DNA of 64,000 nucleotides, taken from positions 4,402,001 to 4,466,000 of the forward strand of contig NZ_JAVIWS010000001.1 of the NCBI RefSeq assembly GCF_031323975.1, in the 5' to 3' direction. The position numbers and the translations under genes are program-made. The notes under the pieces are model-generated. The model saw only the letters and a program-made list of their open reading frames with translations. It was not told the origin of the DNA and did no database searches. Below, piece by piece: positions 1 through 64,000 of this stretch (position 1 is its first letter; each line of letters begins with the position of its first letter). The stretch is from Escherichia ruysiae (GTDB taxonomy: Bacteria > Pseudomonadota > Gammaproteobacteria > Enterobacterales > Enterobacteriaceae).

Positions 1-978
1 CATTTCCAGAACGCCTCCGGCGTGCGAGCTGAATGCCATGACTGTCATATCCCGCCGGATATTCCAGGCATGGTGAAGCGCAAACTGGAAGCGAGCAACG
101 ATATCTACCAGACCTTTATTGCCCACTCCATTGATACACCTGAAAAATTCGAAGCCAAACGCGCGGAACTTGCCGAGCGTGAATGGGCGCGAATGAAAGA
201 AAACAACTCGGCAACCTGCCGCTCCTGCCATAACTACGATGCGATGGATCATGCGAAGCAGCATCCGGAAGCGGCACGTCAGATGAAGGTGGCAGCGAAA
301 GTTAATCAATCCTGCATCGACTGTCATAAAGGTATTGCCCACCAGTTACCGGATATGAGTAGCGGCTTCCGTAAGCAGTTCGACGAGTTGCGCGCCAGTG
401 CTAATGACAGTGGTGACACGCTGTACTCCATTGATATCAAGCCGATTTATGCGGCGAAAGGCGATAAAGAAGCGTCTGGTTCACTGCTGCCTGCTTCGGA
501 AGTGAAAGTCCTTAAACGTGACGGCGACTGGCTGCAAATTGAGATTACCGGCTGGACAGAAAGCGCCGGACGTCAGCGTGTACTCACCCAGTTCCCAGGC
601 AAACGCATCTTTGTTGCCTCGATTCGTGGTGATGTGCAGCAGCAGGTGAAAACGCTGGAGAAAACCACCGTTGCCGACACCAATACCGAGTGGAGCAAGT
701 TACAGGCCACCGCGTGGATGAAGAAAGGCGACATGGTGAACGATATCAAACCGATCTGGGCTTATGCGGATTCGTTGTACAACGGCACTTGTAACCAGTG
801 CCACGGCGCACCGGAAATCTCCCACTTTGACGCTAATGGTTGGATCGGCACGCTCAACGGCATGATTGGCTTTACCAGCCTCGATAAACGTGAAGAACGC
901 ACCTTGTTGAAATATCTGCAAATGAATGCGTCTGACACCGCAGGTAAGGCTCACGGCGATAAGAAGGAAGAAAAATAA
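1..978 (+). CDS. torC: TorC, pentaheme c-type cytochrome of TMAO respiration (5' end outside window)
   Basis: The reading frame is open from base 1, so the N-terminus, its membrane anchor and the first haem site lie upstream. Four CxxCH haem motifs are visible (CHDCH, CRSCH, CIDCH, CNQCH), the last in the C-terminal monohaem domain. TorC belongs to the NapC/NirT family and passes electrons from menaquinol to periplasmic TorA. It overlaps the torA start by one base (stop TAATG), as expected for torCAD. Family and operon context make the call firm; only the missing start is uncertain. Confidence 0.97.
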   Translation, partial: HFQNASGVRAECHDCHIPPDIPGMVKRKLEASNDIYQTFIAHSIDTPEKFEAKRAELAEREWARMKENNSATCRSCHNYDAMDHAKQHPEAARQMKVAAKVNQSCIDCHKGIAHQLPDMSSGFRKQFDELRASANDSGDTLYSIDIKPIYAAKGDKEASGSLLPASEVKVLKRDGDWLQIEITGWTESAGRQRVLTQFPGKRIFVASIRGDVQQQVKTLEKTTVADTNTEWSKLQATAWMKKGDMVNDIKPIWAYADSLYNGTCNQCHGAPEISHFDANGWIGTLNGMIGFTSLDKREERTLLKYLQMNASDTAGKAHGDKKEEK

Positions 979-3524
979 TGAACAATAACGATCTCTTTCA
1001 GGCATCACGTCGGCGTTTTCTGGCGCAGCTCGGCGGCTTAACCGTCGCCGGGATGCTGGGGCCGTCATTGTTAACGCCGCGCCGTGCGACTGCGGCGCAA
1101 GCGGCTACTGAGGCCGTCACCTCGAAAGAGGGCATTCTGACCGGATCGCACTGGGGGGCTATCCGCGCGACGGTGAAGGATGGTCGCTTTGTGGCGGCAA
1201 AACCGTTCGAACTGGATAAATATCCGTCGAAAATGATCGCCGGATTGCCGGATCACGTACACAACGCGGCGCGTATTCGTTATCCGATGGTACGCGTGGA
1301 CTGGCTGCGTAAGCGCCATCTGAGCGATACCTCCCAGCGCGGTGATAACCGTTTTGTGCGCGTGAGCTGGGATGAAGCCCTCGACATGTTCTATGAAGAA
1401 CTGGAACGCGTGCAGAAAACTCACGGGCCGAGTGCCTTGCTGACCGCCAGTGGTTGGCAATCGACGGGGATGTTCCATAACGCTTCGGGGATGCTGGCGA
1501 AAGCTATTGCCTTGCATGGTAATAGCGTTGGTACGGGCGGAGATTACTCTACCGGTGCTGCGCAGGTGATCCTGCCGCGCGTAGTCGGTTCGATGGAAGT
1601 GTATGAACAGCAAACCTCCTGGCCGCTGGTATTGCAGAACAGCAAAACCATTGTGCTGTGGGGCTCCGATTTGCTGAAAAACCAGCAAGCGAACTGGTGG
1701 TGCCCGGATCACGATGTTTATGAATATTACGAGCAGCTAAAAGCGAAAGTCGCCGCCGGTGAAGTTGTGGTCATCAGCATCGATCCGGTTGTCACATCCA
1801 CCCATGAGTATCTGGGGCGCGAGCATGTGAAGCACATTGCGGTTAACCCGCAAACTGACGTGCCGCTGCAACTGGCGCTGGCACATACGCTGTACAGTGA
1901 AAACCTGTACGACAAAAACTTCCTCGCTAACTACTGTGTGGGTTTTGAGCAGTTCCTGCCGTATCTGCTGGGTGAGAAAGACGGTCAGCCGAAAGATGCC
2001 GCATGGGCTGAAAAACTGACCGGCATTGATGCCGAAACCATTCGTGGGCTGGCGCGGCAGATGGCGGCGAACAGAACGCAAATTATTGCTGGCTGGTGCG
2101 TGCAGCGTATGCAGCACGGTGAACAGTGGGCGTGGATGATTGTCGTTCTGGCGGCGATGCTGGGGCAAATTGGCCTGCCAGGTGGTGGCTTTGGTTTTGG
2201 CTGGCACTATAACGGCGCAGGCACGCCGGGGCGTAAAGGCGTTATTCTGAGTGGTTTCTCCGGCTCTACGTCGATTCCGCCTGTTCACGACAACAGTGAC
2301 TACAAAGGCTACAGCAGCACCATTCCGATTGCCCGTTTTATCGATGCGATCCTCGAACCGGGGAAAGTGATCAACTGGAACGGTAAATCGGTAAAACTGC
2401 CGCCGCTGAAAATGTGTATTTTTGCCGGAACTAACCCGTTCCATCGCCATCAGCAGATCAACCGCATTATTGAAGGCTGGCGCAAGCTGGAAACGGTTAT
2501 CGCCATAGATAACCAGTGGACCTCAACCTGCCGCTTTGCCGACATCGTGCTGCCTGCGACCACGCAGTTTGAGCGTAACGATCTCGACCAGTACGGCAAC
2601 CACTCCAACCGTGGCATTATCGCCATGAAACAGGTCGTGCCGCCGCAGTTCGAGGCGCGCAACGACTTTGATATTTTCCGCGAGCTGTGCCGCCGCTTTA
2701 ATCGCGAAGAAGCCTTTACCGAAGGGCTGGACGAAATGGGCTGGCTGAAACGCATCTGGCAGGAAAGTGTACAACAGGGTAAAGGACGCGGCGTTCATCT
2801 GCCCGCGTTTGATGACTTCTGGAATAACAAAGAGTACGTCGAGTTTGACCATCCGCAGATGTTCGTTCGCCACCAGGCATTCCGCGAAGATCCGGATCTC
2901 GAACCGCTGGGCACGCCGAGTGGCCTGATTGAGATCTACTCGAAAACCATCGCCGATATGAACTACGACGATTGTCAGGGGCATCCGATGTGGTTTGAGA
3001 AAATCGAACGTTCCCACGGTGGACCCGGCTCGCAGAAGTATCCGTTGCATCTGCAATCTGTGCATCCCGATTTCCGACTTCACTCACAGTTATGTGAATC
3101 TGAAACCCTGCGTCAGCAATATACGGTAGCGGGTAAAGAGCCAGTATTTATTAGCCCGCAGGATGCCAGTGCGCGCGGTATTCGTAACGGTGATGTGGTA
3201 CGCGTGTTTAACGCTCGCGGTCAGGTGTTGGCAGGGGCAGTGGTTTCTGACCGCTATGCACCCGGCGTGGCGCGAATTCACGAAGGGGCATGGTACGATC
3301 CAGATAAAGGCGGCGAGCCTGGTGCGCTGTGCAAATACGGTAACCCCAACGTGTTGACCATCGACATCGGAACTTCGCAGCTGGCGCAGGCAACCAGTGC
3401 GCACACTACGCTGGTGGAAATTGAGAAGTACAACGGAACAGTGGAGCAGGTGACGGCATTTAGCGGCCCGATTGAGATGGTGGCGCAGTGCGAATATGTT
3501 CCGGCGTCGCAGGTGAAATCATGA
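978..3524 (+). CDS. torA: TorA, periplasmic trimethylamine-N-oxide reductase
   Basis: This 848-residue molybdopterin enzyme reduces TMAO to trimethylamine as terminal anaerobic reductase. The N-terminus carries a twin-arginine signal (SRRRFLAQL, residues 10-18) followed by a hydrophobic stretch and an Ala-rich cleavage region, so it is exported folded by Tat. Ser191 in the DYSTG motif fits the molybdenum ligand of the DMSO reductase family. Length is that of the K-12 protein. It overlaps torC by one base and torD by four, consistent with one polycistronic mRNA. Confidence 0.98.
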
Positions 3525-4120
3525 CCACGCTAACAGCACAACAGATTGCCTGTGTCTACGCCTGGCTGGCGCAGTTGTTCTCCCGTGAACTGGACGATGA
3601 ACAACTGACGCAAATCGCCAGTGCGCAGATGGCTGAATGGTTTTCGTTGCTGAAAAGCGAACCGCCGCTCACTGCGGCGGTGAATGAGCTGGAAAATCGT
3701 ATTGCCACTCTGACAGTACGTGACGATGCTCGTCTGGAACTGGCCGCTGACTTTTGCGGCCTGTTTCTGATGACCGACAAACAAGCCGCGCTGCCGTATG
3801 CATCGGCCTACAAACAGGACGAGCAAGAGATTAAACGCTTGTTAGTTGAGGCAGGGATGGAAACCAGCGGCAATTTCAACGAACCGTCAGATCATCTGGC
3901 GATCTATCTGGAGTTGTTAAGTCATCTGCATTTTTCACTGGGAGAGGGGACTGTTCCTGCGCGAAGAATCGACAGTTTGCGGCAAAAAACACTGACGGCG
4001 CTGCGGCAATGGTTACCGGAGTTTGCTGCGCGTTGCCGTCAGTATGATAGCTTTGGTTTTTACGCGGCACTAAGCCAGTTGTTGCAGGTGTTGGTGGAGT
4101 GCGACAACCAAAAGAGATAA
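3521..4120 (+). CDS. torD: TorD, chaperone for TorA maturation
   Basis: A cytoplasmic, all-helical chaperone of the TorD/DmsD family, 199 residues. It binds the TorA signal peptide and apo-enzyme and helps molybdenum cofactor insertion before Tat export. I chose the ATG at 3521, which overlaps the torA stop as ATGA, because the protein then starts MTTLTAQQ as in K-12. An in-frame start 33 bases upstream lies inside torA and would add eleven residues with no family support. No terminator is obvious; REP elements follow directly. Confidence 0.97.
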
Positions 4121-4125
4121 TGCCG

Positions 4126-4270
4126 ATTTGTAGGCCTGATAAGACGCGGTAAGCGTCGCATCAGGCATTATGGCAGAGCCGCCGGATGCGGCGTGAACGC
4201 CTTATCCGGCCTACGGGAACAGTGCCCTTTGTAGGCCTGATATGACGCGTTAAGCGTCGCATCAGGCAAC
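4126..4270. repeat. BIME: three REP units between torD and cbpM
   Basis: Three palindromic REP units with the usual GCC(G/T)GATGCG...CGC(C/T)TTATC(A/C)GGCCTAC pattern lie at about 4131-4167, 4177-4215 and 4232-4268, in alternating orientation. They sit between the convergent torD and cbpM ends. Such elements commonly stabilise 3' ends of mRNA and bind gyrase or IHF. Confidence 0.9.
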
Positions 4271-4274
4271 AAAC

Positions 4275-4580
4275 TCACGGATGAGCCACAAACCGGGAAA
4301 GCCGCTGGCGCAGCAGGCGGTTTTCCTGTTTCAGATGTGCAATATCATCCATTAACGTCAGCGCCACCGCGATCCCCGGCCAGTCCAGCGCCAGCTCATT
4401 ACGCAGCCGTACTGCGCGTTGCACCACGATGGCGGCATGGTCGTCAAATACCCAGGTTGTTTCCTGGATCTCACGCGGTTCAACCACCCCCAAACCGACA
4501 ATTTCATTCAACTCCTCTTCAGAGATGCCGGTATGCAGGCAAAATTCGGTAATGGTAAAAGTCACCATAACATTAGCCAT
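4275..4580 (-). CDS. cbpM: CbpM, modulator of the DnaJ homologue CbpA
   Basis: A 101-residue protein that binds the J domain of CbpA and inhibits both its co-chaperone and DNA-binding activities. The N-terminal half ([17 protein letters not shown]) looks like a MerR-type helix-turn-helix fold; the C-terminus is helical with a coiled-coil tendency ([12 protein letters not shown]). I chose the ATG at 4580, which shares its A with the cbpA stop codon (TGATG). An upstream in-frame start would add five residues and lie inside cbpA. Two-gene operon cbpA-cbpM. Confidence 0.96.
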
Positions 4581-5500
4581 CATGCTTTCCCCCAATCTTT
4601 GCGTGGATCAAAAGACGACTGGGCGTCTGCCAGTTGCTGCCACAGCGCGGCAGTGTTTTCATCTGGTTTCGGCGGCATCACGATTTTCAGTACCGCATAC
4701 AGATCGCCGGTCTGTTTTTTGCTCACCAGACCTTTGCCTTTAACGCGCAATCGTTGCCCGGCCTGGCTGCCAGGCGGGATAGTCAGCAAAATGCTTTCTT
4801 TCAGTGTTGGGACGGTGACTTTAGCACCCAGCGCCGCTTCCCACGGGCTAACCGGCACCACAATTTCCAGATCCTGACCGACAATATCAAACAGCGGATG
4901 CGGCGCAATATGAATCACCAGCCACAAATCGCCATTTGGACCACCGTTTTCGCCCGGCGTCCCCTGGCCTTTCAGGCGGATGCGTTGACCATTGCCGACG
5001 CCCGCCGGGATCTTCACATTCAGCGTTTTCGGAATTTCCTGTTCGATCATGCCAAAGGCGTTATAAACCGGCAGGTTATAGCTGATGGTACGCTTGTGCT
5101 CAGTAAGCGTTTCTTCAAGGAATACCGCCACTTCGATTTCAATATCGTGGCCACGTGTAGCGGGGCGCTGGCGACTCTGGCGGGCATGTTGACCGAAAAT
5201 TGACGAGAAGATATCGTCAAAATCTTCGGCGTTAAAACTCTGACCGTCGCCATGATGGAACTGACGGTTAAATTGCGGATCGTTGCGATGTTGCCACATC
5301 TGATCATACTCAGCGCGACGTTGCTCATCACTCAACACTTCCCACGCTTCAGCGACCTCTTTGAAGCGGGCTTCGGCATCGGGTTCTTTACTGACATCGG
5401 GATGGTATTTACGGGCCAGTCGACGATAGGCGGTCTTGATTGTCTTGAGATCGTCCGTCGGTTTCACGCCCATGATGGCGTAATAATCCTTTAATTCCAT
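4580..5500 (-). CDS. cbpA: CbpA, curved-DNA-binding DnaJ-type co-chaperone
   Basis: A 306-residue type II Hsp40. The J domain occupies roughly residues 4-70 with the HPD motif at 33-35 that stimulates DnaK ATPase; two C-terminal beta-barrel substrate-binding domains follow. It lacks the zinc finger of DnaJ. In K-12 it also binds curved DNA and accumulates in stationary phase under sigma-S control. cbpM follows with a one-base overlap. Upstream, 5501-5713, is the expected promoter region; in K-12 the next gene there is yccE, which is not found in this window. Confidence 0.97.
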
Positions 5501-5713
5501 AGCGTTATCTCGCGTAAATCAATACAGACAAAGGGAAACCCCTGACAAGGTATCAGTGTTAAGTGTAGGGGAAATCAGAAAAAATCGTAGGCCAGAGACA
5601 ACAACATAACTAAAAATGATATTTTCAGCCTGAATGTTGGCAGGTAAAAGAGGGGACGTTTAACCTTCAGGGATGCCCCATGACGACCTTGCCAGGGGGC
5701 AGAAAATGGGGGC

Positions 5714-6085
5714 TTATCCCGCTTTTACCGCAGTTACCATCACTTCAACCAGAATCTCCGGGCGGGCCATCTCAGCTTGTACGGTAGCACGTGCCGGGTT
5801 ATATCCTTCTGGTATCCAGCTAACCCATACGTCGTTGAAATCGGCAAAATCGCGGCTGATATCTTTTAACCATATCTGAGCGGACAAGAGATGAAATTTA
5901 TCACTGTCAGCTGCCGCAAGTAATTCGTCGATTTTCTCCAGCACTTCGCGCGTTTGTTGCGCGATGGACGGGGTATTGCTCTTCGGTGTCTGACCGGAGA
6001 GAAAAACAAGATTGCCATATTCCACGCTGGCGGCAAGACGCGGTTGTGGGTTATTACGTTTGATATTCAAGCTGATTGGCTCCAT
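5714..6085 (-). CDS. RidA/YjgF/UK114-family enamine/imine deaminase-like protein
   Basis: A 123-residue RidA superfamily member. The C-terminal part carries the family signature (PARATVQAEMARPEILVEV), including the arginine that in RidA binds the carboxylate of 2-imino acids. Known family members hydrolyse reactive imines released by PLP or flavin enzymes. The start overlaps the end of the upstream dehydrogenase gene by 19 bases, so translation is probably coupled. It is distinct from the RidA and TdcF paralogues typical of E. coli. Its physiological substrate is inferred from the neighbour, not proven. Confidence 0.88.
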   Translation of the reverse strand: MEPISLNIKRNNPQPRLAASVEYGNLVFLSGQTPKSNTPSIAQQTREVLEKIDELLAAADSDKFHLLSAQIWLKDISRDFADFNDVWVSWIPEGYNPARATVQAEMARPEILVEVMVTAVKAG

Positions 6086-7320
6086 GTCAGTCCATCAAGT
6101 GAAATTGCAGGGTCTTCGCCCGACAGCAGAGCGCCTAACACCACGGCACTACCCGCCGCCAGCGTAAAGCCCAGACTGCCCTGACCAAGATTCATCCATA
6201 GATTTTGATACTTCGCCCGTCCTAATAGTGGCGGACCCGCAGGGGTGGATGGACGCATACCCGTCCATAATTCGGCCTCATCGATACCTTGCAGTTGCGG
6301 AAAGCTGGCCGCTACGATCTGTTTTAAAGCGCCAATGCGTTCAGAGCGCAGTTCATTACCGTCATAGCCAATATCGACCATGGCGGCGATGCGCAACCGA
6401 TCACCGAGTCGGGCATAGACAATTTTATGACCATAGTCGGTGACACTGATTTGTGGTGCGATCCCCATTTTTTGTGGGAAGGGGAGCGTCAGACTGTAAC
6501 CTTTCAGACCGCAGAGCGGTACGTGAGTCCCGGTTCCGGCAAGCAAATGCGTGCTGCCATTACCGGCGGCAACGACATAATCATCCGCAACCAGCGTTCC
6601 AGTGCGGGTGGTAATAGAGACAATGCGCTCACCTTTTTTATTCAACTGCAAAACTTCACAATCGGTTTGTAGCGAAAAATTCGCGCTGGCATTAAGTTTG
6701 GCAAGTAATGCCTGACAGAACTTATAGCAATCTGCCGTTTCATCGCCGGGGGAGTAAATACCACCGCACAGGGAATGACCAATATGTTTTAGTGCAGGTT
6801 CAAGATGAACACACTCTTCGCGTGATAAAGCCTGTTGAAATTGCGGATCAATGCCTTTTGCCGCTTTGGCTAAATCTTGCTGACGGCGATGAATAATCAG
6901 TTTGCCAGAACGGCGCCAGTGAAAATCATCAAGATTATCTTCCAGCAACCATGCTTCCATGACCTGACGACTTAACAGTGATAAGCGTAAAATATGGTCG
7001 CCATTGAGTTTATTTGTCCGGCTATTACAGGACATTAAAAACGCCAGCAACCAGCGCCACTGGCTAAATGACAGGCGCAAACGCATATTCAGAGGGGAGT
7101 CACTTTTCCCCATCCATTTAAGCCCCTGCATCGGTACGCCTTTATCCGCCAGAGGGGCAACGTAGCGATAGCTGAGTTGCCCGCCATTAGCGAAACTGGT
7201 GGCGACGCCTGCCTGACTGTTGCGTTCTAACAATTGCACCTGATGGCCCTGTTTTACCAGCACCCATGCTGTCGCCAGACCAATTACCCCGCCGCCAATA
7301 ACTACAATGCGTTTTTTCAT
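6067..7320 (-). CDS. DadA-like FAD-dependent D-amino-acid dehydrogenase / DAO-family oxidoreductase
   Basis: A 417-residue FAD enzyme of the DAO/GlpD superfamily. The N-terminus has the dinucleotide-binding motif VVIGGGVIGLATAW and an acidic/polar second strand end (LLERNSQAG); the C-terminus has the family region WTGMRPSTPAGPPLLG and NLGQGSLGFTLAAGSA, as in DadA (432 aa). It likely deaminates D-amino acids oxidatively, passing electrons to the membrane quinone pool. I chose the ATG at 7320; a GTG immediately before it (7323) is an alternative. It lies 50 bases after the LysR gene and overlaps the RidA gene, forming one apparent operon. The exact substrate is unknown. Confidence 0.88.
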   Translation of the reverse strand: MKKRIVVIGGGVIGLATAWVLVKQGHQVQLLERNSQAGVATSFANGGQLSYRYVAPLADKGVPMQGLKWMGKSDSPLNMRLRLSFSQWRWLLAFLMSCNSRTNKLNGDHILRLSLLSRQVMEAWLLEDNLDDFHWRRSGKLIIHRRQQDLAKAAKGIDPQFQQALSREECVHLEPALKHIGHSLCGGIYSPGDETADCYKFCQALLAKLNASANFSLQTDCEVLQLNKKGERIVSITTRTGTLVADDYVVAAGNGSTHLLAGTGTHVPLCGLKGYSLTLPFPQKMGIAPQISVTDYGHKIVYARLGDRLRIAAMVDIGYDGNELRSERIGALKQIVAASFPQLQGIDEAELWTGMRPSTPAGPPLLGRAKYQNLWMNLGQGSLGFTLAAGSAVVLGALLSGEDPAISLDGLTWSQSA

Positions 7321-7370
7321 CACCTGAGATATCCACCGCTAATAAGTGCGTTGGGGATATGTCAAAACAT

Positions 7371-8285
7371 TTAGGCCTGAGGAGCAATTGACTTTTTATT
7401 TTCAGGGTATAACTCAAGGTTAATGGCTCGCAGTTGCTGACGTAATTGCTGACAGAGGAAATCGACAAATTTTTGTGTAATAGGGCTAAGCGAAACATCG
7501 GCACGGCGTAGCAAACAAAGGTCAATTTTCATTGGGGGGGCGATGGGGTGAATCGTCTCTGCCGGGAGGTTATGACGGGCAGAGAAAATATCGGTAATAC
7601 TGCATCCCATTCCTCGTTTTACAAATTCAGTCGCCATGTAATAGGTCTGGACATTCAGGCGTGTCGTCAAAAAATCACGTCGTTTAGCTATTGCATCAGA
7701 AAGGGAATAGGGGCCGGGAGAAATCCAGCGTTGTTGGTCAATCTTGTCTATTTCTACCGCGCCCTGTCGATAGTCCCGGTCGATATAAACCAGCGGAACT
7801 TCGGCTATCAGCGTCGTCATAATCTCCCCCTGTTGAATCGGCTGTAGCGTCAGAGCCAGATCAATCTCGCGCAGATCAAGCTTTTTAACCAACGTTTCGG
7901 TGTGCTCTGTCGTCAGTGTCATTACCAGATTCGCATTCTGCTGGTAAAACGCAGTGACTATTTCCGGCACCAGACTTAATCCCAGGCTTGGCAGACATCC
8001 CAGAGCTATTCTGGCTCGCGGATCTCGCGTCAGGTTATCGGCCAGCAGTCGCAGGTTATCGAGTTCGTGATAAATCGACTGCGCTTTTTCAAAAAGTGTG
8101 ATCGCTTCGCTGGTTGGAAGAAGCTTGCCACGCACTCGCTGAAAGAGCTGAAACCCGAGTTTTTGTTCAGCGTTTTTTAACGCTTTACTGGCGGCCGGCT
8201 GGGAAATATTCAGCGATTCCGCTGCCCGGGAAAGTGTCCCGCATGTCATTACGGCATAGAAGATTTCCAGGTGGCGCAGTTTCAT
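7371..8285 (-). CDS. LysR-family transcriptional regulator of the accessory amine-oxidation cassette
   Basis: A 304-residue LysR-type regulator. The N-terminal winged helix-turn-helix (about residues 1-60, with LSRAAESLNISQPAASKALKN) is classical and the rest is a periplasmic-binding-protein-like effector domain. It heads the run regulator, dehydrogenase, RidA and is divergent from the permease gene, the usual geometry for a LysR protein controlling both directions. The C-terminal effector specificity cannot be read. I do not recognise a named E. coli orthologue. Confidence 0.9.
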   Translation of the reverse strand: MKLRHLEIFYAVMTCGTLSRAAESLNISQPAASKALKNAEQKLGFQLFQRVRGKLLPTSEAITLFEKAQSIYHELDNLRLLADNLTRDPRARIALGCLPSLGLSLVPEIVTAFYQQNANLVMTLTTEHTETLVKKLDLREIDLALTLQPIQQGEIMTTLIAEVPLVYIDRDYRQGAVEIDKIDQQRWISPGPYSLSDAIAKRRDFLTTRLNVQTYYMATEFVKRGMGCSITDIFSARHNLPAETIHPIAPPMKIDLCLLRRADVSLSPITQKFVDFLCQQLRQQLRAINLELYPENKKSIAPQA

Positions 8286-8557
8286 TAAGAGTTAACCCAG
8301 AGTTATAGACAATAGATAAAAAGTCATTTCATGGTAACACCAAGTTAACATAAATTTAATCTGTAACGCCTGTTCTGGTAACAATGCGTTATTTGCCCAC
8401 CTAAAGGGGTTAATTACGAACTCAGAATAATACCTGTAGTACCCGGACAAACCCTCAGTGCATTTTGCTAACAATAATAACGAGGGGGGATATTTTCTGA
8501 GCTGTCCAAATACATCGGCTGATATTGATGGTCGATTCGATGGGGTTAAGGAGTTAT
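8286..8557. promoter_or_regulatory. Divergent control region between LysR gene and permease gene
   Basis: The 272-base AT-rich spacer separates divergent genes. I see five GTAAC/TTAAC-type words in about 90 bases, at 8291, 8333, 8344, 8362 and 8377, and an inverted TTAT-N9-ATAA at 8303-8319, which fits the loose T-N11-A pattern of LysR operators. These are candidates only; promoters are not clearly definable by eye. Confidence 0.5.
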
Positions 8558-9991
8558 ATGAGTGACTCAATGCTCGCTGGTGGTTCGCTAACCAGACAAA
8601 ATATCACCAAAAAGAATGTCATTATTGGTTTACTGTTGGTTGTTTTTTTACTGACAGCGTTCTGGTGTCAGGGGCGTCCAGGTAATGAACTCGGACTGCT
8701 TGGTTTTACACCGCTGGTAGCGTTAGCGGTGCTCTCGTTGATAGGCGTCGATATTGTTCTGGCGGTTATTTCATCGATTATTATTGCGATGATAATGACT
8801 TCCACCGGCTTACCTGAAATGGGCTCCATGCTGGCAAAATCGACGGGATCGTTTATCGCCACTGTAGGTCTGATTATTATGCTTGGCGCCGGTGTCGGGG
8901 AAGTGGCAACACGTACCGGAGCCGCCGTTGAACTGGTCAAATTTGTGGTACATCGTATCGGGCTTTCCAGCCAGACGCGGGTCAAATTTGGCATCGTTGT
9001 CTCTTCCATTCTCATCTGTGGCGCGCTGGGTACTATGGCTGGCGGTAATGCCATTATTGTTGCGGTGATTATTCCTGTGGCGGCGGCAGTACGGCTGACG
9101 CCTCCCACGGTGGCTGCACTGATGATGACGGCGGGTTCAGTGGGATTGTTTACCGGGCCATTTACCCCCAGTACCGTGACGATTTTACAACTCGGCGGCC
9201 TGACTTATCCGCAATACCTGATGTACGTTGGGCTACCAATGAGCGCCGTGACGTTATTCGCTGGCTGGATCATGGCCGGGCGAATTCAGAAGATGACGGA
9301 AGGAAAATTACATTACGAAGTGGATCTCTCTGAGAAAACTCAGGAAGAAGAGCAGCCCGCCCGTGTTCGCCGTCGCAAGCTCAGCGCGCTGGCATTTGCC
9401 GCAACCATTATTGTTATGGCGGTTATCGGTGTAGTGATAAAAGCAGGTTTTAGTTTTGCCATTATCGTGATGTTACTGGTGGCTTTGATCACCGGACTGG
9501 TGGGAGGATTAAGCCCTGCCGGGATACTGCAGGCGCTGTATAAGGGGTGTGGCAGACTGGTGTGGATGTTTCTGCTCTACTGGCTGTATAACCCGATTCT
9601 GGAACTTATGGATAGCCTGCAGGCGTATCAGGGGTTGCTCGAATACACTCAACCTCTGTTAACCGGGATATCACCAGCATGGCTTTGCTTCTGTATTTTT
9701 GCCTTTAACATTATCGGTCATGTGCCAGGCGCCGCTGTTGCTCAGATGACCTTTACGCACAAAATATTTGGTCCGATGTTGATGGCTGCGGGAGTGCCGC
9801 CACAGGGGACAACGGCGGTATTGTTGGCCTCATCGCAAGTGGACTGGTTTGGGCCTTTCCCTTCATCGGATATGTTTGGTCAAATGGGGCTGGCACAATC
9901 AACCCATCTGAAATATATGCTTTATAACGGTTGGACCATTGTCATTGCCAATATCATTCTTTTTGCCGTGCTGTTTCAGATATTAGTTTAA
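8558..9991 (+). CDS. Ion-transporter-superfamily permease (NhaC/GntP/CitMHS-like), substrate unknown
   Basis: A 477-residue integral membrane protein with about twelve hydrophobic segments arranged in two halves, separated by a charged cytoplasmic loop near residues 245-275 (rich in E, K and R). Features such as GALGTMAGGNAIIVA and a matching C-terminal half suggest the ion transporter superfamily of secondary carriers. The ATG at 8558 is preceded by AAGGAG at a good distance (8549-8553 region); an ATG 33 bases upstream lacks such a site. Divergent from the LysR gene, it probably imports the substrate of the adjacent dehydrogenase. The family assignment is tentative. Confidence 0.78.
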   Translation: MSDSMLAGGSLTRQNITKKNVIIGLLLVVFLLTAFWCQGRPGNELGLLGFTPLVALAVLSLIGVDIVLAVISSIIIAMIMTSTGLPEMGSMLAKSTGSFIATVGLIIMLGAGVGEVATRTGAAVELVKFVVHRIGLSSQTRVKFGIVVSSILICGALGTMAGGNAIIVAVIIPVAAAVRLTPPTVAALMMTAGSVGLFTGPFTPSTVTILQLGGLTYPQYLMYVGLPMSAVTLFAGWIMAGRIQKMTEGKLHYEVDLSEKTQEEEQPARVRRRKLSALAFAATIIVMAVIGVVIKAGFSFAIIVMLLVALITGLVGGLSPAGILQALYKGCGRLVWMFLLYWLYNPILELMDSLQAYQGLLEYTQPLLTGISPAWLCFCIFAFNIIGHVPGAAVAQMTFTHKIFGPMLMAAGVPPQGTTAVLLASSQVDWFGPFPSSDMFGQMGLAQSTHLKYMLYNGWTIVIANIILFAVLFQILV

Positions 9992-10000
9992 CGATACAAA

Positions 10001-10037
10001 CCAGGCGATAGCGCAGCTACTGTCAGTCATCGCCTGG
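10001..10037. terminator. Nine-base inverted repeat after the permease gene
   Basis: Arms CCAGGCGAT and ATCGCCTGG enclose a 19-base loop just after the permease stop. No T run follows, so it would be a weak or factor-dependent terminator; it also marks the boundary between the accessory cassette and conserved agp DNA. Confidence 0.4.
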
Positions 10038-10148
10038 TGCCCTGCAAGTTTCCCGCCTCGTTATCTGCTAATTTGCGAACCGGTTCCCGGAAATAAGTCA
10101 TATTTCTGTCACACTCTTTAATCATTGATAACAAAAGAGGTGTGAGGA

Positions 10149-11390
10149 ATGAAAAAAACGCTAATCGCCGCAGCCGTGGCAGGGATGGCTTTGCTTTCTT
10201 CAAATACTCAGGCACAGGCTGTACCGGAGGGCTATCAGCTACAGCAAGTGCTTATGATGAGTCGCCATAACTTACGCGCACCGCTGGCTAATAATGGCAG
10301 TGTGCTTGAGCAGTCGACGCCGAATAAATGGCCAGAATGGGATGTTCCCGGCGGGCAGCTCACCACTAAAGGTGGCGTGCTGGAAGTGTATATGGGGCAT
10401 TACATGCGTGAATGGCTGGCAGAGCAGGGGATGGTAAAGTCGGGTGAATGCCCGTCGCCGGACACCGTTTATGCCTACGCAAACAGCCTGCAACGTACCG
10501 TCGCTACCGCGCAGTTCTTTATTACCGGCGCATTCCCTGGATGTGATATTCCTGTTCATCACCAGGAAAAAATGGGCACTATGGATCCAACCTTTAACCC
10601 GGTAATCACCGATGATTCCGCCGCATTCAGTGAGCAGGCGGTGGCGGCAATGGAGAAAGAGTTCAGCAAACTACAACTGACTGACAGCTATCAGCTACTG
10701 GAAAAAATCGTTAACTATAAAGACTCTCCAGCCTGTAAAGAGAAGCAGCAATGTTCGCTGGTGGATGGCAAAAATACCTTCAGTGCGAAGTATCAACAAG
10801 AGCCGGGCGTTTCCGGGCCATTGAAAGTAGGCAACTCGCTGGTGGATGCTTTCACTTTGCAATACTACGAAGGTTTCCCGATGGATCAGGTGGCGTGGGG
10901 GGAAATTAAATCTGACCAACAGTGGAAGGTGTTGTCGAAGCTGAAAAACGGCTACCAGGACAGCTTGTTTACCTCACCGGAAGTAGCGCGCAATGTTGCG
11001 AAACCGTTGGTCAGTTATATCGACAAAGCCCTGGTCACCGATCGTGCCAGCGCACCGAAAATCACTGTGCTGGTGGGGCATGACTCTAACATCGCCTCAT
11101 TGCTGACCGCGCTGGACTTTAAACCCTATCAGTTGCATGACCAGAACGAACGCACGCCAATTGGCGGCAAAATCGTTTTCCAGCGTTGGCATGACAGCAA
11201 AGCCAATCGTGATTTGATGAAAATTGAATATGTTTATCAAAGTTCGGAACAGTTGCGTAATGCCGACGCGTTAACGTTACAGGCTCCGGCTCAGCGGGTG
11301 ACGCTGGAATTAAGCGGTTGCCCGATAGACGCTGATGGTTTCTGTCCAATGGATAAGTTTGATAGCGTGTTGAATGAAGCAGTGAAATAA
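10149..11390 (+). CDS. agp: Agp, periplasmic glucose-1-phosphatase
   Basis: A 413-residue histidine acid phosphatase that releases glucose from glucose-1-phosphate in the periplasm. A Sec signal peptide ([16 protein letters not shown]..., cleaved after about residue 22, SNTQAQA) precedes the catalytic RHNLRAP motif (nucleophilic His) and a later HDSN motif providing the proton donor. Length equals the K-12 enzyme. GAGGTGTGAGGA upstream is a strong ribosome binding site. Monocistronic, closed by the hairpin at 11397. Confidence 0.97.
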
Positions 11391-11396
11391 CAGAAA

Positions 11397-11421
11397 ACTC
11401 CCCCGCGAGAAACGGGGGAGT
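11397..11421. terminator. Bidirectional terminator between agp and yccJ
   Basis: A perfect hairpin, ACTCCCCC-GCGAGAAAC-GGGGGAGT, lies between convergent genes. On the minus strand it is followed by GTTTTCTG; on the plus strand by few Ts, so it works best for yccJ-wrbA readthrough. Confidence 0.8.
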
Positions 11422-11427
11422 CACTGG

Positions 11428-11655
11428 TTAAACGTTTTTACGTTCGATGGTCTGTTCGCCCCAAAAAAGCGAATCTTTATCGGTTTTGGCAAAGGCTTTG
11501 ACTAACACTTCATCGCTACCTTCTTCCCAAATTTTTTCCGCCATTTTCTCGTCGTACCCGGCGACTTCAAAAATGGCCTCGGCTATTTCCGGCGACGTAT
11601 TGCGCAGAGATGCCCATTCACCCACGTGATGAGCTTTCGCTTCTTGAGTTGGCAT
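11428..11655 (-). CDS. yccJ: YccJ, small conserved stress-associated protein
   Basis: A 75-residue acidic, helical, soluble protein of unknown biochemical function, matching K-12 YccJ in length and sequence. It follows wrbA by 20 bases on the same strand with an AGGAGG ribosome binding site, so the two are probably cotranscribed; in K-12 both belong to the general stress response. No catalytic motif is visible. Confidence 0.93.
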
Positions 11656-11675
11656 GCGTATCCTCCTGTTGAAGA

Positions 11676-12633
<958 letters not shown>

Positions 12634-12807
12634 ATGGCAAACCATCGAGGCGGTTCCGGCAATTTTGCAGAAGACCGCGAAAGAGCATCAGAAGCAGGTA
12701 AAAAAGGTGGACAGCACAGCGGGGGGAATTTCAAAAATGACCCGCAGCGCGCATCTGAAGCAGGAAAAAAAGGGGGCAAAAGCAGTCACGGCAAAAGCAA
12801 CAACTAG
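12634..12807 (+). CDS. ymdF: YmdF, small KGG-repeat stress protein
   Basis: A 57-residue, very hydrophilic protein made of two copies of a KGG motif, GGNFxxDxxRASEAGKKGG, followed by a Ser/Lys/Gly tail. This is the KGG/Con-10 family (relatives YciG and GsiB), linked to stationary-phase and general stress and probably disordered. ACGGAGGT upstream sets the start. A strong terminator follows at 12862. In K-12 the next genes would be rutG-A; here they are missing. Confidence 0.93.
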   Translation: MANHRGGSGNFAEDRERASEAGKKGGQHSGGNFKNDPQRASEAGKKGGKSSHGKSNN

Positions 12808-12861
12808 CCGGGCTACTCTATGATGAATGCGTTTTGTCTGACGCGCGTCAATACGCCACTG

Positions 12862-12885
12862 CCGCCGGTAATTCCGGCGGTTTTT
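12862..12885 (+). terminator. Rho-independent terminator after ymdF
   Basis: The hairpin CCGCCGG-TAATT-CCGGCGG is followed by five Ts (12881-12885), a textbook terminator. Confidence 0.88.
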
Positions 12886-13028
12886 CGTTCTGGTACTCTC
12901 CTTAATATCCTCGTGTTAATACCTTTCTCGCTCATTCCACCATTATTCATTCGTGCCGTGAATGTTGATGGTCGAGGCATCGTGCTGATTTTGCTATCCT
13001 GTTGCCAGTCTACAAGAGGGGTGAGCGC

Positions 13029-13667
13029 ATGACGCAAGGCGCAGTGAAAACAACGGGTAAACGTTCGCGCGCAGTGAGTGCGAAGAAAAAAGCGATTCTT
13101 GGTGCGGCACTGGACACTTTTTCACAATTCGGTTTTCACGGCACAAGGCTGGAGCAGATCGCAGAGTTGGCGGGTGTTTCAAAAACCAATCTGCTGTATT
13201 ACTTTCCGTCAAAAGAGGCGCTGTATATTGCCGTGCTGCGGCAGATTCTCGATATCTGGCTGGCACCGTTAAAAGCGTTTCGTGAAGATTTCGCCCCGCT
13301 GGCGGCGATCAAAGAGTACATCCGTCTGAAGCTGGAAGTCTCCCGTGATTATCCGCAGGCTTCGCGCCTGTTCTGTATGGAGATGCTGGCAGGCGCGCCG
13401 CTGTTAATGGATGAACTGACGGGCGATTTGAAAGCATTAATTGATGAGAAATCGGCGCTGATTGCCGGTTGGGTCAAAAGCGGCAAACTCGCGCCGATTG
13501 ACCCGCAGCATCTGATTTTTATGATTTGGGCTTCCACTCAACATTACGCCGATTTCGCCCCTCAGGTGGAGGCGGTGACAGGCGCGACGTTGCGCGATGA
13601 GGTATTTTTCAATCAAACGGTTGAAAACGTGCAGCGGATTATTATTGAGGGGATTCGACCACGTTAA
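13029..13667 (+). CDS. rutR: RutR, TetR-family pyrimidine-responsive regulator
   Basis: A 212-residue TetR-type repressor with the N-terminal helix-turn-helix around residues 20-65 (FGFHGTRLEQIAELAGVSKTN) and an all-helical ligand domain. In K-12, uracil or thymine releases it from DNA; targets include the rut operon, carAB and genes of purine and glutamine metabolism. I chose the ATG at 13029 (MTQGAVK...), preceded by GAGGGGTGAG; an in-frame start 27 bases upstream adds nine unsupported residues. Its usual divergent partner, rutABCDEFG, is absent here. Convergent with putA. Confidence 0.95.
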   Translation: MTQGAVKTTGKRSRAVSAKKKAILGAALDTFSQFGFHGTRLEQIAELAGVSKTNLLYYFPSKEALYIAVLRQILDIWLAPLKAFREDFAPLAAIKEYIRLKLEVSRDYPQASRLFCMEMLAGAPLLMDELTGDLKALIDEKSALIAGWVKSGKLAPIDPQHLIFMIWASTQHYADFAPQVEAVTGATLRDEVFFNQTVENVQRIIIEGIRPR

Positions 13668-13671
13668 AGAT

Positions 13672-13699
13672 GCCGGAGGAGGTTGTAACATCCTCCGGC
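13672..13699. terminator. Hairpin between convergent rutR and putA
   Basis: A nine-pair perfect stem, GCCGGAGGA / TCCTCCGGC, with a ten-base loop lies five bases after the rutR stop and just before the putA stop. It probably terminates both, though the T tracts are poor. Confidence 0.7.
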
Positions 13700-13706
13700 T
13701 ACCTGT

Positions 13707-16700
13707 TTAACCGATCGTCATTAAACTGGCGTTACCGCCAGCGGCAGCGGTATTCACACTCAGCGAACGTTCGATATACAGCCGTTCCAGCAGGATATTG
13801 CTTTCGCCACGGGCAAAACCCTGCACCGAAACAATTGCGCCATCCCGCGCGGCAACCGCTTCACACAGTGCACGAAGCTGATCCGAATCACCGTGGAAGA
13901 TCACCGCATCAAACGGTTGAGCGGTAATATTTTCCGCTTTCGCCAGTTGAATACGTTCGCTGACTGCCGATGGCAATGCCTTCACTAGCTGACGATGCAG
14001 CGCGTCATCCGTCCACAGCACCTGACTGCCAACGGCCAACACGGCGGCAAGCTGAGTTAATGCATCCTGTTCATCATCGGCAATACACAACACGCGCTCA
14101 CGCGGCAGCAGTGTCCAGGTATTACGTTCACCCGTCGGTCCAGGTAGCAATCGCTGTGTTCCTGCCTGCGCCAGCTCACCATATTGCGCACATAACGTCT
14201 GCAATTCTGCCCGGTTTGCCGCCCATTCCCGCAGTGCATTCAGTGGCTGAGTCAATGCGGCTTTCAACTGTGCATCGACCGGATACTCTGCATCCTGACG
14301 CGCGAGTGTCACTGCCAGCGCGCTTTCCGGGCGATTCGCCAGCAGACGGTAGAGATAGAGCGGACCGCCTGCTTTCGGACCTGTACCGGACAACCCTTCG
14401 CCGCCGAACGGCTGCACACCAACCACCGCACCAACCATATTGCGATTAACATACAAATTACCGACATGCGCTGAGCCAGTGACCTGGGCAATGGTTTCAT
14501 CAATACGCGTATGGACGCCGAGCGTCAGACCATAACCGGAAGCGTTAATCTGCTCGATCAGCTCCGGCAATTGATTACGGTTGTAGCGCACCACATGCAG
14601 CACCGGACCAAAGACCTCTTTTTGCAATTCGGCAAAGTCATCCAGTTCGATCAGCGTCGGAGCAACAAAAGTGCCGCTTTGCCATTCACGGGCATCTTCG
14701 CTGTTTTCCCGCACCGCCTGGAACACCGGACGGCCTTTGCTGCGCATGGTCTGAATATGACGCTCAATATTGGTTTTCGCTTCGCTATCAATTACCGGCC
14801 CGATATCGGTGGTCAGGCGACCCGGATTACCCATTCGGCACTCAGCCATTGCGCCGCGCAGCATTTTCAGCGTGTGGTCGGCAATCTCATCTTGCAGGCA
14901 CAGTACACGCAGCGCCGAACAACGCTGACCTGCACTGTCGAACGCCGAAGCCAGTACATCCACGACGACCTGTTCGGTCAGTGCTGAAGAATCGACAATC
15001 ATCGCGTTCATGCCGCCGGTTTCAGCAATGAGCGGAATGGGGCGACCCTGAGCGTCCAGGCGGCTGGCGATATTGCGTTGCAGTAACGTGGCGACTTCGG
15101 TTGAACCGGTAAACATCACCCCGCGCACGCGATCATCCCCCGTCAGTTGCGCACCTACGGTTTCACCCTGACCTGGCAGCAACTGCACTACGCCTGGCGG
15201 TACACCCGCTTCCAGCAAAATGGCGATCCCTTGCGCGGCAATCAGCGGCGTTTGTTCTGCCGGTTTTGCCAGTACGCTGTTACCTGCCGCCAGAGCGGCA
15301 GCGATCTGCCCGGTGAAAATCGCCAGCGGGAAGTTCCACGGGCTGATACACACCACAGGCCCTAATGGACGGTGGGTTTCGTTAGCGAAATCATCCCGCA
15401 CCTGTCCCGCGTAATAGTGGAGAAAATCGACGGCTTCACGCACTTCGGCGATGGCGTTACTGAAGGTTTTTCCGGCTTCACGCACCAGAATACCAATCAG
15501 TTGCTGCATCTGGCTTTCCATCAGCACGGCAGCGCGATGCAATATCGCCGCACGTTCAGCCGGAGGAGTGGCAAACCAGATTGGCGCGTTATTGACAGCA
15601 TTTTCCAGTGCCTGTTCCACTTCACGCGGCGTGGCTTCACGCACATAGCCAACGATATCTTTTGGTTCTGCCGGGTTAATAACGGGCGACATTTCACCTG
15701 TCGAAACCGGCTGTTCCAGCATTGGCTGGGCCTGCCATTTTTGCAGTGCGCTGTTGAGCAGGGCAGAGGAGAGCGATGCCAGACGATGTTCATTGGCAAG
15801 ATCTAATCCTGCCGAGTTATCGCGCCCCTGACCGTAAAGATCGCGCGGCAGGGGAATTTTCGGATGCGGTAAGCCTGTTTGCCCTTCCTGTTGCGCAATT
15901 TTTTCTACAGCCGCGACCGGATCGGCAACCAGTTCATCCAGTGGCAAAGAGGTGTCGGCAATACGGTTAACAAACGAGGTGTTGGCACCATTTTCCAGCA
16001 GGCGACGCACCAGATACGCCAGCAGCGTTTCATGTGTGCCGACAGGGGCATAAATACGACACGGACGATTAAGTTTACCGTCGGCGATTTTCCCGGTGAC
16101 CTGCTCATACAGTGGCTCGCCCATACCATGCAGGCACTGGAACTCGTACTGACCCGGGTAGTAGTTTTGACCCGCCAGTTGATAAATTGCCGCCAGCGTA
16201 TGGGCGTTGTGCGTCGCGAACTGCGGATAAATTAAATTCGGCACCGCCAGCAGCTTTTTCGCACAGGCGAGATAAGAAACGTCGGTATACACCTTACGGG
16301 TATAAACTGGATAACCTTCAAGGCCGTCCATTTGCGCACGCTTGATTTCACTGTCCCAGTACGCGCCTTTCACCAGGCGAATCATCAGACGGCGACGGCT
16401 GCGGGTGGCGAGATCAATCAGGTAATCGATCACCAGCGGGCAGCGTTTCTGATAAGCCTGAATAACAAAACCGATGCCGTTCCAGCCTGCCAGTTCAGGC
16501 TCGAAACAGAGTTTTTCCAGCAAATCGAGGGAGATCTCCAGACGATCGGCCTCTTCGGCGTCAATGTTGATACCAATATCGTACTGACGCGCCAGCAGGG
16601 TTAATGATTTCAGACGCGGGTAAAGCTCGTCCATTACCCGGTCGTACTGGGCGCGGCTATAACGCGGATGCAGCGCCGACAGTTTGATTGAAATGCCCGG

Positions 16701-17669
16701 CCCTTCATAGATGCCACGACCGTTGGACGCTTTACCAATGGCATGAATCGCCTGCTGATAGGACACCATATACGCCTGCGCATCTGCGGCGGTCAGCGCG
16801 GCTTCGCCGAGCATATCGTAAGAGTAACGGAAACCTTTCTCTTCCAGCTTGCGGGCATTGGCTAATGCTTCCGCGATGGTCTCACCGGTGACAAACTGTT
16901 CGCCCATCAGGCGCATCGCCATATCCACACCTTTGCGGATCAGTGGTTCACCGCTCTTACCGATAATGCGGTTCAGCGAACGGGAGAGGCTGGCTTCGTT
17001 ATGGGTAGAAACCAGTTTGCCGGTAAACAGCAGCCCCCAGGTGGCGGCATTTACAAACAAAGACGGGCTACGACCAATATGTGACTGCCAGTTACCGTTG
17101 CTGATTTTGTCGCGAATTAACGCGTCACGGGTGGCTTTGTCGGGAATACGCAATAACGCTTCTGCCAGACACATCAGCGCCACGCCTTCCTGCGATGACA
17201 GTGAAAACTCCTGTAATAGCCCCTGAACCATGCCTGCGCGACCACTGGCGTTTTTTTGATTACGCAGTTTATCTGCCAGTTGATATGCCAGTTTGTGCGC
17301 CTGTTCAGCAACCGGCTGCGGCAGACGAGCTTGTTCCAGCAGCATAGAAACCGCTTCGGTTTCCGGGCGGCGATAGGCAGCGGTGATGGCAGCACGGGAA
17401 ACTGACTGCGGCAAAATTTGCTCGGCAAAGTCGAGGAATGGCTGGTGTGGTTCCTCTGCCGGAGTCGGTGCTTCATCGCTCTCATTGGCAGCGCCAGAAA
17501 GCAGCGCAGGCAGCTCCGGCAGGGTATCGCTGTTCTCCAGTTGTTCAAGATAAGAAAAAATCGCCTGCTTAATTAACCAGTGTGGCGTGCGATCGATACG
17601 TGTCGCGGCAGACTTAATACGCTCACGCGTCGCGTCGTCCAGCTTAACCCCCATGGTGGTGGTTCCCAT
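13707..17669 (-). CDS. putA: PutA, trifunctional proline dehydrogenase / P5C dehydrogenase / repressor
   Basis: A 1320-residue peripheral membrane flavoenzyme that oxidises proline to glutamate. Domains in order: a ribbon-helix-helix DNA-binding domain (about 1-47, MGVKLDDATRERIKSAA), a helical linker, the FAD proline dehydrogenase barrel (about 260-610) and an aldehyde dehydrogenase domain (about 650-1130) with the catalytic Cys in SAGQRCSALR, followed by a C-terminal domain. Without proline it represses putA and putP. I chose the ATG at 17669 (MGTTTMGV), matching the K-12 length; the open frame extends further upstream but into the operator region. Confidence 0.98.
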   Translation of the reverse strand: MGTTTMGVKLDDATRERIKSAATRIDRTPHWLIKQAIFSYLEQLENSDTLPELPALLSGAANESDEAPTPAEEPHQPFLDFAEQILPQSVSRAAITAAYRRPETEAVSMLLEQARLPQPVAEQAHKLAYQLADKLRNQKNASGRAGMVQGLLQEFSLSSQEGVALMCLAEALLRIPDKATRDALIRDKISNGNWQSHIGRSPSLFVNAATWGLLFTGKLVSTHNEASLSRSLNRIIGKSGEPLIRKGVDMAMRLMGEQFVTGETIAEALANARKLEEKGFRYSYDMLGEAALTAADAQAYMVSYQQAIHAIGKASNGRGIYEGPGISIKLSALHPRYSRAQYDRVMDELYPRLKSLTLLARQYDIGINIDAEEADRLEISLDLLEKLCFEPELAGWNGIGFVIQAYQKRCPLVIDYLIDLATRSRRRLMIRLVKGAYWDSEIKRAQMDGLEGYPVYTRKVYTDVSYLACAKKLLAVPNLIYPQFATHNAHTLAAIYQLAGQNYYPGQYEFQCLHGMGEPLYEQVTGKIADGKLNRPCRIYAPVGTHETLLAYLVRRLLENGANTSFVNRIADTSLPLDELVADPVAAVEKIAQQEGQTGLPHPKIPLPRDLYGQGRDNSAGLDLANEHRLASLSSALLNSALQKWQAQPMLEQPVSTGEMSPVINPAEPKDIVGYVREATPREVEQALENAVNNAPIWFATPPAERAAILHRAAVLMESQMQQLIGILVREAGKTFSNAIAEVREAVDFLHYYAGQVRDDFANETHRPLGPVVCISPWNFPLAIFTGQIAAALAAGNSVLAKPAEQTPLIAAQGIAILLEAGVPPGVVQLLPGQGETVGAQLTGDDRVRGVMFTGSTEVATLLQRNIASRLDAQGRPIPLIAETGGMNAMIVDSSALTEQVVVDVLASAFDSAGQRCSALRVLCLQDEIADHTLKMLRGAMAECRMGNPGRLTTDIGPVIDSEAKTNIERHIQTMRSKGRPVFQAVRENSEDAREWQSGTFVAPTLIELDDFAELQKEVFGPVLHVVRYNRNQLPELIEQINASGYGLTLGVHTRIDETIAQVTGSAHVGNLYVNRNMVGAVVGVQPFGGEGLSGTGPKAGGPLYLYRLLANRPESALAVTLARQDAEYPVDAQLKAALTQPLNALREWAANRAELQTLCAQYGELAQAGTQRLLPGPTGERNTWTLLPRERVLCIADDEQDALTQLAAVLAVGSQVLWTDDALHRQLVKALPSAVSERIQLAKAENITAQPFDAVIFHGDSDQLRALCEAVAARDGAIVSVQGFARGESNILLERLYIERSLSVNTAAAGGNASLMTIG

Positions 17670-18090
17670 GCCATTACTCCTGTTGTTCTGAAAGGTGCAA
17701 CTTAACGTTATTGTGAAATATCTATTATGTTGCAACTTTGTGCAACCATGTTAAATGTGACTTACGTAGCAAGCTTAAAAATGAATTAAATGTTAATAAA
17801 AGAAATCGATATGACAGGGAATAAAAAAATAACGCAGACTTTTTCTCTGCGGCAGTTAACATTTTTGACAGGTGCAACCGCAAAAAATGTGAGGGAGTGC
17901 AACCTGATGAAAAATAGTATCGCTGGGCACTAAAATTTAATGTAAATGATGTGTTAAATCGATTGTGAATAACCAACGCTTCCGGCAGGATACGGTCGCC
18001 CTGGTAAACATAAACTCTGTTACCCCGTTCCGGTGGCAGATATAACGGCAAGTTTCGACATTGCCGATAATAATTTTTTGGAGACTTTAG
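17670..18090. promoter_or_regulatory. putA-putP divergent control region with PutA operators
   Basis: The 421-base spacer contains five GTTGCA-type PutA operator boxes (read GGTGCAAC, GTTGCAAC or AGTGCAAC) at about 17694, 17729, 17740, 17871 and 17897. The ribbon-helix-helix domain of PutA is known to bind this core. The region is otherwise AT-rich and carries the two divergent promoters; GGAGAC before putP at 18080 is its ribosome binding site. Confidence 0.85.
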
Positions 18091-19599
<1,509 letters not shown>

Positions 19600-19644
19600 G
19601 GGAAGGCGTTTTACCGAAAATCCCACGTCATAATGGGAAGCAGA

Positions 19645-19678
19645 CAGAGGGCAATCAGTGATTGCCCTCTGTGTTTTC
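19645..19678 (+). terminator. putP terminator
   Basis: The hairpin CAGAGGGCAATC-AGT-GATTGCCCTCTG is perfectly paired and followed by TGTTTTCT. Confidence 0.85.
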
Positions 19679-19741
19679 TCGCAAAAAAAAATTTACATTT
19701 CCTCATCATTATCACTACATTCCGCTTGTGTTTTTCTCCGC

Positions 19742-19760
19742 CGTAATGATAATCGCTATC
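19742..19760. promoter_or_regulatory. Fur box upstream of efeU
   Basis: CGTAATGATAATCGCTATC matches the 19-base Fur consensus (GATAATGATAATCATTATC) at 15 positions by my count and lies 60 bases upstream of efeU. In K-12 efeUOB is repressed by Fur with iron and by CpxR at high pH; this fits. Confidence 0.82.
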
Positions 19761-19819
19761 ACTGCGATTTACTTTTCTTTGCATAGATTGACTCAGAAAA
19801 ACGTTTAAGGGTGGGTGGC

Positions 19820-20650
19820 ATGTTTGTTCCGTTTCTCATTATGTTGCGCGAAGGACTTGAAGCCGCGCTGATTGTCAGTTTGATTGCCAGCTATCTTAAG
19901 CGTACCCAGCGAGGCCGATGGATTGGTGTGATGTGGGTTGGCGTGTTGCTTGCCGCTGCGTTGTGCCTGGGGCTGGGTATCTTCATTAACGAAACTACCG
20001 GCGAATTTCCGCAAAAAGAACAGGAACTGTTCGAAGGTATCGTGGCGGTGATCGCCGTGGTGATCCTCACCTGGATGGTTTTCTGGATGCGCAAAGTGTC
20101 GCGCAACGTCAAAGTGCAACTGGAGCAGGCGGTCGATAGCGCATTGCAGCGCGGGAATCATCACGGCTGGGCGCTGGTGATGATGGTCTTTTTTGCCGTT
20201 GCAAGGGAAGGGCTGGAGTCGGTCTTTTTCCTGCTGGCGGCATTTCAACAAGATGTCGGGATCTGGCCGCCGCTCGGCGCAATGCTTGGCCTCGCCACTG
20301 CCGTGGTGCTTGGTTTCCTGCTCTACTGGGGCGGTATTCGCCTCAATCTTGGCGCATTTTTCAAATGGACCAGCCTGTTTATTCTCTTCGTCGCCGCAGG
20401 GCTGGCAGCTGGTGCTATTCGCGCATTTCATGAAGCCGGATTGTGGAACCACTTTCAGGAAATCGCCTTCGATATGAGCGCGGTGCTGTCAACTCACTCG
20501 CTGTTTGGCACGCTGATGGAAGGGATTTTTGGTTATCAGGAAGCGCCGAGCGTCAGCGAAGTCGCCGTCTGGTTTATTTATCTCATCCCGGCGCTGGTGG
20601 CGTTTGCTCTGCCGCCACGTGCAGGAACGACAGCGTCTCGCTCCGCGTAA
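19820..20650 (+). CDS. efeU: EfeU, ferrous iron permease (intact)
   Basis: A 276-residue inner-membrane protein of the Ftr1/OFeT family with about seven transmembrane helices. Two REGLE motifs, near residue 10 (REGLEAAL) and in the middle (REGLESVF), are the iron-binding sites of the permease. I chose the ATG at 19820; a GTG three codons earlier (19811) is possible. The frame is complete. In K-12 MG1655 efeU is known to be inactivated by a frameshift, so this copy is the functional form. First gene of efeUOB. Confidence 0.96.
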   Translation: MFVPFLIMLREGLEAALIVSLIASYLKRTQRGRWIGVMWVGVLLAAALCLGLGIFINETTGEFPQKEQELFEGIVAVIAVVILTWMVFWMRKVSRNVKVQLEQAVDSALQRGNHHGWALVMMVFFAVAREGLESVFFLLAAFQQDVGIWPPLGAMLGLATAVVLGFLLYWGGIRLNLGAFFKWTSLFILFVAAGLAAGAIRAFHEAGLWNHFQEIAFDMSAVLSTHSLFGTLMEGIFGYQEAPSVSEVAVWFIYLIPALVAFALPPRAGTTASRSA

Positions 20651-20707
20651 CAAATACGACGCAAACTCTTGCTTAGTTACAACATACTTTAAAGGGATAG
20701 TCTCGTC

Positions 20708-21835
20708 ATGACCATTAACTTCCGTCGTAGCGCACTGCAATTAAGCGTGGCTGCGCTGTTCTCTTCTGCTTTTATGGCTAACGCCGCCGATATTCCGCAA
20801 GTCAAAGTGACCGTGACGGATAAGCAGTGCGAACCAATGACTATTACGGTTAACGCCGGGAAAACTCAGTTTATCATTCAGAACCACAGTCAGAAGGCGC
20901 TGGAGTGGGAGATCCTCAAAGGCGTGATGGTGGTGGAAGAGCGGGAAAATATCGCCCCTGGTTTTAGCCAGAAAATGACGGCGAATTTACAGCCTGGTGA
21001 ATACGATATGACCTGCGGTCTGCTGACTAACCCGAAAGGGAAGTTGATCGTCAAAGGCGAGGCGACAGCGGATGCGGCGCAAAGTGATGCACTGTTAAGC
21101 CTCGGCGGTGCAATTACCGCATATAAGGCGTATGTCATGGCGGAAACCACGCAGCTGGTGACCGACACTAAAGCCTTTACCGACGCCATTAAAGCGGGCG
21201 ATATCGAAAAAGCGAAAGCACTGTATGCACCGACGCGCCAGCACTATGAGCGCATTGAACCGATCGCTGAACTGTTCTCCGATCTGGATGGCAGCATTGA
21301 CGCCCGTGAGGATGATTACGAGCAAAAAGCCGCCGACCCAAAATTCACCGGTTTCCACCGTCTGGAAAAAGCCTTGTTTGGCGACAACACCACCAAAGGA
21401 ATGGATCAGTACGCTGACCAGCTTTATACCGATGTGGTCGATTTGCATAAACGCATCAGTGAACTGGCTTTCCCACCTTCAAAAGTGGTCGGCGGCGCAG
21501 CGGGACTGATTGAGGAAGTGGCAGCCAGCAAAATTAGCGGTGAAGAAGATCGCTACAGCCACACCGATCTGTGGGATTTCCAGGCTAACGTTGAAGGCTC
21601 GCAGAAAATTGTCGATCTGCTGCGTCCACAACTGCAAAAAGCTAACCCGGAATTGCTGGCAAAAGTCGATGCCAACTTCAAAAAGGTCGATACCATTCTG
21701 GCGAAATACCGTACCAAAGACGGTTTTGAAACCTACGACAAATTGACCGATGCCGACCGTAACGCGCTAAAAGGCCCGATTACCGCGCTGGCGGAAGATC
21801 TGGCGCAACTTCGTGGTGTGCTGGGGCTGGACTAA
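20708..21835 (+). CDS. efeO: EfeO, periplasmic component of the EfeUOB iron system
   Basis: A 375-residue secreted protein. A Sec signal (cleaved after about residue 26, FMANAA) precedes a cupredoxin-like domain (about 30-120, with Cys42 and Cys103-type residues in DKQCEP and MTCGLL) and a C-terminal M75 peptidase-like helical domain with the HYERIEP motif, proposed to bind iron. It delivers iron to EfeU. It lies 57 bases after efeU and five before efeB. Confidence 0.96.
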
Positions 21836-21840
21836 GCATT

Positions 21841-23112
21841 ATGCAGTATGAAAATGAAAACGGCGTGAATGAACCCTCGCGCCGACGTTTACTGAAAGGG
21901 ATTGGTGCGCTGGCACTGGCGGGAAGTTGCCCGGTGGCTCATGCACGAAAAGCGCAAAGTGCACCGGGTACGCTTTCGCCGGATGCGCGCAATGAGAAAC
22001 AGCCTTTTTATGGCGAACATCAGGCGGGGATTGTGACGCCACAGCAGGCCGCAATGATGCTGGTGGCGTTTGATGTGCTTGCCAGTGATAAAGCCGATCT
22101 TGAGCGGTTGTTTCGCTTGTTGACTCAGCGTTTTGCTTTTCTGACTCAGGGCGGAGCGGCACCAGAAACGCCAAATCCGCGCCTGCCACCACTCGATTCC
22201 GGCATTCTTGGCGGCTACATTGCGCCCGATAATCTCACCATCACGTTATCGGTGGGTCACTCATTGTTTGATGAGCGGTTTGGCCTTGCGCCACAGATGC
22301 CGAAAAAGTTGCAGAAGATGACGCGTTTCCCCAACGACTCGCTGGATGCGGCGTTATGCCATGGTGATGTGTTGCTACAGATTTGCGCCAACACCCAGGA
22401 TACGGTGATCCATGCGCTGCGCGATATCATTAAACACACGCCGGATTTGCTCAGCGTGCGCTGGAAGCGGGAAGGGTTTATTTCCGATCATGCGGCGCGA
22501 AGTAAAGGCAAAGAGACGCCAATTAATTTGCTGGGCTTCAAAGACGGCACTGCTAATCCCGACAGCCATAATGCGAAGTTGATGCAAAAAGTGGTGTGGG
22601 TCACGGCAGATCAGCAGGAACCTGCCTGGACCATCGGCGGCAGCTACCAGGCGGTGCGGTTGATTCAGTTTCGGGTGGAGTTTTGGGACAGAACGCCACT
22701 GAAAGAACAGCAGACGATTTTTGGTCGTGATAAGCAAACCGGTGCTCCGCTGGGAATGCAGCACGAGCATGATGTGCCCGATTACGCCAGCGATCCTGAA
22801 GGTAAGGTGATTGCGCTGGACAGCCATATCCGGCTGGCGAATCCGCGCACGCCAGAGAGTGAGTCCAGCCTGATGTTGCGCCGTGGCTACAGTTATTCAC
22901 TGGGCGTCACCAACTCCGGGCAACTGGATATGGGGCTACTGTTCGTTTGCTACCAACACGATCTGGAAAAGGGCTTTCTGACAGTACAAAAAAGACTGAA
23001 TGGCGAGGCGCTGGAGGAATACGTCAAACCTATCGGTGGCGGTTATTTCTTTGCATTGCCAGGGGTGAAGGACACGAACGATTATCTCGGAAGCGCATTA
23101 TTGCGGGTTTAA
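21841..23112 (+). CDS. efeB: EfeB, Tat-exported DyP-type haem peroxidase
   Basis: A 423-residue dye-decolourising peroxidase. The N-terminus has a twin-arginine signal ([16 protein letters not shown], residues 10-25). The DyP signature GFKDGTANP contains the distal catalytic Asp, and a downstream conserved His ligates haem. It works in the periplasm with EfeO, probably oxidising ferrous iron or handling haem; deferrochelatase activity has been claimed and disputed. Third gene of the operon, five bases after efeO. Confidence 0.97.
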
Positions 23113-23120
23113 TGTTTTTA

Positions 23121-23352
23121 GGCGGATAGGCGTTTACGCCGCATCCGACGTTCGTGCACTGATGCCTGATGCGACGCTTGCGCATCTTATCAGGCCTACA
23201 ATCGGTGCCGGATCGGTAGGCAGGATAAGGCGTTTACGCCGCATCCGGCATTCGTGCGCTGGTGCCTGATGCGATGCTTGCGCATCTTATCAGGCCTACA
23301 ATCGGTGCCGGATCGGTAGGCAGAATAAGGCGTTCACGCCGCATCCGGCAAG
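23121..23352. repeat. Tandem BIME array with a 100-base period downstream of efeB
   Basis: REP units (GATAAGGCGTTTACGCC / GCATCCGGC and the inverse TTATCAGGCCTACAATC) alternate in a module that repeats at exactly 100 bases: the word ATCGGTGCCGGATCGGTAGG starts at 23201 and again at 23301. A third, partial module ends near 23352. This is a typical BIME-2-like array that grows by unit duplication. Confidence 0.9.
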
Positions 23353-23855
23353 CACAAGGCTCATTTTACCAGCAAACGCGAATCCTGCTGAAAGTACACA
23401 GCTTTTACCATCACTGTCATCACTCTGTCATCTTTCCAGTAGAAGCTAATGCCATCTAAATGGTGCTTTATGGTTAAATATAAGTAAATATATTGTTGCA
23501 ACAAATGCGAAAGCTGTTGTACTTATTAAGTAACAGCGGTAGTTCCCGGCAGTGATAGTCAGTCACTATGGAGATCGCGGATGGTAACGTCCTGTACTGG
23601 ACAATGTTTTGTTAAGCAACGCTCCACCACTCGCGGAGATTTCTCCTCCGGTAGTCATCTCGTCACTCTGTATTTTTACCCACTTCCTTTCTTTATTCGT
23701 GTTACCGACGCCTTTAACGGTGCGCGTAGCCGTTTTCGGTGTTATTTCCAAAAGCAAACTATGGCTTACAAGGAAGCCAACCCTCTGATGTTCGTGCGCA
23801 TAATCGCGCTGCCAACGGCGCGTGTGATGAATACAAACAACTCAAGGTGCTCTCC
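23353..23855. promoter_or_regulatory. phoH leader region
   Basis: About 500 bases between the BIME array and the phoH start used here. It holds the pho box at 23414 and, in another frame, an open stretch from 23581 to 23877 that begins with ATG and resembles the extended N-terminus annotated for K-12 PhoH but is not in frame with the ATPase here. No independent gene is convincing. Confidence 0.6.
23414..23435 (+). promoter_or_regulatory. Pho box of phoH (PhoB binding site)
   Basis: Two direct CTGTCAT repeats, at 23414-23420 and 23425-23431, are separated by a four-base spacer. This 11-base periodicity is the PhoB half-site arrangement and explains the phosphate-starvation induction known for phoH in K-12. 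Confidence 0.88.
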
Positions 23856-24644
23856 ATGGGAAGACAAAAAGCAGTGATCAAAGCTCGTCGCGAGGCAAAA
23901 CGTGTGCTGAGACGGGATTCGCGCAGCCATAAACAGCGTGAAGAAGAATCGGTCACCTCGCTTGTGCAGATGAGCGGCGTAGAAGCCATTGGCATGGCTC
24001 GCGACAGTCGCGATACCTCGCCAATCCTCGCGCGAAATGAAGCGCAATTGCACTATCTGAAGGCTATTGAGAGTAAGCAACTGATATTCGCCACGGGCGA
24101 AGCCGGGTGTGGTAAAACCTGGATCAGTGCGGCAAAAGCGGCAGAAGCCCTGATACATAAGGATGTCGACAGGATTATCGTCACCCGTCCTGTTCTGCAA
24201 GCCGATGAAGATCTTGGCTTCTTACCTGGAGATATTGCAGAAAAGTTTGCTCCTTATTTTCGTCCGGTCTACGACGTGCTGGTTCGGCGGTTGGGCGCTT
24301 CCTTTATGCAATACTGCCTGCGGCCGGAGATAGGGAAGGTCGAAATCGCGCCGTTCGCCTATATGCGTGGACGTACATTTGAAAATGCGGTCGTCATTCT
24401 TGATGAGGCGCAGAATGTGACTGCCGCACAAATGAAAATGTTTTTAACCCGTCTGGGGGAGAACGTGACGGTTATTGTTAACGGAGATATTACACAGTGC
24501 GATTTACCTCGCGGTGTGCGCTCCGGCTTAAGTGACGCGCTGGAACGTTTCGAAGAAGATGAAATGGTCGGGATTGTCCGATTCGGTAAAGAGGATTGCG
24601 TGCGTTCGGCACTTTGCCAACGTACGCTACATGCCTATAGTTGA
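23856..24644 (+). CDS. phoH: PhoH, phosphate-starvation-inducible P-loop ATPase
   Basis: A cytoplasmic RNA-helicase-like ATPase, 262 residues from this start. Walker A is GEAGCGKT and Walker B is VVILDEAQ, as in the PhoH family. I chose ATG 23856 because AAGGTG stands six bases upstream and the basic segment MGRQKAVIKARREAKR starts the conserved protein. The open frame runs back to 23739 but has no good ribosome site. K-12 databases, as I recall, list 354 residues starting further upstream; here the extra N-terminal part is one base out of frame. Confidence 0.9.
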   Translation: MGRQKAVIKARREAKRVLRRDSRSHKQREEESVTSLVQMSGVEAIGMARDSRDTSPILARNEAQLHYLKAIESKQLIFATGEAGCGKTWISAAKAAEALIHKDVDRIIVTRPVLQADEDLGFLPGDIAEKFAPYFRPVYDVLVRRLGASFMQYCLRPEIGKVEIAPFAYMRGRTFENAVVILDEAQNVTAAQMKMFLTRLGENVTVIVNGDITQCDLPRGVRSGLSDALERFEEDEMVGIVRFGKEDCVRSALCQRTLHAYS

Positions 24645-24676
24645 GAGTTTTAATGGTACAAAGCCCTGGCGTGGAG

Positions 24677-24710
24677 TGCACCCCAAAAGTTGGACACCCA
24701 ACTGAGTAAG
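24677..24710. mobile_element. Possible IS3-family insertion sequence end (relic)
   Basis: TGCACCCCAAAAGTTGGACA followed by a short tail resembles terminal inverted repeats of IS3-family elements, where TTGGACA is common. No transposase frame accompanies it. It lies at the junction where K-12 carries pgaABCD, ycdT and an IS3 copy. The identity is from memory and uncertain. Confidence 0.4.
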
Positions 24711-24798
24711 GTGCAGTCCACTCACTGTGTTCGCGGACTGTCGCCAGTTGTCGAACCCCTGTCGGGGCTTCTCATCCCCCCGGTGCGTGCAATATGCG

Positions 24799-24827
24799 AA
24801 AAAAAAGCCCGTACTTACGTACGGGCT
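24799..24827 (-). terminator. Terminator of tRNA-Ser serX
   Basis: On the minus strand, AGCCCGTAC-GTAA-GTACGGGCT is followed by eight Ts (plus-strand A run 24799-24806). It lies 13 bases beyond the tRNA 3' end. Confidence 0.9.
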
Positions 24828-24839
24828 CTTCTTAAAAGA

Positions 24840-24927
24840 TGGCGGTGAGGGGGGGATTCGAACCCCCGATACGTTGCCGTATACACACTTTCCAGGCGTG
24901 CTCCTTCAGCCACTCGGACACCTCACC
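24840..24927 (-). tRNA. serX: tRNA-Ser (anticodon GGA)
   Basis: The 88-base minus-strand sequence runs from GGTGAGG to CCTCACC plus GCCA, so the acceptor stem pairs and CCA is encoded. The anticodon stem-loop is CACGC-CTGGAAA-GTGTG with anticodon GGA. A long variable arm typical of class II tRNA-Ser (GTATACGGCAACGTATC) and the TTCGAATC T-loop are present. serX is a known integration hotspot, but no integrase or direct repeat of its 3' end is evident here. Confidence 0.97.
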
Positions 24928-25121
24928 AAATTGTCGTTCCTGTCTTGCTGGAACGGGCGCTAATTTAGGGAAATCACGGCCTGAGGTCAACAAACTTTTT
25001 TAAAAAATAGCGCGTTTATTCAAACTTCAATCAATCTGCGCTTTTAGTAAGCAGAGTTTGCTTTTTTTGCCACCGGTAGTGGATTTGTTATGCTGAGGTG
25101 CTTTGTAGATCATAATGATAA

Positions 25122-26099
<978 letters not shown>

Positions 26100-26153
26100 T
26101 AAACCATACGGATTCCTGCTATCCTTGGCGGGAATTGAATACAGGAGAGAGTT

Positions 26154-26891
26154 ATGTATCCCGTCGACCTTCATATGCATACCGTTGCCAGTACACATGC
26201 ATATAGCACATTAAGTGATTACATTGCCCAGGCCAAACAGAAAGGCATTAAACTTTTTGCGATCACCGATCATGGCCCTGATATGGAAGATGCACCGCAT
26301 CACTGGCACTTCATTAATATGCGTATCTGGCCGCGAGTCGTCGATGGGGTGGGGATCCTGCGTGGCATCGAAGCCAATATCAAAAATATTGATGGTGAAA
26401 TTGATTGCAGCGGCAAAATGTTTGACTCGCTGGATCTGATCATTGCTGGTTTTCATGAACCGGTTTTTGCGCCGCATGATGAAGCTACGAATACTCAGGC
26501 CATGATTGCCGCGATGGCGAGTGGGCATGTGCACGTGGTTAGCCATCCCGGAAATCCACGATATCCAATTGATTTTAAAGCTGTTGCTGAAGCTGCTGCT
26601 AAGTATCAGGTGGCGCTGGAAATCAATAACTCCTCATTCTTACATTCGCGTAAGGGCAGTGAAGATAACTGCCGTGCGGTTGCCGCTGCGGTGCGCGATG
26701 CCGGAGGTTGGGTCGCGTTAGGATCGGATTCTCATACCGCTTTTACCATGGGCGATTTTGAAGAATGCCGTAAGATCCTCGACGCAGTGGATTTTCCGGA
26801 AGAGAGAATATTGAATGTTTCGCCACGCCGTTTGCTGAATTTCCTTGAATCTCGCGGTATGGCGCCGATTGCGGAATTTGCTGATCTTTAA
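26154..26891 (+). CDS. ycdX: YcdX, PHP-domain zinc phosphatase
   Basis: A 245-residue polymerase-and-histidinol-phosphatase family protein. Metal-binding motifs HMHTVAS near residue 7-13 and TDHGPDM follow the trinuclear zinc centre known for E. coli YcdX; further His and Asp residues are SHPGNP and GSDSHTA. It has phosphatase activity in vitro and a role in swarming in K-12. AGGAGAG provides the ribosome site. ycdY, its likely chaperone, follows after 23 bases. Confidence 0.95.
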
Positions 26892-26914
26892 TTGCTATTA
26901 ACGGAAATAAATTA

Positions 26915-27469
26915 ATGAACGAGTTTTCTATCCTGTGTCGTGTGCTGGGTTCGCTCTATTACCGTCAACCGCAGGATCCTTTACTGGTTCCGCTGTTTAC
27001 CTTAATTCGTGAAGGGAAACTGGCGGCGAACTGGCCGCTGGAACAGGATGAATTGCTGGCGCGTTTGCAGAAAAGCTGTGATATGGCGCAAGTTTCTGCC
27101 GATTACAATGCATTATTCGTCGGTGATGAATGCGCAGTTTCACCTTATCGCAGCACCTGGGTTGAGGGCGCCACAGAAACAGAAGTCCGTACTTTCCTTT
27201 CCGAACGCGGTATGCCGTTAGCGGATACGCCAGCCGATCACATTGGTACTTTGCTGCTGGCCGCTTCCTGGCTGGAAGATCAGTCAACAGAGGATGAAAG
27301 CGAAGCTCTGGAAACACTGTTTAGCGAGTATCTGTTGCCCTGGTGCGGCGCATTTCTCGGTAAAGTTGAGGCTCATGCGACTACACCGTTCTGGCGCACC
27401 ATGGCACCGCTAACCCGCGATGCAATCAGCGCAATGTGGGATGAACTTGAGGAAGAATCAGAGGAATAA
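26915..27469 (+). CDS. ycdY: YcdY, TorD/NarJ-family chaperone for YcdX
   Basis: A 184-residue all-helical protein of the TorD/DmsD/NarJ redox-enzyme-maturation family. In K-12 it has been shown to stimulate YcdX, probably by promoting zinc insertion, and both affect swarming. It has no signal peptide. It is cotranscribed with ycdX and probably ghrA. The C-terminus is strongly acidic. Confidence 0.94.
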   Translation: MNEFSILCRVLGSLYYRQPQDPLLVPLFTLIREGKLAANWPLEQDELLARLQKSCDMAQVSADYNALFVGDECAVSPYRSTWVEGATETEVRTFLSERGMPLADTPADHIGTLLLAASWLEDQSTEDESEALETLFSEYLLPWCGAFLGKVEAHATTPFWRTMAPLTRDAISAMWDELEEESEE

Positions 27470-27570
27470 ATGTGATCGGAATCACTCATTACTGCAATCT
27501 ATATATAGCTGTTGCATAAAATGTGTGCTCGATCTCATTCATAGTCGCGTTTTCTGCTATCATGCGCGGC

Positions 27571-28062
27571 ATGAACATACTTCTCTCTATTGCAATCACA
27601 ACAGGCATTCTCTCCGGTATCTGGGGCTGGGTGGCTGTTTCCCTTGGCTTACTTAGCTGGGCAGGTTTCCTGGGCTGTACGGCCTACTTTGCCTGTCCGC
27701 AAGGTGGACTAAAAGGGCTGGCTATTTCCGCTGCAACACTGCTTAGCGGCGTGGTGTGGGCGATGGTTATTATTTACGGCAGTGCTCTGGCACCACATCT
27801 GGAAATTCTCGGTTATGTCATAACCGGTATTGTCGCTTTTCTGATGTGTATTCAGGCGAAACAGGTATTGTTGTCGTTTGTTCCGGGGACGTTTATTGGC
27901 GCATGTGCGACGTTTGCCGGGCAAGGGAACTGGAAGCTGGTGCTACCTTCGCTGGCGCTTGGGCTGGTGTTTGGTTACGCAATGAAAAACAGCGGTCTTT
28001 GGCTGGCGGCGCGCAGTGCTAAGTCCGCTCACCGTGAGCAACAAGTCAAAAATAAAGCGTGA
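27571..28062 (+). CDS. ycdZ: YcdZ, DUF1097 inner-membrane protein
   Basis: A 163-residue hydrophobic protein with about five transmembrane segments and a short basic cytoplasmic tail (KSAHREQQVKNKA). DUF1097 family, function unknown. I chose ATG 27571 (MNILLSIAIT); the open frame begins 48 bases earlier, where no ribosome site is evident. It is followed by two hairpins. Confidence 0.9.
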   Translation: MNILLSIAITTGILSGIWGWVAVSLGLLSWAGFLGCTAYFACPQGGLKGLAISAATLLSGVVWAMVIIYGSALAPHLEILGYVITGIVAFLMCIQAKQVLLSFVPGTFIGACATFAGQGNWKLVLPSLALGLVFGYAMKNSGLWLAARSAKSAHREQQVKNKA

Positions 28063-28118
28063 GGAGCACTCACGCTTTAGATTGAATCGTAAAGGGCCGG
28101 AATAAACTCCGGCTTTTT
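28054..28118. terminator. Terminators between convergent ycdZ and csgG
   Basis: Two hairpins: AAAGCGTGAG-GAGCA-CTCACGCTTT at 28054-28078, overlapping the ycdZ stop, and GCCGG-AATAAACT-CCGGC at 28096-28113 followed by five Ts. The second also reads GCCGGAG...CCGGCCCTTTA on the minus strand and can end csgDEFG. Confidence 0.85.
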
Positions 28119-28123
28119 ATGTA

Positions 28124-28957
28124 TCAGGATTCCGGTGGTACTGATAAGTGACGGTATTTCACCAGAATGTCATTCTGCCGCTCTGATTTATTCTGCAAAT
28201 CCCACAAGCCACGGTCGATGCCGTCGTTAATCAGGAAGATAACGCCTGTTTCGATGGCGGACATTAGACAGAGCATAACCGGTTCGTTAGAGGTATAACC
28301 CACTTCCCCTTCCAGTAACCGCTGGTAGTCAATAAAGCGGAAGACACCCGCCTGGACTTCATAGGAAAGGATCGTCTTACTGGTGTTCACCGAAGAGAGG
28401 ATCTCACCGGTACTTACATTGACGACGCGCAGGTTCACGGCAATCTGATCAAGTTGGTATTGCGTATCTGCACCAATACCAAAATATCTCGCCCCAACAC
28501 CGCCCGATTTGACGTTGCTTTCATAACCAATAATAGAGCCTTCAACCATGATATTGGCTGCGGTCAACGATTGAAGCGGGATTCGGTTGTTTACCGCGAC
28601 AGTGCCGTTTTCCTGTGCCGCACGAATAATTTTGCGTTCGTTGAGCAGGTTTTGTAAGCCCTGACGTTCCAGTGGTATAAACCAGCGAGAATCTTTCAAT
28701 GCCGTGACCAGCATCGCAGTGGCGCTTTGCGGAACAGCAGTGGAGAAGTTACTCGCCGGGTAGGGTTTAAATTGCCCGGTTTCGTCCTGAATGTTGTATA
28801 CCGAAACAAAGATCTTACCCGTTGGCGCTGGCAGGTGGGTCAAATCTTTGTAGCTCTGGGCACGAGGCATTAATGTCGGTCTGGCGGCTTCTTTAGGTGG
28901 GGCGGTTAAGCATCCGCTCAGCAACATGACGGCAACCAAAACAAATAAGCGCTGCAT
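28124..28957 (-). CDS. csgG: CsgG, outer-membrane curli secretion pore
   Basis: A 277-residue lipoprotein that forms the nonameric outer-membrane channel exporting CsgA and CsgB. The lipobox LLSGC places the acylated Cys at residue 16. The constriction-loop residues of the known structure (region YGIGADTQYQLD and N-rich strands) are conserved by eye. Last gene of csgDEFG. Confidence 0.97.
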   Translation of the reverse strand: MQRLFVLVAVMLLSGCLTAPPKEAARPTLMPRAQSYKDLTHLPAPTGKIFVSVYNIQDETGQFKPYPASNFSTAVPQSATAMLVTALKDSRWFIPLERQGLQNLLNERKIIRAAQENGTVAVNNRIPLQSLTAANIMVEGSIIGYESNVKSGGVGARYFGIGADTQYQLDQIAVNLRVVNVSTGEILSSVNTSKTILSYEVQAGVFRFIDYQRLLEGEVGYTSNEPVMLCLMSAIETGVIFLINDGIDRGLWDLQNKSERQNDILVKYRHLSVPPES

Positions 28958-28983
28958 GATTATTTTCCTTATGAAGCTGGGGC

Positions 28984-29400
28984 TTAAAAATCGGTTGAGT
29001 TATTTTGTAAACCCGAAACCTGGATGGTCGAGGTTTGTCCTGTCTTGCGATCCGTCACATTCAACTGCAATTGACCATCGCGGTTGGCAATATCAACAAT
29101 ATATTCATTGGTTACCATTCTCCCTGGCTGACCCGTGTTAATATTCGACAACAGTCCACCTAAAATTTGGGACTGAATGGCCTGAGTAAAGTTATCTAAC
29201 GCCGATGGCGTTTCAATACCAAAGTCATCGTCATAGCTCGGATCTTTATACGAGTTCTGCGCCTGGGCACTATTTAATAAAAAAGCGCCGTTATTCGGGT
29301 TACCACCAAAGTTTGGATTGCGGAACTGGAAAGTCATATTTCCTGCCCAACTTAATGGTGAAATAAGCATGAGTAGAACTACTGCATGTTTGACACGCAT
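28984..29400 (-). CDS. csgF: CsgF, curli assembly factor
   Basis: A 138-residue secreted protein with a Sec signal (about residues 1-19, ending SWAG). The mature N-terminus (GTMTFQFR-like, here [18 protein letters not shown]) inserts into the CsgG pore in the known complex. It is surface exposed and needed to nucleate CsgA through CsgB. Cotranscribed with csgE and csgG. Confidence 0.96.
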
Positions 29401-29424
29401 TGCAGCCTCCGAACAATTTTTTAT

Positions 29425-29814
29425 TTAAAATTCATCATGCGCCAAATCGCCCGTACTCAATAACGCCTGATTTATCTGGCGACGATTTAGTGCTTCTTCA
29501 GTTTGAATCAGTGCAAAGACAACAGTTTTCTCGAAGTCTCTTTTCAATGGGAATAAAAATGTCTGGAAAATAACGTCCTGATTCACCGTTATTGTGATCC
29601 AGCTTCCCCATCGTGCACTGGGTCTTTCATTAATTGTTAAGTTACCGGTGTAGTCACTTTCCCATTTATCACTAAAGGCACGGTAAAAATCATGGCCAAT
29701 AGAGGAAACAGTATGGTCAGTTAACAATCCCGGTACTTCTACTTCAACGGCGTGAACATTTCCCGCAGCGAAGAGAAGTTCTACTGCTACAATCCAGCAT
29801 AAATAACGTTTCAT
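29425..29814 (-). CDS. csgE: CsgE, periplasmic curli secretion adaptor
   Basis: A 129-residue periplasmic protein with a Sec signal (about residues 1-22, NVHA). In the known system a CsgE nonamer caps CsgG and directs CsgA into the pore. Length and sequence match K-12. It lies four bases after csgD, which implies tight coupling. Confidence 0.96.
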
Positions 29815-29818
29815 GGCT

Positions 29819-30469
29819 TTATCGCCTGAGGTTATCGTTTGCCCATGAGACCGCTTGTGTTCGGTTTTTAACTGCTATCTTTTTGAAAAGATTATAAAGA
29901 TGCGTTTTTACCGTGTTTTCGCTGATGAACAGCGAACGAGCAATCTCGTTATTGGAGGCGCCGATACGCAGCTTATTAAGGATCTCTTTTTCCCTATGAG
30001 TAAGGAGGGCAGATTCCGTGCTGTTATAACGATAGTTACCGGAATGTGTAATCAAGTAACTGGCAAGCTTTTGCGTAAAGTAGCATTCACCACGTAAGAC
30101 GCCTTGCAACCCATTGACTACGCGTTCTTGATCCTCCATGGCGTAAAAAACACCATTGATATGCGGCCAGTTTTCAATGTCGCGGTACGGGTAATCATCT
30201 GGAGTATTTAACAACAGCGTTTTAATGTTGTTGTGTTTTCTGCTTAATGTATCCTGCCAGTAATGAATGAGCTTTTTATCTGCTTCCATCATATCCAACA
30301 GAATAATGCAGCCAGAAGATATATCGTCCAGAGAACGTTGAATATTATGCAGTTTTCCTGTGATTGCCAGCGATTGTTTTAAATGCTGCAATAACGCGGT
30401 CGCCTGCAAAGAAGGTTTAGTGATCAACAGTAATGTATGACCATGAATACTATGGACTTCATTAAACAT
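29819..30469 (-). CDS. csgD: CsgD, master biofilm regulator (LuxR/FixJ family)
   Basis: A 216-residue transcription factor activating csgBAC and cellulose synthesis genes. The N-terminal half is a degenerate receiver domain; the C-terminus carries a LuxR-type helix-turn-helix ([25 protein letters not shown] region). Its own expression integrates sigma-S, OmpR, CpxR, RcsB, cyclic-di-GMP and several sRNAs in K-12. First gene of csgDEFG. Confidence 0.97.
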
Positions 30470-31225
30470 GATGAAACCCCGCTTTTTTTATTAATCGCAC
30501 ACCTGACAGCTGCCTTTATAAAATAGAGGCACCAGAAGTACTGACAGATGTTGCACTGCTGTGTGTAGTAATAAATCAACCCTAAATGGGTAAAATATAA
30601 AACTAATGGATTACATCTGATTTCAATCTAGCCATTACAAATCTTAAATCAAGTGTTAAACGTGTAACAAAATGTAATCTGGAATTTTAAAATGTTAACG
30701 CGGCGTGGTTGTGGAGTTTAGAATTGATAGAAAAGTTGTACATATGGCTTTTATTGCACAATTTTAAAAAGTCATACAAATTACGCTAAGTCCATAATTA
30801 TCCATATAAAAATTATTTTCACATAGTTCTTTTGTCGTGTGAAAATTTCTTACTTTCTCTGATGTTGCCCATGGACAATTTTTTGCCGTAAAAAGACGAT
30901 GTTTGTCACGGCTTGTCAAACAGACATATCGACGTAATCTTCGCGAATCATGAAGGAAGGCTGACTGTCGATTTTTTGCTGTCAAAAAACGGTACTTTAA
31001 AAGAAAACAAAATAATTTTTGCGTAAATAACAGCGTATTTGCGCGAGTTTTAATACTTTGGTATGAACAAAAAAAGCAAAATACAACGCGCGGGTGAGTT
31101 ATTAAAAATATTTCCGCAGACATACTTTCCATCGTAACGCAGCGTTAACAAAAAACGGTTTGCGTTAACAACCAAGTTGAAATGATTTAATTTCTTAAAT
31201 GTACGACCAGGTCCAGGGTGACAAC
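30470..31225. promoter_or_regulatory. csgD-csgB divergent regulatory region
   Basis: A 756-base AT-rich spacer between the two curli operons. On the minus strand, CTAGATT near 30625-30631 fits the extended -10 of the csgD promoter, about 155 bases before csgD, as in K-12. Closer to csgB is a CsgD box (31091). OmpR, IHF, H-NS and CpxR sites are known from K-12 but cannot be delimited by eye here. No gene is convincing. Confidence 0.8.
31091..31101 (+). promoter_or_regulatory. CsgD-binding box upstream of csgB
   Basis: CGGGTGAGTTA fits the reported CsgD consensus CGGGKGAGNKA exactly and lies 125 bases before the csgB start. Confidence 0.8.
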
Positions 31226-31681
31226 ATGAAAAACAAATTGTTATTTGTGATGTTAACAATACTGGGTGCGCCTGGGATTGCAGCCGCAGCAGGTTATGAT
31301 TTAGCTAATTCAGAATATAACTTAGCGGTAAATGAATTGAGTAAGTCTTCATTTAATCAGGCAGCCATAGTTGGTCAAGCTGGTACTAATAATAGTGCAC
31401 AGTTACGGCAGGGAGGCTCAAAACTTTTGTCGGTTGTTTCGCAAGAGGGTAATAGCAACCGGGCAAAGATTGACCAGACAGGAGATTATAACCTTGCATA
31501 TATTGATCAGGCGGGCAATGCCAACGATGCCAGTATTTCGCAAGGCGCATATGGTAATACTGCAATGATTATCCAGAAAGGTTCTGGTAATAAAGCAAAT
31601 ATTACGCAGCATGGTACTCAAAAAACGGCAATTGTAGTGCAGAGACAGTCGCAAATGGCTATTCGCGTGACACAACGTTAA
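31226..31681 (+). CDS. csgB: CsgB, curli nucleator (minor curlin)
   Basis: A 151-residue secreted amyloid protein anchored to the cell surface, where it templates CsgA polymerisation. A Sec signal (about 1-21, IAAAAG) precedes five curlin repeats with the pattern QxGxxNxAxxxQ; the last repeat is basic and lacks part of the pattern (TAIVVQRQSQMAIRVTQR), as needed for surface attachment. I chose the ATG at 31226; nine extra residues upstream are not signal-like. Several substitutions against remembered K-12 CsgB. Confidence 0.97.
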   Translation: MKNKLLFVMLTILGAPGIAAAAGYDLANSEYNLAVNELSKSSFNQAAIVGQAGTNNSAQLRQGGSKLLSVVSQEGNSNRAKIDQTGDYNLAYIDQAGNANDASISQGAYGNTAMIIQKGSGNKANITQHGTQKTAIVVQRQSQMAIRVTQR

Positions 31682-31721
31682 TTTCCATTCGACTTTTAAA
31701 TCAATCCGATGGGGGTTTTAC

Positions 31722-32180
31722 ATGAAACTTTTAAAAGTAGCAGCAATTGCAGCAATCGTATTCTCCGGTAGCGCTCTGGCAGGTTCTATTCCTCAGTACG
31801 GCGGTGGCGGCGGCAACCACGGTGGTGGCGGCAATAACAGCGGCCCGAATTCAGAGCTGAATATTTATCAGTACGGTGGCGGTAACTCTGCTGTTGCATT
31901 GCAGGCTGATGCCCGCAACTCTGATCTGACTATTACCCAGCACGGCGGCGGTAACGGCGCAGACGTAGGACAAGGTTCTGATGACAGCTCAATTGAACTG
32001 ACCCAGCGTGGCTTCGGTAACAGCGCCACTCTTGATCAGTGGAACGGTAAAAACTCTGAAATGACTGTTAAACAGTTCGGTGGTGGCAACGGTGCAGCAG
32101 TTGACCAGACTGCATCTAACTCCAGCGTCAACGTAACTCAGGTTGGCTTTGGTAACAACGCGACCGCTCATCAGTACTAA
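31722..32180 (+). CDS. csgA: CsgA, major curlin subunit
   Basis: A 152-residue amyloid subunit. A Sec signal (residues 1-20, ending SALAG) is followed by the glycine-rich N22 secretion signal that CsgG recognises, then five 19-23 residue repeats: NIYQYGGGNSAVALQ, TITQHGGGNGADVGQ, ELTQRGFGNSATLDQ, TVKQFGGGNGAAVDQ and NVTQVGFGNNATAHQ. Compared with remembered K-12 CsgA (151 aa) there is one extra Gly in the N22 region and SIPQY in place of VVPQY. Confidence 0.98.
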   Translation: MKLLKVAAIAAIVFSGSALAGSIPQYGGGGGNHGGGGNNSGPNSELNIYQYGGGNSAVALQADARNSDLTITQHGGGNGADVGQGSDDSSIELTQRGFGNSATLDQWNGKNSEMTVKQFGGGNGAAVDQTASNSSVNVTQVGFGNNATAHQY

Positions 32181-32201
32181 TACAGAATTTGTATGACAGA
32201 A

Positions 32202-32226
32202 ACAGGGCGCAAGCCCTGTTTTTTTT
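32202..32226 (+). terminator. csgA-csgC attenuator/terminator
   Basis: The hairpin ACAGGGC-GCAA-GCCCTGT is followed by eight Ts. It should end most csgBA transcripts and leave csgC at low level through readthrough. Confidence 0.85.
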
Positions 32227-32238
32227 CGGGAGAATAGT

Positions 32239-32571
32239 ATGAACGCGTTATTACTTCTCGCGGCACTTTCCAGCCAGATAACCTTTAATACAACCCAGCA
32301 AGGTGACATGTACACCATTATTCCTGAAGTTACTCTTACGCAATCATGCTTGTGCCGGGTTCAGATATTGTCACTACGCGAAGGCAGTTCGGGACAAAGT
32401 CAGACGAAGCAAGAAAAGACCCTTTCATTACCCGCTAATCAACCCATTGCCTTGACGAAGTTGAGTTTAAATATTTCCCCGGACGATCGGGTGAAAATAG
32501 TTGTTACGGTTTCTGATGGACAGTCACTTCATTTATCACAACAATGGCCGCCCTCTTCAGGAAAGTCTTAA
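32239..32571 (+). CDS. csgC: CsgC, periplasmic inhibitor of curli amyloid formation
   Basis: A 110-residue periplasmic protein with an immunoglobulin-like beta fold and a CxC motif (SCLCRV). It is known to prevent premature CsgA aggregation inside the periplasm at low stoichiometry, which fits its location behind the csgA terminator. The N-terminus MNALLLLAALSS is a short signal. Confidence 0.95.
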   Translation: MNALLLLAALSSQITFNTTQQGDMYTIIPEVTLTQSCLCRVQILSLREGSSGQSQTKQEKTLSLPANQPIALTKLSLNISPDDRVKIVVTVSDGQSLHLSQQWPPSSGKS

Positions 32572-32687
32572 TGTATTAATAGTTGAGCATAAAACGAGCC
32601 GGAAGAGAACGGTCTGATGCGAATCGACCAACCTGAAAGCATGGATAACCCCCTCAAGGATGATTAATCATTGAGGAAACAGAATAG

Positions 32688-32999
32688 ATGTTCAGACCGT
32701 TGTTAAACTCCCTTATGCTCGGCAGCCTGGTTTTTCCTTTCTTTGCAACAGCGGAAAGCAATGCGCAAGGTGGCGTGATTCATTTTTATGGTCAAATCGT
32801 GGAACCCGCGTGTGACGTGAGCTCTTTGCTAACGCCAGTTGAAATGACCTGTATGCAAAATGGTCCAGTACAGAGCAAAACGTATTCCAGCAAAGAGCTA
32901 ATGAGTGGCAAAGTTAAAAATGCGCAAATTGCCTCAGTAAAAGTGCAGTATCTTGATGAGCAGAAAAAGCTGGCTGTGATGAACATCGAATATAACTAA
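32688..32999 (+). CDS. ymdA: YmdA, small periplasmic type-1-fimbria-like protein
   Basis: A 103-residue protein with a Sec signal (about 1-22, FFATA) and a short beta-rich segment like the start of fimbrial subunits (GVIHFYGQIVEPACDV, with two Cys). Function unknown. It follows csgC with its own GAGGAAAC site and may be a truncated pilin-like relic, but it matches K-12 YmdA in length. Confidence 0.88.
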   Translation: MFRPLLNSLMLGSLVFPFFATAESNAQGGVIHFYGQIVEPACDVSSLLTPVEMTCMQNGPVQSKTYSSKELMSGKVKNAQIASVKVQYLDEQKKLAVMNIEYN

Positions 33000-33093
33000 G
33001 TTTCTGAACTACTCACGTTGCTGACAAGAAAAATGCGATTTACCTAAAAACACTGCTGTACACTTAAGAAACAAGAGGGTGTAAGGAGGCGTT

Positions 33094-33627
33094 ATGAAAT
33101 CGCGTATTCATGTTGTGCAGGGTGATATTACTAAACTAGCCGTTGATGTTATTGTTAATGCGGCTAATCCGTCATTAATGGGGGGCGGCGGCGTTGATGG
33201 CGCTATTCATCGCGCAGCCGGCCCGGCGTTGCTGGATGCCTGTTTGAAAGTTCGCCAGCAACAGGGCGATTGCCCCACGGGACATGCAGTGATTACTCTT
33301 GCGGGCGATCTCCCTGCCAAAGCTGTTGTGCATACCGTTGGGCCTGTCTGGCGCGGTGGCGAACAAAACGAAGACCAGTTATTGCAGGATGCCTATCTCA
33401 ATAGTCTACGACTGGTAGCGGCGAACGGCTATGCGACAGTGGCATTTCCTGCCATCAGCACCGGCGTTTATGGTTACCCGCGTGCTGCAGCGGCTGAAAT
33501 AGCAGTAAAAACCGTTTCAGAATTTATTACCCGTCACGCTTTGCCTGAGCAGGTATACTTTGTCTGTTATGATGCAGAAAATGCCCACCTCTACGAAAGA
33601 CTCCTTACCCAACAAGGAGATGAATGA
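33094..33627 (+). CDS. ymdB: YmdB, macro-domain O-acetyl-ADP-ribose deacetylase and RNase III inhibitor
   Basis: A 177-residue macro-domain protein. The ADP-ribose-binding signature GDIT...[23 protein letters not shown] spans about residues 9-47, and the second loop STGVYGYP is present. It hydrolyses O-acetyl-ADP-ribose and in K-12 also regulates RNase III and biofilm formation. AAGGAGG provides the ribosome site. clsC begins two bases after its stop. Confidence 0.96.
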
Positions 33628-33628
33628 T

Positions 33629-35050
33629 TTGCCCCGGCTGGCGAGCGCGGTGCTGCCGCTGTGCTCGCAACATCCTGGGCAGTGCGGCATTTTCCCCCTT
33701 GATAAAAGTCTGGATGCGTTTGCTGCACGATATCGTCTGGCAGAAATGGCGGAGCATACGCTGGATGTTCAGTATTACATCTGGCAGGACGATATGTCGG
33801 GGCGATTGCTGTTTTCGGCTCTGTTAGCCGCAGCGAAGCGTGGCGTTCGCGTCCGTTTGCTGCTGGATGACAATAATACTCCCGGTCTTGATGATATTTT
33901 ACGCTTGCTCGATAGTCACCCGCGTATTGAAGTTCGACTTTTCAATCCTTTCTCTTTTCGCTTGTTACGTCCGCTTGGTTATATCACCGATTTTTCCCGC
34001 CTCAATCGTCGTATGCACAATAAAAGTTTTACCGTCGATGGCGTGGTAACGCTGGTGGGCGGGCGCAACGTTGGCGATGCCTATTTCGGCGCGGGAGAAG
34101 AGCCACTTTTTTCAGATTTAGATGTCCTGGCAATAGGGCCGGTTGTTGAGGATGTTGCCGATGATTTTGCCCGCTACTGGTATTGCAAATCAGTTTCACC
34201 GTTGCAGCAGGTGCTGGATGTTCCCGATGGCGAAATGGCTGACCGTATTGAGCTACCTGCGTCCTGGTACAACGACACCGAGACACATCGCTATTTGTGC
34301 CAAATGGAGTTAAGTCCGTTTATAAATCAACTGGTTGACGGAACATTGCCGCTTATCTGGGCAAGAACGCGTTTATTAAGTGATGATCCGGCAAAAGGGG
34401 AGGGCAAGGCAAAACGGCATTCACTGTTACCGCAGCGCCTGTTCGATATCATGGGCTCCCCCAGCGAACGTATTGATATTATCTCTTCCTATTTTGTGCC
34501 AACGCGCGCGGGAGTGGCGCAGCTTTTACGAATGGTCAGAAAAGGGGTCAGGATAGCTATCTTAACCAATTCACTTGCCGCTAACGATGTCGCTGTCGTT
34601 CATGCCGGGTATGCTCGCTGGCGCAAAAAATTGCTCCGCTATGGCGTTGAGTTATATGAACTGAAACCGACGCGGGAACAAAGCAGCACGTTGCACGATC
34701 GCGGTATAACTGGTAATTCCGGCGCAAGCCTTCATGCTAAAACATTCAGTGTCGATGGCAAAATAGTGTTTATTGGCTCATTCAATTTCGATCCGCGTTC
34801 AACGCTGCTCAATACTGAAATGGGCTTCGTGATAGAGAGCGAAACGCTGGCACAATTAATCGATAAACGCTTCATTCAGAGCCAGTATGATGCGGCCTGG
34901 CAGCTCCGTCTGGATCGGTGGGGACGAATCAACTGGGTCGATCGCCATGGGAAGGAGGAAATTATCCTCAAAAAAGAACCCGCCACCAGTTTCTGGAAGC
35001 GGGTTATGGTCAGACTGGCGTCAATATTGCCCGTTGAATGGTTATTGTAA
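33629..35050 (+). CDS. clsC: ClsC, cardiolipin synthase C
   Basis: A 473-residue phospholipase-D-family enzyme that makes cardiolipin from phosphatidylglycerol and phosphatidylethanolamine; YmdB improves its activity in K-12. Two HKD motifs are visible: HNKSFTVDG...GGRN and HAKTFSVDG...GSFN. I chose the TTG at 33629: AAGGAG at 33614-33619 is nine bases away and the protein matches the K-12 start. The ATG at 33620 abuts the ribosome site and is less likely; the open frame starts still further upstream, inside ymdB. Confidence 0.93.
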   Translation: MPRLASAVLPLCSQHPGQCGIFPLDKSLDAFAARYRLAEMAEHTLDVQYYIWQDDMSGRLLFSALLAAAKRGVRVRLLLDDNNTPGLDDILRLLDSHPRIEVRLFNPFSFRLLRPLGYITDFSRLNRRMHNKSFTVDGVVTLVGGRNVGDAYFGAGEEPLFSDLDVLAIGPVVEDVADDFARYWYCKSVSPLQQVLDVPDGEMADRIELPASWYNDTETHRYLCQMELSPFINQLVDGTLPLIWARTRLLSDDPAKGEGKAKRHSLLPQRLFDIMGSPSERIDIISSYFVPTRAGVAQLLRMVRKGVRIAILTNSLAANDVAVVHAGYARWRKKLLRYGVELYELKPTREQSSTLHDRGITGNSGASLHAKTFSVDGKIVFIGSFNFDPRSTLLNTEMGFVIESETLAQLIDKRFIQSQYDAAWQLRLDRWGRINWVDRHGKEEIILKKEPATSFWKRVMVRLASILPVEWLL

Positions 35051-35057
35051 GTATGGT

Positions 35058-36215
35058 TTAGCGAGCTGGCGCTTTGTCATTCTCGCGTTTTACGATCGGT
35101 TTGCCGGAGAACAAAAACTTCAACAACGGAATGCGTAAATGAATTTCGTACAGAATTATCGCAATCCCTACCACAAATATCAGACCGCAGAGGAAACCCA
35201 GCAGATTTGATGTAATGTGCGGAGTGATGTAAGCACCGAAAAAGAGCGTTAACGGGTGGTGAACCAGATAAATAAATAGCGACGCGTTTACAAAATAGGT
35301 TACCCGCGCTGACTGGAAATTAAGCAAACGGTGGCCAAAGGAGAAGACCACATTCACCATCCACAGGCCGAGCACCATCGTGATCACTGACTCGGTTTCA
35401 TACATCCAGGCATCGCCGCTGCCGTAGCGTTGATTGAGCAAATAAGCAACAAATGCCAGTGCTGCCGCGAGAGTGCATCCACGAGACGGTGTGGTAAACA
35501 AGGCTTTTAGATTAGGAAAAATGAAAGCCAGCGCACCGAGAATAAAGAACGGCATATAAAACAGCGTCTGCATGAAAATAAAATTGAACATGCCATCGCT
35601 TAAAATGGGTGGATAAACGATAAATAGCGTTCTTCTTATTGCTGCATAGCCAATTCCCAGACAGAAAAATAGTATCGATAGCTTAACCATCGAGAAAGTT
35701 TTATTTGTTTTATCTGAATTTTCTAAATTATTTCTTATTCGTTTAAATATCCACACGCAAAGTGTCGTCATAACGACCAACACCAGTAAAAACCACAGGT
35801 GCGAAATTAATTCCCAGGCCAGCGTATTATATTTGTCATACAATGATAGCCCAGGCCAGCTTTCCGCTTTGCCTTTGACATATTGCAGCATAATGAATTG
35901 CGGCAAGGTGAGCAGGGGAATAGCCGTTAACATCGGGATCCCTACGCGTTCAACGCGCACTTTCCACCATTTTTTCAATGGGTAGCGCAAAAACAGCATG
36001 TAGGAAAAATATCCGGAAATAACGAAAAATACCTGCATACGGAAGGCGTGGATGAAATCGTTAAAAAGCGTCAGCCACCATGACGGTTCTGCGCTATTCA
36101 CATGCCAGGTGTGGCTTGAATAGATTAAAGAAATATGAAAAGGGATCCCTAACAACATCAACCATGCGCGGATGGAGTCGAGGAAATATTCACGCTGCGC
36201 GGGTACTGGATTCAT
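35058..36215 (-). CDS. opgC: OpgC, succinyltransferase for periplasmic glucans
   Basis: A 385-residue inner-membrane acyltransferase-3 family protein with about ten transmembrane segments. It adds succinyl groups to osmoregulated periplasmic glucans. The family motif region [13 protein letters not shown] near the N-terminus contains the conserved His. It is divergent from opgGH. Confidence 0.96.
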
Positions 36216-40679
<4,464 letters not shown>

Positions 40680-40719
40680 AAGTGTAGATACCTGCAATAT
40701 ATTGAATTTGCAAGGTTTC

Positions 40720-40754
40720 GTAGGCCGGATAAGGCGTTCATGCCGCATCCGGCA
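40720..40754. repeat. REP element after opgH
   Basis: TAGGCCGGATAAGGCG...GCCGCATCCGGCA is a single REP palindrome. Confidence 0.85.
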
Positions 40755-40780
40755 AAAACAACAAGCATTTTGTCAGCAAT

Positions 40781-40811
40781 AAAAATACCGGCGTTATGCC
40801 GGTATTTTTTT
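40781..40811 (+). terminator. opgGH terminator
   Basis: AAAAATACCGGC-GTTAT-GCCGGTATTTTTTT is a long, perfect hairpin ending in a T tract. Confidence 0.92.
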
Positions 40812-40827
40812 ACGGAAGAGGGTTCAA

Positions 40828-41055
40828 ATGCGTTTCATCGTAGTCAGCATCATGGTTACCTTGCTGAGTGGTTGTGGCAGCATCATTAGCCGCACCATAC
40901 CGGGACAGGGGCATGGCAACCAATATTATCCCGGCGTGCAATGGGATGTACGTGACTCCGCATGGCGCTATGTCACAATCCTTGATCTCCCTTTCTCTTT
41001 AGTCTTTGATACCTTACTGCTACCGATCGACATTCATCACGGAGCATATGAGTAA
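40828..41055 (+). CDS. yceK: YceK, small outer-membrane lipoprotein-like protein
   Basis: A 75-residue DUF1375-type lipoprotein. The lipobox LLSGC sets acylation at Cys16. The remainder is short with the conserved patch YPGVQWDVR and DLPFSLVFDTLLLPID. Function unknown. Its stop is next to the convergent msyB. Confidence 0.93.
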   Translation: MRFIVVSIMVTLLSGCGSIISRTIPGQGHGNQYYPGVQWDVRDSAWRYVTILDLPFSLVFDTLLLPIDIHHGAYE

Positions 41056-41430
41056 TTAACGCTCATCCCACTCATCTGCTGCTGCGCGTCCTTCTTCGGT
41101 ATCCAGCGGTGGTTCAAGCTGAAATTCACCTTCGTCCCATTCATGCAGGGTATTTTCTTCCTGCCATTCCTGGCGGATTTCAATCTCATCATAGTCGCCA
41201 TCAAAGATGCTTTGTGCGGCTTCTCCACTGAACATTGGCAGGCATTCACCTTCTTCGCCCTCATCGGCTAAAAACTCAACCTGCCACATAATGTCGCCAT
41301 CTTGCAGAATATATTTCTGGACATTGAACTGTTGCACATTCGCTTCTTCGGCGTCGATGCTGGGGTTGTCAGCAAGAAATTCTTCGCGTGCGGCATCAAT
41401 GGCTTCTTCAAGCGTTGCGTACATAGTCAT
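41056..41430 (-). CDS. msyB: MsyB, very acidic protein suppressing secretion defects
   Basis: A 124-residue protein with extreme acidity (over a quarter Asp plus Glu by eye) and no membrane segments. In K-12 multicopy msyB suppresses secY and secA temperature-sensitive mutants, perhaps by mimicking nucleic acid or by binding basic partners. I chose the ATG at 41430, seven bases after AAGGGAG; a GTG codon precedes it. Confidence 0.95.
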   Translation of the reverse strand: MTMYATLEEAIDAAREEFLADNPSIDAEEANVQQFNVQKYILQDGDIMWQVEFLADEGEEGECLPMFSGEAAQSIFDGDYDEIEIRQEWQEENTLHEWDEGEFQLEPPLDTEEGRAAADEWDER

Positions 41431-41512
41431 CACGACTCTCCCTTTGATTTGCTGAGGTGTTCAGGGAAAGAATAGCTGATTCTCCGCTTTTGCAAGTATG
41501 AAAGGCGAAAAA

Positions 41513-42739
41513 TCAGTTCGATACCTGGGGGAGTCGGCGACGGCGCAGGCTGTTCCACGAATAGACCGCGTTAAACAAAACGACTCCGGCGGTAACCAGA
41601 AATACAGCACGAAAGCCGTAGTGTGCTGAAATAGCTGCGCCCATCAACGGCCCCGTAACGTTGCCAATATCGCGAAACGACTGGTTATAGCTGAAAATGC
41701 GTCCGGCGATTTGGTTGGTCGAATTATAAACCAGCAACGTTTGTACGGCTGGGAGCAGAGCGCCGTCTGCGGCGCCGAGCAAAAAGCGTAAAATCCCCAG
41801 TTGCAGTGGTGTCTGGACATAAGACATTGGGATCAACAGCAGCACAGAAAAGATCAGCGCAGTTATCAGGATCTTTTCTGGCCCGATACGATCGCCAAGT
41901 TTACCAAGTCGTGGAGCACTTAGCAGTGCAGCCACGCCGGGCACGGAGGCGATCATGCCACTAATAAAGGCGATATTACTGACATTTCCTGCCAGTTCGC
42001 GGACATACAGCGTCAGGATTGGTGCGATAGATCCAGTAGCAATCTGGATAATTAATGTTGTGACAAACAGGCTAAGTACCAGTTTCGGATTTTTAAGCGA
42101 TGTTACGACTTCCCGCATGTGCAGCATCTCTTTTTTGCTGACGGGCTGGAATTTTTCTCTGATACAAAACAGGGTGACGAAAAAGCAGAGTATGAGCACA
42201 CTGGCGGTAATAAAGAATACCGGACGTAAGCCGTAGTTATCAGCGAGTAAGCCACCAGCCATCGGGCCGAGCAACGCGCCGCTAACGCCGCCGGTGGAGA
42301 GCGTGCCCAGCGCCCAGCCGCTTTTATTACGCGGTACTTGTGTGGCGATAAGAGCATTGGCGTTGGGGACAAATCCGCCAAGCAAACCAAGCAGCGCCCG
42401 CAGAATCAAAAACTGCCAGATATTTTGCGCCAGCCCCATCAGCACCATCACGATGCCCATGCCGAGAGCAGAACGCAATAACATGATTTTTCTGCCTTTG
42501 CGGTCGGCAAGCCCGCCCCAGAAAGGGGAGGCGATGGCGGAAAATAAAAAGGTAATACTGAAGACAATCCCCGACCACATATTCAGCGCGCTGTGGCCGG
42601 TGATGCCAAGTTGCTCAACGTAGAGGGGTAAGAATGGCATCACCAGACTGAAGGCGGCACCGGTAAGAAAACAACCTAGCCAGGCAACGATCAGGTTTCG
42701 TTTCCAGTTTATGGGGGTGTCATTTTCACAGAGTGACAT
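41513..42739 (-). CDS. mdtG: MdtG, MFS multidrug efflux transporter
   Basis: A 408-residue major facilitator with 12 transmembrane segments. The motif-A loop ([16 protein letters not shown]) lies between helices 2 and 3. In K-12 it confers resistance to fosfomycin and deoxycholate on overexpression and is in the marA/soxS/rob regulon. A marbox cannot be pinned by eye here. Confidence 0.95.
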
Positions 42740-42874
42740 AGCAATCCGCTGTTGGTGCGCCAGGCGCGGTGATTAAAAGAAGAAAAAGTAAGCACACTAA
42801 TTATGCGCCTGACTTATAAGTGACGCAATGTACAGAGCTTTTATCGCTAAATCAGGAGGATTTGTAGTGGTAAT

Positions 42875-42900
42875 GCCGGATGCAGTTCGAAACATCCGGC
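42875..42900. repeat. REP-like palindrome between lpxL and mdtG
   Basis: GCCGGATG...CATCCGGC forms a single hairpin just downstream of the lpxL stop; it may act as its 3' stabiliser. Confidence 0.75.
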
Positions 42901-42909
42901 AAGGGAGAT

Positions 42910-43830
42910 TTAATAGCGTGAAGGTACGCCTTCCGGGCGCGTTTTAAAGCGACGATGCAGCCACATATACTGTTCCGGTGCCATCATGATGCATTTTTCG
43001 ACCACTTTATTCATCCATGCAGCGGTGATTTCAGCGTTATCCAACGGAGGTGAACACTCTGGCGGCAGCATGATCAACTGATACCCTTTGCCGTCTGGCT
43101 TACGACGCGGAACAAACGGCACCAGGCACGCACCAGACATTTTCGCCAGCATCCAGGTGCCACTGGTGGTCGCCGCCTGCTCAACAGCAAACAGCGGCAC
43201 GAAAACACTTGAGCGCGGGCCGTAATCGTGATCTGGCGCATACCAGACCACTTCGCCTTTCTTTAGTGCCCGGATCATTCCTTTTAAGTCTTTGCGATCA
43301 AGCATCGATTTATTCGAACGCAGGCGCCCCCAGGTTTGCAGCCAGTCGAGCAACGGATTATCGTTTGGGCGATAGACGCCGATACCCGGTTCCTGCATAC
43401 CAAATTGCCTTGCGCCCAGCTCCAGCGTCAGGAAATGGATGCCGACCAACAGAATGCCGCGCTTTTGCGCCTGCACGTCACGGATATGTTCCATGCCAAT
43501 CACTTCCGTCCAGCGGGCAATTCGACGATCCGACCAGAACCACGCCATGCCGGTCTCCATCAGCCCCATCCCAACGGATTCGAAATTCTTCACCATCATT
43601 TCATGGCGTTCTTGTTCGCTCATCTCCGGGAAGCACAGTTCCAGATTGCGATGTACAATTTTGGCGCGACGTTTCATAACATGTAACGCCAGTTTTCCTA
43701 ATCCACAACCGAGACGGTAGATGACCGGGTAGGGCAATTGCACGACCAACCAAAGTACGCCAATACCCAACCAGGTTAACCAATAACGCGGATGAAGCAG
43801 TGCGGTGGAGAACTTGGGTAGATTCGTCAT
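42910..43830 (-). CDS. lpxL: LpxL (HtrB), lauroyl acyltransferase of lipid A
   Basis: A 306-residue inner-membrane enzyme that transfers laurate from acyl-ACP to Kdo2-lipid IVA. One N-terminal transmembrane helix precedes the catalytic domain with the H-x4-E motif (HFLTLE). I chose the ATG at 43830 (MTNLPKF...); the open frame continues 21 codons upstream but without hydrophobic or family similarity. Divergent from trhO. Confidence 0.96.
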
Positions 43831-44054
43831 ATAAATCCTGTCTTTCAACCTATACGGGCAATTGTATGTATTGTCGCATTTTTTCGTCCGCAACCAAAAT
43901 TTGTGACCGAAGACTGGGCGAAATTACCGCGTATGTAAATCATTAATAATTTTTAATGCGCAAATGTAGCGTAAAATGTATGGATGTTAATTGTCGATAA
44001 TTGCTATATCATGCTGCGGATTTTTACTTTCCCACCCTGCAGGAACCGTACACC

Positions 44055-45107
44055 ATGCCAGTGTTACACAACCGCATTTCTAATGACGCGCTGAAAGCCA
44101 AAATGCTGGCCGAGAGCGAACCACGTACCACCATTTCGTTCTATAAATATTTCCACATTACCGATCCCAAAACGACCCGCGATGCTTTATATAAGCTATT
44201 TACCGCGTTGAATGTCTTTGGGCGGGTCTATCTGGCGCATGAAGGGATCAACGCACAAATCAGCGTACCGGCGAGCAACGTAGAGACATTTCGCGCACAG
44301 CTTTATGCTTTTGATCCTGCTTTAAACGGTTTACGTCTGAATATTGCGCTGGATGATGACGGGAAATCCTTCTGGGTGCTGCGCATGAAGGTTCGCGACC
44401 GAATTGTTGCCGATGGTATTGACGATCCTCAATTTGATGCCAGTAACGTGGGGGAATACCTGCAAGCAGCGGAAGTGAATGCCATGCTTGATGATCCCGA
44501 TGCGCTGTTTATCGATATGCGCAACCACTATGAATATGAAGTGGGGCATTTTGAAAACGCGCTGGAAATTCCGGCAGATACCTTTCGCGAACAACTGCCA
44601 AAAGCGGTTGAGATGATGCAGGTGCATAAAGATAAAAAAATCGTGATGTACTGTACCGGTGGTATTCGTTGCGAAAAGGCCAGTGCCTGGATGAAACATA
44701 ACGGATTCAATAAAGTCTGGCATATTGAAGGCGGGATTATTGAATACGCTCGTAAGGCGCGTGAACAAGGTTTGCCTGTCCGCTTTATTGGTAAAAATTT
44801 TGTTTTTGACGAGCGGATGGGCGAGCGGATCTCTGACGAAATTATTGCGCATTGTCATCAGTGCGGCACACCTTGTGACAGCCATACCAATTGTAGAAAT
44901 GATGGCTGTCATCTGTTGTTTATCCAGTGTCCGGCATGTGCCGAGAAATTCAAGGGCTGTTGTAGTGAGATTTGCTGTGAAGAAAGCGCATTACCGCCAG
45001 AAGAACAGCGCCGCCGTCGTGCCGGGCGAGAAAATGGCAATAAGATCTTTAATAAATCGCGTGGACGGCTGAACACGACGCTGGTCATTCCTGATCCAAC
45101 AAAATAA
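44055..45107 (+). CDS. trhO: TrhO (YceA), tRNA U34 hydroxylase with rhodanese domain
   Basis: A 350-residue protein that forms 5-hydroxyuridine at tRNA position 34 using oxygen. The N-terminal acylphosphatase-like domain precedes a rhodanese domain whose active Cys lies in [13 protein letters not shown]; the C-terminus has clustered Cys ([21 protein letters not shown]) likely binding metal. I chose the ATG at 44055, after AGGAAC; the open frame begins 54 bases earlier. Confidence 0.95.
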
Positions 45108-45115
45108 ACATTCGT

Positions 45116-45136
45116 GCCGGATGCGCGTCATCCGGC
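45116..45136. repeat. Short REP-like palindrome between trhO and yceI
   Basis: GCCGGATG-CGCGT-CATCCGGC lies between convergent genes and could serve as a terminator for both. Confidence 0.7.
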
Positions 45137-45148
45137 AACATCTATGCA

Positions 45149-45724
45149 TTACTTCTGCTGTACACCTTCCACCGAAATAATCAGATCAACCTCCTGCGAA
45201 GCTGGACCTAAATCAGTCTTAATGTTGAAGTCTTTCAGCTTAATTTTGCCTTCTGCCTCGAAGCCCGCACGTTTACCGCCCCACGGATCGTCGCCCTGAC
45301 CAATCAATTTTGCTTCCAGCGTTACTGGTTTGGTTACGCCATTGAGTGTCAGATCACCCGTAATATCCAGCTCATCACCGTCTTTCTTCACGCTGGTAGA
45401 AGTGAACGTCGCCTGCGGATATTTTGCGGTGTTGAGGAAATCTGCGCTGCGAAGATGCTTATCACGTTCGGCGTGATTGGTATCGACGCTGGTGGTGTTA
45501 ATTGTCACATTCACTTTATCAGCAGCTGGGTTCTTTTCATCAAAGGTAAAAGTACCGTCGAAATCTTTAAAGGTGCCATATAACCAGCTATAGCCAAGAT
45601 GCTGGATGCGGAAATTGACAAAGGCGTGCTGACCTTCTTTGTCAATTTTGTAATCGGCGGCGACAGCTGAACCGGCAGAGAACATCAGGGAAGCGAAGGT
45701 TAAACCAAGCAGGCTTTTTTTCAT
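45149..45724 (-). CDS. yceI: YceI, periplasmic lipocalin-like protein
   Basis: A 191-residue secreted protein of the YceI family, whose members bind isoprenoid chains in a beta-barrel. The signal peptide ends SAVAA (about residue 22). High pH and osmotic induction is known in K-12. I chose the ATG at 45724 (MKKSLLGL). It follows yceJ by one base, a likely operon; cytochrome b561 plus YceI is a recurring pair, perhaps in quinone handling. Confidence 0.95.
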
Positions 45725-45725
45725 T

Positions 45726-46292
45726 TTATACTCCATAGTCAGATGACGATTTTCCCAGCATACGCTTCAGGGTGTCGTCTTTATCGATGAAATGATGCTT
45801 CAGGGCCATAAATCCGTGCATAACGGACAGTACGACGACGCTCCACGCTAGCCAAAAATGCAGGGCACCGGCTAAGTCAGCCTGTGCGCCAGCATCGGCA
45901 AGGGTCGCGGGGATGTCAAACCAGCCAAAAACGCTGATTGGTTTGCCATCGGCGGTCGAGATGAGATAGCCGCTGATGCCAATGGCGAAGAGCAAAAGGT
46001 ATAGCGCGAGATGTCCAATTTGTGCGCCGAGACGCGTCATGGTCGAATAACTTTGCAACGGACCAGGTGGTGGGGATATAACACGCCACAGAATGCGTAT
46101 AACCAGCCCCATCATGAGCAGAATACCGACGCTTTTATGCAGCTCTGGTGCTTTGTGATACCAGCCATCGTAATAACTGAGTGTTACCATCCATAGCCCT
46201 AAAGCAAACATGCAGTAGATAATGATTGCACTCAGCCAATGAAAGGTCATTGATATAACACCATAGCGTTTGGGGGTATTTGTAAGGGACAT
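45726..46292 (-). CDS. yceJ: YceJ, cytochrome b561 family
   Basis: A 188-residue four-helix membrane dihaem cytochrome. Conserved His residues in FHWLSA, ELHKSVG, LHFWLAW and [11 protein letters not shown] fit haem ligation. It probably oxidises quinol, with an unknown acceptor; YceI may bring quinone-like lipids. Two-gene operon with yceI. Confidence 0.95.
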
Positions 46293-46553
46293 CAGTGCAT
46301 CCGAAACTTATTTGCGAAAGAATGAAAATGGCGCGTTGGAGAATGAATTGCAACTTAAAAATAACAATTCAAATGATATTTATTTTTATTTCAATAATTT
46401 TGATTTAATAATGAAAGAATCTTCATAAGTTTAGTGGTTTCAGGATGAGGTATGTCTGGGGAATGAAGTTAAGAGAGACATAAGCTTATTCAATTTTTCA
46501 CACCAAATGAAAGAGAGATTAAGTTTTTGTCAATTTATGTCAGTGCTGCGTGG

Positions 46554-46667
46554 TTAAAAATAAATCACGTAGATCAGATCCATAATGGCCAATAATCCCC
46601 ACAGAAAAAGATAAAGCATCAGATGCTCGCGAATATTATTGATGAGATAGTTCAACAGCCGACGCAT
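46554..46667 (-). CDS. yceO: YceO, small membrane protein (37 residues from preferred start)
   Basis: A small protein with one hydrophobic helix ([19 protein letters not shown]) and a basic N-terminus ([13 protein letters not shown]). In K-12 it is annotated with 46 residues from an ATG corresponding to 46694. That ATG lies inside the solA terminator hairpin and has no ribosome site. The ATG at 46667 has ACAGGAG six bases upstream, so I prefer it. Function unknown; implicated in biofilm in some screens. Confidence 0.8.
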
Positions 46668-46675
46668 TAAATACT

Positions 46676-46699
46676 CCTGTAAAAACGGCCTCATTTTGA
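46676..46699 (-). terminator. solA terminator overlapping the annotated yceO start
   Basis: On the minus strand, CGGCCTC-AAAAT-GAGGCCG is followed by TTTTTAC: a canonical terminator just after solA. The loop contains the upstream candidate ATG of yceO. Confidence 0.88.
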
Positions 46700-46713
46700 G
46701 GCCGTGATGATGA

Positions 46714-47832
46714 TTATTTGAAGCGGGAAAGTCTGAATGGCGTCAAATCAAAATCGCTATTTATACCTTGCGCAAAATCGGCGGCTATTTCCCCTAATAC
46801 CGATGCAAATTTAAATCCGTGACCACTCAGGCCGGTAATCAGCAGCGTATTATCGTGACCGGGCAGGGTGTCGATAATAAAATCTTCATCAGGCGAATTA
46901 TCGTAGGTACAGGCAGCTCCGTACAGGCAGCAACCAATGCCCGGCAGTATGCTACGTAAGAAGGGAAATGCTTCAGAACCGTCACTGGCGATTTCAGCAA
47001 ACGGAACGCGTTCATCCGCTGAATGAATCACCTGACCACCATTATGTTTTCCAATTTTCAGAGCGTCATTTTCGGCGGGAAAGCCGTAATACTGATCGCC
47101 ATTGGGCAGTTCTCCGGTAAAGGCCGGAAATTTATTTTTCACGCTATAACGACCATCGGCCTGATACCAGGCGAACACTTTGCGTACTGGCTGGACAGGC
47201 AGTTCTGGCAGCAGGTCTTTTACCCAGGTTCCCGCGCAGACGATCGCTTTTTTCGCCTGATACTCGCCGTCAGCTGTTTCAATAGTTACGCCGTCATCGT
47301 CATGACGAATTGCGGTGACCGGGCAGTTGAACAGTTGGGCACAGCCAGCTTCCTTCGCCAGTTGGATCCAGGTTTTAATTGCCAGTTCGCTGCGCAGAAA
47401 GCCAGAATCAGCCTCAAACAAGCCGATGTAATTGTCAGGGACGCGTATTTCAGGCCAGCGAGCCATAATGGTTTGCGCATCCAGTTTTTCGACGTTGAGT
47501 TGCCATTGTTCCGCGCTGTGGGCGACATTGGCGAGGAATTCGGAGTCGGCTGGGCCGAGGTTAATGACGCCAGAGCGCACAAAAATGGGGTCTTCTTCGT
47601 TGTAACGGGAGAGTTCATCCCACAGGGTTTGCGCGCGAAGTACCAACGGAACATACTTTTCACCTTCACCATAAGCATGGCGAATTAATCGTGTATCACC
47701 GTGGTGGCTGCCGTGTTGGTGCGGCGGCATATGGGCGTCGGTCATCAGCACTTTCAAACCGGCCCGAGTGGCATAATACCCGGCTGCAGCGCCTACGGAA
47801 CCGCTGCCAATAATGATGAGATCGTATTTCAT
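46714..47832 (-). CDS. solA: SolA, N-methyl-L-tryptophan oxidase
   Basis: A 372-residue monomeric sarcosine-oxidase-family flavoprotein. The FAD motif [15 protein letters not shown] is at the N-terminus and a Cys in the C-terminal [13 protein letters not shown] region fits covalent flavin attachment. It demethylates N-methyltryptophan, giving formaldehyde and peroxide. It is monocistronic, with a terminator. Confidence 0.96.
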
Positions 47833-47902
47833 TTTTTTCTCTCTGCTCTCATGGTTTAAGCAGAGTAATTAAGTGAATGCAGATATACAACCCAGAAATA
47901 GT

Positions 47903-47925
47903 AAAGGCACCAATCTGGTGCCTTT
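47903..47925. terminator. Hairpin downstream of bssS
   Basis: AAAGGCACCA-ATC-TGGTGCCTTT is perfect; on the minus strand it follows bssS, ending in TTTACT. Some symmetry lets it act on both strands. Confidence 0.75.
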
Positions 47926-47946
47926 TGGGTGGATGGTCATGTCAAG

Positions 47947-48201
47947 TTAATGACGACGATACTCATTTACATGGAAATCACCAGATTCAATTTTGGCGAT
48001 TCCTGCTTCTAATATCGAAATAAATTGTCTGGCAACATCAGTAGTTAACCAGAGTGTCTGACCAACTTCAGTCCCTTCCTGCTCGGACTTATTTGGGGTC
48101 TGGTAGTGCAAACGCAACATCAGAGCATCATAGCTATCAACGGTGCTGATGTCCCACCCTACGAGCGGATGAGTCTGAATGACTTCATTGTTTTTTTCCA
48201 T
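47947..48201 (-). CDS. bssS: BssS, biofilm regulator
   Basis: An 84-residue cytoplasmic protein that in K-12 affects biofilm formation through signal secretion and AI-2 uptake. No known catalytic motif is visible. I chose the ATG at 48201; two ATGs are adjacent (48204 and 48201) after GGGGGCC. Confidence 0.93.
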   Translation of the reverse strand: MEKNNEVIQTHPLVGWDISTVDSYDALMLRLHYQTPNKSEQEGTEVGQTLWLTTDVARQFISILEAGIAKIESGDFHVNEYRRH

Positions 48202-48432
48202 CATGGCCCCCTAATTCGTGTTACTAGACAACGTTATTCGAGGTTCAATGCATTTTTATCTGAAGCAACTTCAGTATACCAATAAGTAAGGGTATCCACA
48301 GAATTTTTAAAGGGGGAAAGAGATATTTTTTTGTTTTTAAGATTTATATGAACAATAAAACAGCATGTCATTCATATTTTTTTAGCATATCGTGCAATTA
48401 TTTTGAGGAAGTGTAGAAATTTTGTGCTGAAA

Positions 48433-48456
48433 ATAAAAAAGCCGGGGCGACCCGGC
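48433..48456 (-). terminator. dinI terminator
   Basis: On the minus strand, GCCGGG-TCGC-CCCGGC is followed by six Ts. Confidence 0.88.
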
Positions 48457-48477
48457 AAAAACAAACATTACTGCATA

Positions 48478-48723
48478 TTATTCGCTAACGAACCAGTCAT
48501 CTGCGCTTTCCCATGTTTCTTGCAGAATTTCGCTAATGCGCTGTTTATCTTCTTTTGTTGCGCCAATAACCGATAAATTATTAGCTGCGGCATAACGAAC
48601 AGAAACATGACCTTCGTTATCAGGAAACGCATATTGAATACGGCGGGAAAGTTCAACTGCCAGAGCGTCAATGGCTCCGGCAGGTAATGGAGAAGTTTTC
48701 GCTATGGTGACTTCAATTCTCAT
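48478..48723 (-). CDS. dinI: DinI, SOS-induced modulator of RecA
   Basis: An 81-residue protein that binds and stabilises RecA filaments and limits UmuD and LexA cleavage. The highly acidic C-terminal helix (EILQETWESADDWFVSE) mimics DNA and binds RecA. Start at 48723 gives the K-12 length. A LexA box lies 22 bases upstream. Confidence 0.97.
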   Translation of the reverse strand: MRIEVTIAKTSPLPAGAIDALAVELSRRIQYAFPDNEGHVSVRYAAANNLSVIGATKEDKQRISEILQETWESADDWFVSE

Positions 48724-48742
48724 AATAGCCCCCTGTTTAATA

Positions 48743-48762
48743 TACTGGTTATTTATACAGGC
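48743..48762. promoter_or_regulatory. LexA (SOS) box of dinI
   Basis: CTG-N10-CAG is present as CTGGTTATTTATACAG (48745-48760), with flanking TA on the left and G on the right. This is the standard LexA operator and covers the dinI promoter. Confidence 0.92.
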
Positions 48763-48796
48763 AAAATAACCTAATGACAACAGGGAACTACGTTTT

Positions 48797-49843
48797 TTAT
48801 TGTTTAACTGTCCAGCGTACTGTTTCTCCGGCCAGGAATGGCACCAACGTGTCGTCAGTCAGAGCGATGCTTTCAGCCACTTTCTGCTCTTCGCGTACCA
48901 GTTCAATAAACGATTCGTTGACTGGCAAACCATAGAACTGCGGGCCGTTTAAAGAACAGAATGCTTCAAAGTGCTGTAACGCATTCATTTCTTCAAAGAC
49001 AGTGGCGTAACTGCCCAGCGCCGTTGGGGCATTAAAACAGCCGGCACAACCGCAGCTACTCTCTTTGCGATGACGCGCATGTGGCGCGGAGTCAGTCCCA
49101 AGGAAAACGCGACTAAAGCCACTGGCGACCAGTTCACGCAGCGCCTGTTGATGCACATTACGTTTGAGAATGGGCAGGCAGTACAGATGCGGACGTATGC
49201 CACCAACCAGCATATGGTTACGGTTAAACATCAAATGCTGGGGTGTAATGGTAGCAGCCAGCAGTTCATTACCGTCACGAACATATTCAGCGGCATCTTT
49301 CGTCGTGATGTGCTCAAAAACCACTTTCAGCCCAGCCAGACGTTGGCGTAGCGGCTCCATAACAGTTTCAATAAAGCGCGCTTCACGGTCAAAAATGTCG
49401 ATGTCGGCGTGTGTCACCTCTCCGTGTACCAGCAGTGGCATACCCATTTTTTCCATTCGCTCCAGTACGGGCATGATAGCGTCAACCGACGTCACGCCGT
49501 GGCTGGAGTTGGTGGTCGCGTTTGCTGGGTAAAGTTTTGCAGCGGTGAACACGCCTTCGTTAAACCCTCGCTCCAGTTCGTCTGCATCCAGTGAATCAGT
49601 TAGGTAGCAGGTCATCAGCGGGATGAAGTCGTGCCCGGCAGGGACGGCGTCAAGAATACGTTGACGATAAGCCACGGCAGCTTCAACGGTCGTCACGGGC
49701 GGTGCCAGATTGGGCATAACGATGGCCCGACCATAGGTTTGGCTGGTATACGGCACGACAGTTTTTAACATGTCGCCATCGCGGAGGTGAAGGTGCCAGT
49801 CGTCTGGGCGGCGGATCTTTAATACCTGGGATGGTGCAGTCAT
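48797..49843 (-). CDS. pyrC: PyrC, dihydroorotase
   Basis: A 348-residue zinc amidohydrolase of pyrimidine synthesis (carbamoyl aspartate to dihydroorotate). The HLHLRDG motif near residue 17 and the Lys in [11 protein letters not shown] (carboxylated metal bridge) are present, with later metal His residues and catalytic Asp in GTDSAPH. Regulation in K-12 is by PurR and by start-site switching with the leader hairpin. Confidence 0.97.
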
Positions 49844-49894
49844 TAATCTCTATGCTCCGGCTGAAGGGATGTTTTTGCCGGACACAAAGGATAA

Positions 49895-49910
49895 GCGGAA
49901 ACGTTTTCCT
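49895..49910. promoter_or_regulatory. PurR operator of pyrC
   Basis: GCGGAAACGTTTTCCT contains the symmetric GGAAACGTTTTCC core of the PurR site (consensus ACGCAAACGTTTTCGT) about 55 bases upstream of pyrC. Confidence 0.85.
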
Positions 49911-49926
49911 TTGCACGAAAAATAAA

Positions 49927-49942
49927 GGGCGCGAATGCGCCC
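49927..49942 (-). terminator. yceB terminator
   Basis: On the minus strand, GGGCGC-ATTC-GCGCCC is followed by TTTATTTTTC. Confidence 0.85.
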
Positions 49943-49948
49943 TCGTGT

Positions 49949-50509
49949 TTAATCAGTAAACGGAATGACAATTTCGCCAGGTTTCACCTCAATACCTTTC
50001 GCCAGTTTTTTCGCCATTGCTTCACCTTTGCTGCCATCTTCGCGCAGAATGTAAGCCGGTTGCTGGTTAAAGTAGTTGCGTAATGCCTGATTCAAATAGG
50101 GGAGCAACGTTTGCATCACTGTCTGCATTTTTTCCGGTTGTACCGTCGCATCGACCACTTCCATTTCCTTCAGGAAGATAGCGCCTTTTTCTTTATCGAA
50201 AACCGGCAGTGCTTTCAGTTTTAGTTTCATGGTCGCTTTCTGGCTGCCGAACAGGGAGTTCATATCCAGATTTGCATCCCCGGTTAAGGTTATCTTATTC
50301 GGCTCTTCGCGACCAATTTGGCTGGCCAGGTTTGTCAGAACAATATGGGCATCCGCTACGCCGGGCAAACCGATATCTTTCGAGAAATTATTATGTTTCT
50401 CAAGTGACTGGTTAATTTCTTGTTCGCTAATCGTGTACTGGGTGAGTTGATTACAGCCAACGAGCAGGCCGCTGACGAGCAATGCAGCGGCAAATAAAAA
50501 CTTGTTCAT
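49949..50509 (-). CDS. yceB: YceB, periplasmic lipoprotein (DUF1439)
   Basis: A 186-residue lipoprotein with lipobox LLVGC (Cys19). The mature part has a BPI/TULIP-like fold in its family, often binding lipids. Function unknown. I chose ATG 50509 (MNKFLFAAAL); the upstream open frame adds residues with no signal character. In K-12 the next gene upstream is grxB, which is absent. Confidence 0.93.
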   Translation of the reverse strand: MNKFLFAAALLVSGLLVGCNQLTQYTISEQEINQSLEKHNNFSKDIGLPGVADAHIVLTNLASQIGREEPNKITLTGDANLDMNSLFGSQKATMKLKLKALPVFDKEKGAIFLKEMEVVDATVQPEKMQTVMQTLLPYLNQALRNYFNQQPAYILREDGSKGEAMAKKLAKGIEVKPGEIVIPFTD

Positions 50510-50680
50510 GGTAGTCCTCGACATGAAATCTGCGTCAATATCCTGACACAACGCAGCATGTGCCACCAGCGTTAAACTCGCCAGCAGAAAAAACTGAATT
50601 CTGCGGCGGCAGGTAATAACAAGCTGTTAAGGCGTGTCAGGTTGACAGGGCGAGCAATGGTAACAGAAAGCATCGCGTTT

Positions 50681-51889
50681 TCAGGCGTCGCGTTCCAGCA
50701 ACCGACGCGCCGCGCGTTTCTGGCTAAATTGCCAACCCAGCGCAAGGAAGGTGATTATGCCAATAATGCCCAACATCATCCACGGTAACTCTGGTTGTTG
50801 TGCCGACTTTCCCAGATCAAACAGCCAACCGCCGCCGATATAGCCAATAGCTCCGCCAATGGCCAGACCCAGACGGCTAAAACCCATATAGCTGCCGCGT
50901 GCTCGTGCATCCGCCAGCGAGGCACTTAAGGTTTCACGCGCAGGTTCGGCAATGATCGAACCGATATAAAACAGACAAATCAGGGTGAAAAGTTGTTGCA
51001 GGCTGCTGACCATGCCCACCGGCATCATGCTTAATGACATTATCAACAACCCAGCCATCAACCGGTGTTCCAGACGAAAGCGCCTTTCGCTCCAGCGAGC
51101 GATAGGGTAGAGCAAGGTTAAGGAGAGACATGCTTCAATGGCATACATCCATTTAACGGCAGAGGGCGCTCCGGCGACGTCGTTGACCATAATCGGCAGC
51201 ATCAACATCACCTGAACGGCAAGCATGTAGTAGCCCGCCAGCGTCAGGACGTAGGTGACAAAACGTTTATCACGCATCACGCGAGCCATGCCTTCGCGGA
51301 CTGGCGTGCGCACGGTAGAGAGTTTCCATGCCGGTAACAACCAGGCATTAAACGCTGCACACAGTACAAATAGAATCGCCCCTGTGGCGCAGACCAGGCG
51401 GAAATCATATTGCAACAGCCAGCTTCCCAACAAAGCGCCAATGACCGCACCGGCACTGTCCTGCATCATCAACAACGAGAAAAAGCGCCCACGTTGCTGC
51501 GGGCGAATCAATTTGACCACCAGCGCCGAACGCGGCGGATCGAAAAGAGTGCCGCCAAGACCTGAGAGAAGGCAGGAAAACCACAGTAACCAGGGCTCCT
51601 GGGCGATGCCCATAGTGGCGAATCCGGCGGCGCGCATCAGCATACCGGTGACAATCATTGGTTTAGCGCCAAAGCGGTCGGCAATTGCGCCGCCAAAAAT
51701 ACCCAACCCTTGCTGAATGAACTGACGCAGACCGAGGGCAATACCGACCATCACGGCGGCCCAGCCCATTTGATCAACGAAGCGGATGGAGATCAGCGGG
51801 AAGACAACAAAGAACCCCAGCACGACCAGCATATTATCGATGAGCAGGAAATATTTACCCAGGTTCCTCGCCTGCGACACGCGCGACAT
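50681..51889 (-). CDS. mdtH: MdtH, MFS drug efflux transporter
   Basis: A 402-residue major facilitator with 12 helices; motif A is [17 protein letters not shown]. In K-12 it gives norfloxacin and enoxacin resistance on overexpression. I chose the ATG at 51889 (MSRVSQARN), preceded by GAGGGG; a start 30 bases upstream is less likely. In K-12 grxB lies next to it. Confidence 0.94.
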
Positions 51890-52124
51890 TTCCCCTCCTG
51901 GGAAATAAAAGATGAGCACTTTCTATTCTGCATGGTCGCTAATACTTTTCCCACAATTCCCGGGACAATATTTTTTTATCGAAAGCCCTCTTTGATAGAG
52001 AGTTTTTATCAAATATGTGAATAATGCAGGAAATGGCATTTTGGACTTTTCACAGGCTCTGGTTGCGCAGGTATAGTAATACTTACAGCGTATTAAAGAC
52101 GTTACGGGAAGGAGTAGGTATAGA

Positions 52125-53367
<1,243 letters not shown>

Positions 53368-53368
53368 A

Positions 53369-54292
53369 GTGAAAAAATTACGTATCGGCGTAGTGGGATT
53401 AGGCGGCATCGCGCAAAAAGCGTGGTTACCGGTGCTGGCGGCAGCATCAGACTGGACGTTACAAGGCGCGTGGTCGCCAACGCGTGAGAAAGCCCTGCCA
53501 GTTTGTGAAAGCTGGCGCATTCCCTACGCTGATTCGTTATCCAGCCTCGCCGCCAGTTGCGATGCGGTTTTCGTGCATTCAAGCACTGCCAGCCACTTTG
53601 AGGTTGTCAGTGCGCTGTTAAATGCGGGGGTGCATGTTTGTGTTGATAAACCGCTGGCGGAAAATCTGCGTGATGCCGAGCGGCTGGTGGAACTGGCAGC
53701 ACGGAAAAAACTCACCCTGATGGTCGGTTTTAACCGCCGTTTCGCACCTCTCTACTGTGAGTTAAAAACGCAACTCGCTACGGCGGCCTCGCTAAGAATG
53801 GATAAGCATCGTAGCAATAGTGTCGGGCCGCACGATCTTTATTTCACGTTGCTGGATGATTATCTGCATGTGGTGGATACCGCGCTGTGGTTGTCTGGCG
53901 GTAAAGCCTCTCTGGATGGCGGCACGCTACTGACTAACGACGCTGGCGAAATGCTATTTGCCGAGCACCATTTTTCTGCGGGTTCTTTGCAGATTACCAC
54001 CAGTATGCATCGCCGTGCCGGAAGTCAGCGTGAAGCCGTGCAGGCCGTGACTGACGGTGCGCTCATCGACATTACGGATATGCGTGAATGGCGTGAGGAG
54101 CGCGGGCAGGGGGTAGTGCATAAACCGATTCCAGGCTGGCAGAGTACCCTTGAGCAGCGTGGATTTGTTGGTTGCGCACGTCACTTCATTGAGTGCGTGC
54201 AAAATCAGACAGTTCCGCAAACCGCCGGTGAACAGGCGGTGCTGGCGCAGCGCATCGTTGACAAGATCTGGCGCGACGCGATGAGTGAATAA
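53369..54292 (+). CDS. mviM: MviM, GFO/IDH/MocA-family oxidoreductase
   Basis: A 307-residue NAD(P)-dependent oxidoreductase, probably on a sugar or inositol-like substrate that is not known. The Rossmann motif GVVGLGGIAQKAW and the EKP-like DKPLAEN motif define the family. It starts with GTG at 53369, one base after the yceH stop; this gives the K-12 N-terminus (MKKLRIG). It is upstream of murJ, but with a spacer of about 110 bases. Confidence 0.95.
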   Translation: MKKLRIGVVGLGGIAQKAWLPVLAAASDWTLQGAWSPTREKALPVCESWRIPYADSLSSLAASCDAVFVHSSTASHFEVVSALLNAGVHVCVDKPLAENLRDAERLVELAARKKLTLMVGFNRRFAPLYCELKTQLATAASLRMDKHRSNSVGPHDLYFTLLDDYLHVVDTALWLSGGKASLDGGTLLTNDAGEMLFAEHHFSAGSLQITTSMHRRAGSQREAVQAVTDGALIDITDMREWREERGQGVVHKPIPGWQSTLEQRGFVGCARHFIECVQNQTVPQTAGEQAVLAQRIVDKIWRDAMSE

Positions 54293-54314
54293 ACCCTGTA
54301 ACATCTGGCGGTAG

Positions 54315-55937
<1,623 letters not shown>

Positions 55938-55945
55938 TAATGCGT

Positions 55946-55968
55946 TCCGGCCTGCATTGCAGGCCGGA
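55946..55968. terminator. Hairpin between convergent murJ and flgN
   Basis: TCCGGCCTGC-ATT-GCAGGCCGGA is perfect but lacks a T run on either strand; likely a shared weak terminator or a 3' stabiliser. Confidence 0.65.
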
Positions 55969-55976
55969 GAAAATCT

Positions 55977-56393
55977 TCAGATAGATATCTTTTTACTGCC
56001 GCGATGGGACGTTGAGGTTTGACCGTTAGCCCCGTACAGCGTCGGTTCCTGATGCGGTTTCAGCATCTCCAGCGCCTGTTGATTGCGCTCAATCTGTCCT
56101 TCCAGAAGCCAGCCGTTATGTTGATTTAACTGGCGCAGTTGCTGCGTTTTCACGGTAATTTCCTGCCATCGCTGTGTGATCTCGTCGCTGTTTACAGTAT
56201 CCAGTGTTTGCCGACGTAACTGCTCAAGGTAATCCAGCGTTGCCAGCTGTGAGCTTTTTTGTTCTGTAGTCCATTGCAACTGGCTGCCGTTGATCTGCCC
56301 CATAGAGAGATGTTGTTGCTCTTGATCCATCACCATTTTAAGCTCGTTAAGCACTGTGGACATCTGGTCGAGGATCTCTGCAAGACGCGTCAT
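55977..56393 (-). CDS. flgN: FlgN, export chaperone for FlgK and FlgL
   Basis: A 138-residue helical cytoplasmic chaperone of the flagellar type III export system. It binds hook-associated proteins and delivers them to FlhA. It lies four bases after flgM. Regulated at class II and III levels. Confidence 0.96.
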   Translation of the reverse strand: MTRLAEILDQMSTVLNELKMVMDQEQQHLSMGQINGSQLQWTTEQKSSQLATLDYLEQLRRQTLDTVNSDEITQRWQEITVKTQQLRQLNQHNGWLLEGQIERNQQALEMLKPHQEPTLYGANGQTSTSHRGSKKISI

Positions 56394-56397
56394 AAGC

Positions 56398-56691
56398 CTA
56401 TTTACTCAGTAAGTCTTGTTGTACTTCGCTGATCAGCGCGTCGGCAATTTTGCCGATATCCATTTTTAGCTCACCGTTACGAATCGCCTGTCTCAACGCT
56501 TCTACGCGTTCAAGATTGATATCACTGCTGCCTGGCTGCATCAATTTTGCCTGCGCATCGCTTAACGTGACGTTGGTGCTGGTGGCTGCGGTCGTTTTAG
56601 TCGAGCGGGTATTGGCTACCGGCGCGTCAGTGTTTTCGCGTGGCTGAACGGTGCTTACGGGCTTCAGAGGTGAAGTGCGGTCAATACTCAT
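56398..56691 (-). CDS. flgM: FlgM, anti-sigma-28 factor
   Basis: A 97-residue, mostly disordered protein that holds FliA inactive until hook completion, when it is exported. Helical segments in the C-terminal half bind sigma-28 ([14 protein letters not shown] region). It has its own sigma-28 promoter (56735-56761) besides readthrough from flgA. Confidence 0.97.
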
Positions 56692-56734
56692 GGTTTATTC
56701 CTCATTGAGGGCGCTTTTATCATTTGTTGCTTAT

Positions 56735-56761
56735 TTATCGGCAATAGTCGGTCAATCTTTA
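56735..56761 (-). promoter_or_regulatory. Sigma-28 (FliA) promoter of flgM
   Basis: On the minus strand TAAA-N15-GCCGATAA is a perfect consensus sigma-28 promoter, about 45 bases before the flgM start. It lies between flgA and flgM. Confidence 0.93.
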
Positions 56762-56766
56762 ACAGC

Positions 56767-57426
56767 TTACAGGTTTATAAGAATATTCCCATCAGCATCC
56801 ACCACGCCACTGACCACCTGACCCGACACCATGCGGACACGAGCATTTTGCGCGACGGCGGCATTGTTCAGTGCCTGACCTTCAGCATTGGCGCTGAATC
56901 CCTCCCCGCTGGCAATCACATTGACGCGTTGACCGGCTTTGACTCGCCAGGCCTGGCGCAGCATGGTTAGCTGTACAGGCTGTTCGGGCGCCAGATCGCG
57001 CAGGCTGACGGCATCAACAAGTTGATTGACATCCAGTACAGTACGCGGCGGTAAGGTATCCAGCCGTCCGTGTTTTAGTTTGACACTGCCAGATTCCAGT
57101 TTTCCCCCACGCACAACGGGCATCGCAGCAACCACATAATTTCCCGTGGCCTGCACATTAACCTGCAAATATCGTTTGTTGTTGCCGCAGCGCGCCAGCA
57201 CATTCACATTGCCCCACAGGCGGGAATTGCTGGTCATCGACAGCAATGGCTGTTCACACGGAGGCAGTAAATGGGGCGCAGTACGAATAGAGACCCGGAC
57301 TTCATCACTCAACCCTGCCAGTTGTGCGGCAAAAAAGGTTTGCAATTGTGATGTGAGATCGCCAGCCGCACTCAGCGGACTGAACAGTATCGCGATGATC
57401 ACCATACAACGCTTCATTGCCAGCAT
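56767..57426 (-). CDS. flgA: FlgA, periplasmic chaperone for P-ring assembly
   Basis: A 219-residue exported protein that helps FlgI polymerise around the rod. Signal peptide about 1-21; SAF domain in the C-terminal half (QLVDAVSLRDLAPEQPV onward). Many substitutions against remembered K-12 FlgA, mainly in the first 70 residues. I chose ATG 57426. It heads flgAMN, divergent from flgB. Confidence 0.95.
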   Translation of the reverse strand: MLAMKRCMVIIAILFSPLSAAGDLTSQLQTFFAAQLAGLSDEVRVSIRTAPHLLPPCEQPLLSMTSNSRLWGNVNVLARCGNNKRYLQVNVQATGNYVVAAMPVVRGGKLESGSVKLKHGRLDTLPPRTVLDVNQLVDAVSLRDLAPEQPVQLTMLRQAWRVKAGQRVNVIASGEGFSANAEGQALNNAAVAQNARVRMVSGQVVSGVVDADGNILINL

Positions 57427-57579
57427 TTTCACCTCCAGCCATTTCTACAGGCCAAATTGTACCCGCGCGTTGTGACCATCAACGGCATAAATAGCGACCC
57501 ATTTTGCGTTTATTCCGCCGATAACGCGCGCGTAAAGCCTTTAAGCTGACGGCAGAATTTTGATACCTGCGGAGGAGAT
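57427..57579. promoter_or_regulatory. flgA-flgB divergent promoter region
   Basis: A 153-base spacer. FlhDC-dependent class II promoters for both operons are expected here from K-12. A GCCGATAA word at 57517-57524 matches the sigma-28 -10 for flgB, but no TAAA stands 15 bases before it. GGAGGAGA precedes flgB. Confidence 0.7.
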
Positions 57580-57996
57580 ATGCTCGATAAGCTCGACGCC
57601 GCCTTACGTTTTCAACAAGAGGCGCTCAATCTGCGCGCCCAGCGTCAGGAAGTGCTGGCGGCAAATATCGCCAATGCTGATACCCCTGGTTATCAGGCGC
57701 GCGATATAGATTTTGCCAGTGAACTTAAAAAAGTGATGCAGCGTGGACGAGATGAAACCAGCGTGGTTGCGCTGACCATGACCTCAACGCAACACATTCC
57801 GGCGCAGGCGCTGACGCCTCCTTCCACAGAACTGCAATACCGTATTCCGGATCAGCCTTCGCTGGACGGCAATACCGTCGATATGGATCGCGAACGTACC
57901 CAGTTTGCCGATAACAGCCTGCAATACCAGATGAGCCTTAGTGCGTTGAGTGGGCAAATCAAAGGCATGATGAACGTTTTACAGAGCGGAAATTAA
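57580..57996 (+). CDS. flgB: FlgB, proximal rod protein
   Basis: A 138-residue flagellar rod subunit, exported without cleavable signal. The N-terminal rod motif ([14 protein letters not shown]) and the helical ends form the axial D0 coiled coil. First gene of flgBCDEFGHIJ. Confidence 0.97.
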
Positions 57997-57999
57997 CGG

Positions 58000-58404
58000 A
58001 TGGCACTGCTGAATATTTTTGATATCGCCGGATCGGCGTTAACTGCTCAGTCCCAGCGTCTGAACGTGGCGGCCAGTAATCTGGCTAATGCCGACAGTGT
58101 GACTGGCCCAGACGGACAACCTTATCGGGCAAAACAGGTGGTGTTCCAGGTGAACGCCGCGCCAGGCGCTGCTACGGGCGGCGTAAAGGTTGCCGATGTT
58201 ATTGAAAGTCAGGCTCCGGACAAACTGGTTTATGAGCCGGGTAATCCGCTGGCGGACGCGAAGGGCTACGTGAAAATGCCAAACGTTGATGTTGTCGGGG
58301 AGATGGTTAACACCATGTCGGCGTCGCGCAGCTATCAGGCCAACGTGGAAGTGCTTAACACGGTGAAAAGCATGATGCTGAAAACCCTCACGCTCGGTCA
58401 ATAA
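58000..58404 (+). CDS. flgC: FlgC, proximal rod protein
   Basis: A 134-residue rod subunit with the flagellar rod signature ([12 protein letters not shown]) and the C-terminal basal body domain ([23 protein letters not shown]). It starts three bases after flgB. Confidence 0.97.
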
Positions 58405-58415
58405 AGGAGAAAGCC

Positions 58416-59111
58416 ATGTCCATTGCGGTAACCACCACCGATCCGACAAATACCGGCGTCAGCACTACCAGCAGTAGTTCGATCACGGGCAGTAACGCCG
58501 CAGATTTACAAAGCAGTTTTCTGACCTTGCTGGTGGCACAACTAAAAAACCAGGACCCGACCAATCCAATGGAAAACAACGAGCTGACGTCGCAACTGGC
58601 GCAAATCAGCACGGTCAGTGGGATTGAAAAACTCAATACTACGCTCGGTTCGATTTCCGGGCAGATAGACAACAGTCAGTCGCTACAGGCCAGTAACCTG
58701 ATTGGTCACGGTGTGATGATCCCCGGCACCACTATTCTTGCCGGAACCGGCAGTGAAGAAGGTGCGGTAACCACGACCACACCGTTCGGTGTTGAACTGC
58801 AACAGGCGGCAGACAAAGTCACTGCCACTATCACTGATAAAAACGGCGCGGTTGTGCGCACTATTGATATCGGTGAACTGACCGCCGGCGTCCACAGTTT
58901 CACCTGGGACGGTACGTTAACTGATGGCACAACCGCTCCAAATGGTTCTTATAACGTGGCGATTAGCGCCAGTAACGGTGGTACGCAGTTAGTGGCTCAA
59001 CCGCTGCAGTTTGCTCTGGTACAGGGCGTGATTCGCGGCAACAACGGGAATACGCTGGATCTTGGTACTTACGGCACCACCACGCTCGACGAAGTACGGC
59101 AGATAATCTAA
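58416..59111 (+). CDS. flgD: FlgD, hook cap protein
   Basis: A 231-residue scaffold that caps the growing hook. The N-terminal conserved region (FLTLLVAQLKNQDPTNPM) and the Ig-like C-terminal FlgD domain (FTWDGTLTDG) are evident. AAAGGAG precedes it. Confidence 0.96.
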   Translation: MSIAVTTTDPTNTGVSTTSSSSITGSNAADLQSSFLTLLVAQLKNQDPTNPMENNELTSQLAQISTVSGIEKLNTTLGSISGQIDNSQSLQASNLIGHGVMIPGTTILAGTGSEEGAVTTTTPFGVELQQAADKVTATITDKNGAVVRTIDIGELTAGVHSFTWDGTLTDGTTAPNGSYNVAISASNGGTQLVAQPLQFALVQGVIRGNNGNTLDLGTYGTTTLDEVRQII

Positions 59112-59135
59112 GCCTTCACATTTCAGGAGTCAGTC

Positions 59136-60341
59136 ATGGCCTTTTCTCAAGCGGTAAGCGGATTAAACGCTGCCGCCACCAACCTCGATGTCATTGGCAA
59201 CAATATCGCCAACTCCGCCACCTATGGCTTTAAATCCGGCACGGCTTCATTTGCTGATATGTTCGCGGGTTCTAAAGTGGGACTGGGAGTAAAAGTTGCT
59301 GGCATCACCCAGGATTTTACCGATGGCACGACCACCAATACCGGACGTGGTCTTGACGTTGCTATCAGCCAGAACGGTTTTTTTCGCCTGGTAGACAGCA
59401 ACGGCTCGGTGTTTTATAGCCGTAACGGGCAATTCAAACTCGATGAAAACCGCAACCTGGTGAATATGCAAGGTTTACAGTTGACAGGTTATCCGGCAAC
59501 CGGCACGCCGCCGACCATTCAGCAAGGGGCGAATCCGACCAATATTTCGATTCCAAATACCTTGATGGCGGCAAAAACCACCACCACGGCGTCGATGCAG
59601 ATCAACCTGAACTCCAGTGATCCGCTTCCGTCGGTGACTACCTTTGATGCCAGTAATGCGGATAGCTATAACAAAAAAGGCTCGGTGACTGTTTTCGATA
59701 GTCAGGGGAATGCTCATGACATGAGCGTCTACTTTGTGAAGACCGGGGATAATAACTGGGATGTTTACACCCAGGACAGCAGTGATCCAACAGGCACAGC
59801 GAACCACGCAACGACGCTAGCGTTTAATGCCAATGGCATATTGACTTCGGGGGGGACAGCGAACATTACCACCGGCGCAATCAATGGCGCAGATCCTGCC
59901 TCATTCTCGTTAAGTTTCCTCAATTCTATGCAGCAAAACACCGGCGCAAACAACATTGTGGCAACCACGCAGGATGGCTACAAACCTGGCGATTTGGTGA
60001 GCTATCAAATCAACGATGACGGCACGGTAGTCGGTAACTATTCCAACGAACAAACCCAGTTGCTGGGGCAGATTGTGCTGGCAAACTTCGCTAACAACGA
60101 AGGGCTGGCTTCCGAAGGCGATAACGTCTGGTCTGCGACGCAATCTTCTGGCGTGGCGCTGCTGGGGACTGCCGGAACGGGTAATTTTGGCAGTCTGACC
60201 AACGGCGCGCTGGAAGCGTCCAACGTCGATCTCAGCAAAGAACTGGTCAATATGATTGTCGCCCAGCGTAACTATCAGTCCAATGCTCAGACCATCAAAA
60301 CCCAGGATCAGATCCTTAACACGCTGGTTAACTTACGCTAA
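59136..60341 (+). CDS. flgE: FlgE, hook protein
   Basis: A 401-residue structural hook subunit. The N-terminal D0 motif (NLDVIGNNIANSATYGFK) and the C-terminal motif (SNVDLSKELVNMIVAQRNYQ) are conserved, and the central D1/D2 domains are Thr- and Asn-rich. One residue shorter than remembered K-12 FlgE (402). Confidence 0.97.
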   Translation: MAFSQAVSGLNAAATNLDVIGNNIANSATYGFKSGTASFADMFAGSKVGLGVKVAGITQDFTDGTTTNTGRGLDVAISQNGFFRLVDSNGSVFYSRNGQFKLDENRNLVNMQGLQLTGYPATGTPPTIQQGANPTNISIPNTLMAAKTTTTASMQINLNSSDPLPSVTTFDASNADSYNKKGSVTVFDSQGNAHDMSVYFVKTGDNNWDVYTQDSSDPTGTANHATTLAFNANGILTSGGTANITTGAINGADPASFSLSFLNSMQQNTGANNIVATTQDGYKPGDLVSYQINDDGTVVGNYSNEQTQLLGQIVLANFANNEGLASEGDNVWSATQSSGVALLGTAGTGNFGSLTNGALEASNVDLSKELVNMIVAQRNYQSNAQTIKTQDQILNTLVNLR

Positions 60342-60360
60342 TTGCTGACGGAATAGCTCA

Positions 60361-61116
60361 ATGGATCACGCAATCTATACCGCAATGGGCGCCGCCAGCC
60401 AGACGCTGAATCAGCAGGCGGTGACCGCCAGTAATCTGGCAAATGTCTCGACACCGGGTTTTCGCGCGCAGTTAAACGCCTTACGTGCGGTGCCGGTGGA
60501 AGGGCTTTCTCTGCCCACGCGCACGCTGGTAACGGCGTCAACGCCGGGTGCAGACATGACTCCCGGCAAGATGGATTACACCTCGCGCCCGCTGGACGTC
60601 GCATTACAGCAGGACGGCTGGCTGGCCGTGCAGACTATTGACGGTAGCGAAGGGTATACGCGTAACGGCAGCATCCAGGTTGATCCCACCGGGCAACTGA
60701 CGATTCAGGGGCATCCGGTGATTGGCGAGGCGGGACCGACTGCTGTACCGGAAGGGGCAGAAATCACGATTGCCGCCGATGGCACGATTTCGGCGCGGAA
60801 TCCCGGCGATCCGGCAAATACCGTCGCGCCAGTGGGGCGTCTGAAACTGGTGAAAGCCATGGGCAGTGAAGTACAGCGTGGTGATGACGGTATTTTTCGT
60901 TTAAATGCGGAAAGCCAGGCAACGCGTGGCACGGTGCTGCAGGCTGACCCGACGTTGCGTGTGATGTCGGGCGTTCTGGAAGGCAGTAACGTCAATGCCG
61001 TTTCGGCAATGAGCGACATGATTGCCAGCGCGCGGCGTTTTGAAATGCAGATGAAGGTGATCAGCAGCGTCGATGATAACGCAGGCCGTGCCAACCAACT
61101 GCTGTCGATGAGTTAA
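60361..61116 (+). CDS. flgF: FlgF, proximal rod protein
   Basis: A 251-residue rod protein related to FlgG. N-terminal rod motif (QAVTASNLANVSTPGF) and C-terminal FlgEFG region (MIASARRFEMQMKVI) are present. A 137-base spacer with a repeat separates it from flgG. Confidence 0.97.
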   Translation: MDHAIYTAMGAASQTLNQQAVTASNLANVSTPGFRAQLNALRAVPVEGLSLPTRTLVTASTPGADMTPGKMDYTSRPLDVALQQDGWLAVQTIDGSEGYTRNGSIQVDPTGQLTIQGHPVIGEAGPTAVPEGAEITIAADGTISARNPGDPANTVAPVGRLKLVKAMGSEVQRGDDGIFRLNAESQATRGTVLQADPTLRVMSGVLEGSNVNAVSAMSDMIASARRFEMQMKVISSVDDNAGRANQLLSMS

Positions 61117-61140
61117 TTAAACGATTGATGACATTGCAAT

Positions 61141-62036
<896 letters not shown>

Positions 62037-62087
62037 GGCATACCGGTGGGGACTCTCACCGGTTTACTGATTTTGAAGATGATAGCC

Positions 62088-62786
62088 ATGCAAAAAAACG
62101 CTGTGCATACTTACGCCATTTCCAGCTTGTTGGTGCTTTCACTATCCGGCTGTGCCTGGATACCCTCCACGCCGCTGGTGCAGGGGGCGACCAGTGCACA
62201 GCCGGTTCCCGGCCCGACGCCCGTTGCCAACGGTTCAATTTTTCAGTCTGCCCAGCCGATTAACTATGGCTATCAACCGCTGTTTGAAGATCGCCGACCG
62301 CGCAATATTGGTGACACGCTGACCATTGTGTTGCAGGAGAACGTCAGCGCCAGCAAGAGTTCCTCTGCGAATGCCAGCCGTGACGGTAAAACTAATTTTG
62401 GCTTTGATACTGTGCCGCGCTATTTGCAGGGGCTGTTTGGTAACGCCCGCGCCGATGTCGATGCCTCTGGTGGCAATAGTTTCAACGGTAAAGGCGGTGC
62501 TAATGCCAGCAATACCTTTAGCGGCACATTAACAGTGACGGTCGATCAGGTGCTGGTCAACGGTAACCTGCATGTGGTGGGTGAAAAACAGATCGCCATT
62601 AATCAGGGCACTGAATTTATTCGCTTCTCCGGCGTGGTCAATCCACGCACCATCAGTGGCAGCAATACCGTACCGTCTACTCAGGTGGCGGATGCACGTA
62701 TTGAGTACGTGGGTAACGGTTACATTAACGAAGCGCAAAATATGGGCTGGTTACAGCGTTTCTTCCTTAACCTGTCGCCAATGTAA
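62088..62786 (+). CDS. flgH: FlgH, outer-membrane L-ring lipoprotein
   Basis: A 232-residue lipoprotein. Lipobox LSLSGC sets the acylated Cys at residue 22. The conserved L-ring region ([22 protein letters not shown]) follows. I chose the ATG at 62088; 14 more codons upstream are open but lack lipoprotein character. Confidence 0.97.
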
Positions 62787-62797
62787 GTGAGGCTGTA

Positions 62798-63895
62798 GTG
62801 ATTAAATTTCTCTCTGCGTTCATTCTTTTGCTGGTTGCGACGGTGGCGCAGGCCGACCGTATTCGCGATCTCACCAGCGTTCAGGGCGTACGGCAAAACT
62901 CGCTGATCGGTTATGGGCTGGTCGTTGGCCTGGATGGTACAGGCGACCAGACGACCCAGACGCCGTTTACCACTCAAACGCTTAATAACATGCTCTCGCA
63001 GTTGGGAATTACCGTTCCGACTGGCACCAATATGCAACTCAAAAACGTGGCTGCGGTAATGGTGACGGCGTCGCTTCCGCCATTTGGTCGCCAGGGGCAA
63101 ACCATCGACGTGGTGGTTTCTTCTATGGGGAACGCCAAAAGTCTGCGTGGCGGCACGTTGTTGATGACACCGCTTAAGGGCGTTGATAGCCAGGTGTATG
63201 CGCTGGCGCAGGGCAACATTCTGGTTGGCGGTGCGGGCGCATCGGCGGGAGGCAGCAGTGTCCAGGTTAACCAACTGAACGGCGGACGGATCACTAATGG
63301 TGCGATTATTGAGCGCGAATTGCCCAGCCAGTTTGGCGCTGGCAATACCCTCAATTTGCAGCTAAATGAGGAAGATTTCACCATGGCGCAGGAAATTGCC
63401 GATACCATCAACCGCACACGTGGATACGGTAACGCGACGGCGTTAGATGCGCGGACTATTCAGGTACGCGTGCCGAGTGGCAACAGTTCCCAGGTGCGTT
63501 TCCTTGCTGATATCCAGAATATGCAGGTTAATGTCACCCCGCAGGACGCCAAAGTGATTATTAACTCGCGTACTGGTTCAGTGGTGATGAACCGTGAAGT
63601 GACGCTGGACAGTTGCGCGGTAGCACAGGGGAATCTCTCGGTTACGGTAAATCGTCAGGTTAACGTGAGCCAACCAGACACACCGTTTGGTGGCGGGCAG
63701 ACCGTTGTCACGCCACAAACCCAGATCGACTTACGCCAGAGCGGCGGTTCGCTGCAAAGCGTACGTTCTAGTGCCAGCCTCAATAACGTGGTGCGCGCGC
63801 TCAATGCGCTGGGCGCTACGCCGATGGATCTGATGTCCATACTGCAATCAATGCAAAGCGCGGGATGTCTGCGGGCAAAACTGGAAATCATCTGA
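62798..63895 (+). CDS. flgI: FlgI, periplasmic P-ring protein
   Basis: A 365-residue exported protein starting with GTG at 62798. The signal peptide (about 1-19, TVAQAD) precedes the strongly conserved [19 protein letters not shown] segment. It forms the P ring in the peptidoglycan with help of FlgA. Its stop overlaps the flgJ start by one base (TGATG). Confidence 0.97.
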
Positions 63896-64000
63896 TGATT
63901 AGCGACAGCAAACTACTGGCAAGTGCCGCCTGGGATGCGCAATCGCTTAACGATCTGAAAGCGAAAGCGGGCGAAGATCCGGCGGCAAATATTCGTCCGG
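63895..64000 (+). CDS. flgJ: FlgJ, rod cap and muramidase (3' part outside window)
   Basis: Only the first 35 codons are in the window. They encode [20 protein letters not shown]..., as in the N-terminal rod-cap domain of FlgJ; the glucosaminidase domain lies beyond. It overlaps flgI by one base. Confidence 0.95.
   Translation, partial: MISDSKLLASAAWDAQSLNDLKAKAGEDPAANIRP

Follow-up and report, generated by a model that had tools for sequence, protein, structure and literature searches.

The window analysed here is a stretch of 64,000 nucleotides of Escherichia ruysiae. It carries a cassette of four genes between cbpA and agp, where K-12 has the yccE stretch (Table 1). As stated in the first-pass annotation, a LysR regulator, a DadA-like FAD dehydrogenase, a RidA-like protein and a divergent permease were present as ORFs at the stated place. 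In a blastn comparison with window 3001-13000 as query, the alignment with K-12 DNA ended at window 5594 and restarted at 10072, and the equivalent K-12 stretch including yccE was 1,640 bp in size. No match to yccE was found elsewhere in the E. ruysiae genome in a search run without a positive control.

Table 1. Features of the cassette locus in window coordinates
Feature	Position	Strand	Basis
Rid-family (Rid2-like) protein, 123-aa ORF	5714..6085	-	PF01042
DadA-type FAD dehydrogenase	6067..7323	-	PF01266 + NF001933
LysR-type regulator	7371..8285	-	PF00126 + PF03466
Divergent control region	8286..8557		Conserved blocks (alignment of 12 enterobacterial sequences)
Divergent permease, 477 aa	8558..9991	+	Below all Pfam cut-offs
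Region not aligning with K-12 DNA; cassette replaces the yccE stretch	5595..10071		blastn

The start of the dehydrogenase in the ORF list is a GTG directly 5' of an ATG, and the ATG suits the relatives of 417 aa. The permease was listed from position 8525; the ATG at 8558 corresponds to the 477 aa of the annotated relative NT1N25. The best segment of the permease was 100% identical to record CP089930 (Escherichia coli strain E69). The end of the dehydrogenase gene and the beginning of rid share 19 bp, and the gap between lysR and the dehydrogenase gene is 47 bp, so that the three minus-strand genes lysR, dehydrogenase and rid probably form one operon. In comparison with seven Escherichia relatives dN/dS was 0.13-0.26 for rid, 0.08-0.12 for the dehydrogenase, 0.01-0.05 for lysR and 0.03-0.05 for the permease.

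Four conserved blocks were found in the divergent region: GTTAAC at 8291 beside lysR, TTAACATA at 8345, and CTCAG at 8421 and TCTGAG at 8496 in the permease leader. GTTAAC, TTAACATA and the CTCAG and TCTGAG cores were unchanged in 12 of 12 aligned enterobacterial sequences. Synonymous sites between Escherichia and Klebsiella/Raoultella were close to or beyond saturation, and nonetheless the blocks were invariant. They are candidate LysR operators. Promoter and terminator scans were uninformative (promoters 5, shuffles 6.1; terminators 7, shuffles 4.9), and the single Rfam match was irrelevant and under the gathering score.

Distribution and gene order

Seven of the 11 Escherichia species representatives carried the permease; among all relatives the count was 8 of 60. 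The gene was found in 9 of 295 sampled Enterobacteriaceae and in two of 398 genomes sampled across the phylum, both of them Enterobacteriaceae. The cassette was carried by five of 5,426 complete E. coli genomes with 94% identity. With seven of eleven Escherichia representatives the cassette, termed accessory before, is not merely an E. coli accessory. Among the four Escherichia representatives without the permease, G001 carried a 72% yccE orthologue at the locus and G010 a 23% match over 239 residues. G002 and G003 had short yccE-like fragments (42 and 28 residues), and in G003 the agp side of the locus was broken as well.

The order of the four genes was constant in Escherichia, Klebsiella, Raoultella, Enterobacter, Acinetobacter rudis and Bartonella choladocola. 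The loci compared for co-occurrence (21 from a genome scan, six further enterobacterial and six Escherichia loci) were all located via the permease. All four genes in the same order were present in 11 of the 21 scan loci, namely in four records titled Escherichia, in Enterobacter sp. JUb54, three Raoultella, K. pneumoniae, B. choladocola and A. rudis. The other ten were betaproteobacterial records with a permease 57-58% identical; one of these, Cupriavidus basilensis, showed LysR and dehydrogenase matches too. All six further enterobacterial loci contained the four genes, one of them with a truncated LysR and permease, and so did all six Escherichia loci, three of which are probably the same assemblies as scan loci. 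The co-occurrence elsewhere that was proposed earlier as a check was thus confirmed. Since the four genes recur in identical order in distant genera and dN/dS ranged from 0.01 to 0.26, the cassette is a real, conserved module beyond chance.

With the dehydrogenase as query, matches at E 1e-110 were obtained in four of 345 genomes of the order. Two of them carry the cassette. In the other two (L112 and L113) the dehydrogenase was 52% identical, and no Rid, LysR or permease match was found within the fetched 15 kb. A TRAP-type transporter (Pfam: DctM, NMT1_3 binding protein) adjoins the dehydrogenase in L113, and a similar TRAP ORF was seen by eye near that of L112. Some binding proteins of the NMT1_3/TRAP kind bind glutamate. 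The dehydrogenase search of the class sample gave matches in 22 of 369 genomes, the best outside the E. ruysiae genome being 40% identical.

Outside Escherichia, in six of the seven enterobacterial loci with ORFs listed (L015, L018, L047, L049, L050 and L051, but not L046), the genes flanking the cassette, read by eye, are presumably pheT and btuC instead of cbpA and agp. The module is one that moves as a unit, at chromosomal sites that differ by genus. No plasmid copies were matched at the DNA level. At the protein level six Klebsiella records of the plasmid collection were found in each of two comparisons, and two of the dehydrogenase records exceeded 1 Mb.

Relationships of the encoded proteins

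The dehydrogenase scored 430 bits against the NCBIfam model NF001933 'D-amino acid dehydrogenase' (cut-off 383). In a tree of 47 rows, made by a quick method with no bootstrap and with several long branches outside the cassette group, it fell into a supported group of 18 (SH-aLRT 99) separate from canonical DadA. This group comprised the window enzyme and proteins of Klebsiella, Raoultella, Pluralibacter, Acinetobacter, Bartonella, Providencia, Xenorhabdus and Wohlfahrtiimonas. The identity was 78% to the orthologue of R. ornithinolytica and 36-37% to the canonical DadA of the E. ruysiae genome itself. A canonical dadA is present besides the cassette gene both in the E. ruysiae genome and in R. 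ornithinolytica. A duplication of canonical dadA was not supported by the tree or by the separate canonical copy in the genome. The placement as a dadAX operon did not apply either, as no alanine racemase gene was found in the cassette. The enzyme is a probable D-glutamate dehydrogenase.

The closest solved structures of the dehydrogenase were glycine and sarcosine oxidases. This could point to a non-catabolic role, i.e. the removal of disturbing D-amino acids or of amines of the glycine/sarcosine type. However, the structure matches were weak (E 2.8e-15 at best) compared with the DadA subfamily score, and the growth of Raoultella with D-glutamate as sole carbon source is catabolic (PMC6131576). 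We consider such a role very improbable.

The Rid protein matched PF01042 with 78.9 bits. Its best PDB match was PA5083 of P. aeruginosa (58% identity over 106 residues), which we take to be DguB of the D-glutamate locus dguRABC. The motif PARATVQ aligned with PSRTTVQ of PA5083, and by this alignment R99 of the 123-aa ORF is the arginine required for imine hydrolysis. The protein thus resembles PA5083 as a Rid2 that has the catalytic arginine in place. PA5083 has been listed as Rid2 in the study that gives the arginine criterion, and acts on several imines including iminoarginine from DauA (PMC5619798). Among the proteins shown there to rescue a ridA mutant no Rid2 is named, though PA5083 was tested (PMC5619798). 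For the cassette protein, 2-iminoglutarate hydrolase is the probable function.

The LysR protein consists of a HTH domain (PF00126) and a substrate domain (PF03466), and reached no NCBIfam equivalog cut-off among the models shown. It is probably the sensor of D-glutamate.

The permease stayed below every Pfam cut-off (DctM 16.6 bits, cut-off 23.8; GntP 8.4 bits, cut-off 22.5) and had no match better than E 1.9 among PDB sequences. At least nine hydrophobic segments were seen in a simple hydropathy scan. One relative is labelled 'gluconate:proton symporter' in RefSeq. Transport of gluconate by a GntP-type protein was rejected, given the GntP score and the lack of a gluconate gene in the cassette. 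Judged by its gene context, the protein is a probable D-glutamate importer.

In Alcaligenes (L028) a relative of the permease follows a protein that matched N-acyl-D-glutamate deacylase 3gip with 764 bits, compared to 408 bits for D-aminoacylase. Further downstream an N-formylglutamate deformylase (over the cut-off), a class A beta-lactamase-like protein and a carbon-nitrogen hydrolase are encoded. Of the 10 betaproteobacterial loci, six had a gene of the D-aminoacylase family close to the permease, and no amidohydrolase of this family was found in the fetched DNA of the other four. C. metallidurans CH34 combined in one cluster a DadA-like dehydrogenase (41% to that of the window), a Rid-like protein (31%), a D-aminoacylase-family amidohydrolase and the permease (61%). 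The CH34 amidohydrolase scored higher with D-aminoacylase (493 bits) than with N-acyl-D-glutamate deacylase (426 bits), which weakens the D-glutamate argument for this strain.

From the deacylase match and the deformylase of Alcaligenes one might suppose that a derivative is imported (D-glutamine, N-acyl- or N-formyl-D-glutamate or a small peptide) and that D-glutamate is an intermediate. We regard this as quite improbable for the cassette, which is without deacylase or deformylase; moreover, free D-glutamate supports growth of Raoultella (PMC6131576).

Evidence for D-glutamate as the likely substrate

Naganuma et al. (2018) reported better growth on D-glutamate than on L-glutamate for R. ornithinolytica A25 as well as for the standard strain JCM 6096T (PMC6131576). 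Strain A25 did not grow on D-aspartate and grew less on D-alanine than on L-alanine, so that among the three D-amino acids only D-glutamate surpassed its L-form (PMC6131576). Extracts reduced ferricyanide with D-glutamate and not with L-glutamate (PMC6131576). In the early exponential phase on D-glutamate a gene termed 'dadA' was up by RT-qPCR, a doubly normalised measurement of which the authors state the limits, and murI, dao and murD were not regarded as enhanced (PMC6131576). Strain A25 required ammonium, D-glutamate not being its nitrogen source (PMC6131576); this is unexpected, because a D-glutamate pathway would free ammonia.

We compared the published 'dadA' primers (PMC6131576) with the cassette dehydrogenase of R. 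ornithinolytica NBRC 105727 = ATCC 31898 (L017) and found no mismatches and a product of 120 bp, as given in the primer table. Among the 15 loci tested both primers were perfect in this one only; R. planticola showed 0 and 1 mismatches. In the genome of this strain, which we take to be the same type strain as JCM 6096, the forward primer had a single perfect site and two sites elsewhere with three mismatches. The canonical dadA of R. ornithinolytica lies at another place (745 bits), and its 4.25-kb locus had at least six mismatches to either primer. Because the primers match the cassette dehydrogenase perfectly and not canonical dadA, we conclude that the D-glutamate-induced 'dadA' in print is the cassette gene.

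The substrate of the cassette is most likely D-glutamate. The first-pass annotation had suggested a D-amino acid or a related amine; the primer match, together with the published growth and induction, supports this and narrows it to D-glutamate. The published data concern Raoultella, with an orthologue 78% identical, and not Escherichia.

Since the enzyme lies above the cut-off of the same NCBIfam subfamily model as canonical enterobacterial DadA, and canonical DadA is reported to be active on a variety of D-amino acids (PMC9436414), the cassette might instead be an additional D-amino acid dehydrogenase system of broad range, for which D-glutamate is just one of several inducers or substrates. 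Against this stand the canonical dadA already present in both genomes, the different clade of the cassette enzyme and its low identity to DadA, and the growth of A25, for which D-glutamate was the only one of three D-forms to be preferred (PMC6131576). A broad-range system is therefore unlikely in our opinion.

We rather consider the cassette as a self-contained D-glutamate catabolic module, a reading that is likely though not certain. The permease would import D-glutamate. LysR would sense it and activate the permease gene as well as, in the opposite direction, the operon of lysR, dehydrogenase and rid, in line with the D-glutamate induction of the orthologous dehydrogenase gene in Raoultella. 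The DadA-type flavoenzyme would convert D-glutamate to 2-iminoglutarate and pass the electrons to the respiratory chain; the dye reduction by Raoultella extracts may be assigned to this gene. Finally, the Rid protein would, by the chemistry of its family, convert 2-iminoglutarate to 2-oxoglutarate and ammonia. The mechanism proposed before, in which uptake under regulation is followed by oxidation to an imine and its removal by Rid, is supported and is still the best reading.

Related systems and significance

The locus dguRABC of P. aeruginosa was reportedly described by He et al. in 2014 for the utilisation of D-glutamate and D-glutamine, and is cited in PMC10926688 and PMC6131576. There, dguR is divergent from dguABC, dguC encodes a periplasmic binding protein and uptake is by AatJMQP. 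The cassette resembles dguRABC in the LysR-type regulator beside enzyme genes, the DadA-family FAD dehydrogenase, the Rid2 protein and, most likely, D-glutamate as the substrate, the likeness to DguA and DguR being by description and that of the Rid protein by sequence (58%). In contrast, the cassette lysR is read in the same direction as the enzyme genes, and in place of a periplasmic binding protein there is a single-protein permease, encoded divergently by the fourth gene. DguR has been described as the regulator of the dguA promoter in D-glutamate catabolism (PMC10926688). The first-pass annotation knew of no named E. coli system of this combination; it missed the named Pseudomonas parallel dguRABC, whose enzymes follow the same logic. 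When 369 class genomes were searched with a PA5083 stretch, seven matches in six genomes including E. ruysiae were obtained, and no dgu locus was found. In the six other matching loci neither LysR nor the permease was matched; near the Rid gene of one of them (L059) there was a distant DadA match.

In dadRAXY of Pseudomonas the DadA-family dehydrogenase likewise has a Rid2 neighbour, DadY, by which the imine it releases is hydrolysed (PMC9714295). By analogy, DadY is the best experimental precedent for the proposed Rid step. That system differs in its AsnC-type regulator, alanine racemase and D-alanine substrate, and its operon description contains no permease (PMC9714295). Clustering of Rid genes with genes of FAD-dependent amine oxidases, and hence the pairing of Rid with an imine-making flavoenzyme, was already published by Niehaus et al. 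(2015) with emphasis on RidA and Rid3 (PMC4433059); 'LysR' and 'D-glutamate' are absent from the main text (PMC4433059). At the level of result listings, our literature search found no paper naming an enterobacterial locus of this kind.

D-glutamate is a mirror-image amino acid of bacterial cell walls. The module very probably enables its uptake and burning, in several Escherichia relatives and in very few E. coli. With slightly more confidence than doubt we further propose that the permease is the first member of a D-glutamate importer family not described so far and that the module splits the genus Escherichia along dietary lines. Free D-glutamate from cell-wall or poly-glutamate debris would feed several of the species representatives, and nearly all E. 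coli would have lost the module or never had it. The proposed metabolic difference within Escherichia is open to a simple growth test, and the permease points to a candidate family of D-glutamate transporters for which Pfam has no model.

If this holds true, the D-glutamate-inducible 'dadA' of the Raoultella study (PMC6131576), which our comparison indicates not to be canonical dadA, provides the first expression evidence for the module. The analysis also gives a likely substrate for genes of Klebsiella, Raoultella and several Escherichia that databases label 'gluconate:proton symporter' and 'D-amino acid dehydrogenase'. Two clusters named for K. pneumoniae represented 3,291 dehydrogenase and 5,275 permease sequences.

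Divergence and decay of the cassette, and occupancy of the cbpA-agp locus

Between the window genome and seven Escherichia relatives, dS ranged from 0.15 to 0.29 for the cassette genes and from 0.66 to 0.82 for the neighbouring agp, with the lower values found for the cassette genes in all seven comparisons. The values for cbpA were mixed (0.24-1.14). Species may have exchanged the cassette with one another. In Escherichia genomes without the cassette (L099, L100, L101 and L102) a yccE orthologue or mere yccE-like pieces occupied the site, and the cbpA-agp locus therefore looks like a swap site. The enterobacterial copy at L050, outside Escherichia, is a decayed cassette; it lacked the divergent control region as well as the 5' parts of lysR and the permease gene.

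Positions of the features discussed
Feature	Location	Content
Cassette genes	window 5714-9991	
agp	window 10149-11390	
Permease leader	window 8421-8501	CTCAGAA and TTCTGAG, inverted, spacing ~67 bases
Decayed copy	L050:4631-7700	
Alcaligenes cluster	L028:4316-9926	N-acyl-D-glutamate deacylase match, permease relative, class A beta-lactamase-like protein, carbon-nitrogen hydrolase, N-formylglutamate deformylase

Permease leader

The inverted blocks of the permease leader represent a candidate operator or RNA element. Within them, CTCAG and TCTGAG were invariant in the 12 aligned enterobacterial control regions.

Relatives of the permease and the dehydrogenase

In Alcaligenes, the cluster carrying a permease relative appears to encode a pathway acting on N-acylated D-amino acids. 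P0061, a Xenorhabdus mauleonii protein and 57% relative of the cassette dehydrogenase, bears the source annotation 'hydrogen cyanide synthase HcnC'; it fell into the cassette-like group of the dehydrogenase tree, which makes this name appear doubtful.
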